From contig JADMIG010000021.1 in the NCBI GenBank assembly GCA_015478725.1, positions 1 to 47,934 on the forward strand: a stretch of DNA of 47,934 nucleotides. Reading direction: 5' to 3'. Under the pieces are notes generated by a model that saw only the letters and a list, made by a program, of their open reading frames with translations, made no database searches and was not told the DNA's origin. This document shows positions 1 through 47,934 of this stretch, piece after piece; within the stretch, counting starts at the first letter, position 1, and every line of letters starts with the position of its first letter. The DNA is from Chloroflexota bacterium. Its GTDB lineage: Bacteria; Chloroflexota; Limnocylindria; Limnocylindrales; CSP1-4. The position numbers were made by a program, and so were the translations under genes.

Positions 1-51
1 GAAGGGTCGTGACAGGCCCCGATCAGGCCCGCCGGGCGCTGGAAGTTCGGG

Positions 52-1392
52 CTAGCCTGGCGGGCTCGGCTGAGCCGACGCGGGAGGTGACGGCGTCGGC
101 GGCGGCAACGGGAAGGCGATGGCGAGCAGGGCCGCGGCGAAGACGTCCGGGCTCACCCGGTCCTGGTTCGTCACCACGGCGATGCTGAACCCCGAGTCGG
201 GCAGGTAGCGGATCGATGCCCCGGCACCGATGAGCCGACCGCGGTGGCCGAGGGTGGGTCGGCCGCCGAGTGAGACCTCCTCCACGCCGAGCCCGTACGG
301 CAGCTTCGATCGCGCGCGCAGGCTCTGCGAGTCGTCGAGCATGGCCGCGAGCCCTGCCGGCTGCAGGACCGATCCGCCGTACAGCCGGCGCGCCCAGACG
401 GCGAGGTCGCCGGAGCTCGCCGCGATCGCACCGGCGCTCCCCGCCGCCGTCACCACGGAGGTGAACGGCGAGATCGTCGTGCCGTCGGATTGGCTGACCG
501 TGCGGATGCGCGAACCCCAGCCGAGTACCTGGTAGGAGGTCGCGACGGTCCCGCGCGCCGGCTCGGCACCCTGGACGAAGGTCCTGGCGAGCTGCAACGG
601 ATCGAAGAATCGGCGCCGCAGCTCCATCGCGACGGACCTTCCCGTGACCTGCTGCACGATCTGGCCGAGGAGCACGTAGTTCGAGTTCGAGTAGTGCCAG
701 CAGGTTCCGGCGGCGCAGTACGGCGACCGCATGTAACCAAGGGCGCGGGCCGGCGTCCAGACCCGCTGCTTGGCGGCGAGGATCGCCGTGTCGATCGTCG
801 GGTTCGAGAAGAAGTCGTACAGGCCGCTCGTGTGGTCGAGCAACTCGCGGATCGTCACGGTGGCTGGCACGCGGGCCGTCGGCAGCCACCGGACCACCGG
901 ATCGTCGAGCGACAGCCGGTTCTCGTCCACGAGCTCGAGAACGAGGGTGGCGAGGAACGTCTTCGAGACGCTGCCGACCGAGAACGCCGTGCCGGCGACG
1001 ACCGGCACATGGCGCTTGACGTCGGCCCAGCCGTTCACCCCGGTCCAGCTCCGGCCATCCGGCCAGATGATCGTGACCGACACACCCGGCACGTGGTACT
1101 GGACGCGGAGAGCGTTGAGGCGAACCTGGAGTGCGTAGGCCGGGATCGGCGTGGGAAGCGGCGTCGGCGTCGGTGCAGGCACCGTGGTGGGGTTCGTCGA
1201 CGGGGCCGGCGAGGCGCTCTGATCCGCGACCGCGGCGACGGCGCCGGAGGAGAGCATCCGCGGCGGACCGCCCGATCCGATCCCCGCGGCGATGACGGCC
1301 GCGAGCGCGACGAGCCCGAGGCCGAGCCAGGTGGCGTGGCGTCGTACGGGGGTCTGGCGGCGTGGGCCTCGGGACGGGCGGGCATGCGCCAT
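52..1392 (-). CDS. Beta-lactamase-family serine hydrolase (class C / penicillin-binding-protein fold), membrane-anchored or exported
   Basis: A 446-residue protein with a basic N-terminus, one hydrophobic segment (about residues 21-40) and a Thr/Pro-rich linker (about 60-85), so the enzyme domain should lie outside the membrane. The domain has the family's catalytic landmarks: nucleophile motif SVSK (Ser141, Lys144), a YSN triad in YSNSNYVLLG, the LLDHTSGL segment and a GHRG motif near the C-terminus standing for the KTG/HxG box. Known members are D-Ala-D-Ala carboxypeptidases, esterases and class C beta-lactamases, and the sequence does not separate these. The ATG is preceded by TACCCT seven bases upstream and no Shine-Dalgarno, suggesting a leaderless message. 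It appears monocistronic. Confidence 0.9.
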   Translation of the reverse strand: MAHARPSRGPRRQTPVRRHATWLGLGLVALAAVIAAGIGSGGPPRMLSSGAVAAVADQSASPAPSTNPTTVPAPTPTPLPTPIPAYALQVRLNALRVQYHVPGVSVTIIWPDGRSWTGVNGWADVKRHVPVVAGTAFSVGSVSKTFLATLVLELVDENRLSLDDPVVRWLPTARVPATVTIRELLDHTSGLYDFFSNPTIDTAILAAKQRVWTPARALGYMRSPYCAAGTCWHYSNSNYVLLGQIVQQVTGRSVAMELRRRFFDPLQLARTFVQGAEPARGTVATSYQVLGWGSRIRTVSQSDGTTISPFTSVVTAAGSAGAIAASSGDLAVWARRLYGGSVLQPAGLAAMLDDSQSLRARSKLPYGLGVEEVSLGGRPTLGHRGRLIGAGASIRYLPDSGFSIAVVTNQDRVSPDVFAAALLAIAFPLPPPTPSPPASAQPSPPG

Positions 1393-1399
1393 GACGACA

Positions 1400-1405
1400 A
1401 GGGTA
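1400..1405 (-). promoter_or_regulatory. -10 element of a probable leaderless promoter
   Basis: TACCCT lies seven bases before the ATG at 1392 on the minus strand, so transcription should begin at or next to the start codon. No clear -35 box was seen. The assignment rests on recurrence of the same arrangement elsewhere in the window. Confidence 0.45.
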
Positions 1406-1482
1406 CAGGGTCGCGTTCGACGTGCTCGCCGACGAGGTCCGGGTGCGTCTGGGGGACGTCGGCCGCTCGTCCTCCGACCGGG

Positions 1483-1905
1483 TCAGGGCAGGAGCGAACC
1501 GCGGTCCCGGGCCGCGATCGGGCGCCGGGTGGGCGCCCAGCGCTCGATGGCCTCGGCGTCCCAGACGGGACCGTCCCTGAACGTGACGATCGGCTCCGGA
1601 AAGGCGTCGTCACTCCGCCGCACGAACTCCAGAAGCGCCGGGTTGATCCGCAGTTCGCGCGCGATGTCTTCCCGTGACCTGAGGTCGAAGCCGATCAGGG
1701 GTGGCTTGGCTCTGGCGCGGCGTTCGATCGCCCGCATGGGTGGATCGCTCCCGACGAACGGCTCCGGGTTGCCTCCGCCGGTGTCGGTCAGGAACGATTC
1801 GTTGCGGTACCGGATCACCCAGGCGCCGTCCTGCCGCCCCTCGACGGGATCGAGGAGCAGGTACACGCGAACGAGTCTCGGGTTGATCGCCACGACAGAT
1901 AGCAT
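1483..1905 (-). CDS. Small protein with a possible C-terminal helix-turn-helix, function unknown
   Basis: About 140 residues, not recognised as a named family. The N-terminal half is beta-rich, with a run of hydrophobic strands near VRVYLLLDP. The C-terminal half reads like a small HTH or excisionase-type DNA-binding module: SREDIARELRINPALLEF, then FPEPIVTF and VWDAEAIERWA, the order seen in AlpA/MerR-like proteins where a motif for proline-containing wing and a WxxxxIxxW-like end follow the helix pair. It is divergent from the GGDEF/HD-GYP gene. The ATG at 1905 was preferred to an upstream ATG at 1959. An in-frame GTG at 1893 is also possible because a TTGACA box sits close upstream. The DNA-binding role is an inference from pattern only. 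Confidence 0.6.
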   Translation of the reverse strand: MLSVVAINPRLVRVYLLLDPVEGRQDGAWVIRYRNESFLTDTGGGNPEPFVGSDPPMRAIERRARAKPPLIGFDLRSREDIARELRINPALLEFVRRSDDAFPEPIVTFRDGPVWDAEAIERWAPTRRPIAARDRGSLLP

Positions 1906-1928
1906 GCGCCAGCGCCTCGCTCTGTCAA
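1899..1928 (-). promoter_or_regulatory. Candidate promoter of the small HTH-like gene
   Basis: On the minus strand TTGACA (1928-1923) is followed after 18 bases by TGCTAT (1904-1899). If used, transcription would start inside the annotated ATG codon region and translation would begin at the in-frame GTG at 1893. Confidence 0.35.
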
Positions 1929-1984
1929 ATCCGACACCCACAGAGGACCATCGATCCACGATCCATCAGCCCGGGCCCCAGGAC

Positions 1985-1990
1985 TATCGA
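1985..1990 (+). promoter_or_regulatory. Candidate -10 element, leaderless start of the GGDEF/HD-GYP gene
   Basis: TATCGA lies eight bases before the GTG at 1999. The last base departs from the usual T. There is no Shine-Dalgarno before either candidate start of this gene (GTG 1999, ATG 2032). Confidence 0.3.
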
Positions 1991-1998
1991 TCTATAGG

Positions 1999-3855
1999 GT
2001 GCGGACCATCCGATCGCTACCGTGCCAGCAGATGGTCCGGATCCCGACGGCCGACCAGGCGAACTCGAGGCGCTCACCCGCGTTGCTGGCGCTCGTGTTC
2101 GGCGTGTTCCTCTTCATCATCGGCGTCACGGCGACCGGACAGTCCATCCTCGTGTCGTCACACCTGACCACCCAATCGCTCGCGGCGGTCGTCGGCGACG
2201 ACGCCTCCCTCGTTCGGATCCTCGTCAACAGCACGCTCGTGCCGGCGGATCTCGATCCGGCGACCCTCACGTCCGCGCGCGCCGCCGTGCTCCAGTCGGA
2301 GCTGGCGGTGGTCGTGAGTCGGGGGAACCTCCTGCGGCTCGATGTGCGCACGCCAGGCGGTGCGCTCCTGTTCGCGAGCGATGCCTTCGCCGCCTCCGCG
2401 ACGTCCTCGGCCGACTTCGCGACGGCAGCGGCAGGATCGACCGCCGCGAGCATCGAGCCAGCGACCGATCCGCGGTTCGGTACGTCCCAGATCCTCACGG
2501 AATCGCTGCCGATCACCTCCGGCGGGACGGTCCAGGCCGTCCTCACGGTCACCCGCGACGCGGAGCCGGTGCTCGCGAGGATCGGCGCGGCTCGGCAGGA
2601 GATCGTCCTCCTCACCCTGTCAGCCGCCGTGGTCGTGGCCGTCATCCTGTACCTGATCTTCCGATCCGCGCACCGTCGACTGCAGCGTCAGACCGTCGCC
2701 CTCGTCGAGGCTGCCCGCCGCGACCCTCTCACCGGCCGGCTCAACCATGGCGCCCTCGTCGGCTCGCTCGCCAGCAGCGTCGAGGCCGCTCGGGCGGAGG
2801 GAGGAGCGGTCGAAGTCGGGCTCATCGATATCGACAACTTCCGCCTTCTCAACGACACGCACGGGCATGGCGCAGGCGACGCCGCCCTCCTCGAGTTGAG
2901 CCGGATCCTCAGCGACTGCGCCCCGGAGGGCTCGATCGTCGGCCGCTATGGACCGGACGAGTACCTCGTGATCTCGAAGCCCGGCGTCGTGGCCGCACTG
3001 CGGCCGGCGTTCGATCAGCTCCGATCGACACTGACCGAGGTGAGCATGCGATACGGCGACTCCGAGCAGCTGCCACTGACCATCAGCGCCGGGATCTGTT
3101 CGTTCCCGCTCGACGCCGACTCGGTGACGGGCCTCCTCTCGATCGCCGCCATGACCCTCGGCGAGGCGAAGGGCAGCGGCGGGGATGCAATCCGGGTCGC
3201 CGAGGCGGCCGGGGCGACGCGCGCCTTCACCAAGAGCTTCGACATCCTCCAGGGGCTCGTGATCGCGATCGACACGAAGGATCGGTACACGAAGCGCCAC
3301 TCCGAGGACGTGGCGCGCTACGCTGACTTCCTCGCCGACCGACTCGGGCTGGGAGCGGAGCTCCGCCAGGCGATCCATGTCGCTGGGCTGCTCCACGATG
3401 TCGGCAAGATCGGCATCCCGGACCAGATCCTGCGCAAGCCTGCAAAGCTCACCGCCGAGGAGCAGGGCGCCGTCCAGCAGCACGTCGCCCTCGGCCACAT
3501 GATCGTGCGCGACCTGCCCCACCTCGAGCTCGTCAAGGCAGGGATCCGGTTCCATCATGAGCGCTGGGACGGCCGGGGCTATCTCGATCGGCTCGAGGGC
3601 GAACAGATCCCGCTGATCGCGCGGCTCCTGGCCGTCGCCGACGCCTTCTCGGCGATGACGACCACCCGCCCCTATCGCAAGGGGATACCGGTCGACGAAG
3701 CACTGGTCCGCCTCGAGGACAGCGTCGGCACGCAACTCGATGAGGAGCTCGTTCGGGCGTTCGTGTTGGGGATCCGGACCGCGGAGGATCCTCCGCTGCC
3801 GGACATGGACGTCTGGCGCGCCCGGATCTGGACGCCGAATGACCGGGTCGCCTGA
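1999..3855 (+). CDS. Membrane sensor with degenerate GGDEF domain and HD-GYP domain (cyclic-di-GMP metabolism)
   Basis: A 618-residue membrane protein. Two transmembrane segments (about 28-50 and 202-222) bracket an extracytoplasmic sensor region of some 150 residues. A GGDEF-fold domain follows (about 238-390): the DPLTGRLNH entry and the DIDNFRLLND metal loop are intact, but the signature reads GPDEY (residues 318-322). The HD-GYP domain (about 405-600) has HD at 466-467 in LLHDVGKIGIPD and HHERWDGRGYL, where GYP has become GYL (527-529). HD-GYP proteins hydrolyse cyclic-di-GMP, and GGDEF domains make or bind it. The signatures suggest a phosphodiesterase whose GGDEF part may be regulatory. 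The stop codon abuts the next gene's ATG, so the two are one operon. The start could instead be ATG 2032. Confidence 0.9.
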   Translation: MRTIRSLPCQQMVRIPTADQANSRRSPALLALVFGVFLFIIGVTATGQSILVSSHLTTQSLAAVVGDDASLVRILVNSTLVPADLDPATLTSARAAVLQSELAVVVSRGNLLRLDVRTPGGALLFASDAFAASATSSADFATAAAGSTAASIEPATDPRFGTSQILTESLPITSGGTVQAVLTVTRDAEPVLARIGAARQEIVLLTLSAAVVVAVILYLIFRSAHRRLQRQTVALVEAARRDPLTGRLNHGALVGSLASSVEAARAEGGAVEVGLIDIDNFRLLNDTHGHGAGDAALLELSRILSDCAPEGSIVGRYGPDEYLVISKPGVVAALRPAFDQLRSTLTEVSMRYGDSEQLPLTISAGICSFPLDADSVTGLLSIAAMTLGEAKGSGGDAIRVAEAAGATRAFTKSFDILQGLVIAIDTKDRYTKRHSEDVARYADFLADRLGLGAELRQAIHVAGLLHDVGKIGIPDQILRKPAKLTAEEQGAVQQHVALGHMIVRDLPHLELVKAGIRFHHERWDGRGYLDRLEGEQIPLIARLLAVADAFSAMTTTRPYRKGIPVDEALVRLEDSVGTQLDEELVRAFVLGIRTAEDPPLPDMDVWRARIWTPNDRVA

Positions 3856-4854
3856 ATGAGCGGGCCCCGCGACGGCGAACTCCGACGTGCCGGGATGGCG
3901 GGACGCCTGGCGATCGTCACCGGCCTCGCCTGGGCCTTGCTGCTCGTGGCACTCCAGCCCGCGATCGCTGTCTCCGATGCCGCCGGTCCTGTGCTCCTTT
4001 CGCGCACTGCCGCCGCAAGCCCGTGTGACCAGGGAGTCGGCAATCACTTCGGCAACAAGTGCTCGCCCAGCCCGACGGCGACGGCGAGCCCCACGGCGAC
4101 GGCAAGCACGACACCGACGCCCAGCTCGACCCCTGGCTCGACGCCCAGCCCGACCCCTGACTCGACGCCCAGCCCGACACCGAGTCCGCGCCCCACGCCA
4201 CGTCCCACGCCGAGCCTGACGCCGCGTTCATCGGGGAACGCCTCGTCCGTCCCAACGGCCTTTCCAGGCATCTCCGCCGCCCCGTCGTCCGAGGCATCGA
4301 TGCCCGGACCGCTCCTCGCCCCTCGAACGGCGAGCTTTCGAACTCCCGAAGACACCGAATTGGCGGCCAGCGCCTCCGAGCTCCTTGGCAACGTCTCCTC
4401 GGTTGCGGCCGGCGCGCACGTGACGCTGACTTCGGACGTCGGCCATGGACTGCTCCTGCTCGCGCCCGACGGTTCGTTCACGTACCGGCCCGACCAGGGC
4501 TACGTCGGGCCGGATTCCTTCCGATACGTGCTGACCCTCGGGGAGCAGACAAGCGCGGCGGCTGAGGTCACGATCGACATCTATCTCGTCGACGCGCCCC
4601 CTGCCGGTCCCGCGGGGGGGTTCACGATCGGCTCGATTTCCCGAGGAGGGCCGGGGTCACCGGACGTCACCTTCGGCTCGCTCGGACCGCTCTCGTTCTC
4701 CTTCGTGTGGCTCATCCCGAGCCTCGTCGTCTCGGTCCCCGGGCTCCTCCTCATCGTGCTGATCGGAGCACAGATGATGGTCGGCGCCGCATGGCTCCCG
4801 ATCGTCCGGCGAAACCTCGGTGACTTCGGGTTCGGCTCCCGCCGAGCGACATAG
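3856..4854 (+). CDS. Surface protein with Pro/Thr/Ser-rich stalk and cadherin/Ig-like repeat
   Basis: 332 residues. An N-terminal hydrophobic segment (about 16-36) acts as signal or anchor, followed by a long stalk of PSPTP/STPSPTP repeats (about 70-125). A beta-sandwich module of about 90 residues then starts at TPEDTELAA and contains DGSFTYRPDQGYVGPDSF, the hallmark of tandem-95/cadherin-like bacterial repeats that carry adhesion modules. A C-terminal transmembrane helix (about 284-312) ends with a basic cytoplasmic tail. The ATG follows the stop of the HD-GYP gene with no gap, so a cyclic-di-GMP protein is co-expressed with a probable adhesin. That pairing is known in other bacteria, but here it is only suggested by context. 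Confidence 0.75.
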   Translation: MSGPRDGELRRAGMAGRLAIVTGLAWALLLVALQPAIAVSDAAGPVLLSRTAAASPCDQGVGNHFGNKCSPSPTATASPTATASTTPTPSSTPGSTPSPTPDSTPSPTPSPRPTPRPTPSLTPRSSGNASSVPTAFPGISAAPSSEASMPGPLLAPRTASFRTPEDTELAASASELLGNVSSVAAGAHVTLTSDVGHGLLLLAPDGSFTYRPDQGYVGPDSFRYVLTLGEQTSAAAEVTIDIYLVDAPPAGPAGGFTIGSISRGGPGSPDVTFGSLGPLSFSFVWLIPSLVVSVPGLLLIVLIGAQMMVGAAWLPIVRRNLGDFGFGSRRAT

Positions 4855-4955
4855 GGCTCGCGGTCCCCGGCACGGTCCGCCGCTCCCGTCGAGGGTTCGG
4901 CCATCGTCGCGCCCGCGTACTCATTTCGGGCGAAACCCCGCCGACGTGAACGTGG

Positions 4956-4961
4956 TATGCA
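4956..4961 (+). promoter_or_regulatory. Candidate -10 element, leaderless start of topoisomerase IB
   Basis: TATGCA, preceded by GTGG, lies seven bases before the ATG at 4969. It overlaps the earlier in-frame ATG at 4957, which argues for the 4969 start. The final A departs from the -10 consensus. Confidence 0.3.
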
Positions 4962-4968
4962 TGCCGCG

Positions 4969-6042
4969 ATGGGACGTCGGTCTTCTCCTCCTGGGACGTA
5001 CCCGGCGGCTGCCGGCGAACACCTGCGGTACTCGAGCGACAGTGACGCGGGGATCGTCCGTCGCCGGGTCGGCCGCGGATTCCGGTACTGGCAGCACGAC
5101 GAACCTGTCCGGGACCCCTCGGTCCTGGCGAGGATCCGTGGTCTGGCCATACCGCCAGCCTGGCGCGATGTGTGGATCTGCCCTGACCCGCGCGGCCACC
5201 TGCAGGCCGTCGGGCGCGATGCTCGAGGACGAAAGCAGTCGCGCTACCACACCGCATGGCGGCGGGGGCGGGACGAGATGAAGTTCAGTCGTCTTGCCGC
5301 TTTCGGCCGCGCGTTGCCACGGATCCGGCGCCGTGTGGAGGCCGATCTCGTGCGCCCCGGCCTCTCGAAGGACAAGGTCCTGGCCACCGTCGTGCGGCTC
5401 CTCGAGACGACGGCGCTGCGAGTCGGCAATGAGGCGTATGCCCGCTCGAATGGATCGTTCGGCCTCACCACGCTGCGGAATCGGCACGTGACGCTGACCA
5501 GCGGAGCGCTTCGCTTCCGCTTCCGGGGCAAGGGTGGGAAGGTCCACGAAGTGGGGGTGCGCGACAGGCGCCTGGCGGGCATCGTGGCGCGGTGCGAGGC
5601 GTTGCCCGGGCAGGAGCTCTTCCAGTACATGGACGAAGCGGGCGATCCTCGGCCGATCGAGTCGGCCGACGTGAATGCCTACCTGCGAGCGGCCGCCGGC
5701 ATCGAAGTCACGGCCAAGGACTTCCGCACGTGGATCGGCACCCTCGTGGCGTTCGACGAACTGCGGCGGCGACCCGGTCAGGCCGCCGAGCGACCGCGCT
5801 CGGCGCTCGCGCGATCCGTGGGAGTCGTGGCGGGGGTCCTCGGCAACACCCCGGCGGTCAGTCGCCAGAGCTATGTCGCCCCGGTCGTCGTCGAGGCCTA
5901 CCTGGACGGCTCACTGCCGCAGGGTCGCCGGCGGCGGGTGGATGCCGCTGGGGGCGGGCCCGGCGCGTTCGGGCGATCCGAGGAGCTGGCTCTCGTTCGC
6001 CTTCTCGAGGGGGCGGCCTCGAGGGCGGGGACTGCCTCCTGA
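4969..6042 (+). CDS. DNA topoisomerase IB (poxvirus-type)
   Basis: About 357 residues. It relaxes supercoils by a transient 3'-phosphotyrosyl bond without ATP. The N-terminal bacterial TopIB domain begins near GIVRRRVGRGF, with the IPPAWRDVWICPDPRGHLQ segment typical of the family. The catalytic residues are visible: Arg in SRYHTAW, Lys in RGKGGKVHEV, Arg in KDFRTWIGT, and the nucleophilic Tyr at residue 302 in NTPAVSRQSYVAP. The active-site Cys-Arg-Lys run seen in many relatives reads SRQ here. The C-terminal tail after the tyrosine is about 55 residues and low in complexity. ATG 4957 is an alternative start four codons upstream. The gene stands alone, converging on satP across a strong hairpin. 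Confidence 0.93.
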   Translation: MGRRSSPPGTYPAAAGEHLRYSSDSDAGIVRRRVGRGFRYWQHDEPVRDPSVLARIRGLAIPPAWRDVWICPDPRGHLQAVGRDARGRKQSRYHTAWRRGRDEMKFSRLAAFGRALPRIRRRVEADLVRPGLSKDKVLATVVRLLETTALRVGNEAYARSNGSFGLTTLRNRHVTLTSGALRFRFRGKGGKVHEVGVRDRRLAGIVARCEALPGQELFQYMDEAGDPRPIESADVNAYLRAAAGIEVTAKDFRTWIGTLVAFDELRRRPGQAAERPRSALARSVGVVAGVLGNTPAVSRQSYVAPVVVEAYLDGSLPQGRRRRVDAAGGGPGAFGRSEELALVRLLEGAASRAGTAS

Positions 6043-6107
6043 GCTGCGCCCGACTGAGTGACCGCGTCAAACCCTTCGAGAAAGACTGGGCGAGTTCTCG
6101 AGAAGCG

Positions 6108-6136
6108 CGAGAGCCGGCCCGACGGGCCGGCTCTCG
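6108..6136. terminator. Strong hairpin between convergent genes, likely bidirectional terminator
   Basis: A perfect 13-bp stem (6108-6120 with 6124-6136, arms CGAGAGCCGGCCC and GGGCCGGCTCTCG) closes a three-base loop GAC, midway between the ends of topoisomerase IB and satP. There is no T-run on either side, as is usual in very GC-rich genomes, so the terminator role is inferred from position and stability. Confidence 0.6.
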
Positions 6137-6157
6137 CTGACAGCACGAGGGAAACGG

Positions 6158-6760
6158 TCAGCCGGGCAGGACGGTCCGTCCGAACGCCTGGTTGATGATG
6201 ATCTGCGCGGAGGCGTACCAGGCCGCGATCGCGGTGAGGAGGCCCAGATAGCCGCCGATCTTGGTGATCGAGTCACTGCCCTGATAGGCCCCGATAGCCA
6301 GGAACAGGAAGGTGATCCACAGGAGCAGGAACACGAGCATCACCGGACGGGCGTGCTTCAGGGTCGCGATCCACATGTAGAAGGTGAAGATGCCCCAGGC
6401 GAGCAGGTAGGTGCCGATCGCGCCTGACGCGTCAGCCGACTTCAGGCTCCCGGCGAAGAACCAGACGAAGGCGGCATAGCTCAACCAGAAGGCTCCGTAC
6501 GAGCTGAAGGCGGTCGCGCCGAACGTATTGCCGCTCCTGAACTCCCACATGCCCGCCAGCAGCTGTGCGAGGCCGCCGTAGGCGAGTGCGAGAGCGAGCA
6601 CGACCTCGACCGAGCTGCCACCGATGAGACCGGCGTTCGTCATCGACAGGACGAACGTGGTGAGGGCGAATCCGGCCAGACCGAGCGGTGCCGGATTCGC
6701 CTCCCTTATGGCGGCGACCGGGGCGGTGCCGGCCCCCGGTAACGTCTGCGCTTGCGCCAC
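6158..6760 (-). CDS. satP: Acetate/succinate transporter, GPR1/FUN34/YaaH family
   Basis: A 200-residue protein with six predicted transmembrane helices, the normal size for bacterial SatP/YaaH acetate channels. The family signature NPAPLGL opens the first helix (about residue 22). Characteristic features later in the protein are GGLAQLLAGMWEFRSGNTFG and the FWLSYAA helix. The start is GTG with AAAGGAG eight to ten bases upstream. It lies 82 bases downstream of acs on the same strand, so uptake and activation of acetate are probably expressed together. Succinate or other small acids could also be carried. Confidence 0.92.
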   Translation of the reverse strand: MAQAQTLPGAGTAPVAAIREANPAPLGLAGFALTTFVLSMTNAGLIGGSSVEVVLALALAYGGLAQLLAGMWEFRSGNTFGATAFSSYGAFWLSYAAFVWFFAGSLKSADASGAIGTYLLAWGIFTFYMWIATLKHARPVMLVFLLLWITFLFLAIGAYQGSDSITKIGGYLGLLTAIAAWYASAQIIINQAFGRTVLPG

Positions 6761-6842
6761 GCTCCGACTCCTTTCGAGTCAGGGTTCGGGTGCGGACCCC
6801 GACCACCCCTCCGAGATGCCGATCGGCTCGTCGAACCCGCTG

Positions 6843-8813
6843 TCAGACGAGCTGTTCCGCCTCACTTGACTGGGCCTTGTCACGGATCGTCTCGACGATG
6901 GTCGAGTCCGCGAGCGTCGTCACGTCGCCCAGGGGACGCTGTTCGGCGATGTCCCGCAGCAGCCGGCGCATGATCTTGCCGGAGCGGGTCTTGGGAAGCT
7001 CGGGAGTGAACATGATCTGCTTCGGGCGGGCGATGGCCCCGATCTTGCGAGCCACGTGTTCACGCAGCTCGGCCGACAGCGCATCCGACGGCTGGGCTGA
7101 GAGCTTGAGGATGACGTAGGCGAAGATCGCCTCGCCCGTAATCGGATCGCTGCGGCCGCAGACGGCGGCCTCTGCCACCGCCGGATGGTCCACGAGCGCG
7201 GACTCGACTTCGGTCGTGCTGATCCGGTGTCCCGCGATCTTCATCACGTCGTCGACTCGGCCGAGCAGCCAGAAGTAGCCGTCCTCGTCCACCTTGCAGC
7301 CGTCGCCGGCGAAGTAGACGCCGGGGAAGCGGGCCCAGTAGGTGTTGAAGTAGCGCTCGGGATCCTTGTAGATGCCGCGAAGCATGGCGGGCCACGGCCG
7401 GGTGAGGACGAGGTAGCCGCCGCCCTTGCCATTGGAGACCTCCGTGCCGTCGGCGTCCACGACCTTGGCGCCGATGCCGGGGAACGGCCGGGTGGCAGAG
7501 CCCGGGCGCAGCGTGGTGAGGCCCGGCAGGGCGCTGATGAGGATCATGCCGGTCTCCGTCTGCCACCAGGTGTCGACGACCGGGCAGCGCCCGCCACCGA
7601 TGTTCCGGTGGTACCAGAGCCACGCCTCGGGGTTGATCGGCTCACCGACCGTCCCGATCAGGCGCAGCGAACTCAGATCGTGCTTGGCCGGCCATTCCTC
7701 GCCCTGCTTCATGAAGGCCCGGATGGCGGTCGGCGCGCAGTAGAGGATGTTGACCTTGTACCTGGCGATCATCGACCACCAGCGATCGGGGGTCGGGTAT
7801 TGTGGCGCGCCCTCGTACATCACGGAGGTGGCGCCGTTGACGAGCGGGCCGTAGACGATGTAGCTGTGCCCGGTGACCCAGCCGACGTCGGCGGCGCACC
7901 AGTACACGTCCTCGGGCTTGATGTCGAAGATGAAATGGTGGGTCGTGGCGATGCCGGTCAGGTAGCCGCCGGTGGTGTGCATCACGCCCTTGGGCTTGGC
8001 CGTCGTGCCCGAGGTGTGCAGCAGGTAGAGCAGGTGCTCCGAATCGACCTGCACCGGCTCGCACTGCTCGGACTGGCGCTCGACCGTCTCGTGCCACCAG
8101 TGGTCGCGGCCTTCGGTCCACGGGATCTCGTGGCCGGTCCGCTTGACGACGAGCACGTTCTTGATGGTCGCCGCCCCGGCACAGGCCTCGTCGACCGGGC
8201 CCTTGAGGTCGAGCACCTTGCCGCCTCGCCAGGCACCGTCGCAGGTGATGATGGCGACCGCTTCCGCGTCGATCATGCGGCCCATGACGGCGTCCGCGCT
8301 GTAGCCGCCGAAGACGACGACGTGGGCGGCGCCGATCCTCGAGCAGGCGAGCATCGCGATCGGCAGTTCGGGGACCATGCCCATGTAGATGCCGACTCGA
8401 TCGCCGGTCTTGACGCCCATCTCGAGGAGCGCGTTCGCGCACTTGCTGACCTCGCGCAGGAGGTCGGCGTAGGTCAGGGTCCGGGCGTCGCCCGGCTCGC
8501 CCTCCCAGTGGTAGGCAACCTTGGTGCCCAGGCCGCGCTCGACGTGGCGGTCGACACAGTTGTACGAGGCGTTGAGCGTGCCGCCGAGGAACCACTTGGC
8601 GTAGGGCAGCTCCCATTCCAGCGTCCGCTCGAAGTCCCGGGACCAGGTCAACCGCTCGCGGGCCATTTGCGCCCAGAAGGCTTCGTAGTCGCGCTCGGCC
8701 AGGGCGTACAGCTCGGGTGTCGCATTGGCCCTGGCCGCGAACTCGGCCGGCGGCGGGAACTCGCGGCGCTCGGTCAGGAGCGCCTCGATCTCGGGATTCG
8801 GCTGGACGGACAT
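6843..8813 (-). CDS. acs: Acetyl-CoA synthetase (AMP-forming)
   Basis: A 656-residue adenylate-forming enzyme that converts acetate, ATP and CoA to acetyl-CoA. It is full length for Acs. Seen in order: the WFLGGTLNASYNCVDRH segment, the P-loop LLHTSGTTAKPKG, the acetate-pocket motif DVGWVTGHSYIVYGPL, WWQTETGM, and the C-terminal lid with RTRSGKIMRRLLRD, whose lysine (KTRSGK motif) is the adenylation residue controlled by acetylation in characterised Acs proteins. The ATG at 8813 has GGAGGTG seven to eight bases upstream. It is the first gene of a two-gene unit with satP. No deacetylase gene is nearby. Confidence 0.97.
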   Translation of the reverse strand: MSVQPNPEIEALLTERREFPPPAEFAARANATPELYALAERDYEAFWAQMARERLTWSRDFERTLEWELPYAKWFLGGTLNASYNCVDRHVERGLGTKVAYHWEGEPGDARTLTYADLLREVSKCANALLEMGVKTGDRVGIYMGMVPELPIAMLACSRIGAAHVVVFGGYSADAVMGRMIDAEAVAIITCDGAWRGGKVLDLKGPVDEACAGAATIKNVLVVKRTGHEIPWTEGRDHWWHETVERQSEQCEPVQVDSEHLLYLLHTSGTTAKPKGVMHTTGGYLTGIATTHHFIFDIKPEDVYWCAADVGWVTGHSYIVYGPLVNGATSVMYEGAPQYPTPDRWWSMIARYKVNILYCAPTAIRAFMKQGEEWPAKHDLSSLRLIGTVGEPINPEAWLWYHRNIGGGRCPVVDTWWQTETGMILISALPGLTTLRPGSATRPFPGIGAKVVDADGTEVSNGKGGGYLVLTRPWPAMLRGIYKDPERYFNTYWARFPGVYFAGDGCKVDEDGYFWLLGRVDDVMKIAGHRISTTEVESALVDHPAVAEAAVCGRSDPITGEAIFAYVILKLSAQPSDALSAELREHVARKIGAIARPKQIMFTPELPKTRSGKIMRRLLRDIAEQRPLGDVTTLADSTIVETIRDKAQSSEAEQLV

Positions 8814-8933
8814 GCACCCACCTCCGCTCGGACTGAGCCGCCAACGTGCGAGCAGCTACTCACGAGTCCGGCAACGCGTGAGATGGGGTTCTCGTCGAGA
8901 GGCGTCCGACGCCCGGCGCGAACCTCGTCCCGA

Positions 8934-8961
8934 ACGCTACTTCGTTTCTTTGCATTGTCAA
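8934..8961 (-). promoter_or_regulatory. Candidate sigma-70 promoter of acs-satP
   Basis: On the minus strand TTGACA (8961-8956) and TAGCGT (8939-8934) are 16 bases apart, about 120 bases upstream of the acs start, within an AT-rich patch of the 279-base divergent intergenic region 8814-9092. No operator was recognised. Confidence 0.45.
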
Positions 8962-9078
8962 GCACCCATCCACATCCGCGTCGTCGCGCCGGTGTCGCGA
9001 ACCCGTGGCGGGCTCTCGGACTCGGTTCGCAGCGCGGCGTGTGTGGCCACGAAAATGCCTCTCTGGCTCTGTCGGCGG

Positions 9079-9084
9079 TATCAT
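9079..9084 (+). promoter_or_regulatory. -10 element of a probable leaderless promoter
   Basis: TATCAT in the context GCGGTATCAT lies eight bases before the ATG at 9093. There is no Shine-Dalgarno in between. Confidence 0.5.
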
Positions 9085-9092
9085 CCGCCCAC

Positions 9093-10430
9093 ATGCTGCC
9101 GGCCTCTCGACCGACCCGCCCGGCCTCCGTTCCTTCCTCCGGAACCCGCCGTCGCGACCTCCGCCTTTGGCTCGCCGGGATCGCTGTCGTCGTCGTCGCC
9201 CTCGTCATCGGCCGCGGGGTCGGGATCGTCGGGAGCCCGGTCGCGGCGCCGTCCGCCGTCGCGTCGGGTGCCCCGGACCCCTCGGTCCCGGTGACGGCCG
9301 GAGGGGCCGTCCTGTCACCGACCGAGAGTCCCGGAGGCCCCGCCGTGCCCTCCGACGCGGCATCGGGTACGGCCTCTCCGCCGCCGGTCGCCGCGCCAAT
9401 CGCGTCCCCGACGGCGTCCCCGACCAACGTCTACGCGGGCACCGGCGTTGGGATGCTCTCGCCCGTCGTGGCGGCGTTCCCGCCGCGGGTCTACGTCCCC
9501 GACGAGGCGAGCGGCACGGTCAGTGTCATCGACCCACGGACGTACCGGATCGTCGCCCGCTACGCCGTCGGCGCGTCGCCAGAGCACATCACCCCCGACT
9601 GGGATCTCCGCCGGCTCTACGTGGAGTCGACGTTCTCCGGCCGCCTCGCGATCATCGATCCGGCCACCGGCCGGCTCATCGGCCGTCGTGATGTGCCCCC
9701 GCCGTACAACCTGTACTTCAGCCTCGATGGACGATGGGCCATCGATGTCGTCGACCGGAGCGGAGTCGGCGGCGAGTTTCGACGATCGGCCCAGCTCTAC
9801 TTCTACGACCGCCGAACGTGGCGGCTCAAGAAGGCACTGATCATTCCGTGGGCCGGTGCGGACCACCTCGACTTCACCGCCGACGGGCGGTACGCGATTC
9901 TCAGCACCGAGTACTCCGGCTTCCTCGTCAAGGTCGATGTCGAGCGGATGACGGTCGTGACCGCCCTCTTCCTCGGCGGCAGCCCGACGGACGTCCGGCT
10001 CGCCCCGGACGGTCGCGTCGTCTACGTCGCGAACCAGGGCCGCAACGGCGTGTCGATCGTCGACCCGGCGACGATGCGCCAGGTCGCTTTCGTCCCGACC
10101 GGCCGCGGTGCCCACGGCCTCGCGATCAGTCGCGATGCCCGCTCGCTGTATGTCACGAACCGTCTGGCAGGGACACTATCCGTCATCGACTTCGCGACGC
10201 GGCGGGTCGTCTCCAGCTGGCGGATCGGGGGTAGCCCGGACATGATCTCCGTCTCACCGGACGGGACGCGGCTGTGGATCTCGAATCGCTTCAGCGGGAC
10301 GGTGTCCGTGGTCGATCCGCGAACGGGTCGGGTCGTGAGGACGATCCGGACCGGTGGTCGCCCGCACGGTCTCATGTACTACCCGCAGCCGGGCAGCCTG
10401 TCACTCGGGCACAACGGCAACAACCGCTGA
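9093..10430 (+). CDS. YVTN-family beta-propeller repeat protein, secreted or membrane-anchored
   Basis: 445 residues. A basic N-terminus and one hydrophobic segment (about 25-45) precede a Ser/Ala/Pro-rich linker (about 50-120). A beta-propeller of about seven blades follows, with repeats in the pattern VYVxxxxSGTVSVIDPxTxxVV, for example VYVPDEASGTVSVIDP, VYVANQGRNGVSIVDP and LWISNRFSGTVSVVDP. Such proteins are usually extracytoplasmic scaffolds, and the ligand cannot be read from the sequence. The open frame extends far upstream across the antisense of acs, but the real start is taken as ATG 9093, eight bases after a -10-like hexamer. Its 3' end overlaps the convergent PPOX gene by 30 bases. 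Confidence 0.85.
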   Translation: MLPASRPTRPASVPSSGTRRRDLRLWLAGIAVVVVALVIGRGVGIVGSPVAAPSAVASGAPDPSVPVTAGGAVLSPTESPGGPAVPSDAASGTASPPPVAAPIASPTASPTNVYAGTGVGMLSPVVAAFPPRVYVPDEASGTVSVIDPRTYRIVARYAVGASPEHITPDWDLRRLYVESTFSGRLAIIDPATGRLIGRRDVPPPYNLYFSLDGRWAIDVVDRSGVGGEFRRSAQLYFYDRRTWRLKKALIIPWAGADHLDFTADGRYAILSTEYSGFLVKVDVERMTVVTALFLGGSPTDVRLAPDGRVVYVANQGRNGVSIVDPATMRQVAFVPTGRGAHGLAISRDARSLYVTNRLAGTLSVIDFATRRVVSSWRIGGSPDMISVSPDGTRLWISNRFSGTVSVVDPRTGRVVRTIRTGGRPHGLMYYPQPGSLSLGHNGNNR

Positions 10431-10868
10431 GGCCGACCACCACACCGCCCGCGTCGGTCTGAGACGGATGAGCGGGCAGACTTCGAGGGCGTGGGTTCGG
10501 TACTGCCGATACCTCGATCGCAGGGCGCCGACCGCCCGCGCGTGCTCGGGGCCGCCGGGCTCGAGGAGGCTCGCGGTCGCCTCGACGCGGAGCCAGGCGA
10601 GCGAGGCCCAATCCTCGTCCCAGCGGTCGACGAGGAGGCTCACCTCCGGCCGGGCGAGGAGGTCACGCACCCGCGCGAGCCCGTGGGGATCTGAGCCCCG
10701 TTTCGGCTTCTCGTCGAGCGGCGAATAGAGGACGCCGCCGTCGCCAGCATCGACGATGGCGAAACAGATCGGTACCTGCCTTGGCATACCGCTCGGCGCG
10801 ATCGTCGCAAGGATCGCGCGGCGCGTTGCGGCGAGGAACGCGATGTGGTCCGCAGGGAGGATCGGCAC
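10401..10868 (-). CDS. PPOX-class flavin/F420-dependent protein (pyridoxamine-phosphate-oxidase fold)
   Basis: 155 residues with a split beta-barrel fold. The N-terminal HIAFLAATRRAILATIAPSGMPRQVPICFAI is the typical start of small PPOX proteins that bind F420, FMN or haem. SPLDEKPKRGSDPHGLARVRDLLARPEV follows in the position of the cofactor-binding loop, and WASLAWLRVEATA is the dimer strand. It resembles the actinobacterial TIGR03668 group of F420-dependent proteins, but the cofactor is not decided by sequence reading. The start is GTG (10868) with a TACGAT hexamer nine bases upstream and no Shine-Dalgarno. It is divergent from the ABC transporter promoter. Confidence 0.82.
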   Translation of the reverse strand: MPILPADHIAFLAATRRAILATIAPSGMPRQVPICFAIVDAGDGGVLYSPLDEKPKRGSDPHGLARVRDLLARPEVSLLVDRWDEDWASLAWLRVEATASLLEPGGPEHARAVGALRSRYRQYRTHALEVCPLIRLRPTRAVWWSASAVVAVVPE

Positions 10869-10893
10869 GGTCCGCCGATCGTACTCGAACGGC

Positions 10894-10922
10894 TTGACAC
10901 CGCCGCCCCCATCCTCTACGGT
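10894..10922 (+). promoter_or_regulatory. Sigma-70 promoter of the ABC transporter operon
   Basis: TTGACA (10894-10899) and TACGGT (10917-10922) are separated by 17 bases, a near-ideal arrangement. The predicted start near 10930 leaves a leader of about 100 bases before the first permease gene. Confidence 0.6.
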
Positions 10923-10954
10923 GCGGAACTATCGTGGAAACACCTGTTACTATG

Positions 10955-10971
10955 CTACACTCGACGTGTAG
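10955..10971. promoter_or_regulatory. Inverted repeat in the ABC operon leader, possible operator
   Basis: CTACAC and GTGTAG are perfect inverted arms with a five-base spacer, about 30-45 bases after the predicted promoter. It could be a repressor site or an RNA hairpin. No regulator gene is adjacent. Confidence 0.35.
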
Positions 10972-11031
10972 GTCTCCGCGTTCATTGACCGGCATCGCGT
11001 GCCGTGGCGAGTTTGGCCCGGCGGATCGGGG

Positions 11032-11982
11032 ATGGCCGCTGCCGGGAGAGCACGGGTGACAGGCACCACGCCCGTCGGGTCGGTCGCCTTCGGCGCACCC
11101 GGCCTCCCCGAGTTCCGGAGCACACGCCGGATCTATCTCGACATCTTCCGACGTCGGATCATCGTGAAGTTCGCGCTCACGGTCATCCTCTGGGCGATCG
11201 TCGCCTTCATCTCCCTGCCGCTCCTGTGGGCCGTCCTCACGTCCCTCAAGCCGGACCCGGAGACGATGCATTACCCGCCGACGCTCCTCCCCGCAGCGGC
11301 GACCCTCAACAACTACATCCTGCTCTTCCAAGTCCTGCCGTTCGCCCGGTACTTCCTCAACACCGTCCTCATCGCGGGCGCGACCTCGGTCGCGACGATC
11401 GTCCTCTCAACGCTCGCGGCCTACGCGATGGCCAGGTTCCGCAATCGGGTCGCCGATTTCGGCGGCCTCGTCGGGCTCGTCGCGTACATGCTGCCGGGCA
11501 TCCTCGTCGTGGTGCCGGTCTTCACGGTGGCCCACGCGCTCAACGCGCTCGACTCGCCCGTCGCCCTCACCGTCCTCTACATCGCGTACTTCGTGCCCTT
11601 CGGGGTCTGGCAGCTCCGGTCGTATTTCGCCGGCCTCCCGCGCGACCTCGAGGACGCCTCGATGGTCGACGGGGCGAGCCGCTTCGAGGCGTTCTACATG
11701 GTGGTCCTGCCGCAGGCCCTGCCAGGGATCATCGCGACCGGGATCTTCACCTTCGCCGTGGCATGGAACGAGTACCTCTTCGCCTCGCTTCTCCTGTACA
11801 CACCGTCGAACCAGACGCTCAGCGCCGGCCTCGCCACCGTGCTGGTCGGGCAGCTGAACCTCTATTCGTGGGGGATCCTCATGGCCGGCTCGACGCTCAT
11901 GACGCTACCCGTCCTGATCGTCTTCATGTTCGTGCAGCGCCAGCTCGTGGCCGGGTTCAGCAGCGGCGCTGTCAAGGGGTAG
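11032..11982 (+). CDS. ABC transporter permease, MalG/CUT1 type
   Basis: About 316 residues with six transmembrane helices after a basic cytoplasmic N-terminus. The EAA loop, which docks on the ATPase, is visible as DASMVDGASRFEAFYMVVLPQ. The SLKPDPE segment following the first helix is typical of carbohydrate-type MalG subunits. It is the first gene of a five-gene unit: permease, binding protein, permease, MmgE/PrpD, ATPase. ATG 11032 was chosen. GTG 10999 and GTG 11056 are possible alternatives, none with a strong ribosome site. Confidence 0.9.
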   Translation: MAAAGRARVTGTTPVGSVAFGAPGLPEFRSTRRIYLDIFRRRIIVKFALTVILWAIVAFISLPLLWAVLTSLKPDPETMHYPPTLLPAAATLNNYILLFQVLPFARYFLNTVLIAGATSVATIVLSTLAAYAMARFRNRVADFGGLVGLVAYMLPGILVVVPVFTVAHALNALDSPVALTVLYIAYFVPFGVWQLRSYFAGLPRDLEDASMVDGASRFEAFYMVVLPQALPGIIATGIFTFAVAWNEYLFASLLLYTPSNQTLSAGLATVLVGQLNLYSWGILMAGSTLMTLPVLIVFMFVQRQLVAGFSSGAVKG

Positions 11983-12007
11983 GAAGCGAATGAGCGAGGA
12001 GGGCTCG

Positions 12008-13453
12008 ATGGACAACGATCAGGGCCGTGAACGCCACGTACCGGCGATCCTGGACCGGCGTCTCAGCCGGCGGCAGGTCCTCGGCGCCGGCGCTGCGGCG
12101 GCAGGAGCGGCGTTCCTCGCCGCGTGCTCGACGAGCTCGTCCGCCTCGCAGGCTCCGGCGGGCAGCGCCGGCGCGAGCGCGGGGGGCGGGTTCAACCTCA
12201 TCAACTTCTTCACGACAGAGGACGACCCGGCCACGCAGGCCGTCGTCACCGCGGCGGCAGAGGCGTTCTCCGGGAAGAACCCGGGTACCGAGATCACTCA
12301 GATCCTCATGAGCAACGCCGACCGCGATCAGCGGATCCTCACCGGCCTCAGCGTCGGCCAGGATCTCGGCCTGTTCGAGTGCGGCGCACCGTACCGCGGC
12401 CAGTTCATCGACGCGGGCTACCTCTATCCGCTCGACGACCTCATCGCGCAGGTCGGCGCGGACCAGTTCCCGGCCGGCACGCGGTCCATCGTCAACGGCC
12501 ACGACTACGTCTTTCCGTACGGCGGCGGACCGATCAGTGCCTGGTCGCGATCCGACCGGGTGCCGACCCAGCCCACGAGCTACGCGGACCTCAAGGGCAT
12601 CGCCCAGCAGAACACGGGCGGCGGCAAGTACGGTCTCGCCCTCGCGTCCGGCGGATTCGGTCCCTTCGACTACGTCTTTCCGCCGATGGTCTGGGCCAAT
12701 GGCGGCGACTACTTCGACCCACAGGGCAACGTCGTCTTCGACTCACCGCAGGTCGGGCAGGCGATCCAGGACTACGTGGACCTGCTCGCCTTTGCCCCGT
12801 CAGGGAACACGAACTGGACGTTCTACTCGCTCATCGACGCGTATCTCAGCGAGCGCGTCGCGATGTCGTTCTATCCGGGTCGGCTCGGCACGAGCATCCC
12901 CGGCAAGGCCCCCCAGCTCGAATCGATCACCCAGGTCGAGCCGACGCCGTTCGGGCCGGTGGACGTCCACGAGTGGCGCTGGAGCTATCTCGCCATCGAT
13001 GCCAAGACGAAGAACCCGGATCTCGCCAAGGCGTTTATCAAGTTCCTGCTCACGGACAAGAACGGCGTCGCCTACGCGAACAGCGTGCCGGGTCAGCTCA
13101 TCCCCGCCGTCAAGAGCGTCCGCGATGCGGCCCTCGGGGACACGTCCAATGCGTACGTCCAGAAGCACAAGGACTGGCTGACGACCCTGTACGGCCAGAT
13201 CGACAAGTCCACCGACATCAGCGGCGCGATGGGCGTCATGTCGACCGGTCAGCTCAAGCTGTACAACGGGCTGCCGGCGCCGTGGGCGGCGACCGCCTGG
13301 GGCATCAATCCAGTGGACATGCAGATGATGCAGAAGATCGTCCTCGAGAAGATGTCCGTGAAGGACGGCCAGGCCTGGGCGGTGAGCCAGTACAAGGGCA
13401 TCGTCGCCGACTACAAGACCAAGCATCCGAACTGGAAGCCGTACTCCGGCTAG
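12008..13453 (+). CDS. ABC transporter substrate-binding lipoprotein (family 1, Tat-exported)
   Basis: About 481 residues. The signal is a twin-arginine type, SRRQVLG at residues 20-26, ending in a lipobox LAAC with Cys40, so the protein is exported folded and lipid-anchored outside the membrane. The mature part has the layout of MalE-type (cluster 1) sugar-binding proteins, including a segment near FPYGGGPISAW and the C-terminal KAFIKFLLTDKNGVAYAN. A polyol, oligosaccharide or organic acid cannot be distinguished. The ATG at 12008 has GAGGAGGG five bases upstream and was preferred to ATG 11990. A very stable hairpin follows the stop codon, as is common after binding-protein genes. Confidence 0.92.
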   Translation: MDNDQGRERHVPAILDRRLSRRQVLGAGAAAAGAAFLAACSTSSSASQAPAGSAGASAGGGFNLINFFTTEDDPATQAVVTAAAEAFSGKNPGTEITQILMSNADRDQRILTGLSVGQDLGLFECGAPYRGQFIDAGYLYPLDDLIAQVGADQFPAGTRSIVNGHDYVFPYGGGPISAWSRSDRVPTQPTSYADLKGIAQQNTGGGKYGLALASGGFGPFDYVFPPMVWANGGDYFDPQGNVVFDSPQVGQAIQDYVDLLAFAPSGNTNWTFYSLIDAYLSERVAMSFYPGRLGTSIPGKAPQLESITQVEPTPFGPVDVHEWRWSYLAIDAKTKNPDLAKAFIKFLLTDKNGVAYANSVPGQLIPAVKSVRDAALGDTSNAYVQKHKDWLTTLYGQIDKSTDISGAMGVMSTGQLKLYNGLPAPWAATAWGINPVDMQMMQKIVLEKMSVKDGQAWAVSQYKGIVADYKTKHPNWKPYSG

Positions 13454-13465
13454 ATCCGATCCGAA

Positions 13466-13494
13466 GGCGCGCCGTCGCCTCGCGACGGCGCGCC
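13466..13494 (+). terminator. Stable hairpin after the binding-protein gene (attenuator or mRNA-stabilising)
   Basis: A perfect 13-bp stem (GGCGCGCCGTCGC, 13466-13478, with 13482-13494) around a three-base loop CTC, 12 bases after the stop. It sits in the only sizeable gap of the operon, ahead of the second permease. Such hairpins let binding proteins be made in excess over membrane subunits. That use here is inferred. Confidence 0.6.
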
Positions 13495-13568
13495 ACGACG
13501 GCTCGACCCGCAGGGCCGCCCGAGGAGGAGTCCATCGTGTCCGCGTGCGTCGCTCCGGCTGATCGATC

Positions 13569-14537
13569 GTGACGAGCAGCCCTGCGCCCATCGCGAAGAA
13601 GAAGGTCCGCTGGCGGACGACCCGCCGCGGCTACCCATTCCCGCGGCTCGGCCTCCATATCTCGGACTCGCGGCTCGCCCTGGTGCTCATGCTGCCGGCG
13701 CTCGTCCTCATGCTCGTCTACGTCGCGTATCCCCTCTGGAGCGTCGTTACGAGCGCATTCCAGCAGTGGGCGACGCTCAACGGGCCCGGGACCTTCGTCG
13801 GCCTCGACAACTTCGCCTGGCTGCTCGCGGGCGGCCAGTTCCTGCAGGCATTCGGGCACTCGCTGTACTACACGATCGGCAACATCGTCGCCCAGACGCT
13901 GCTCGGGTTCGCGATCGCCCTGCTCCTCCACCAGTCGCTGCCGGGCCGGAACATCGCCCGCGGCGCGATCCTCTTCCCGTTCATCGTGCCGGCGGTCGTG
14001 GCGGCCCTCATCTGGGGCTACCTGCTCAACGACCTGACCGGCGTCGTCAACTACGTCCTCATCTCGCTCCACATCATCGACCAGCCGCTCGGCCTGCTCT
14101 CCGACCCGGGTGGTGCGATGAACACGGTCATCGCGATCTCCGTCTGGAAGTACATGCCGTTCATGATCATCCTGTTCCTTGCCCGGCTCCAGACCGTACC
14201 GGTCGATCTGACGGAGGCGGCCCGCTCCGACGGTGCGAGTCCGATGCAGGTCCTTCGCTTCGTCATCATCCCGTGGATGACGCCGGTCATCATCGTCGCC
14301 GTCATGCTCCGGACGATCTGGAGCTTCAACGAGTTCGACATCCCGTTCCTCATGACCCAGGGTGGTCCCGACCAGAGCACGATGATGCTGCCGGTCCTCA
14401 TCCGGCAGCTCCTCATCGACAACCTCGACCTCGGGAGGGCGGCGGCCGTCTCGGTCGTCATGATCCTGCTCCTCGCGATCTCGGGGGGCGTCTATGCGTA
14501 CCTGTTCCGCCGCGGAGAGCGAATCCTCGATGAGTGA
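13569..14537 (+). CDS. ABC transporter permease, MalF/CUT1 type
   Basis: 322 residues with six transmembrane helices. After a basic N-terminus the first helix reads LALVLMLPALVLMLVYVAYPLW, and VVTSAFQQW follows it as in MalF/UgpA proteins. The EAA loop is DLTEAARSDGASPMQVLRFVIIPW. The start is GTG. The last eight bases overlap the MmgE/PrpD start (ATGAGTGA), so translation of the next gene is probably coupled. It forms the transmembrane heterodimer with the MalG-type permease upstream. Confidence 0.92.
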   Translation: MTSSPAPIAKKKVRWRTTRRGYPFPRLGLHISDSRLALVLMLPALVLMLVYVAYPLWSVVTSAFQQWATLNGPGTFVGLDNFAWLLAGGQFLQAFGHSLYYTIGNIVAQTLLGFAIALLLHQSLPGRNIARGAILFPFIVPAVVAALIWGYLLNDLTGVVNYVLISLHIIDQPLGLLSDPGGAMNTVIAISVWKYMPFMIILFLARLQTVPVDLTEAARSDGASPMQVLRFVIIPWMTPVIIVAVMLRTIWSFNEFDIPFLMTQGGPDQSTMMLPVLIRQLLIDNLDLGRAAAVSVVMILLLAISGGVYAYLFRRGERILDE

Positions 14538-16017
14538 CCTCGCGACCAGCCGACCCGACGCCACCACTCCACGCCCCGCACCCGATCGCGCGTCACACGA
14601 CGCGACAGGTGCGCCGCTCGAGCCCGGCCCGACCGCCGAGGTCGTCCGCTTTGTCGCCGACCTCCGGTTCGACGATCTCTCGCCGGAGATCCGGGCCGTG
14701 GCCCGGCGCCATATCCTCGACAGCCTGGCGGTCATGGTCGCCGGGCACCTCGAGGAGGGGACCGGTCTCGCCCTCCGCCGTGCCGTCGCCTATCGGGGAG
14801 TGGAGGAGGCCGCGGTCGTCGGGACCGCCCACCGGCTACCGGCGCCGCTGGCCGCGTTCGTCAACTCGTTCAGCGGCCACGCCCTCGACTACGACGACAC
14901 GCAGCTCGCGACCCGGCCCGAGTCCGTCTACGGGCTTCTCACCCACCCTTCCGTCCCGGTCCTCGGCGCCGTCCTTGCGGTGGGGGAGACGGCCGACGCT
15001 GACGGCCGGGCGCTCCTGACCGCGTTCGTCGCGGGGACGGAGGCGGAATGTCGCATCTCGGATGCGTCGAATCCGGCCCACTACCAGCGCGGCCTTCATT
15101 CGTCCGGCACGGTCGGCACGATCGGCGCGGCGCTCGGGTCGGCGAATCTGCTCGGGCTTGACGACGAGGCCACGACGCGCGCGACGTCCATCGCGGCGAG
15201 TCAGGCGGCCGGCCTCCGCGAGAATTTCGGGACGATGACGAAGCCGCTCCACGTGGGGCGTGCTGCGCAGCACGGCCTCGAGGCGACGCTCCTCGCCCGG
15301 GACGGGTTCACCGCCGCGGCCGGGATCCTGGAGGCGCCGCGCGGCTTCTTCTCGGCGATGGGCGGGACCCCCGCCCTGGAGCTCATCCACGGTCGTCTCG
15401 GCGACCCGTGGTTCTACCTCCATCCGGGTGTTTCCATCAAACCGCATCCGGGCGGCTCGCTCACGCACCCCGCGATGGCGGTCATGAGCGACCTCATCGC
15501 GCGCCACGACCTCGCCCCGGAGGCGGTCGAGTGGGTTCGGGTCGGGACGAACGCGAACATGCCGAACGCCCTCATCCACCATCGGCCGTGGACCGCCCTC
15601 GAGGCGAAGTTCAGCATGGAATTCAGCATGGCGATCCTCCTCCTCCGGCGTCGGGCGGGCATCGCCGAGTACCGCGACGAGGTCGTCCGGGAACCCGACG
15701 TGCAGACGATGATCGGCCGCGTCTCGATGGAGGTGGATCCGGTCTGCGAGGCGGCCGGCTACGCGCGGATGCTCAGCCGGATCACGATCGGCCTGAAGGA
15801 CGGTCGCGAGCTGTTCGCGGAGGGCGACCTCGGTGTCGGTCATCCGGCGAACCCCATGTCCGCCGAGGTGTTCGATGCAAAGGTCCGCGAGTGCCTCGAA
15901 ACGGCTCTCGAGCCGGCCGCGGCCGCGCGAGTCATCGAGCTCGTCGATGGGATCGAGGCGTTGCCGAGCGTCCGCGACCTGATCGCCGCACTCCAGCCGA
16001 CCTCCGGACGGTCCTGA
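14530..16017 (+). CDS. MmgE/PrpD-family protein embedded in the ABC operon
   Basis: 495 residues. Known MmgE/PrpD members include 2-methylcitrate dehydratase, cis-aconitate decarboxylase and iminodisuccinate epimerase. They act on di- and tricarboxylates without metal or cofactor. Seen here: the N-terminal all-helical entry ARRHILDSLAVMVAGH, the HALDYDDT segment with the conserved Asp-Asp, and LRENFGTMTKPLHVGRAAQ with the conserved K-x-H-x-G-x-A core. The first about 30 residues are a low-complexity extension. It starts inside the MalF-type gene and ends two bases before the ATPase gene. This suggests that the imported substrate, or a product of it, is a carboxylate acted on by this enzyme. 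The exact reaction is not evident. Confidence 0.9.
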   Translation: MSDLATSRPDATTPRPAPDRASHDATGAPLEPGPTAEVVRFVADLRFDDLSPEIRAVARRHILDSLAVMVAGHLEEGTGLALRRAVAYRGVEEAAVVGTAHRLPAPLAAFVNSFSGHALDYDDTQLATRPESVYGLLTHPSVPVLGAVLAVGETADADGRALLTAFVAGTEAECRISDASNPAHYQRGLHSSGTVGTIGAALGSANLLGLDDEATTRATSIAASQAAGLRENFGTMTKPLHVGRAAQHGLEATLLARDGFTAAAGILEAPRGFFSAMGGTPALELIHGRLGDPWFYLHPGVSIKPHPGGSLTHPAMAVMSDLIARHDLAPEAVEWVRVGTNANMPNALIHHRPWTALEAKFSMEFSMAILLLRRRAGIAEYRDEVVREPDVQTMIGRVSMEVDPVCEAAGYARMLSRITIGLKDGRELFAEGDLGVGHPANPMSAEVFDAKVRECLETALEPAAAARVIELVDGIEALPSVRDLIAALQPTSGRS

Positions 16018-16019
16018 CC

Positions 16020-17144
16020 GTGGCCCAGGTCCGACTCGAGGGGCTCGGGAAGCGCTTCGATCGCCGGCGGGCCGGCATCGAGGCGGTCGCCGCGCTCGAG
16101 CCCACCGACCTGACGATCGACGACGGGCGCTTCGTCGTGTTCGTCGGCCCGTCCGGATCCGGCAAGACGACCGCGCTCAGGATCATCGCCGGGCTGGAGC
16201 CGCCGACGACCGGGCGAGTCTTCATCGGCGACCGCGATGTGACGATGCTGCCGCCCCGCGAGCGCGATGTGGCGATGGTCTTCCAGTCCTATGCGCTGTT
16301 TCCCCATCTCACCGTCTTCGAGAACCTCGCCTTCGGCCTGCGGCTCGCCGGCCTCCGACCGCCGGAGATCCGGGAACGAGTCGCCGCGGCCGCGGAAGAG
16401 CTCGAACTCGAACCGCTCCTCAGCCGGTTCCCCCGTCAGCTGTCCGGGGGTCAGCGGCAGCGCGTCGCGGTGGGACGGGCGATCGTCCGGCAGCCCCAGG
16501 TCTACCTCATGGACGAGCCCCTCTCGAACCTTGACGCGAAGCTCCGGGCACAGACGCGGGTGGGATTCCGTCGCCTCCACGAGCGACACCACACGACGAC
16601 GATCTACGTGACCCACGACCAGACGGAGGCGATGACGCTTGGCGAGACGATCGTCGTCCTCCACGACGGCGTCATCCAGCAGGTGGCGACGCCGGAGGAG
16701 CTGTATCGCCATCCGCGGAACGCCTTCGTCGCCCGGTTCATCGGCAGCCCGCCGATGAACCTCCTCGAGGTGGAGGTGCGGGACGGCGCGACCGGTCCGG
16801 CCTTCGCCAGCGATCAGATCGATCTGCCGGTACCCACGGGCCGACGGTCGGCCCTTGCCTCTGGTGGTGCGCGCCGGCTCCTGCTCGGCGTCCGACCGGA
16901 GGACCTCCACCTCGACGCCGGCTCGAACGGCGACCGGAGCGTCGTCCGCGGCCAGACGGACTTCATCGAGTACCTCGGTCCGAGCACGCTCGTCCACGTC
17001 CGGGTGGGCGGCCAGGAACTCGTCGGCAAATTCGCCGGCGAGCCATTCTTCACGCCCGGTTCACCGCTGTCACTGCACCTCGACCTCGCCAACGTGCAGC
17101 TCTTCGACCCGGGCACCGGGCTCAACCTCGACGCGAGCGCCTGA
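16020..17144 (+). CDS. ABC transporter ATP-binding subunit (MalK/UgpC type)
   Basis: 374 residues. It has Walker A GPSGSGKTTAL (about 46-56), a Q-loop in VFQSYALFPHLTV, the signature LSGGQRQRVAVGRAI, Walker B VYLMDEPLSNLD and H-loop VTHDQTEAM. A C-terminal TOBE/OB extension of about 130 residues is typical of cluster 1 importers. It energises the two permeases of this operon. The start is a GTG two bases after the MmgE/PrpD stop. The reading frame continues upstream but only as a shadow of that gene. No promoter of its own is seen. Confidence 0.95.
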   Translation: MAQVRLEGLGKRFDRRRAGIEAVAALEPTDLTIDDGRFVVFVGPSGSGKTTALRIIAGLEPPTTGRVFIGDRDVTMLPPRERDVAMVFQSYALFPHLTVFENLAFGLRLAGLRPPEIRERVAAAAEELELEPLLSRFPRQLSGGQRQRVAVGRAIVRQPQVYLMDEPLSNLDAKLRAQTRVGFRRLHERHHTTTIYVTHDQTEAMTLGETIVVLHDGVIQQVATPEELYRHPRNAFVARFIGSPPMNLLEVEVRDGATGPAFASDQIDLPVPTGRRSALASGGARRLLLGVRPEDLHLDAGSNGDRSVVRGQTDFIEYLGPSTLVHVRVGGQELVGKFAGEPFFTPGSPLSLHLDLANVQLFDPGTGLNLDASA

Positions 17145-17313
17145 GCGAGGGCGCGCGCCCCTGAGCGTGGTGATCCGGGCTCCGGTCGGCGGGAAGGTCC
17201 GGACCCACGCGGGAGCGCTCGCCCGAGCACGGGTGCGGCCGGAACATCCCTGCATCCGCGGACAATTCACCGATGAACGACTTCGTGCTGCGCTCGGCTG
17301 ATCCAGGGCCGGA

Positions 17314-18552
17314 TCACGAAGCGGATTCGAACGAGACCGGCGCGGCGAGCCCGCCGGCTGAGTAGAGGAGCACGGCGAGGGCCCAGAACACGACGGGCAC
17401 GCCGCCGATCGACGCCATGACGCCGAGCGTCGCGGGGGCGATGAGCTGGCCCACGCGGTTCGCGCTGATCCGCATCGCGAGGGCCGCGCCCTGGCGCCCG
17501 GCGATCGCGTCGCGGGCGATCCAGGACATCGTCAGCGGCTGGCCGATGCCGAGTCCGAGACCGGTCCCGACCATGAGGATCGCCATGATCGGCGGGTCGG
17601 CGACGAGCGGCAGCGCGGCGAGGCCGAGGCCGGAGATCGCAAGACTGCCCATGAGAAGGCGGCGACGCCCGAGCCGGCGGGCGAGCCGCCCCAGCGCGAG
17701 ACGCGAGAGCATCGAGGCGCCGGCGCGAACGGAAAGAAGCGCGCCCACGACCGGCCCGGCGATCCCGCGCTGGAGCGCGAGGGCCGGGAGATAGACGCTC
17801 AGCGCGTCAGCCGTGACGACGAGCGAGGAGCTGACGAGGAGGACCGGACCCACGCGCCCGAGGCGGGCCCGGCGGGATCCTGCGGGCAGGCCTGCGGGGC
17901 CGTCATCCGGACGCCGGCTGGCAGCCGGGGCCGGATGACGCCGATCGTGGAGCCAGATGGCTGCTGCGAGCCCGAGACCGATGAGGCCGGCGCCGCCAGC
18001 GACACGGAACGGGCCAACGAGGCTCGCGAGCCCGACCTGACCCTCCCCGATGAGGAGGCCCGCCGTGAGCGGGCCGACGAGCTGGCCGAGCGAGACCGCG
18101 ACGGTGAACCAGCCGAACGCACCGTCGTAGCTGTGTGGGGCGACACGTCGGGCGATGAGCGCCTGCGCGGCGATCGCGACCTGCACCTGACCGAGACCGA
18201 GGACGATCTGGTCGGCCGCCAGACCCGGCACGCTCGCCAGCCACGGTACGAGGAGGCAGGAGATGGCGATGAGGAAGGTTCCACCGGCGAGGAACGGCGC
18301 CGCCCCGAACCGATCCATCCATCGCCCGAGCGGGATGGCCGCGACGACGGGCACCAGGGCGAACGCCGACGCGATGACGCCGAGCGCCACGGTGGGAGCG
18401 TGGATCGCCAGGGCGGCGTACGAGACCATCGGCCGGGCCGCCGCCACCGCGCCCATCGCGAGGGCACTGACGGCGAGGAGCGCGAAGCTGAGGCGCCGGT
18501 CCCTCGCCGGATCTCTGCCAGGTTCGCCGCTGTCGGGCAGTCCAGCTCCCAA
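17314..18552 (-). CDS. Major facilitator superfamily transporter
   Basis: About 412 residues with some 12 transmembrane helices. The loop between helices 2 and 3 reads PLGRWMDRFGAAPFLAGG, a version of the MFS motif A (GxLaDrxGrkxxl), and a second copy in the C-terminal half is LGRLARRLGRRRLLMGS. The start is uncertain: the frame is open to ATG 18657, but that would overlap the preceding ChrB-N gene by about 100 bases with a Ser/Thr/Arg-rich shadow. A TTG at 18552, preceded by GAGG and seven bases after the upstream stop, fits best. The substrate is unknown. Co-transcription with a ChrB-N protein suggests metal or oxyanion stress as one possibility. Confidence 0.85.
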   Translation of the reverse strand: MGAGLPDSGEPGRDPARDRRLSFALLAVSALAMGAVAAARPMVSYAALAIHAPTVALGVIASAFALVPVVAAIPLGRWMDRFGAAPFLAGGTFLIAISCLLVPWLASVPGLAADQIVLGLGQVQVAIAAQALIARRVAPHSYDGAFGWFTVAVSLGQLVGPLTAGLLIGEGQVGLASLVGPFRVAGGAGLIGLGLAAAIWLHDRRHPAPAASRRPDDGPAGLPAGSRRARLGRVGPVLLVSSSLVVTADALSVYLPALALQRGIAGPVVGALLSVRAGASMLSRLALGRLARRLGRRRLLMGSLAISGLGLAALPLVADPPIMAILMVGTGLGLGIGQPLTMSWIARDAIAGRQGAALAMRISANRVGQLIAPATLGVMASIGGVPVVFWALAVLLYSAGGLAAPVSFESAS

Positions 18553-18559
18553 ATGAGCC

Positions 18560-19330
18560 TCAGACGCCGCCGTCGATGGCCGACCGTCCGTGGTGGACCG
18601 GGAGACCCTCGGCGTCCGGGGCGTCCGCGAGGTCGGGCTCGTCCGGATCCGCCGCATCCTCCCGCGGCCCGGCGGCTACGCGGAGGCCGGCGCTCGAGAG
18701 TGAGGTCGCCCGTCGACGGCGGCCGGGTCGGCGGGCGGACCGGCCGGCCGGACTCTCGCGCGACGAGCTCTGCCGTTCGTCGGCCGCCGCCTGGGTCCGG
18801 AATACCTGGGCTTCGAAGCCCTCGAGCAGGCGCAGACACCGTTCGAGCCAACCGAGGGCCGCATCACGGTTCGGGGCGCCGAACCAGTCGCGCTGGCTCA
18901 CTCGCTCGAACCAGCCGACGATCTTCTCGTATTCGATGCGGATCTCCTCCGCCTCCTCGTACGTGAAGTTGCGGCGGAACGTCTCGAACTCGATCTCCTT
19001 GGTGAAGTTGATCTCGCAGTTCTCGATGATCTCTTCGTAGTGGCGGGCCGTCTGGTCGACGAACCGCGCCACGAGCTTCTCCGTCTCGACGGCCGGCAGC
19101 TGGCGGAGTGGCAGAAGGTGGTACTCGCCCGCCGAGTCGGTGATCTTCTCGAGGAGCGGCTCGAGCTCATGGGCGATCTGCTTGTTCTGGGGGAAGACGG
19201 TCACCGATTGCTGGAGGTGGACGGCGCCGAGCTTCTTGAGCATCCGCCAGACGTACACGCGATTCGCGGTCGGACGGGCCGGCATCCGATAGACGAGGAG
19301 CATGAAGCGGGTCGGGCGAGTCGTGGGCAT
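18560..19330 (-). CDS. ChrB N-terminal-domain protein
   Basis: About 256 residues. Residues 5-180 match the ChrB N-terminal domain pattern: a winged-helix-like start RFMLLVYRMPARPTANRVYVWRMLKKLGAVHLQQSVTVFP, then a helical region with CEINFTKEIE and NFTYEEAEEI, ending in RDWFGAPNRDAALGWLERC. In ChrB proteins this domain accompanies chromate sensing. The usual ChrB C-terminal domain is absent, replaced by about 75 residues of disordered Arg/Ser/Ala-rich tail. ATG 19330 has GGAG six bases upstream and was preferred to ATG 19384. It is cotranscribed with the MFS gene and divergent from the COG4280-like membrane protein. Confidence 0.8.
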   Translation of the reverse strand: MPTTRPTRFMLLVYRMPARPTANRVYVWRMLKKLGAVHLQQSVTVFPQNKQIAHELEPLLEKITDSAGEYHLLPLRQLPAVETEKLVARFVDQTARHYEEIIENCEINFTKEIEFETFRRNFTYEEAEEIRIEYEKIVGWFERVSQRDWFGAPNRDAALGWLERCLRLLEGFEAQVFRTQAAADERQSSSRESPAGRSARRPGRRRRATSLSSAGLRVAAGPREDAADPDEPDLADAPDAEGLPVHHGRSAIDGGV

Positions 19331-19413
19331 GGCGATCTCCGGAAGCGGTCTGGCGACGGGTCGGACGGGTTCCGGGGGCATCATACGGCCCCCTCGTCGT
19401 CACTCATCGGACC

Positions 19414-19442
19414 TTGACCGCCATCGCATCTGACGCCATAAT
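19414..19442 (+). promoter_or_regulatory. Sigma-70 promoter of the COG4280-like gene pair
   Basis: TTGACC (19414-19419) and CATAAT (19437-19442) are 17 bases apart. The predicted transcript starts near 19450, about 58 bases before the GTG. On the other strand TAGAAT (19474-19469) and TATTAT (19443-19438) could be -10 boxes for the ChrB-N gene, so the promoters probably overlap. Confidence 0.6.
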
Positions 19443-19460
19443 ACCTGTGTGGATGTATTA
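19439..19460. promoter_or_regulatory. Inverted repeat overlapping the -10 and start site, probable operator
   Basis: TAATAC and GTATTA form a perfect inverted repeat with a ten-base spacer, spanning one helical turn, in an unusually AT-rich patch. It covers the -10 box and predicted start of the rightward promoter. This is the position of a repressor site, with the divergent ChrB-N protein as an obvious candidate binder. Confidence 0.5.
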
Positions 19461-19463
19461 ACA

Positions 19464-19483
19464 GTCACATTCTACTCGGTGAC
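19464..19483. promoter_or_regulatory. Second inverted repeat in the divergent region
   Basis: GTCAC and GTGAC arms with a ten-base spacer, adjacent to the first inverted repeat and with the same spacer length. It may be a second half of the operator region or lie in the 5' leader as a weak hairpin. Confidence 0.3.
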
Positions 19484-19507
19484 ACTCAACGTCGAAGGAG
19501 AGCTGCA

Positions 19508-20278
19508 GTGAATCTTGCGGTCGCCGCCCTGCCGGCGTTCCTCGCCTCGATCGTCGAATTCGTCGAGGCCCTGACCATCGTCCTCGCGGTCGGGGTGACC
19601 CGCCAGTGGCGGTCGACCCTCATCGGCGTCGTTGCCGCCGTGCTCGTCCTGTCCGTCCTCGTCGGCGTCTTCGGCACGGCGATCGTCCTCTTCGTCCCGA
19701 TCGCCGTGCTCCGGCTCGTCATCGGCGGGTTCCTCGTCATCTATGGACTGCAGTGGCTCGTGAAGGCGGTCCTCCGCGCGGCGGGCGCGAAGGCGAAGCA
19801 CGACGAGGCCGCCATCTACCAGGCGGAGATCGCGGCGATGCGCGACGAGGCCCCGGTCCCCGCCTCGGGCATGGACTGGATCAGCTTCACCGTCGCGTTC
19901 AAGGGCGTGCTCCTCGAGGGTCTCGAGGTCGCCTTCATCGTCGTCACGTTCGGGGCCTCGGCGGGCCAGCTCGGCCCCGCGGCACTCGGAGCGACCGTGG
20001 CCGGCGTCCTCGTCCTCGTCGTCGGGGCGGCCGTCCATCGCCCGCTCGCCAACGTTCCAGAGAACGGCCTGAAGTTCTCGGTCGGGCTCATGCTCACGAC
20101 GTTCGGGACCTTCTGGGCCGGCGAGGGGATCGGCATCGTGTGGACCTGGAGCGACGCCACCCTCCTCGCCCTCTTCGCCATCTACCTCGTCGCCTCACTC
20201 GCGGCCGTGTGGTACGTCCGGAACCGGATCCTTCCGGCCCGGATCCGCCCGACGATGGCCGCCGCTCTCGACAAGTAG
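19508..20278 (+). CDS. Predicted integral membrane protein, COG4280-like, with two acidic membrane motifs
   Basis: 256 residues with about seven transmembrane helices in two related halves. Each half opens with an acidic helix: EFVEALTIVLAVG (about 17-29) and LLEGLEVAFIVVTFG (about 137-151). Such E-x-x-E helices in duplicated folds recall FTR1 iron permeases and Gdt1/LysE-type cation exporters, but their exact signatures (REGLE, ExGD) are not present. I therefore do not assign a substrate. The GTG start has GAAGGAG seven bases upstream. A promoter with an overlapping palindrome lies ahead, and a small membrane protein gene follows after nine bases. Confidence 0.8.
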   Translation: MNLAVAALPAFLASIVEFVEALTIVLAVGVTRQWRSTLIGVVAAVLVLSVLVGVFGTAIVLFVPIAVLRLVIGGFLVIYGLQWLVKAVLRAAGAKAKHDEAAIYQAEIAAMRDEAPVPASGMDWISFTVAFKGVLLEGLEVAFIVVTFGASAGQLGPAALGATVAGVLVLVVGAAVHRPLANVPENGLKFSVGLMLTTFGTFWAGEGIGIVWTWSDATLLALFAIYLVASLAAVWYVRNRILPARIRPTMAAALDK

Positions 20279-20287
20279 GAGAACCGG

Positions 20288-20500
20288 GTGCGATATCTCC
20301 GGGCCTTCGGGGCCTTCTGGTACGACTTCCTCGTCGGCGACCGGCCGGAGCTCTTCGTGGGCTCGATCGTCGCCCTCGCGCTCGTCTGGCTCGTCATCCG
20401 GGCGGGACTCGATGCCGGCGCCGCCGGCTGGCTCCTCACCCTCGTCATCCTCCTCGTGGCCGGTCTCGGCATCCTCACCGCGAGCCGACCGAAGCGCTGA
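20288..20500 (+). CDS. Small two-helix membrane protein
   Basis: 70 residues, GTG start, ribosome site AGGAG in the nine-base gap after the COG4280-like gene. Two hydrophobic segments (about 23-40 and 46-63) and a basic C-terminus (SRPKR). The N-terminal MRYLRAFGAFWYDFLVGDRPE looks like a conserved amphipathic region. Its size, tight linkage and membrane character suggest an accessory subunit of the larger membrane protein. No family was recognised. Confidence 0.7.
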   Translation: MRYLRAFGAFWYDFLVGDRPELFVGSIVALALVWLVIRAGLDAGAAGWLLTLVILLVAGLGILTASRPKR

Positions 20501-20541
20501 GCCCGGCTGCCCGGCCGAGAGCAGGGTCCGGCCCCGCCGGA

Positions 20542-21390
20542 TCATTCATCGATGGACGGTCCACGGATGGAGGATCTCCGACGGGGCCCTCCATCCACGG
20601 TCACGCGAGTCGGAGCGGGTCCGTCGTAGACGAGGCGCGACGGATCGATCGTCCGCATCGGCTGGCCGCGCTCGAGTTCCTCGGCGATGTGGGCGGCGAG
20701 GCCCGCGGTGCGTGCAACCACGAAGGTGAAGTCGCCGAGGACGGGCGGCAGTCCGATCGCATCGAGACAGGCCGCGATCGCACCGTCGACGTTGATGGGG
20801 ATGGGCCGCGACGCTCGTGCGCCGACCGCCCGGGCGAGCGCCTGGACCGCGGCCGGTGCGCCGGCGTCCGGATAGGCCTCCGCGAGGAGTCCGAAGAGTC
20901 GCTCGGCGCGGCGATCGAACTCGTGGCTCCGATGGCCGATCCCGGGGACCCGCTGGCCGACGGCTCGGCGGGATGCGACCTCCGCCTCTGCCCAGGCGTC
21001 GAACGGTGGGATCGCAGGCCGACCGGCGAGGATCTCCATGAGGCCGGTGACGACGGTCCCGTGCAGGTGGCCGAAGGACAGGATCCCGGCGGCGAGCGCC
21101 GATATCGACCCGGATCGGCTCGCCGTCGCAGTCCGAGCGGCGATGGCGGACGGGGCACGGGCACCGTGGTCGATCGCGGCGACGAGGCAGGCTTCGAAGA
21201 TCCGGGCCGCCCGGTCCTCCGGCTCGTGGCCCAGCCAGAGGAGCAGGATCGTCGCGGCGAACGAGCGGCGGCCGATGAGCTCGTCGACCGGCCGGCCGCG
21301 AAGGTAGACGCGCTCCGCATCCGCATCCGTGAGCGCGGACGCCCAGGCGGCGGCCTCGAACGGCCGGCGTGCATCGGCGGGATCAGGCAT
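20542..21390 (-). CDS. Short citrate-synthase-fold protein, probable citryl-CoA lyase
   Basis: 282 residues, about two thirds of a normal citrate synthase, matching the size of stand-alone citryl-CoA lyases. Hallmarks are present: VYLRGRPVDEL (the YRGY..EL segment), the first catalytic His in FGHLHGTVV, the second in VPGIGHRSHEFDRRAE, and the catalytic Asp in PINVDGAIA. FVVARTAGLAAHIAEE provides the CoA-side Arg. Citryl-CoA lyases split citryl-CoA to oxaloacetate and acetyl-CoA, and related enzymes could use methylcitryl- or similar CoA esters. It starts within the last eight bases of the CoA-transferase gene, so the two should be coupled in translation and function. Confidence 0.82.
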   Translation of the reverse strand: MPDPADARRPFEAAAWASALTDADAERVYLRGRPVDELIGRRSFAATILLLWLGHEPEDRAARIFEACLVAAIDHGARAPSAIAARTATASRSGSISALAAGILSFGHLHGTVVTGLMEILAGRPAIPPFDAWAEAEVASRRAVGQRVPGIGHRSHEFDRRAERLFGLLAEAYPDAGAPAAVQALARAVGARASRPIPINVDGAIAACLDAIGLPPVLGDFTFVVARTAGLAAHIAEELERGQPMRTIDPSRLVYDGPAPTRVTVDGGPRRRSSIRGPSIDE

Positions 21391-22612
21391 CGGTCGCCTC
21401 CGTAGCGCGGATCGGTCCGGCGAGGTCGCGCCAGCGCGGGTTCGGATCCTCGCCGACCCGTGGACCCAGGCCGCGCACGCGCCCGGGCGTACGGGTGAGC
21501 TTCGGCACGATACCCGGCGTGAGGATCGGCTTCTGGAGCCGCGGATCGACGACCTCGACGAGCATGTCCCGCGTCTGGAACTGGGGGTCTGCGACGATGT
21601 CGGCGACGCTCGCGATCCGGCTGCACGGGATCCGCGCCGCGCGGACCGCGATCACGACCTCGTCACGCGTGCGACCGACGGTCCAGGCGCCGATCGCCGC
21701 ATCGAGCTCATTCGCATGACGGACGCGTCCCAGGTTCGTCCCGAGCTCCGCGGACGTCGCGAGATCGGGCCGCCCGATGAGCCCCATGAGCCCAGCGAAC
21801 AGCCCGTCCGAGTTCGCCCCGATGACGACGTACTCGCCGTCCGAGCAGCGGTAGGCGTTCGTCGGGGCGGAATTGTGGGCGATGTTGCCGGTCCGCTCGC
21901 GGATGCGTCCGAAGAGGCTGTACTCGGGAAGGATCCCTTCGAGGAGGCTGAAGACCGCCTCGGAGAGGGCGACGTCCACGACCTGCCCGGCCCCCGACCG
22001 GTCGCGCTCGAAGATGGCGACGAGGGCGCCGATGACGCCGTAGAGCGCCGCGATCGAATCGCCGAGGCTCAGGCCGGCGCGGGTCGGCGGCCGGTCGGGC
22101 TCGCCGGTCACATAGCGGAGACCGCCGGCCGCCTCGGCGATGGTCCCGAAGCCGGGTTGGTCGCGTAGGGGTCCCGTCTGTCCGAAGCCGGAGATCCGGA
22201 CGATGACGAGCCGTGGGTTGTCACTCTGGAGCTCGGCCGGATCGAGGCCCCACGCTTCGAGGCGGCCCGGTCGGAAGTTCTCGATCAGGATGTCCGCCTC
22301 GCGGGTCAGCTCGCGCACGATGGCCCGTGAGGCCGGATCGTGGAGGTCGAGGGCGAGCGACCGCTTGCCACGGTTCTGGACGAGCGACCACAGCGATCCG
22401 GCCCCGTCGACGGACATCCCCCACGCGCGGTGGGGATCGCCTTCCGGTGGCTGCTCGATCTTGAGGACGTCGGCACCGAAATCGGCGAACAGTCGGCCGG
22501 CGAACGGTCCGGCGATGAGTGTCCCAAGCTCCAGCACGCGGAGGCCGGCGAGCGGACCGGGATCCGGGGATCCGGGCGACGTCCCGAGGGACTCGTCTGT
22601 CGTCCACGTCAC
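21383..22612 (-). CDS. Type III (CaiB/BaiF) CoA-transferase
   Basis: 409 residues, full length. These enzymes move CoA between carboxylic acids through an aspartyl-CoA anhydride. Seen: the N-terminal GLRVLELGTLIAGPFAGRLFADFGADVLKIE fingerprint, LALDLHDP, the NFRPGRLEAWGLD segment, ISGFGQTGP, and LSLGDSIAALYG holding the expected catalytic Asp. NAYRCSDGEYVVIGA is the C-terminal family motif. The donor and acceptor are unknown, but the coupled lyase downstream suggests citrate or a citrate analogue. The start is GTG, with GGAG about nine bases upstream. Confidence 0.92.
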   Translation of the reverse strand: MTWTTDESLGTSPGSPDPGPLAGLRVLELGTLIAGPFAGRLFADFGADVLKIEQPPEGDPHRAWGMSVDGAGSLWSLVQNRGKRSLALDLHDPASRAIVRELTREADILIENFRPGRLEAWGLDPAELQSDNPRLVIVRISGFGQTGPLRDQPGFGTIAEAAGGLRYVTGEPDRPPTRAGLSLGDSIAALYGVIGALVAIFERDRSGAGQVVDVALSEAVFSLLEGILPEYSLFGRIRERTGNIAHNSAPTNAYRCSDGEYVVIGANSDGLFAGLMGLIGRPDLATSAELGTNLGRVRHANELDAAIGAWTVGRTRDEVVIAVRAARIPCSRIASVADIVADPQFQTRDMLVEVVDPRLQKPILTPGIVPKLTRTPGRVRGLGPRVGEDPNPRWRDLAGPIRATEATDA

Positions 22613-22750
22613 GGGTCCGTCTCCATCCTCGTCGCTGCTCGGGTCCGGGCGCGGGCGTCATCACCTGAGGACCCTGTCGCTGATGTTACATGACCGCTCC
22701 TGTCACTTCGACAGGTCCGGTCCACCGCGCACGAAGGACGAGCTCCGGGC

Positions 22751-23827
22751 TCAGCGCGTGAGCGTCACCTTGCGGAGGTTGGGCGGCGTCTCCGGGTCGC
22801 GGCCGGATACGAGCGCGAGGTGGTACGCGAAAAGCTGGCACGGGACGATGGCGACGATGGGCGAGAGCCACTCCGGCACGTCGGGCGGAACCGCGATCGA
22901 GGTGGCGCCAAGGGATCGGACGGCCGGATCGTCGGAGAGGACGAAGAGGTCGGCGCCCTGTGCCCGCAACCGTCCGAACAGGTCGGCCATGCCCGGCACG
23001 GCGGGGCCCTTCGTGGCGACGGCGAGAACGGGGAAGCCCGGCGCCACCACGGCGATCGGCCCGTGCTCGAAGTCGGCTGCCGAGTAGGGATCGGCCGCGA
23101 CGCCCGCCACCTCCTTGAGCTTGAGCGCCCATTCGCGGGCGGTGGCGTAGTGGTAGCCGCGGGCGAGGACGGCACAGCGGGTCAGTCCGGCCCGCGCCAG
23201 CGCGGCCGACACGACCTCGGGCTCGAGGTCGACGGCCGCCTGGAGGGACGCCGGCAGGCGCTCGAGTGCCTCGTCGCGCCAGCCAGGACCGACGCCGTCG
23301 TCCGTGCCCCCGACGCCGACGATTCCCACCCTCGCCAGCGCCTCGGACAGAAGCGCGACCGCGACGAGCTCGGCGACATAGGTCTTCGTCGCCGCGACCG
23401 CGCGCTCCTCACCGGCGACGAGCGGCACCACGAAGTCCGCTGCTTCGGCGAGCGGTGACGACGGATCGTTCGTGACGGCGAGCGTCAGCGCCCCCTGCCG
23501 GCGGCCGTCCTCGACCACGCCGACGACGTCCGGCGATCGACCGGATTGGCTGATCCCCACGACAAGGGCGTTCTCGAGCCGGGGCCCGTGCCCATAGAGC
23601 GATGCGAGCGACGGCGCGGCCAACCCCACCGGGAGCCCATTCCGCTCGCCGAGGACGTACTGAGCGTACGTCGCCGCGTGATCGGATGTGCCACGGGCGG
23701 CGATCAGGACGAATCCCACGCCGCGGCGCTCGACCGCGCTCGCGAGCTGATCGAGGGGTCGACGTCCCGACTCGAGCAGCCGCCGGACGACGGCCGGCGC
23801 CTCGGCGAGCTCCGAACGCATCGTCAT
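22751..23827 (-). CDS. SIS-domain sugar isomerase/deglycase (GlmS isomerase-like, no glutaminase domain)
   Basis: 358 residues with two SIS domains. The first contains ARGTSDHAATYAQY and the phosphosugar loop SQSGRSPDVVG, then VAATKTYVAEL. The second contains EWALKLKEVAGV and DFEHGPIAVV, matching the GlmS isomerase active site around the catalytic Glu of LKLKE. The N-terminal glutaminase domain of GlmS is absent, so it probably isomerises or deaminates an amino-sugar phosphate with free ammonia, or cleaves a phosphorylated amino-acid conjugate. ATG 23827 has GGAGGT five bases upstream. The frame runs on upstream only as a shadow of trpB. Confidence 0.88.
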   Translation of the reverse strand: MTMRSELAEAPAVVRRLLESGRRPLDQLASAVERRGVGFVLIAARGTSDHAATYAQYVLGERNGLPVGLAAPSLASLYGHGPRLENALVVGISQSGRSPDVVGVVEDGRRQGALTLAVTNDPSSPLAEAADFVVPLVAGEERAVAATKTYVAELVAVALLSEALARVGIVGVGGTDDGVGPGWRDEALERLPASLQAAVDLEPEVVSAALARAGLTRCAVLARGYHYATAREWALKLKEVAGVAADPYSAADFEHGPIAVVAPGFPVLAVATKGPAVPGMADLFGRLRAQGADLFVLSDDPAVRSLGATSIAVPPDVPEWLSPIVAIVPCQLFAYHLALVSGRDPETPPNLRKVTLTR

Positions 23828-23900
23828 CGTGCACCTCCGGTGGGTGTCGCCTCGAGGATCAGGGGCAGGATACGGCGCGCTTGTGCCGTTCGGCGCGGAC

Positions 23901-23915
23901 GTGCCACAGTGGCAC
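23901..23915. promoter_or_regulatory. Palindrome between divergent SIS and trpB2 genes
   Basis: GTGCCA-CAG-TGGCAC is a perfect inverted repeat with a three-base centre, 33 bases before trpB2. It could bind a dimeric regulator, possibly controlling both directions. No matching sigma-54 -12 element accompanies TGGCAC. Confidence 0.35.
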
Positions 23916-23947
23916 CCTCGAGACGGTAGTCGCTGGAGGACGCGGGA

Positions 23948-25318
23948 ATGACCCTGGACCGGACGAAGTACATCCTCGACGAGGATCGGATCCCCCGCGC
24001 CTGGTACAACATCGTCGCCGACCTTCCGGTCCCGCCGCCGCCGGTTCTCCATCCCGGTACCGGACAGCCGATCGGGCCGGCCGATCTGGCGCCCCTCTTC
24101 CCGATGGCCCTCATCGGCCAGGAGGTGAGCACGGATCGCGAGATCGAGATCCCCGAACCGGTCCGTCAGGCGTATGCCCTGTACCGGCCGTCCCCCCTGT
24201 ATCGGGCCCACCAGCTCGAGAAGGCCCTCGGGACGCCGGCCCACATCTACTACAAGTACGAGGGCGTGAGCCCGGCCGGGAGCCACAAGCCGAACACGGC
24301 GCTCGCGCAGGCCTTCTACAACAGGGACGCCGGCGTGAAGCGCCTCGCCACCGAGACGGGCGCCGGGCAGTGGGGGACCGCGCTCGCCTTCGCCGGTGCC
24401 CGGTTCGGCCTCGAAGTCAAGGTCTACATGGTGCGGGCGAGCTACGACCAGAAGCCGTACCGCCGCAACCTCATGGAGGTCTACGGCGCCGAGGTCGTCG
24501 CGAGCCCGAGCCCGACGACCGGCTATGGACGACGGGTCCTCGAGGCGACGCCGGACAATCCGGGCTCGCTCGGCATCGCCATCAGCGAGGCGGTCGAGGA
24601 TGCGGCCTCCCGCGACGACACGAAATACGCGCTCGGCTCGGTCCTCAATCACGTCCTCCTCCATCAGACGGTCATCGGCCAGGAGGCGATCGAGCAGATG
24701 GCGCTCGCCGGCGAGGAACCGGACATCGTCATCGGCTGCGCCGGCGGCGGCTCGAACCTCGCCGGGCTGACGTTCCCGTTCATCGGCCGCGGCCTGCGCG
24801 GCGGACCGAAGCCGCGGATCATCGCCGTCGAGCCGGAGGCGGCGCCCTCGCTCACCAGGGGTCAGTACCGCTATGACTTCGGCGACACGGGGCAGATGAC
24901 GCCGCTCGTCAAGATGCACACCCTCGGCCACGACTTCATCCCCGAGCCGATCCACGCCGGTGGTCTCCGCTACCACGGCATGGCGCCGCTTGTCAGTCTC
25001 CTCAAGGAGCAGGGCCTCATCGAGGCTCGCGCGGTCCACCAGCGATCGACGTTCGAGGCGGGCGTCCGGTTCGCGCGGGCCGAGGGGATCCTTCCGGCGC
25101 CGGAGCCGGCGCACGCGATCCGGGTCGCGATCGACGAGGCCCTCCGCGCTCGCGACGAGGGGCGGCCCACGACGATCCTCTTCAACCTCTGCGGCCACGG
25201 CCACTTCGACCTGTCGGCGTACGAGCGGTATCTCTCCGGCTCGCTCGAGGACTTCGAGTATCCGGCCGAGCGTGTCGCCGAGGCCCTGAGGGCACTCGAA
25301 CCGCTGCCGGTCGGCTGA
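23948..25318 (+). CDS. trpB: Tryptophan synthase beta chain, TrpB2 type
   Basis: 456 residues, the length of the TrpB2 subgroup, which is longer than TrpB1 and carries an N-terminal extension ([14 protein letters not shown]) and the [12 protein letters not shown] segment. The PLP lysine is in [12 protein letters not shown], the catalytic Glu in [13 protein letters not shown], the phosphate loop is GCAGGGSN, and CGHGHFD marks the C-terminus. It joins indole and serine to tryptophan. TrpB2 proteins often act without TrpA as indole-salvage or serine-deaminase enzymes, and no trpA is nearby. The ribosome site is GGAGG. It is the first gene of an operon with lipB and a GalT-like gene. Confidence 0.95.
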
Positions 25319-25323
25319 CCGAC

Positions 25324-26070
25324 ATGGCGGTGGCGACGGCGTCGACCGCCGTGGGGGCCGGATCGCCTTCGGCCGAGCCGCTCGAGGTGCGCTGGCTCGG
25401 CCGGGTGCCGTATCGCGAGGCATGGGCGCTCCAGCATCGACTCCTCGAGGATCGAATCCTCGAGCGGATCCCGGACCAGCTCCTCCTCCTCGAGCACCCG
25501 GCCGTCCTCACGCTCGGGCGTGGCGCGGACCCGTTGCACGTGCGCGCCTCACCGGCCGCGCTCGAGGCGCTCGGGATCGAGGTGATCCGCGTCGAACGGG
25601 GCGGCGAGGTCACGTATCACGGGCCCGGCCAGCTCGTCGCGTACCCGATCCTCGCCGTCTCGCGCCGCGGACTCCTCATCCGGCCGCTCGTCCGCGCCCT
25701 CGAGGCGGCGATGATCGAGACGTGCGCGTCGTTCGGGGTCGTCGCCGGACGGCGCGACGGCCACCCCGGCAGCTGGGTCGCTCCGGAACACACGGAGGCC
25801 AGGAAGATCGGGGCGCTCGGGCTACGGATCGAGCGCGGGGTGAGCTATCACGGGATCGCGCTCAACATCGCTCCGAACCTCGCCCACTTCGATCTCATCG
25901 ATCCGTGCGGGATGCCGGGCGTCGTCTCGACGTCGATCGCGGTCGAGGCGGGCTGGGATGCCGCTGCCCTCGCGCCGGACGCGGTCGCCGCCGAGGTCGC
26001 CCGGGCGGGAGCGCGGTTCGCCGATGCGTTCGCCGCCGGCCTTGCGCGGCAGCCCGCTTCGAGCGGCTGA
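25324..26070 (+). CDS. lipB: Octanoyltransferase (lipoate biosynthesis)
   Basis: 248 residues. LipB moves octanoyl groups from acyl carrier protein to lipoyl domains. Seen: RGGEVTYHGPGQLVAYPIL with the conserved His, the KIGALGLRIERGVSYHGIALNI run containing the catalytic Lys, and the acyl-thioester Cys in IDPCGMPGV. The N-terminus has about 20 extra residues before the domain. It starts five bases after the trpB2 stop and ends three bases before the GalT-like gene. Lipoyl synthase lipA is not in the window. Confidence 0.93.
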   Translation: MAVATASTAVGAGSPSAEPLEVRWLGRVPYREAWALQHRLLEDRILERIPDQLLLLEHPAVLTLGRGADPLHVRASPAALEALGIEVIRVERGGEVTYHGPGQLVAYPILAVSRRGLLIRPLVRALEAAMIETCASFGVVAGRRDGHPGSWVAPEHTEARKIGALGLRIERGVSYHGIALNIAPNLAHFDLIDPCGMPGVVSTSIAVEAGWDAAALAPDAVAAEVARAGARFADAFAAGLARQPASSG

Positions 26071-26073
26071 CCC

Positions 26074-27075
26074 ATGGCGGCGGGCCTGTTCGAGCTCCGG
26101 CGCGATGCGATCACCGGCTGGTGGGTGGCCACAGTCGTCGATCGGGCGTTCCATCGCGATCGGTTCGCCCTCGCTGCCCTGCCGTACGACGACGAAGGGC
26201 GTTGCCAGAACTGCGCCGAGCCGTCGGGAGGCGGCATCCGTCTCCGGACGCTCAAGGACTTTGCCTTCAACGTCGTGGGGACTGAAGCGGAGGCGCGTGA
26301 GCTCGAAGGCGGCGTCGCCCAGGTCGCCCTCTCGAAGGCGCGGGCCGCCGGAAGCTGGCGGACCGCCATCGCGCCGCCCGACGAGCATCGTCCGCTCCAC
26401 GCCGTGGACGGCGGGCTTGCCGGCGACCTTCTCCGGGTCTGCCGCGACGCGCTCCGGACCGCCCGCTCCGCCGCCCAGACCGACTACCTCCAGGTCGTTC
26501 AGAACTGGGGCGCCCAGGCCGGCGCCCGGACGAACCACCTCTGCCTCGACCTGTACGATCTCCCGCAGGTCCCGCACCGGATCGCCGAGGAGCTCGGCGG
26601 CGCGGCCCGTTTCGTCATCCGTGAAGGCGGTTGCCCGTGGTGCCGTCTCGTCGTCGAGGAGCCGGCGCACGGGTTGCGCCTCATCCACGAGGACGAGGCG
26701 AGCGTCGCGTTCGCCCCATTCGCGTCCCGGTCGCCGTTCGAGATCTGGGTGGTGCCGCGACGCCACGACGCGGACTTCGGGCGAGCCTCCGACGCCGACC
26801 TCGTCGCGACCGCCGCCTCGCTCCAGCGTGTCCTGGGCGACCTCGCCAGACTCGACGGTCCACCGTACAACCTCGTCCTCCACACCGCGCCCCTCCGCGA
26901 GCAGGTCGACGGGACGTTCCACTGGCACTGGGAGATCCATCCGCGCCTCCGTGAGATCGCCGGCCTCGAGCTCGGCAGCGGCCTGCCCGTGAACCCGGTG
27001 AGCCCGGAGGACGCCGTCGACGAGCTGCTCCGCGCGGCTCGTCGAACGGGAGCGCGCTCCCTCCACGACGGTTGA
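26074..27075 (+). CDS. Galactose-1-phosphate uridylyltransferase-like protein with altered active site
   Basis: 333 residues with the two HIT-fold halves of GalT. The opening RRDAITGWWVATVVDRAFHRDRF equals the DPLTGRWVI..RA.RP start. CQNC and GGCPWC are zinc-type Cys pairs. The C-terminal half ends FHWHWEIHPRL then ELGSGLPVNPVSPEDAVDEL, very like Thermotoga-type GalT. At the position of the nucleophilic HPHxQ motif, after QNWGAQAGA, the sequence reads NHLCLD, so the catalytic His appears to be Cys and the Gln an Asp. It may be an inactive homologue or a transferase with other chemistry. It is the third gene of the trpB2-lipB operon, with a three-base gap. Confidence 0.8.
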   Translation: MAAGLFELRRDAITGWWVATVVDRAFHRDRFALAALPYDDEGRCQNCAEPSGGGIRLRTLKDFAFNVVGTEAEARELEGGVAQVALSKARAAGSWRTAIAPPDEHRPLHAVDGGLAGDLLRVCRDALRTARSAAQTDYLQVVQNWGAQAGARTNHLCLDLYDLPQVPHRIAEELGGAARFVIREGGCPWCRLVVEEPAHGLRLIHEDEASVAFAPFASRSPFEIWVVPRRHDADFGRASDADLVATAASLQRVLGDLARLDGPPYNLVLHTAPLREQVDGTFHWHWEIHPRLREIAGLELGSGLPVNPVSPEDAVDELLRAARRTGARSLHDG

Positions 27076-27211
27076 GGTCCGACCCGCGGATGATCGGGAC
27101 GGCCCCAGGCGCCATGCGGCGTCACATGCCCATGGTCGAAGGCGTCTCTCGACGTCGGAGCGCGCACCGGCCGCCTGATCGGCATGCCCTGCGCTCGTCG
27201 CCGGAGGAACG

Positions 27212-27901
27212 ATGGTCGCCGTCGCGCGCGCGGTCGCGAACCCGCTGCGGGAGCGCTCGCCTGGACGCCTGCCGCTCGGTCTCGAGGTGGCGGAGCCCGT
27301 TGGTGCGCACCCTGTGACGTCCGAAGGACCGCACGAAGCCGAAGGACCGCACGAGGCCGCCGCCGCCGACGTCCGGGCGCAGATCGAAGTCCTCTTCTCG
27401 CTCCATCATGCGGAGATCCATGGGTTCCTCACCCGGATGGTGCGCGACCCGGAGCTCGCTGCGGACATGACCCAGGACACGTTCGTCAAGGCGTACCGGG
27501 CGTACTCCACGCTCGAGGATCCGGAGCGGGCGCGGGCATGGCTCTACCAGATCGCGCATCGTGTCGCCCTCGACGAGTTCCGCCGCCGGCGGATCATCCG
27601 CTTCCTCCCCTGGACCGGCGAGTCGCATGGGGCCGCGCCGTCCGCCGAGCACCTCGCGCTCGAGGGCCGGTTCTCGGCGGAGATGGAACGGGCGCTCCTC
27701 CGGATGCCCGAGCGACAGCGCGCCGCGCTCATCCTCGCCGAACTCCATGACCTGACCGGTCTCGAGCTCGCCGAGGCGCTCGGGATCTCGCACCTTGCTG
27801 CACGCGCGATGCTCACCCGGGCGCGCGAGAGCCTCCGCCGGGCGCTCGCCGCGGAGCGGGCCGCGGCGAGCGCCGCCGACCCCGAACGGGGTGCACGCTG
27901 A
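27212..27901 (+). CDS. RNA polymerase sigma factor, ECF (sigma-70 family) type
   Basis: 229 residues. An N-terminal extension of about 55 residues precedes sigma region 2 (MTQDTFVKAYRAY, ARAWLYQIAHRVALDEFRRR) and region 4 (MPERQRAALILAELHDLTGLELAEALGISHLAARAMLTRARESLRRAL), with no region 3, the layout of ECF sigma factors. ATG 27212 has GGAGG four bases upstream. The stop overlaps the anti-sigma start by one base (TGATG), the usual arrangement for a sigma/anti-sigma pair. In such pairs the sigma factor normally activates its own operon, and the target promoter was not identified. Confidence 0.93.
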   Translation: MVAVARAVANPLRERSPGRLPLGLEVAEPVGAHPVTSEGPHEAEGPHEAAAADVRAQIEVLFSLHHAEIHGFLTRMVRDPELAADMTQDTFVKAYRAYSTLEDPERARAWLYQIAHRVALDEFRRRRIIRFLPWTGESHGAAPSAEHLALEGRFSAEMERALLRMPERQRAALILAELHDLTGLELAEALGISHLAARAMLTRARESLRRALAAERAAASAADPERGAR

Positions 27902-29994
27902 TGTCGGGCTCGCGACCAACGGACCACGGTCGCGCACGCGTCGGTCTCGCGCTCCGGCTGACGGAGCCGCTCGATCCGGTCGAGGAGCGCTGGGTCGACC
28001 GCCACCTCGCCGGCTGTGCGATCTGCCGCGATCTCGATGCCGCGTACCGGGCCGATCGGGATGCGCTCCGGGCGCTCGTTCCGCCGCTCCCGCCACGAGA
28101 CCTGTCGGCGAGGATGGCCGCCGCGCTCGATCGAGCGGATGATCGTCGGGTCCGGGGGCGGAGAACCCCGCCGCGCCTCCGTGAGGCGCTCGTCGCGCTC
28201 GTCGTCGTGGCCCTCGTCGGGTGGTCGGTCGGGACCGGGCTCACCGGTCACGAGGCGGTGCTCGCGCCCGGGACGGGCGCCGCAGCCACACCGATCAATG
28301 TCGTGGGCGGCGACGTGGCATGGCTCACCACGAGCGCCGACGGGATCTCCACCCTCAATCGAGCCGCCGTGCGGCAGGTCTGCGCGGACGCGACGCCGAC
28401 GGCCTGCACGTCGATCGACGCGAACGCCCGGAGCGTCACGCTCCCCGACGTCGCGCCGCGGAGCGTCTATGCCTCACCGGTGCGGAGCCAGGTGGTGGTC
28501 GTGGGTCGAGCGGCCGGCACGGCCAGGCTCACCCTCTACGTGATGGACGTCGGCGCCCTCACGAACGCGACCCCCGTGCCGTCCACGCCGGCTCCCGCCA
28601 CGCCTGCCGCGACCCTCGCGCTCGCCGCGACGCTCTCGCCGGGCACAACCGGAGCGACCATCCCGCCGGCCTCCATCCCGCCGGCCTCCATCTCGCCGGC
28701 CTCCATCCCGCCGGCCTCCATCTCGCCGGCCGCCATCGAGACGCCGACGCCGATCGCGTCCGGATCGCCTGTCGCGACCGGACCTGCCACGCCCCCGCTC
28801 GCCGCTTCCCTCGGGCCCTCGCCGATCCCGACCGCCTCGAACGTCCTCGCCATCGCCTCGGATCTCACCGTCCTCGGCGAGACGGCGGCCTACTCGCCCG
28901 ACGGAGCGTGGTTCGCCTTCACCGCCCGGCCGGTATCTGCGACGATCGGCTCGGACATCTACGCGTGGCAGGTGGGCTCGCCGCTCGCCCTGCCGATCAC
29001 GACCGACCACCGCTCTGTCTTCTCGAGCTGGACCGCCGGGCTGATCGTCGGCAGTCGGGCAGGGAGCGGCATGCCGACGCCGACCGCATCGCCGACGCCG
29101 AGCCCGACGCCCAGTCCCACGCCGACCCCCTCGCCCACCCCGTCGCCGACACCGGTCACGTTCCCGGCATCGGGCGGTGCTTCTGCCTCGACGAGTCCGG
29201 TCCCGAGCCCGGTCGTCGACATCGTCCCGAGCGCGTTCCTCATCGATCCGGTGACCCAGGCGGCGCTCGACCTGCCGACGCCGGCCTGGCGCCCGGTCGT
29301 CGATCCGACCGGTTCGCTCGTCGCGTACTGGGCCGGAACCGTGGCCCTGGACCCGGCGACCGGCGAGTACACGGCCGCGTCGGGGAGTCTCGTCGTCGGC
29401 TCGTGGGCGGTCCTCGAGGCGGGCGCCGTGCCGGTCCCGGCCCCTTCACCCGCACCAAGCGGCCTCTCGGGTTCCTCACCCCCACCGAGCGAGCCCGCGA
29501 CCTCATCCCCGACGGTCACGCCGTCGCCGTCGCCGTCGCCGTCCGCGACGCCGACTCTCACGGTTGGGCCATCGGGCGGGTCCGAGGTCAGCGCCTCTCC
29601 GAGTCCGTCACCGTCCGCCCCGGGCGGCCCGGTGGCCCTCCCGGCCGACATCGGCTCCGCATCGGGCGTGCCGTGGGACCTCCAGTGGGACGAAACAGGT
29701 CGACACCTCGCGATCTGGATCGGCGACCCGACGAACACCGCGATCGGGCGGCTCGCCCTCGTGAGCGTCGATCCGGCGACCGGCCTCCTCGACCCCAGCG
29801 GTCCGTCGATCCGGGACAGCGGCGTCCTGCCGGGTGTGGCCATCGATCAGGGCCACCTCGCCTGGGCGACCCCATCGGGCCCGGACGGACAGGGCAGCCG
29901 GCTCGTCGTCTATGCCTGGACCGGCGCGTATCCCGGCCGGATCGACAGCCACGCCGCGACCGGAGCGGCGTCCGTGGTCGTGGTCCAGCACTGA
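27901..29994 (+). CDS. Anti-sigma factor with zinc-finger domain and large extracytoplasmic region
   Basis: 697 residues. The cytoplasmic part has the HxxxCxxC zinc motif HLAGCAICRDL (about 35-45), then one transmembrane helix (about 98-118). The remaining about 570 residues lie outside: a region with VAWLTTSADGISTLNRAA- and YSPDGAWFAF-type strands resembling beta-propeller blades, interrupted by low-complexity tracts (PPASI repeats near residues 254-278 and PTPSPTP near 395-420). It should hold the ECF sigma factor at the membrane until an external signal, perhaps on the cell wall, releases it. Most anti-sigma factors are far shorter. Start ATG 27901 overlaps the sigma stop. Confidence 0.85.
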   Translation: MSGSRPTDHGRARVGLALRLTEPLDPVEERWVDRHLAGCAICRDLDAAYRADRDALRALVPPLPPRDLSARMAAALDRADDRRVRGRRTPPRLREALVALVVVALVGWSVGTGLTGHEAVLAPGTGAAATPINVVGGDVAWLTTSADGISTLNRAAVRQVCADATPTACTSIDANARSVTLPDVAPRSVYASPVRSQVVVVGRAAGTARLTLYVMDVGALTNATPVPSTPAPATPAATLALAATLSPGTTGATIPPASIPPASISPASIPPASISPAAIETPTPIASGSPVATGPATPPLAASLGPSPIPTASNVLAIASDLTVLGETAAYSPDGAWFAFTARPVSATIGSDIYAWQVGSPLALPITTDHRSVFSSWTAGLIVGSRAGSGMPTPTASPTPSPTPSPTPTPSPTPSPTPVTFPASGGASASTSPVPSPVVDIVPSAFLIDPVTQAALDLPTPAWRPVVDPTGSLVAYWAGTVALDPATGEYTAASGSLVVGSWAVLEAGAVPVPAPSPAPSGLSGSSPPPSEPATSSPTVTPSPSPSPSATPTLTVGPSGGSEVSASPSPSPSAPGGPVALPADIGSASGVPWDLQWDETGRHLAIWIGDPTNTAIGRLALVSVDPATGLLDPSGPSIRDSGVLPGVAIDQGHLAWATPSGPDGQGSRLVVYAWTGAYPGRIDSHAATGAASVVVVQH
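28660..28734 (+). repeat. Five 15-bp tandem repeats inside the anti-sigma gene
   Basis: Units of the form ATCCCGCCGGCCTCC, alternating CCC and CTC at the third codon, encode IPPAS/ISPAS five times in frame. Such in-frame repeats can vary in copy number without a frameshift and lengthen the extracellular linker. Confidence 0.85.
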
Positions 29995-30084
29995 CGGCTC
30001 GATCGGGCGGAGGCGGTCGCCCGCCTGGTGCACCGACGCACTGACCCATCCGGGTCGCCGCTGGACAGGACTTCGGACGAGTCG

Positions 30085-30090
30085 TATCGT
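30085..30090 (+). promoter_or_regulatory. -10 element of a probable leaderless promoter
   Basis: TATCGT lies eight bases before the GTG at 30099, separating this gene from the sigma operon. The intervening CCTCCTCC is not a Shine-Dalgarno. Confidence 0.4.
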
Positions 30091-30098
30091 CCTCCTCC

Positions 30099-32512
<2,414 letters not shown>

Positions 32513-32516
<4 letters not shown>

Positions 32517-33901
32517 CGGATCTCGATATCAGTCGAGCCTGGCTCGTGGACCCGGCCGCCGGTCGGGAGGGACCGGGCGAGATCGTCGTGCGCGGCGGGA
32601 TCCTCGCGGCGGTGACATGGCTCGAGGGCGTGGAGGCGGAAGGGGTGGACGATCGCGGGATCGTCGTCGCCCCGGGTTTCATCGACCTCCACACCCATCT
32701 CCGCGAACCCGGCAACGAGGACGCCGAGACGATCGCGAGCGGGCTGGCGGCCGCCGCACATGGCGGATTCACGACGGTTTGCGCGATGGCGAACACGAAG
32801 CCTGCGGCCGACGAGCCGGGGGTCGTCGCGCTCGTCACGGCCGCGGCACGAGCCTCCGGTTCGGCCGTGACGCTCCTCCAGTACGGTGCCGTGTCGGTCG
32901 GCCGGAACGGCGAGACGCTGGCCGCACTCGGCGAACTCGCTGACTCCGGCGTGGTCGGCTTCTCCGACGACGGCGCGCCGGTCCGCAGCGCCGCCCTCCT
33001 CCGCAGCGCGCTCCTCTACGCCGGGATGGCGGGTCTGCCGATCGTCGATCACCCGGAGGACCCGGACCAGACCGTCGGCGCGGAGGCGTCCGAGGGAGTC
33101 GTCGCGACGGTCCTCGGGCTGCGCGGCTGGCCACGATCGGCGGAGGCGAGCGCGGTGGCGCGCGATCTCGCGGTCCTTGCCGACGTCCTCGAGGACGAAC
33201 CGCGAGCGAGACTCCATCTCACCCACCTGTCGACATCGGGGGCGCTCGAGCTCGTCCGGGCGGCGAAGGCGCGCGGTCTGCCGGTGACGTGCGACGTCAC
33301 GCCGCATCATCTCGCGCTCACGGACGAGTGGCTCGCCGGAGCACGGCGCTGGTCGTGGGAGGCGGTCGACGGCGACGGCGAGCCGCGGGATCCATGGGCT
33401 GACGGCGTCCTCGTGGCGCCACCGTACGATCCGATCCTGCGGGTCAACCCACCGCTCCGGGCGGCCGATGACGCGCTGGCCTGCCTCGCCGCGCTCGTCG
33501 ACGGCACCGCCGACGCCGTCGCCACGGACCACGCGCCGCACACGGTGGTCGACACCGAGGTCGAATTCGGGCTCGCCGCGAACGGCATGAGCGGGCTCGA
33601 GACGGCCCTCGGCATCCTCCTCGCGGGCGTCGATGTCGGCCGGCTCTTGCTCGGGACGGCGATCGCGGCACTCACGACCGGCCCCGCCCGGGTCCTCGGG
33701 TCGCGGCTCGGGAGACCGATCGGGCTCGTCGAGGGCGCGCCGGCGGACCTCGTCGTGTTCGACCGGAAGGCGACGTGGACGGTGTCCGTGGCGAAGCTCG
33801 CGACGCGTGGCAGGAACAGTCCGTTGCTCGGGCGGGAGCTCGGCGGTCGGGTGCTTGCGACGATCGCCGGGGGCAGGCTCGCCTACGAGGATCGCGGGTG
33901 A
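32513..33901 (+). CDS. pyrC: Dihydroorotase (type I)
   Basis: 462 residues, an amidohydrolase that closes carbamoyl-aspartate to dihydroorotate. Zinc and substrate residues seen: IDLHTHLREPGNEDAE, the SDDGAPV segment, IVDHPED, HLTHLSTSGALE, DVTPHHLAL and ATDHAPHT. The size is slightly above the usual 420-430 because of an insertion near RRWSWEAVDGDGEPRD. The start is GTG, overlapping the pyrB stop as GTGA. The end overlaps the next gene's GTG in the same way. Confidence 0.95.
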
Positions 33902-35202
33902 CGGCCGACCCCTTCGCCGCGCTCGAGTATCGGGTGCTCTGGCAGGCGCAGATGCCGGAGCAGCCGGACCGGACCGGCCGGGAGCTTCCGGACACCGCGG
34001 ACGTCGTCGTCGTCGGCGGCGGGTACACGGGCCTGAGTGCGGCCCGCCAGCTCGCTCGCCAGGGCGCGAAGGTCGTCCTCCTCGAGGCGAACCTGCTCGG
34101 GTCCGGGGCGAGCACACGGAACGGCGGGATCGTCCATCCCGGCTATCACTGGGGACCGGCGGAGCTTGTCGAACGGTACGGGGAGGTGCAGGGGAGGGCC
34201 CTCTTCCGGGAGGCGACCGAGGGGTTCGCCTACCTGCGGGCGCTCCTCGCGGATGAGCGCATCGAGGCCGATTTCGTCCACCGTGGTCACCTCGAGCTCG
34301 CCTACGCTCCGGCCCATCTCGACGGTGTCCGTGCGGCGCAGCGGGCCCTCGAGGCGGCGGGCGTCGCGTGCTCGTTCATCCCCCGCGAGCGGCTCCGGGA
34401 GGAGATCGGCAGCGACGCGTACTTCGGTGCCCTCGCCGTCGAGGATTCGGGCGGTCTTCACCCGGGCCGATACTTCGCCGGGCTTGCGGGTGCGGCCGTC
34501 CGCGCCGGCGCGGACCTTCATGAGGGCGTCCGGGCGCTCGCCGTGCGACCCCAGCGTGACGGCCGGGTCGTCGTCGAGACGGAGCGCGGACCGATCATCG
34601 CCCGCGACGTCATCGTCGCGACGAACGGCTACACGGACGGGTTCGTGCCGGCGCTCCGTCGGCGGGTCATCCCGGTCGGCAGCTCCATTATCGCCACCGA
34701 GCCGCTCTCCGAGGAGCTCGTCGCGGAGCTGTCACCGAAGGGTCGGGTCTTCTTCGACACGAAGAACTTCCTCTACTACTGGCGGTTGACGGCGGACCGG
34801 CGGATGGTCTTCGGCGGCCGGGCGAGCTTCCTGCCGACCTCCGCCGAGAGGACCGCCCGGATCCTCCACCGCGGGCTCATGGAGGTCCATCCACAGCTGC
34901 GCGGCACGCGGATCGAGTACGCCTGGGGCGGCAAGCTGGGCTTCACGTTCGACCGGATGCCGCACGTCGGCCGGATGGCCGGCGTGACGTACGCGATGGG
35001 CTACTGCGGGACGGGGGTCGTCCTCGCCACCCACCTGGGGGCGAAGGTCGCGGAATGGCTCGGCGGCGGCCCGGCTCCGGCGCTCGCCGCGCTGCGGTTC
35101 CCGCTCGTCCCCGCCCCATTCGAGGGCCGTCCGTGGTTCCTCCCGCTGGCCGGCGAATGGTTCCGGCTCCAGGATCGGCTCGCGGCTCGGAGCCGGCGGT
35201 AG
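33898..35202 (+). CDS. FAD-dependent oxidoreductase, DAO/PuuB-like
   Basis: 434 residues. The ADP-binding motif is VVVVGGGYTGLSAARQLARQGAKVVLLE. The segment GSGASTRNGGIVHPGYHW resembles the covalent or tight FAD-binding region of gamma-glutamylputrescine oxidase (PuuB/OrdL). DVIVATNGYTDGFVPALRRRVIPVGS and GYCGTGVVLATHLG near the C-terminus are typical of this group of amine/amino-acid oxidases. It is read through GTGA overlap from pyrC, so it is part of the pyr operon, where such an enzyme has no known role. The PLP decarboxylase next to it converges on it. Confidence 0.9.
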   Translation: MTADPFAALEYRVLWQAQMPEQPDRTGRELPDTADVVVVGGGYTGLSAARQLARQGAKVVLLEANLLGSGASTRNGGIVHPGYHWGPAELVERYGEVQGRALFREATEGFAYLRALLADERIEADFVHRGHLELAYAPAHLDGVRAAQRALEAAGVACSFIPRERLREEIGSDAYFGALAVEDSGGLHPGRYFAGLAGAAVRAGADLHEGVRALAVRPQRDGRVVVETERGPIIARDVIVATNGYTDGFVPALRRRVIPVGSSIIATEPLSEELVAELSPKGRVFFDTKNFLYYWRLTADRRMVFGGRASFLPTSAERTARILHRGLMEVHPQLRGTRIEYAWGGKLGFTFDRMPHVGRMAGVTYAMGYCGTGVVLATHLGAKVAEWLGGGPAPALAALRFPLVPAPFEGRPWFLPLAGEWFRLQDRLAARSRR

Positions 35203-35220
35203 GGCGGACGCGACCCCGGA

Positions 35221-36888
35221 TCAGGCGTCGGTCGCCGCCAGCCGACGGAGGGTCTCCAGGAGCCGGTCGATGTCGGCCTCCGTCGTGAGGTAGTTGACGA
35301 TGCCGGCCCGGAGGTAGGTCCTACCGCGGAGGACCGTGGTGGAGAGCCAGCCGTCGCCGGAGGCCTCGAGAGCGACCTGCAGTCGGTCCTGGTGAGCGTC
35401 GAGCTCGGCGAGCTCCGTGGCCGTCATCGTCGCGGCTGCCGACCGGCCGGCAGGCAGGTGGCGGAAGCAGACGACCGAGAGCGGTGGGTCGGCCGGCAGC
35501 GCGTCGAAGTCGTCCGACGCGACGATCCGGCGGGCGAGATATCGGGCGATCTCCACGTTCGACGCGACGAGTCGGCCGAGGCCGCTCGTGCCGAGGTGCT
35601 TCCAGCTCAGCCAGAGCTTGAGTGCGCGCCAGCGGCGCGTGCCCTCCATGCCGAGCTGGTAGAAGTTCAGCTCGGCGTCGGCGGGGTCGGCGTCCAGGTC
35701 CGCCGGCGCCTGGCCCGGACCGCCACCCCGGTAGTACTCGGGTGCCCGGTGGAAGGTGTCCGTCAGGTCGCGTCGGCGGCGGACGAGGAGGGCGCCGAGG
35801 TCGTAGGCCTGGAAGAACCACTTGTGGGGGTCGACGGTGACCGAGTCGGCCCGGTGGAGGTCCGGGATCCGGTCGGCGAGCGCCGGGGCAAGGCGGGCCG
35901 CTCCGCCGTACGCCGCGTCCACATGGAACCACAGACCCGCACCTTCGGCCACATCAGCGAGCTCCGGGATCGCGTCGATCGAGCCGGTGTTCGTCGAGCC
36001 GGCCACGGCGCAGATGGCGAGCGGCGTGAGGCCGGCGGTCCGGTCGGCGGCGATCGCGGCGGCGACCGGGGCGGCGCGGAGTCGGAAGTCCGTGTCCGCG
36101 GCCACGATCCTCAGGGTCTCCGCCGGGAATCCGAGCTCGTCGAGGGCTCGGGCGATCGAAAAGTGGGTCTGGTCGCTCGCGTAGACGCGGACGCCCTCGA
36201 GGTCGCGGCCGCGAGGTGCGTGGGAGAGGTGACGGAGCGCCGCCAGGCGGAGGTCGCGGGCGAGGTTCATCGCCATGAAGTTCGCCATCACGCCACCGGA
36301 GGTGAGGATGCCGAAGGCGTCGCGGGAGCGATCGTGGTCTGCGTCCCGCCCAGGCTCGGCGTCTCGTCCGGGCGGTGGATAGCCGACGAGATCGGTGAGC
36401 CAGCGGATCACCTCCTCCTCGACGAAGGCCCCGGACGGCCCGGCATGCCAGACATCGATGCCCTGCTGCAGCACCTGGGCGAAGAGTTCGCCGATGACCG
36501 ACATCGCGAGCGGTGGTGGGGTGAAGTAGCTGAGCGTGCGCGGGTGATAGGCGTTGAGCTGGTGCGGGGCGACCCGGTCCCGGAATTCGGCGAACAGCGC
36601 GGTCGAGGAGGACGGGTCCATCGGGGCGGCGGAAGGGCCGGGTGTGGGCGATGCGAGGGAGCCGGGGCCGAGGGCGGGTGGGCCGCCTTCGAAGAACAGC
36701 CGGCGAAGGTCCGCGTAGTCGGCCGGCTCGCCCATCGCCCGCCGAAACGCCTCGCGATAGACGTAGTCCAGCGCAGCGTCCCAGGCTCGATGGCCGAGTT
36801 GCTCGAGGGCCGGGCGTGAGGTGGCCTCGTCCGTGATGCCGATGAGCTCGGGTTCGGGGTGCCAGTCGAATCGATCGTCGCGGGGCAT
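35221..36888 (-). CDS. PLP-dependent group II amino-acid decarboxylase (aromatic-L-amino-acid decarboxylase family)
   Basis: 555 residues. PLP enzymes of this family remove CO2 from aromatic amino acids, glutamate or related substrates. Seen: FTPPPLAMSVIGELFAQVLQQG, FGILTSGGVMANFMAM, the VHVDAAYGG-like WFHVDAAYGGAAR with the Asp that holds the pyridine nitrogen, and the PLP lysine in VDPHKWFFQAYD. GMEGTRRWRALKLW follows. The N-terminus is about 70 residues longer than usual. The substrate is not decided. TACCAT eight bases before the ATG suggests a leaderless start, although GGAG also lies nearby. Confidence 0.93.
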   Translation of the reverse strand: MPRDDRFDWHPEPELIGITDEATSRPALEQLGHRAWDAALDYVYREAFRRAMGEPADYADLRRLFFEGGPPALGPGSLASPTPGPSAAPMDPSSSTALFAEFRDRVAPHQLNAYHPRTLSYFTPPPLAMSVIGELFAQVLQQGIDVWHAGPSGAFVEEEVIRWLTDLVGYPPPGRDAEPGRDADHDRSRDAFGILTSGGVMANFMAMNLARDLRLAALRHLSHAPRGRDLEGVRVYASDQTHFSIARALDELGFPAETLRIVAADTDFRLRAAPVAAAIAADRTAGLTPLAICAVAGSTNTGSIDAIPELADVAEGAGLWFHVDAAYGGAARLAPALADRIPDLHRADSVTVDPHKWFFQAYDLGALLVRRRRDLTDTFHRAPEYYRGGGPGQAPADLDADPADAELNFYQLGMEGTRRWRALKLWLSWKHLGTSGLGRLVASNVEIARYLARRIVASDDFDALPADPPLSVVCFRHLPAGRSAAATMTATELAELDAHQDRLQVALEASGDGWLSTTVLRGRTYLRAGIVNYLTTEADIDRLLETLRRLAATDA

Positions 36889-36896
36889 GGCTCCGG

Positions 36897-36902
36897 ATGG
36901 TA
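36897..36902 (-). promoter_or_regulatory. -10 element of a probable leaderless promoter
   Basis: TACCAT in the context CGGTACCAT lies eight bases before the decarboxylase ATG (36888). Confidence 0.45.
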
Positions 36903-36996
36903 CCGGCGCGGCGGCCGGGACGGGGCGATCACCTGGTCCGGCCGGCTGCCGGTCGCCGCACTTCTCTTCAGGGCGACGCGTTGCGGGTCGCTCCCG

Positions 36997-37002
36997 TACT
37001 CT
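36997..37002 (+). promoter_or_regulatory. -10 element of a probable leaderless promoter
   Basis: TACTCT lies eight bases before the GTG at 37011. No purine-rich ribosome site lies between. It supports the 37011 start and marks the head of the second pyr block. Confidence 0.45.
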
Positions 37003-37010
37003 TCCCCTTC

Positions 37011-37535
37011 GTGACCGGCCTCCTCCCGCCTGACGACCCGACGCGCGACGAACCGCCGCCGATCTCTCCAGGGGCGCCCGCCGACCCGCCCACCGACCCG
37101 TCGAGCCTCAGCTCGCTCCGCGCTGTCCCGTACAAGGGCAGCGACCTCGACGGTGACCGCGGGCCCGGCCTCGGTTGCTTCCGGTTCCAGATCGCCGTCC
37201 TCGTCCTCCTCATCGTCCTGACTCCGATCGGGGTCAACGCGGGCTGGCCGGACTGGGTCACCGCCGCGTTCCTGTTCGCGACGATCGGGCTGCTCCTGGT
37301 GACCGGTCAGACGATCATCTTCCTGCTCCGGCTCGTGGCCGCGGACCGGCGCGGCCGGCGTCGCCCGCTCGCGAGCGTGACGCCGACGGTGGGCGAGATC
37401 CAAGAGGCCGGCACGCCCGACGCCTCCGCCACGCCCAACGGCTCCGCCACGACCGACACCTCCGCCCCGCCCGACACCTCCGGCCCGCCCGAGCAGGACG
37501 ATGGCCGAACGCCCGACAGCGCCGTGCGACAATAG
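37011..37535 (+). CDS. Two-helix membrane protein of unknown function
   Basis: About 174 residues. A Pro/Asp-rich cytoplasmic N-terminal part (about 45 residues) precedes two transmembrane helices (about 60-80 and 88-112, ending IFLLRLVAADRRGRRR). A disordered Thr/Pro/Ser-rich tail of repeats like PDTS/PNGS follows. No family was recognised. The frame is open from ATG 36897, but the upstream part looks non-coding. The gene overlaps the next frame slightly and may head the block leading to pyrK-pyrD-pyrE. Confidence 0.6.
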   Translation: MTGLLPPDDPTRDEPPPISPGAPADPPTDPSSLSSLRAVPYKGSDLDGDRGPGLGCFRFQIAVLVLLIVLTPIGVNAGWPDWVTAAFLFATIGLLLVTGQTIIFLLRLVAADRRGRRRPLASVTPTVGEIQEAGTPDASATPNGSATTDTSAPPDTSGPPEQDDGRTPDSAVRQ

Positions 37536-37575
37536 CCGCCGCCCCAACCCCAGACCCAGCGGAGACGCCAGCCTC

Positions 37576-37902
37576 GTGCCCGTGCTCGCGACCTACTTCA
37601 CCGTCCGCCGCGGCCGTGACCCGTTCTTCAAGTTCTTCATGCGGACCCTCTTCCCGCGCCAGGTCCGCGAGTACGAGGAGAAGTTCGGGATCCGCTTCCT
37701 CGGCTGGTACAACGTCGCCCACGGCTGGGATTTCGACAACGTCATCCTCCTCGACCTGCCCGATTACGCGACGCTGGACCGGCTCGAGGCGGACGAGGCC
37801 ACCCGCACGCTCGGCCACCGGGCAGGCGAGTGGATGTTCGAGCGTCATCATTCGATGTTCCTCCGGGAGCGGATGGGCCCGGATCTCGAGTACCACGGCT
37901 AG
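37576..37902 (+). CDS. Small conserved-looking protein, possible dimeric alpha/beta-barrel fold
   Basis: About 108 residues, unknown function. The sequence alternates strands and helices: VLATYFTVRRGRDPFFKFF, FGIRFLGWYNVAHGWDFDN, VILLDLPDYATLDRLE, then a helix with AGEWMFERHHSMFLRER. A Tyr-Phe opening strand followed by an acidic central strand and a short helix with LDRLE is reminiscent of ferredoxin-like monooxygenase/NIPSNAP-type folds, but this is only pattern similarity. GTG 37576 was preferred to ATG 37501, which overlaps the previous gene. Confidence 0.55.
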   Translation: MPVLATYFTVRRGRDPFFKFFMRTLFPRQVREYEEKFGIRFLGWYNVAHGWDFDNVILLDLPDYATLDRLEADEATRTLGHRAGEWMFERHHSMFLRERMGPDLEYHG

Positions 37903-37930
37903 CCGGTGACGGCGGACGAAGGAGGCAACG

Positions 37931-38923
37931 ATGGACACGAGCCACAACGACCTGCTCGGTGAGCTCGCGGCCGATGCCGCCCTCGAGCGCGCCGACTTCC
38001 TCGTTCAGGCGACGGAACAGTTCCGCCGCTTCCTCGATCGGCACGGGGCACGCATCCGCGACATCGGCGGCCTCACCCTCATCGACGAGGATCCGGACTA
38101 TCTGTCGATCGCGCCGGACCTGACGTTCCGCAGTCGGAGCCGGTATCAGGACGGCGAGACGGGCGAGTGGGTGAGCGAGACGGAGGTCGTCGAGACCGCC
38201 GGCGAACTCATCGAGCTGTACAACCCGGCGGACCTGTATGCCGCCTTCGCCGAGGCAGCGCGCGAGGCCGCCGGGCTGGAGGCCGAACCGACGGCCACCG
38301 GCGACCTGTTCGAGACCGCCCACGTCTCCCCGACCGACAGCATCAGCCTGGAGGATCCGTACGCGGGAGCCGCGGATTCGTGGGCTGCCGGCCAGATCGA
38401 CTCGACGCCGCCCTCGAGCGAGGAGGAGGCGGCCCACCGTCTCTACGACCTGGCCCTCGCCTTCCAGGACCGGAGCCAGCGGACGGAAGCCGGCCTGTTC
38501 GAGCAGTTCAGTGAGGCGGCCGAGCCGATCTCCGCGGTCCTCGGCGACGTCACGATCGTCGACGACGAGGACGAGCGGCTGACCCTCGGCCGCGGCGGAT
38601 CCTTCCGCGGCGAGGTGATCCCGGACGACGAATCCGGTGAATGGCGGACCCTCGCCACGGCGGACGACCTCGTCGAGTTCTACGATCCGACGGACGTCTT
38701 CGGCGACCTCGCCGATGCGCTCGCCGAGGCGTTCCCGGCGATCGCGCCCGACGCCCGCGACGGCGACCCGGATGACGACGCCGACGCGGACGAGGCCGAG
38801 GATGCGGGCGTGGACGCGAAGGCCGGCGCAGCGGGCGTGGACGCGAAGGCCGGCGCAGCGGGCGTGGACGCGAAGGCCGGCGCAGCGGACACGTCGGCGA
38901 GCGGGAGTGTCGATCGCGGGTGA
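37931..38923 (+). CDS. Acidic protein with an internally duplicated undescribed domain, upstream of pyrK
   Basis: 330 residues, soluble, very acidic, not recognised. Two copies of a domain of about 80 residues are visible (about 31-112 and 190-268), sharing an I/V-D-E/D pair after a G-x-T-x-I strand, FR, a DGETGEW/DDESGEW turn and ELIELYNPADLY/DLVEFYDPTDVF, ending in an Ala/Glu helix. The C-terminus carries three 9-residue GVDAKAGAA repeats. ATG 37931 has GAAGGAGG seven bases upstream. Its stop overlaps the pyrK GTG (GTGA), so it is translated with pyrK-pyrD-pyrE. A partner or chaperone role is only a guess. Confidence 0.7.
   Translation: MDTSHNDLLGELAADAALERADFLVQATEQFRRFLDRHGARIRDIGGLTLIDEDPDYLSIAPDLTFRSRSRYQDGETGEWVSETEVVETAGELIELYNPADLYAAFAEAAREAAGLEAEPTATGDLFETAHVSPTDSISLEDPYAGAADSWAAGQIDSTPPSSEEEAAHRLYDLALAFQDRSQRTEAGLFEQFSEAAEPISAVLGDVTIVDDEDERLTLGRGGSFRGEVIPDDESGEWRTLATADDLVEFYDPTDVFGDLADALAEAFPAIAPDARDGDPDDDADADEAEDAGVDAKAGAAGVDAKAGAAGVDAKAGAADTSASGSVDRG
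38804..38884 (+). repeat. Three exact 27-bp tandem repeats in a coding region
   Basis: Identical 27-base units at 38804-38830, 38831-38857 and 38858-38884 encode the motif GVDAKAGAA three times in frame near the C-terminus of the duplicated-domain protein. Exact identity implies recent expansion. Confidence 0.95.
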
Positions 38924-39786
38924 GCATGCGGCTCGTCGCGGCCGAACTCGTCGAAAGCCGCGAGATCCTGCCGGGGCAGTGGCTGCAGTCGTACCACGCC
39001 CCGACCATGGCGGCAGGAGCGCGCGCCGGCCAGTTCGTCCACGTCCGGACCGGTGACTGGTCCGGACTCGTCCTCCGGCGACCGTTCTCGTTCAACACCG
39101 TGGACGCGGCCACCGGCACGATGACGATCCACTTTCGAACAATCGGCCGGGGGACAGAATGGTTCACCCGCCTCCGGCCCGGCGATTCGATCGACATGCT
39201 CGGACCGCTCGGTCGGCCGTTCGAGGTGGACCCACGGAGCCGCCACCTGCTCCTCGTGGCCGGAGGACTCGGCATGGCCGGGGTGCGGATGCTCGCCGAT
39301 GAGGCGATCCGCGACGGACGCCAGGTCGTCGTCCTCTTCGGCGCATCGGGCGTCCGGGAGGTCTACCCGTCGAGTCTCCTGCCGGACGAGGTCGAGTACG
39401 TCGTCGCGACGGATGACGGCTCGCTCGGCCACCACGGCTTCGTCACGGAGCTCGTCGCCGACTACGAGGCATGGGCGGACCAGGCGTTCGCCTGCGGCCC
39501 GGCGCCGATGCTCCGTGCGCTCGCCGGCCTCGCCGTCGGCCGTCGGGCGCGACTCGGGGTCGCGAAGCTCGGCCGGAAGCGCGGCGGCGGCAGGCCGCTG
39601 GCGATCGGCTCGCCGCAGGCCCGCCGGAAGGCGTTCCTCCAGGTGTCGATGGAGCAGAACATGGGCTGCGCCGTTGGCGCGTGCCTCGGCTGCGTGGTCA
39701 TGGGTGTCGGTGGGACCCCGCAGCGCGTCTGCCGCGAGGGACCCGTCTTCGCGAGCGACGAGATCGCCTGGGAGGCCGGCTGGTGA
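38920..39786 (+). CDS. pyrK: Dihydroorotate dehydrogenase electron transfer subunit
   Basis: 288 residues. PyrK carries FAD and a 2Fe-2S cluster and passes electrons from PyrD to NAD+. Seen: the FAD motif RRPFSFN, the flavin-pocket strand IHFRTIGRGTEWF, the nucleotide loop LVAGGLGMAGVRML, and the cluster ligands in MGCAVGACLGCVV plus RVCREGPVF (four Cys). About 30 residues rich in Arg/Gly/Lys are inserted just before the cluster motif. Start GTG 38920 overlaps the preceding stop, with ATG 38926 as alternative. Confidence 0.94.
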   Translation: MSMRLVAAELVESREILPGQWLQSYHAPTMAAGARAGQFVHVRTGDWSGLVLRRPFSFNTVDAATGTMTIHFRTIGRGTEWFTRLRPGDSIDMLGPLGRPFEVDPRSRHLLLVAGGLGMAGVRMLADEAIRDGRQVVVLFGASGVREVYPSSLLPDEVEYVVATDDGSLGHHGFVTELVADYEAWADQAFACGPAPMLRALAGLAVGRRARLGVAKLGRKRGGGRPLAIGSPQARRKAFLQVSMEQNMGCAVGACLGCVVMGVGGTPQRVCREGPVFASDEIAWEAGW

Positions 39787-40988
39787 AGGCGAAGCGGCGG
39801 GTCGTCACCCAGGGTTCGGGCACGGTCGCGGGGCAGACGAGGCGGACGCCGACGGTGCGACGATTCAAGAGCCCGATGGTCTCGACGGGCGCTCGCCAGG
39901 GAGCCGGGGCCCCGCGAGCGGTGGAACCCGCGCGAACGGCGATCCACGGCGGACCGACCGGGGGGTCCGCCCGCGAGTCCGTGACTGGCGGCATCGTGGC
40001 CATCTCCGGTGCGGCCGCCGCCGTGGATCTCACCGTGGATCTCGCGCCCACGCGCGGCGGACTCGTCCTCGCCAACCCGATCCTCGTCGCCTCGGGCACG
40101 TTCGGCTACGGGATCGAGTACGGCGACGTGGTCGAGGTCGGTCGGCTCGGAGCGATCTGCTGCAAGGGGACGACGCTGAGGCCGCGGATCGGCAATCCGA
40201 CGCCGCGGGTGAGCGAGACGCCCGGCGGGATGCTCAACTCGATCGGGCTCCAGAACCCGGGGGTGGACGCGGTCGTGGAGCGGTACGCTCCGCTCTGGGC
40301 CACCTGGCGGACGCCGGTGATCGTGAACATCGCCGCCGAATCCGTCGCGGACTACGCCGAGATCGCTCGGAGGCTCGACGGCGTGCCCGGCGTCGCCGGC
40401 ATCGAGTTGAACATCAGCTGCCCGAATGTCGGGCGGGGCGGGCTGCAGTTCGCCATCGACGAGAGCGCCGCCGGCGCGGTGACCGCCGCCGTCCGCCGGG
40501 CGACGGACCTGCCGCTCCTCGTCAAGCTGTCGCCGAACGTCGCGGACGTCCGACCGATCGCTCGGGCGATCGCAGCCGCCGGCGCCGATGCGCTCACCGC
40601 GATCAACACCCTGTCCGGCATCGCGGTCTCAGCGGACCGCCGCCGGCCGCTCCTTGGCAACGTGTTCGGCGGGCTGAGCGGTCCGGCCGTGAAGCCCGTC
40701 GCCCTCAGGGTCGTCTACGAGGTCCGCCAGGTCGTCGACATCCCGATCGTCGCCATCGGCGGCGTGACCGAGCTCGCCGACGTCCTCGACTTCCTTGCCG
40801 TCGGGGCGGTGGCGGTCCAGGTGGGCACGGCGATCTTCGCCGATCCGGCCCTGCCGGTCCGCCTCGTCGGCCAGCTCGCCGAAGCAGCCGCCCGGGCCGG
40901 TCACGCCTCGTATCGCCCGTTCATCGGGACGGCCCTGCCGGCGAAGCCCGGGGTCCCGTCCGCGAAGGGTGTCGAGTACCGGCCGTGA
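39783..40988 (+). CDS. pyrD: Dihydroorotate dehydrogenase, class 1B catalytic subunit
   Basis: About 401 residues from GTG 39783. The FMN-barrel starts near VDLTVDLAPTRGGLVLANPILVASGTFGYG. KGTTLRPRIGNPTPR, the catalytic Cys in ELNISCPNVGRGG and INTLSGIAV identify a class 1 enzyme, and the adjacent pyrK makes it 1B. About 75 N-terminal residues are unusual low-complexity sequence, so an internal start (GTG 39979, GTG 39994 or ATG 39874) is possible. GTG 39783 is favoured because it overlaps the pyrK stop as GTGA. It oxidises dihydroorotate to orotate in the cytoplasm. Confidence 0.93.
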   Translation: MKAKRRVVTQGSGTVAGQTRRTPTVRRFKSPMVSTGARQGAGAPRAVEPARTAIHGGPTGGSARESVTGGIVAISGAAAAVDLTVDLAPTRGGLVLANPILVASGTFGYGIEYGDVVEVGRLGAICCKGTTLRPRIGNPTPRVSETPGGMLNSIGLQNPGVDAVVERYAPLWATWRTPVIVNIAAESVADYAEIARRLDGVPGVAGIELNISCPNVGRGGLQFAIDESAAGAVTAAVRRATDLPLLVKLSPNVADVRPIARAIAAAGADALTAINTLSGIAVSADRRRPLLGNVFGGLSGPAVKPVALRVVYEVRQVVDIPIVAIGGVTELADVLDFLAVGAVAVQVGTAIFADPALPVRLVGQLAEAAARAGHASYRPFIGTALPAKPGVPSAKGVEYRP

Positions 40989-41010
40989 TCGACGCTGTCG
41001 GCACCCGGGC

Positions 41011-41742
41011 ATGACCACCATCCGGCGAACGGTGGACCTCGCCGCGCGCGCGGCGATCGGCGCCCGGACGGAGGCCCTCTTCCGCCGGTCCGGGGCCCTG
41101 ACGGACGGCCATTTCCAGCTCAGGAGCGGGCGCCATTCGGACCGCTATCTCGAGAAGTTCCTCGTCCTCCAGGATCCGACGGCGACGAGCGAGCTGTGTG
41201 GATTCTGGGCGGCCCGGGCCCGCGACGGCGGGGGCGGATCGACCATCGACCTCGTCGCCGGACCGACGACCGGTGGGGTGATCCTCGCCTTCGAGACGGC
41301 CCGCCAGCTCGGCGTCCGCGGCATCTTCGCCGAGGAGGTGACCGGATCGGATGGAGCGAAGCGGCGCGAGTTCCGGCGCGGGTTCCGCATCGCGCCCGGC
41401 GAGCGGGTCCTCCTCGTCGATGACATCCTCACCACCGGCGGCTCGCTCCTCGCGATGCTTCCGGCGGTGGAGGCGTTCGGCGGCGAGATCGTCGGCTGCC
41501 AGGTCCTCGCCGACCGGAGCGGCGGCCTGTCCACGCTCATCTCGCCGCTTAGCGGCCGGAGCTACCCCCTCGAGGCACTCTGGACGCTCGACGTCCCGAC
41601 CTACGAGCCGGGTCCCGCGACGTGTCCGAGGTGCGCCGAGGGGTTGCCGCTCCACGCTCCCGGGAGCACGGGCACAGGCATCGGCACCGGCACCGGCGCT
41701 GCCGCTCGCGAGGGCGCTGGCGAGACCGGAGGCGGTCGATGA
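41011..41742 (+). CDS. pyrE: Orotate phosphoribosyltransferase with C-terminal extension
   Basis: 243 residues. It makes OMP from orotate and PRPP. The PRPP motif is VLLVDDILTTGGSLL. GHFQLRSGRHSDRYLEKF and VAGPTTGGVILAFE are the family's substrate and phosphate segments. A tail of about 45 residues contains a CPRC pair (TCPRCAEGLPLH), possibly half of a metal site, followed by a Gly/Thr repeat. The ATG lies 22 bases after pyrD. pyrF is not found in the window. Confidence 0.95.
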   Translation: MTTIRRTVDLAARAAIGARTEALFRRSGALTDGHFQLRSGRHSDRYLEKFLVLQDPTATSELCGFWAARARDGGGGSTIDLVAGPTTGGVILAFETARQLGVRGIFAEEVTGSDGAKRREFRRGFRIAPGERVLLVDDILTTGGSLLAMLPAVEAFGGEIVGCQVLADRSGGLSTLISPLSGRSYPLEALWTLDVPTYEPGPATCPRCAEGLPLHAPGSTGTGIGTGTGAAAREGAGETGGGR

Positions 41743-42137
41743 CTGCGTCGCTCGGTGGTCGACACGTCCTCCGGCGAGGCGGCGTCGTCGTCGCCGCGGC
41801 GGTGGCCGGGGTCATCCTCGCCGCCTGCTCCGGTGGCGGCACGCCGACCGGCGCCTCCGTCCCCTCGCCGTCCTCCGCGGTGAGCGCTCCGGCCGTCACC
41901 TCCCCCGTGACGGGCATCATCACGAACGTCCGATCGGCGGGACTCGACAAGGTGGAGGGTTTCACCCTCCGGACAGCGGACGGTACGACGATCAGCTTCG
42001 TCATCGGCCGTCTCGACGATCCGGCGCAGTTCCCGCCCGGCCATCTTGCCGAGCACCAGGCGTCACTCCAGCGGGTGGTCGTCTCCTTCACCGTCGTGGA
42101 CGGGCAGTTCGTCGTCTACCACCTCGCCGACGGTTAG
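41739..42137 (+). CDS. Small lipoprotein coupled to pyrE
   Basis: 132 residues. A signal peptide ends in the lipobox ILAAC with Cys30, followed by a Ser/Pro linker. The mature part (about 60-130) looks like a small beta-barrel of OB type: VTGIITNVRSAGLDKVEGFTLRTADGTTISFVI, then LQRVVVSFTVVDGQFVVYHLADG. The pattern resembles short export-bound proteins with unknown ligand. The ATG overlaps the pyrE stop (ATGA), so it is the last gene of this operon. It overlaps the convergent thioredoxin-fold gene by four bases. Confidence 0.8.
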   Translation: MTASLGGRHVLRRGGVVVAAAVAGVILAACSGGGTPTGASVPSPSSAVSAPAVTSPVTGIITNVRSAGLDKVEGFTLRTADGTTISFVIGRLDDPAQFPPGHLAEHQASLQRVVVSFTVVDGQFVVYHLADG

Positions 42138-43090
42138 GGGATCCGGAGCGTGATGGCGATCGCGGCCTTGAGCTCCGCGTCGCTCGCGATGAGGGCGAAC
42201 GATCCGCGGACGATCCCCGACCCGTCGACGACGAAGATCCAGGGCTCTGTCAGGAGGCCCCACGCGTTCGTCGCATCGGTCGCCTGGAGCTGGCCATTCG
42301 CATCGAGGATCGGCTGGAGCCGGCCGCCGACGAACTGGAGCTTGTACGGCTCGACATTGATGAACGTCATCGCCGGCTCCGTCTTCGACAGCGCCTTGAT
42401 CGCGTCGAGGGTGGGGCCGCACTGCCGGCTCGTGCAGAACGCGGGTGTCGCGAAGACGAGGACGAACGGCTTGTGGGCGGCGAGTGCGTCGTGGACGGAC
42501 GTCTGATAGAAGGCTGGGTCGGGCGTCGTATCGGTGGAGATCTTCGCCACGTCGCCGCCGACATCGGCGAGCGTGGGCGTCAGCGTGTCCAGCGCCTTTG
42601 CGCCCACGGTCGGCGTCGACGACTTCGCGACGACCTGGAACTGGACGCGGGTGGTCTCGGTCAGCCCGGCCTTCGTCGTCGTGAACGCGGCGGCCCAGTC
42701 GCCGGCCTCATTGAAGGTCGTGTCCGCTACATAGATGCCACGCTGACCCTGGATCGCCCAGATGAACGTCGCGTCCACCGTGGCCGTGGGAGTCGTCGAC
42801 GACTTCGCGAGGTCGTAGAAGGCGACCGTGGCCGGCAGATCCGGCGCCCCGATCGGGGCGTTCTGCTGATCGGCGAGGGCGAAGAGGAAGCGGGCCGGGC
42901 CGACGGCGTCCTCGGCGTCGATGAGGATCGGGATGCGGGTGGGGCGGGCTTCCGACGAGGCACCAGCGACCGGAACGGACGAGGCAGACGTGGCGGACGA
43001 TCCGGATGAGGCGGCCGTGCAGGCGCCCACGGCGATCGCGAGAGCGGCGAGCAGGACGGGGGAGATGGAGCACGGGCCGTGGCGACGCAT
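42134..43090 (-). CDS. Thioredoxin-fold lipoprotein, divergent from ctaA-ctaB
   Basis: About 318 residues. Signal peptide with lipobox AVGAC (Cys24). An Ig-like region (about 50-150) precedes a thioredoxin-like domain (about 180-318): VLVFATPAFCTSRQCGPTLDAIKAL, with the two Cys four residues apart instead of the usual two, then FINVEPYKL and EPWIFVVDGSGIVRGSF, the cis-Pro and beta-hairpin of the fold. Next to haem A assembly, a role in cytochrome oxidase copper or thiol chemistry is plausible but inferred. ATG 43090 was chosen over ATG 43099 because TACCAT lies seven bases upstream. Confidence 0.78.
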   Translation of the reverse strand: MRRHGPCSISPVLLAALAIAVGACTAASSGSSATSASSVPVAGASSEARPTRIPILIDAEDAVGPARFLFALADQQNAPIGAPDLPATVAFYDLAKSSTTPTATVDATFIWAIQGQRGIYVADTTFNEAGDWAAAFTTTKAGLTETTRVQFQVVAKSSTPTVGAKALDTLTPTLADVGGDVAKISTDTTPDPAFYQTSVHDALAAHKPFVLVFATPAFCTSRQCGPTLDAIKALSKTEPAMTFINVEPYKLQFVGGRLQPILDANGQLQATDATNAWGLLTEPWIFVVDGSGIVRGSFALIASDAELKAAIAITLRIP

Positions 43091-43097
43091 CGGCGCC

Positions 43098-43103
43098 ATG
43101 GTA
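43098..43103 (-). promoter_or_regulatory. -10 element of a probable leaderless promoter
   Basis: TACCAT lies seven bases before the ATG at 43090 and overlaps the other in-frame ATG at 43099, which therefore cannot be used on such a transcript. Confidence 0.45.
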
Positions 43104-43163
43104 GCCGGGGGACGCGGCGCGGGCCCGGGCGTCTCTCAGGATCGCATTCGAGCAGGCCCGCGG

Positions 43164-43169
43164 TAGAAT
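43164..43169 (+). promoter_or_regulatory. Extended -10 element of the ctaA-ctaB promoter
   Basis: TAGAAT in the context GCGGTAGAAT. It overlaps an in-frame ATG at 43168, so translation should begin downstream at ATG 43240. No good -35 was found at 17 bases. Confidence 0.45.
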
Positions 43170-43195
43170 GCCGGCGTCCGCCCGTCCCGGTCTCC

Positions 43196-43229
43196 GTCGA
43201 CGGGTGTCGACGACGTCGACGCGGTCGAC
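43196..43229. repeat. Four GTCGAC palindromes spaced 9-10 bases apart in the ctaA-ctaB leader
   Basis: GTCGAC occurs at 43196, 43206, 43215 and 43224, that is about one helical turn apart, between the -10 box and the start codon. It could be an iterated protein-binding site on one face of the DNA, or chance in GC-rich sequence. Confidence 0.5.
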
Positions 43230-43239
43230 CCGGAGGACG

Positions 43240-45114
43240 ATGACCCGCTTCCAGAAGCTCGTGGCCGCGACCGTCGCGACGACGTTCATCCTCGTCGTCA
43301 TCGGGGTGATGGTCCGCTCGACGGATTCGGGCGTCGCCTGTCCCACGTGGCCCGGCTGCTTCCCCGGCCAGTTCCTGCCGGGCCTCGACGCGGGGGCCAA
43401 CGTCTGGTTCGAATGGATCCATCGGACGGTCGCCTTCGTCATCGGCATCCTCGTCGTGGGCGTCGCGATCCTCGCCTTTGCCGACCATCGCGACCGACCG
43501 TCGCTGCTCTGGCCGAGCATCGCCGCAGTGGGGATCGCGCTCTTCCAGGCGTGGCTCGGCCGGGAGACCGTCCGCCTCGGCAATTCCGGCCCGAGCGTCA
43601 CGGCCCACCTCGCGGCGGCGATGATCCTCTTCGCGGTCCTCATCTTCGCCCTTGTCAGGAGCTTCTTCCCGGCCCGCATCGCCGGGCGCGGGAGCAGCCA
43701 GCGGTTCGCCCTCCTCGCCGTGTTCGGGGCGGCCACGACATACGCCCTCCTCCTCTTCGGGAGCAACGTCACCGCGACAGATGCGGCGCTCATCTTCCCG
43801 GACTGGCCGCTCATGGGGGGGACGTTCTTCCCGCCGCTCACGAGCGTGACCTCCGCCCAGGTCCTCCATCGCTGGATCGCCGTCGTCGTCGGGATCGTCG
43901 TCCTCGTGGTGTGGCTCGCCGCCAGGCGGACGCAGCGAGAGCATCGCGTCCTCGTCCTGCTCGCCGCGTCGGCGGCCGGACTGTTCCCGATCCAGGCCAT
44001 CATCGGCGGGGCTCAGGTGCTCACCCGGCTCGCGCCGTGGGCGCAGACGCTCCATCTGGCGCTCGGCGCCGCGATCTGGGGTCTCATGGCGGCGCTCGCG
44101 GTCGCCGCGTACTACACCGCGCGGATGAGTCCGAGCCCGAATGCGTCGGGTGCCGTCGACTCCGGCGCAGGTGACGGCCGGGGGAGCGAGCCGGCCGGCG
44201 TGTCCGCCACGGGCCCTCGAAGCGCCGCTGACACCGTGCGGGCGTACATCGCCCTCACGAAGCCGCGGATCATCGAGCTCCTCCTCGTGACGACCGTCCC
44301 GGCGATGATCCTCGCCGCCCACGGCTGGCCGCGCCTCGATCTCGTCTGGTGGACACTCGTCGGCGGCTCGCTCGCGGCGGGCAGCGCGAACGCCATCAAC
44401 TGCTACCTCGACCGCGACATCGACGGACTCATGGTCCGGACCCGCCGAAGGCCGCTGCCGGCCCACCAGGTCGAACCCGATCGGGCGGTCGTCTTCGGGA
44501 TCGTGCTCGGCGCGATCGCCTTCGCCGAGCTCGCCTGGTTCGTCAACCTCATCTCGGCGTTCCTGGCGCTGCTCGCGATCGCGTTCTATGTCGTGGTCTA
44601 CACGATGATCCTCAAGCGGACCACAGCGCAGAACATCGTCATCGGCGGCGCCGCCGGCGCCCTGCCGCCGGTCATCGGCTGGGCCGCGGTGACAGGCAAC
44701 GTGGGCGTGCCGGCACTGCTCCTCTTCGCCCTCGTGTTCTACTGGACGCCGCCCCATTTCTGGGCGCTCTCGCTCCGCATCCGGAAGGACTACGCGGCGG
44801 CCGGCGTGCCGATGCTCCCGGTCGTCCGCGGCGTCCCGGAGACGACGCGACAGATCGGCCTCTACACGATTCTCCTCGTCACGATCTCGCTCGTCCTCTG
44901 GTCCGTCGCGCGGATGGGCGCGATCTATCTCGGTTCGGCGGTCGCGCTCGGCGCGATCTTCCTCTGGCAGTCCTACCGGCTGTGGCGCGTCGGCACGTCG
45001 CCCGAGGCATCGACCGTGGGCGCGATCAGGCTCTACAAGTACTCGATCACGTACCTCAGCCTGCTGTTCCTCGCCATCGCGGTCGACGCGCTCGTCGTCA
45101 TCCCGGTCGGCTGA
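43240..45114 (+). CDS. ctaA-ctaB: Fused haem A synthase (CtaA/COX15) and protohaem IX farnesyltransferase (CtaB/COX10)
   Basis: About 624 residues with some 16 transmembrane helices. The CtaA half (about 1-300) has the VMVRSTDSGVACPTWPGC loop with a Cys pair and the haem-ligand histidines in IHRTVAF, TAHLAAAM, VLHRWIAVV and LHLALGA. After a Gly/Ser linker the CtaB half (about 335-624) has ALTKPRIIELLLVT, the prenyl-diphosphate motif NCYLDRDIDGLMVRTRRRPLP and YWTPPHFWALSLRIRKDY. It converts haem B to haem O then haem A for cytochrome oxidase. Such fusions are known in Chloroflexota. ATG 43240 has GGAGG just upstream, and ATG 43168 overlaps the -10. Confidence 0.93.
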   Translation: MTRFQKLVAATVATTFILVVIGVMVRSTDSGVACPTWPGCFPGQFLPGLDAGANVWFEWIHRTVAFVIGILVVGVAILAFADHRDRPSLLWPSIAAVGIALFQAWLGRETVRLGNSGPSVTAHLAAAMILFAVLIFALVRSFFPARIAGRGSSQRFALLAVFGAATTYALLLFGSNVTATDAALIFPDWPLMGGTFFPPLTSVTSAQVLHRWIAVVVGIVVLVVWLAARRTQREHRVLVLLAASAAGLFPIQAIIGGAQVLTRLAPWAQTLHLALGAAIWGLMAALAVAAYYTARMSPSPNASGAVDSGAGDGRGSEPAGVSATGPRSAADTVRAYIALTKPRIIELLLVTTVPAMILAAHGWPRLDLVWWTLVGGSLAAGSANAINCYLDRDIDGLMVRTRRRPLPAHQVEPDRAVVFGIVLGAIAFAELAWFVNLISAFLALLAIAFYVVVYTMILKRTTAQNIVIGGAAGALPPVIGWAAVTGNVGVPALLLFALVFYWTPPHFWALSLRIRKDYAAAGVPMLPVVRGVPETTRQIGLYTILLVTISLVLWSVARMGAIYLGSAVALGAIFLWQSYRLWRVGTSPEASTVGAIRLYKYSITYLSLLFLAIAVDALVVIPVG

Positions 45115-45134
45115 CGCGCGGACGGCGGACGAGG

Positions 45135-46778
45135 GTGACGATCGAGCTGCAGTTCCTCGGCGCCGCGACGACGGTCACGGGCTCGCAGTACCTCCTGACG
45201 ACGGATCGCGCCCGGATCCTCATCGACTGCGGGATGTTCCAGGGAAGCCCGAACGAGTCGATCAGGAACCGGATCCCGCTCGCGTACGACCCGCGCGAGA
45301 TCGACGCGATCCTCCTCACCCATGCCCACCTCGACCACTGCGGGCTCATCCCGCACGTCGTGAAGGAGGGGTTCGGCGGCCCCATCTGGGCGACGCGTGG
45401 CACCGTCGAGCTCGCGACCCTCGTGCTGCTCGACTCGGGCAAGCTCCAGCAGGAGTTCGCGAAGCGCGACGCGCGCTGGGAGCGGCGACACCCGGACAGG
45501 GCCGCGGTCGAGGAGCGGCGCGATGAGACGAACCTCGAGGCCGCGGTCGAGCTGGCGGAGGCGGGCGAGCACGTCCCGACGACGATCGAGCCGGTCCTGG
45601 CGATCCCGGAGGACGCGGGCGGCCCGGGTGCGATCGGGACCGACGCGACCAGGGTCGTGCGCGCCCGCGACCCTGAGCACGCGCTCGTGGCCCAGCCGGC
45701 ACAACTCGACATCGACCTCGACGAGCCGCTCTATGACGAGCACGACGCTCGCGCGGCGCTCGCCTCGTTCCGCGGCATCGACTACGGGACGGAGATCGAC
45801 GTCGCGCCCGGGATCCATGCCACGTTCGTCGACGCCGGGCACATCCTCGGCTCGGCGATCATCCGGCTTCGGGTCGAGGGCGGACCGGGCAGCCCGGACA
45901 CGAGGATCGTCTTCTCCGGTGATCTCGGCCGGACCGGGACGCCGATCCTCCGCGACCCCACGGTCGTCACGGAGGCGGAGTACGTGCTCGTGGAGTCGAC
46001 GTACGGCGGCCGCGAGCACGAGCCGGGCGCCGAGTCCATCAGGATCCTCGCCGAGACCGTCCGGCTCGTCGCGGACCATGACGGCGTGCTCCTCGTCCCG
46101 TCATTCGCGATCGGGCGGACCCAGGAAGTCGTCTGGGAGCTCGATCGGTTGCTCGAGGCCGGGACGATCCCACCGCTGCCGCTCTACCTCGACTCGCCGA
46201 TGGCCTCGAAGGCGTCCGACGTGTATCGCCATCACCCGGACTACTACGACGCCGAGACGAAGGCGCTCCTCGATCGCGACGCATCGCCGCTCGATTACCC
46301 CCATCAGATCATCGTCAATGACATGGCGGCTTCCGAGGCGATCGCGAGGGCGCCACGGCCGTACATGATCGTCGCCTCGAACGGGATGCTGACGGGCGGA
46401 CGGGTCGTGGGACATCTGCGCCGCCTCATCGACGACCCTCACGCGATGCTCCTGTTCGTCGGCTATCAGGGCGTCGGGACGCTCGGCGCACATCTCCAGG
46501 CGGGTGCGACGACGGTGAAGCTCGATGGCGAAGTCCGGCACGTGCGCTGCCAGGTCCGCTCGATCAGCGGGTTCTCCGCCCACGCCGACGAGCCGGAACT
46601 CCTCGCCTGGCTGGCGAACTTCGGGCGCGGCCGGCGGCGAGGCGATCGCGGCTTTCCGAGACGCGTGTTCCTCGTCCACGGCGACCCGGACGCCCAGGTG
46701 GCCCTCGAGCCGAAGGTCCGCGCCCTTGGCTTCGAGACGGTCATCCCGCACTGGCACGAGCGCGCCACCCTCGACTGA
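45135..46778 (+). CDS. Metallo-beta-lactamase-fold RNA-processing exonuclease (beta-CASP family)
   Basis: 547 residues. The metallo-hydrolase core shows FLGAATTVTGSQYLL, LTHAHLDHCGLIPH (motif 2), VDAGHILGSA (motif 3) and VFSGDLGRTGTPILRDP (motif 4). The beta-CASP insert has ESTYGGREH, PSFAIGRTQEVVWEL and SNGMLTGGRVVGHLRR, then ISGFSAHAD. It resembles bacterial YSH1/CPSF73-type nucleases that cut or trim RNA. An acidic stretch of about 90 residues (from about 115) is inserted between motifs 2 and 3, longer than in usual members. The start is GTG, 20 bases after ctaA-ctaB. Confidence 0.92.
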   Translation: MTIELQFLGAATTVTGSQYLLTTDRARILIDCGMFQGSPNESIRNRIPLAYDPREIDAILLTHAHLDHCGLIPHVVKEGFGGPIWATRGTVELATLVLLDSGKLQQEFAKRDARWERRHPDRAAVEERRDETNLEAAVELAEAGEHVPTTIEPVLAIPEDAGGPGAIGTDATRVVRARDPEHALVAQPAQLDIDLDEPLYDEHDARAALASFRGIDYGTEIDVAPGIHATFVDAGHILGSAIIRLRVEGGPGSPDTRIVFSGDLGRTGTPILRDPTVVTEAEYVLVESTYGGREHEPGAESIRILAETVRLVADHDGVLLVPSFAIGRTQEVVWELDRLLEAGTIPPLPLYLDSPMASKASDVYRHHPDYYDAETKALLDRDASPLDYPHQIIVNDMAASEAIARAPRPYMIVASNGMLTGGRVVGHLRRLIDDPHAMLLFVGYQGVGTLGAHLQAGATTVKLDGEVRHVRCQVRSISGFSAHADEPELLAWLANFGRGRRRGDRGFPRRVFLVHGDPDAQVALEPKVRALGFETVIPHWHERATLD

Positions 46779-46784
46779 GCGCCC

Positions 46785-46886
46785 GCCGGATGCGGCGTGC
46801 CGGGTGCGGCGTGCCGGATGCGGAGTGCCCTGCCGGGTGTGGAGTGCCGGGTGCAGGTGCCGAGTGCCTGCCGGGTGTGGAGTGCC
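46785..46886. repeat. Degenerate 14-bp tandem repeat, intergenic
   Basis: Units of the form GCCGGGTGCGGAGT, about seven, some shortened (for example GCCCT and GCCGAGTGCCT), run from just after the ribonuclease stop. They do not fit a reading frame and look like a slippage-grown array. Confidence 0.8.
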
Positions 46887-46924
46887 GCCAACCGCGCGCC
46901 GCCCATTTAGCGCCGCGTTTGTGA

Positions 46925-46949
46925 CAGATGGCCCTCACCCGGGCATCTG
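46925..46949. terminator. Hairpin between convergent genes, possible terminator
   Basis: CAGATGGCCC and GGGCATCTG pair with a one-base bulge around TCACCC. It lies in the 247-base gap between the ribonuclease gene and the convergent aldolase gene, suited to stop both. No T-run is present. Confidence 0.4.
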
Positions 46950-47025
46950 ACAGCTTCCGGCCCCCCGCGAGTCGCGATCAGCCTTCGACAAACCGCGCGC
47001 AGCGTCCGGCCTCTCGCGAGCCGGA

Positions 47026-47826
47026 TCAACCGGCGCGCACCTCGCGCACCTCGCGGACGGCGGTGTCCGCCGCCGCGGCCATGAACCCGTAGTCAGCGCC
47101 CACGGTGACCCAGGCGTATCCCTGGTCGCGGCGCTGTCGCGCCTGGGCGGGCGACGCGGCCCACGCTCCGGCCGGAACGCCGGCGAGCCCCGCTCGTTCG
47201 ACGATCCGGGAGATCGCCGCCTCGACATCGGGATGGAAGATATCTCCGGTGTGGCCGAGGGCCGCGGCGAGGTCGTTCGGGCCCACGAGCAGGGTGTCGA
47301 CGCCCGGCACGGCAAGGATCGCGTCGAGGTCCTCGTACGCCTCGCGGGTCTCGATCTGGATGCAACACGTGATGAGCGCATTCGCCGCGGTCAGGTAGGT
47401 GGCCGTCCCGCGCCCGTAGCCGGAGGCGCGCCGCGGGGCGACGCCGCGGAGCCCGACCGGCGGGTAGCGGCACCAGGCGACGGCCCGCTCGACGTCCGCC
47501 ACGGTCCTGATCTGTGGCACGACCACCCCGGAGGCCCCTGCGTCGAGCGCGTGCATGATCCGAACCGGCTCGTTCGCGGCGACCCGGTAGAGGATCGGGA
47601 CGCCCACCGACCGCGTCGCGATGAGCATCCGGACGAGGTCGTCCGTCGCGACCGGGCCGTGCTCGCCGTCGGCGATGAGGACGTCGAAGCCGGCTCCCGC
47701 GATCACCTCGGTCGCGGTGGGGTCGAGCAGGGTGAGCCACGTCCCGACGGCGAGCCTGCCAGGGCCGATCCGCGCGTGGAAGTCTGGGACGAAGGGGAGG
47801 GGAGCGGCGGCGATCGAGTCGGTCAT
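47026..47826 (-). CDS. HpcH/HpaI-family aldolase
   Basis: 266 residues, a class II pyruvate aldolase fold. Seen: GTWLTLLDPTATEVIAGAGFDVLIADGEHGP, the RVAANEPVRIMHALDAGASGVVVPQI segment with the catalytic Arg, CRYPPVGLRGVAP, the metal-binding Glu in IQIETREAYEDLD and Asp in GVDTLLVGPNDLAAALG. Members cleave 4-hydroxy-2-oxoheptanedioate, 2-keto-3-deoxy sugars or similar 4-hydroxy-2-oxoacids, and the substrate cannot be chosen here. TAGACT six bases before the ATG indicates a leaderless message. Confidence 0.92.
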   Translation of the reverse strand: MTDSIAAAPLPFVPDFHARIGPGRLAVGTWLTLLDPTATEVIAGAGFDVLIADGEHGPVATDDLVRMLIATRSVGVPILYRVAANEPVRIMHALDAGASGVVVPQIRTVADVERAVAWCRYPPVGLRGVAPRRASGYGRGTATYLTAANALITCCIQIETREAYEDLDAILAVPGVDTLLVGPNDLAAALGHTGDIFHPDVEAAISRIVERAGLAGVPAGAWAASPAQARQRRDQGYAWVTVGADYGFMAAAADTAVREVREVRAG

Positions 47827-47832
47827 CGGCGC

Positions 47833-47838
47833 AGTCTA
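47833..47838 (-). promoter_or_regulatory. -10 element of a probable leaderless promoter
   Basis: TAGACT lies six bases before the aldolase ATG (47826). Only eight bases separate it from the -10 of the divergent gene. Confidence 0.45.
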
Positions 47839-47846
47839 GCCTGCGG

Positions 47847-47852
47847 TACCGT
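47847..47852 (+). promoter_or_regulatory. -10 element of a probable leaderless promoter
   Basis: TACCGT in the context GCGGTACCGT lies seven bases before the ATG at 47860. Confidence 0.4.
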
Positions 47853-47859
47853 TGACGCC

Positions 47860-47934
47860 ATGCCGTCCGATTCCGCTTTGCCTGCCGGCCGCCGCGGCCC
47901 CACGCCGCCTGCCGGCCGCCGCGGCCCCACGCCG
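47860..47934 (+). CDS. Start of a gene cut by the window end
   Basis: Twenty-five codons from ATG 47860 to the window edge, in frame throughout: MPSDSALPAGRR then a Gly-Pro-Thr-Pro run repeated. Positions 47881-47907 and 47908-47934 are exact 27-base copies encoding PAGRRGPTP twice. The basic, proline-rich opening looks like a disordered N-terminus. The function is unknown because the rest is outside the window. Confidence 0.5.
   Translation, partial: MPSDSALPAGRRGPTPPAGRRGPTP
47881..47934 (+). repeat. Two exact 27-bp tandem repeats at the window end
   Basis: Identical units at 47881-47907 and 47908-47934, in the reading frame of the partial gene. The array may continue beyond the window. 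Confidence 0.9.

Follow-up and report, generated by a model that had tools for sequence, protein, structure and literature searches.

A candidate ATP-independent acid-cleaving module composed of a family III CoA-transferase and a citryl-CoA-lyase-like protein

In the window analyzed here, i.e., the whole 47,934-nucleotide stretch of Chloroflexota DNA, the gene of a family III CoA-transferase overlaps that of a citryl-CoA-lyase-like protein, and these two genes fairly probably constitute an ATP-independent acid-cleaving module. The lyase groups with the stand-alone citryl-CoA lyases in terms of its sequence, its position in the trees and its predicted fold, and not with the 427-aa citrate synthase of the same genome. 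The pairing of such a lyase with a CoA-transferase is widespread and apparently uncharacterized. No description of it was found in the open-access papers, the subscription journals being largely outside the coverage of this search. The features of the pair are as follows:

20542..21390, minus strand: citryl-CoA-lyase-like protein with the citrate synthase fold (ATG start, 282 aa)
21383..22612, minus strand: family III (CaiB/BaiF) CoA-transferase (GTG start, 409 aa, nucleophile Asp D185)
21383..21390, minus strand: overlap between the CoA-transferase and lyase genes (8 bp)

Both open reading frames and the eight-base overlap are as described in the initial annotation of this DNA. A GGAGG motif resembling a ribosome-binding site lies directly upstream of the ATG of the lyase, within the CoA-transferase gene, and GGAG precedes the GTG of the CoA-transferase; the translation of the two genes may well be coupled. 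Only four CoA_transf_3 genes are present in the genome, and the probability of one of them neighboring the lyase gene by chance, roughly estimated from the genome size, is about 0.2%. In view of the small number of these genes and the recurrence of the pair across phyla, a chance adjacency was rejected.

The lyase matches the Pfam family Citrate_synt (PF00285) with a score of 112 bits, only at positions 139–355 of the 357 positions of the model, which correspond to the C-terminal part; the N-terminal half of citrate synthase is absent. With its 282 aa, it has the size of a stand-alone citrate-synthase C-terminal fold (about 250–290 aa), by which citryl-CoA lyases of the PRK06224 type are recognized. 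Based on the alignment, residues H75, H110, H153, and D202 are equivalent to H238, H274, H320, and D375 of citrate synthase, and R161, R227, and R246 to the substrate-binding arginines R329, R401, and R421' (we take the names and roles of these citrate synthase residues to be established). None of these catalytic and substrate residues is altered in the lyase or its three nearest orthologues. In the trees of 115 and 58 proteins, the lyase is separated from the full-length citrate synthases with a support of 100/100, and forms a clade with three orthologues of the same family or class (100/99). This split and the missing N-terminal half rule out the possibility that the protein is a true citrate synthase or a 2-methylcitrate synthase. 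The initial annotation, which had reported that both catalytic histidines and the aspartate were kept, had named a grouping with true citrate synthases or with inactive paralogues as grounds for refuting its proposal: the trees place the protein apart from the former, and the residues H75, H110, H153, and D202, all present, set it apart from the latter.

Among the solved structures, the best match to the lyase is 6hxp, the Hydrogenobacter citryl-CoA lyase (E 4.5e-34). This structure also ranks first among the fold matches of the AlphaFold model (pLDDT 88, pTM 0.84), the input of which consisted of the window and locus sequences only; it is followed solely by the citryl-CoA-lyase modules of ATP-citrate lyases until rank 40, and the full citrate synthases come after. 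The score of the lyase is below the cut-off of every NCBIfam citryl-CoA-lyase model (the best being 165.1 vs. 212 bits with NF004869), and it was therefore regarded as a divergent member and named "citryl-CoA-lyase-like."

The CoA-transferase carries the full CoA_transf_3 domain (PF02515; 398.6 bits vs. a cut-off of 23.3), and scores far under every substrate-specific NCBIfam model, namely those for formyl/oxalate, succinate/glutarate, mesaconate, and carnitine (best score 262 vs. 750). The nearest solved chain is 4ed9. Since the aspartate of the GYD motif present in other members is replaced by a glycine, a loss of the nucleophile was considered and rejected: the nucleophile, of the Frc D169 type, is present about 30 residues later as D185 in the motif LSLGDS, a position presumed to be that of the family III nucleophile by reference to Frc. 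The nucleophilic aspartate occurs in all the CoA-transferases linked to intact lyases (21/21).

Homologues of the lyase were collected from plasmids, GTDB contigs, and genomes of the class and phylum of the window, and their neighbors were scored by profile searches. Partners were assigned within 4 kb for 100 homologues carrying all four catalytic residues: a SucC/SucD-type ATP-dependent synthetase was found in 58 cases, a family III CoA-transferase in 21, CitF, the CoA-transferase (alpha) subunit of citrate lyase, in six, and none of these in 15. No locus among the 100 carries two partner types (no-overlap hypergeometric P 2.6e-10, a value assuming independent loci, which these loci are not). 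As the homologues were chosen for their similarity, and hence not at random, with Aminicenantes and related MAGs strongly represented, these counts reflect exclusivity and recurrence rather than natural frequencies. The TIGR01584 model confirmed the identity of CitF (552 bits vs. a cut-off of 501). The partner type tracks the tree of the lyases, on which the CoA-transferase and SucCD labels require only one to two changes.

In the orthologous loci L155 and L156, the lyases are 46–50% and the CoA-transferases 68–69% identical to those of the window, and both genes belong to the same operon; the association with a CoA-transferase is thus kept in these orthologues as well as in many distant relatives, whereas the initial annotation had named a lack of adjacency in relatives as refuting its idea. 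In L155 and L156, the CoA-transferase and lyase genes are separated by a TPP-enzyme gene and an aldehyde-dehydrogenase gene, so that the CoA-transferase could serve another step there. The identities of the lyases and of their partner CoA-transferases are correlated (Mantel r 0.69, p 0.0002), a correlation which could also be explained by co-inheritance of the operon. The relatives adjoin uptake systems (TTT, TRAP, DASS, ABC) and IclR or LysR regulators. In Ruegeria, the pair is located between a tricarboxylate transporter and genes for an acetate/propionate kinase and a phosphotransacetylase-type enzyme, an order that fits the release and recycling of acetate and acyl-CoA turnover. On the megaplasmid of Cupriavidus metallidurans CH34 (L005), a CoA-transferase gene adjoins that of a lyase homologue, although the genome paper of this species reported that the route combining citryl-CoA synthetase and lyase is not encoded (PMC2864759).

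Several other arrangements were observed among the relatives. In MAGs of Calditrichota and Caldisericaceae (L059, L074, L082, L094, L105), CitF is encoded in divergent orientation beside the citrate-synthase-fold lyase (e.g., L082:4339-5898, minus strand), along with isocitrate-dehydrogenase-like and MmgE/PrpD genes, and the surroundings showed no CitE. At L118:7843-8379 and about 50 other loci, the gene directly downstream of the synthetase-type lyase encodes a conserved protein of about 178 aa with no NCBIfam match. The catalytic His and/or Asp are lost (HVHS, HFHA, HFHT, HHHT) in L180, L177, L182, L184, L165, L169, L173, L013–L015, and L166–L168; several of these residue-losing proteins are encoded beside family III CoA-transferases, that of Burkholderia glumae being part of an aromatic-ring-cleavage cluster with LeuCD. 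The lyase operons of L155, L156, L157, L158, L116, and L164 include genes for a TPP enzyme, aldehyde dehydrogenases (some of them acylating), AroE or a type II dehydroquinase, IclR, and ABC uptake systems, and possibly specify an undescribed hydroaromatic (quinate/shikimate-type) breakdown route.

The genome to which the window belongs harbors a separate full-length citrate synthase (a 427-aa open frame), and its sole SucC-type (ATP-grasp_2) protein is encoded on another contig. No SucCD-type synthetase partner was found near the pair in the window, and CitF, CitE, and CitD are absent at the locus, the two proteins of which belong to PF00285 and PF02515. The pair is flanked by genes with no obvious link to it: a ChrB-N protein (18560-19384, minus strand), a membrane protein with a weak iron-permease match (19508-20278, plus strand), a SIS-domain-like protein (22751-23834, minus strand) and a TrpB-like enzyme (23948-25318, plus strand), the last two having been identified by eye. 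An ABC transporter and an MmgE/PrpD protein are encoded about 4.5 kb from the pair on the opposite strand, in an operon spanning 10999-17144, in which the following putative partners were identified:

14494..16017, plus strand: MmgE/PrpD family protein (507 aa), a possible pathway partner
11990..13453, plus strand: ABC solute-binding protein SBP_bac_1, 33–35% identical to those in the distant loci L108 and L124

L108 and L124 each combine the lyase with PrpD and with a solute-binding protein related to that of the window. Neither a lyase nor a family III CoA-transferase was found near this solute-binding protein in five other genomes of the phylum, or near the PrpD orthologue in three genomes of the class. 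Since the transporter or PrpD occurs elsewhere without the pair, the linkage of this operon to the pair is weak, and the ABC and PrpD genes were not counted among the established parts of the module. In L202 and L203, an operon similar to that of L108 (ABC, PrpD, methyltransferase, and solute-binding protein) lacks the CoA-transferase/lyase pair and carries a gene recognized by eye as being of the isocitrate-lyase/PEP-mutase type, as though a lyase of one type had taken the place of the other.

These data show the families of the two proteins, the presence of the catalytic residues, the position of the lyase in the trees, the conservation of the pairing, and the mutual exclusion of the partner types; that the CoA-transferase acts on the substrate of the lyase is inferred, as are the direction of the reaction, the identity of the substrate, and the lack of ATP use. 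The CoA-transferase would move CoA from an acyl-CoA onto a 3-hydroxy-3-carboxy acid, for instance citrate or one of its close analogues. The donor would plausibly be succinyl-CoA or the acyl-CoA, acetyl-CoA or another one, that the lyase releases. The lyase would then split the CoA ester into a 2-oxo acid and an acyl-CoA, in the reverse of the C–C bond formation performed by citrate synthase, and the acyl-CoA released could donate its CoA in the following round. If citrate and acetyl-CoA were used, citrate would overall be converted into oxaloacetate and acetate, which is the citrate lyase reaction, but on free CoA.

The simplest reading of the partner distribution is that the CoA-transferase fills the role of citryl-CoA synthetase: three unrelated and mutually exclusive activators for one lyase family would be expected if substrate activation were their shared job. 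The replacement of the ATP-dependent synthetase by a CoA-transferase, as proposed in the initial annotation, is therefore strengthened by the three exclusive partner types; neither the use of citrate itself nor the direction in which the reaction runs gained support, and ATP-independence is a deduction. This mechanistic idea is the best one available, bringing together a known lyase type and a known transferase family in an unrecorded combination. The pocket, in which the carboxylate-binding arginines are intact, would favor a citrate-like acid, and the variety of the operons suggests that several substrates are used across the family. More tentatively, and with rather less than an even chance of being right, the citrate-synthase-fold acyl-CoA lyases might be a general module with three interchangeable activators, the CoA-transferase form of which would be an undescribed ATP-free route for the cleavage of tertiary hydroxy acids serving several unknown catabolic pathways, one of them in the window organism.

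The chance is about even that the pair, by the same chemistry, acts physiologically not on citrate but on a citrate-like compound formed in a different catabolic pathway, for example an acid of the methylcitrate/alkylmalate type or the product of opening a hydroaromatic or aromatic ring; this alternative concerns the substrate only and overlaps with the main explanation. It is consistent with the operon of the nearest orthologues, which besides the CoA-transferase and the lyase encodes a TPP enzyme, an aldehyde dehydrogenase, and AroE and is accompanied by IclR and an ABC system of the branched-chain type, with the acylating aldehyde dehydrogenase and AroQ in L158 and L116, with the tartrate dehydrogenase in loci of Actinobacteria, and with the intradiol dioxygenase, hydroxylase, and LeuCD alongside in B. 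glumae, although the lyase-like protein of the latter lacks H110 and D202. The window pair, however, has no such neighbors, the closest proteins in its own genome to the TPP enzyme of this operon are paralogues showing 33–37% identity (37% at most), and the three arginines that bind the carboxylates of citrate are all retained.

The remaining alternatives call the cooperation, the direction or the activity of the two enzymes into question. The lyase might condense an acyl-CoA and an oxoacid and keep the CoA ester, from which the CoA-transferase would free the acid and pass the CoA on; both reactions are reversible in principle, as is established chemistry, and the sequence does not fix their direction, but the uptake systems and the IclR/LysR regulators beside the relatives are typical of catabolism and the genome already has a citrate synthase, which makes synthesis unlikely. 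Another improbable possibility, to which we give a similar weight, is that the two genes are co-transcribed and belong to separate pathways, the lyase using citryl-CoA made by the succinyl-CoA synthetase of the TCA cycle while the CoA-transferase serves another acid. The genome does encode a SucC homologue, and family III CoA-transferases have highly varied substrates; against this, the CoA-transferase/lyase linkage recurs in many lineages and excludes the SucCD linkage, and is paralleled by the CitF linkage. It is very improbable that the lyase is a paralogue that has lost its catalytic activity or acquired another purpose: some sister groups lack the catalytic His and Asp (HFHT, HVHS, HFHA) and the score lies under the citryl-CoA-lyase cut-offs, but the residues in question are complete in the window lyase and its three nearest orthologues. 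The activation of an acid by CoA transfer followed by its cleavage is the reading that we prefer.

If this is true, neither a reverse TCA cycle nor an ATP-dependent cleavage of citrate can be deduced from the annotation of a citryl-CoA lyase in a genome. The widespread operons that pair a CoA-transferase with such a lyase would then act as an ATP-saving counterpart to citrate lyase that works with free CoA, the acid being citrate or a related tertiary hydroxy acid. As the pair consists of only two soluble proteins, it can be assayed directly.

The proposed module shares features with several known systems. In the 3-hydroxypropionate bicycle of Chloroflexus, family III CoA-transferases are paired with lyases of other folds: the malate/citramalate CoA-transferases activate hydroxy acids without ATP before cleavage, as proposed here, but the malyl-/citramalyl-CoA lyases belong to the CitE or the HMG-CoA-lyase type instead of the citrate-synthase type. 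Citrate lyase (CitDEF) likewise performs a CoA-type transfer onto citrate and then its cleavage without ATP, with recycling of the acetyl group; it differs in the family of its CoA-transferase CitF, in the TIM-barrel fold of its lyase CitE, and in the ACP CitD, which carries the thioester, and none of these subunits is present in the module. Itaconate degradation also involves activation by a CoA-transferase and cleavage of the CoA ester by a lyase, which belongs to the CitE superfamily instead of having the citrate-synthase fold, and includes an intervening hydratase step. An MmgE/PrpD isomerase is part of the itaconate degradation cluster in many bacteria (PMC12290011). The C-terminal module of ATP-citrate lyase has the same citryl-CoA lyase fold, but the enzyme is ATP-dependent and joins this module to a SucCD-type one, either by fusion or in a complex. 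The ATP-dependent two-enzyme CCS/CCL route of citrate cleavage (PMC5459899) of Hydrogenobacter and relatives likewise uses a stand-alone citrate-synthase-fold lyase with the same catalytic residues, 6hxp being the best match to the window lyase in both sequence and fold. The window lyase, unlike that of this route, forms a separate clade below the family cut-offs, and its putative activator is a family III CoA-transferase instead of an ATP-dependent SucCD-type synthetase.
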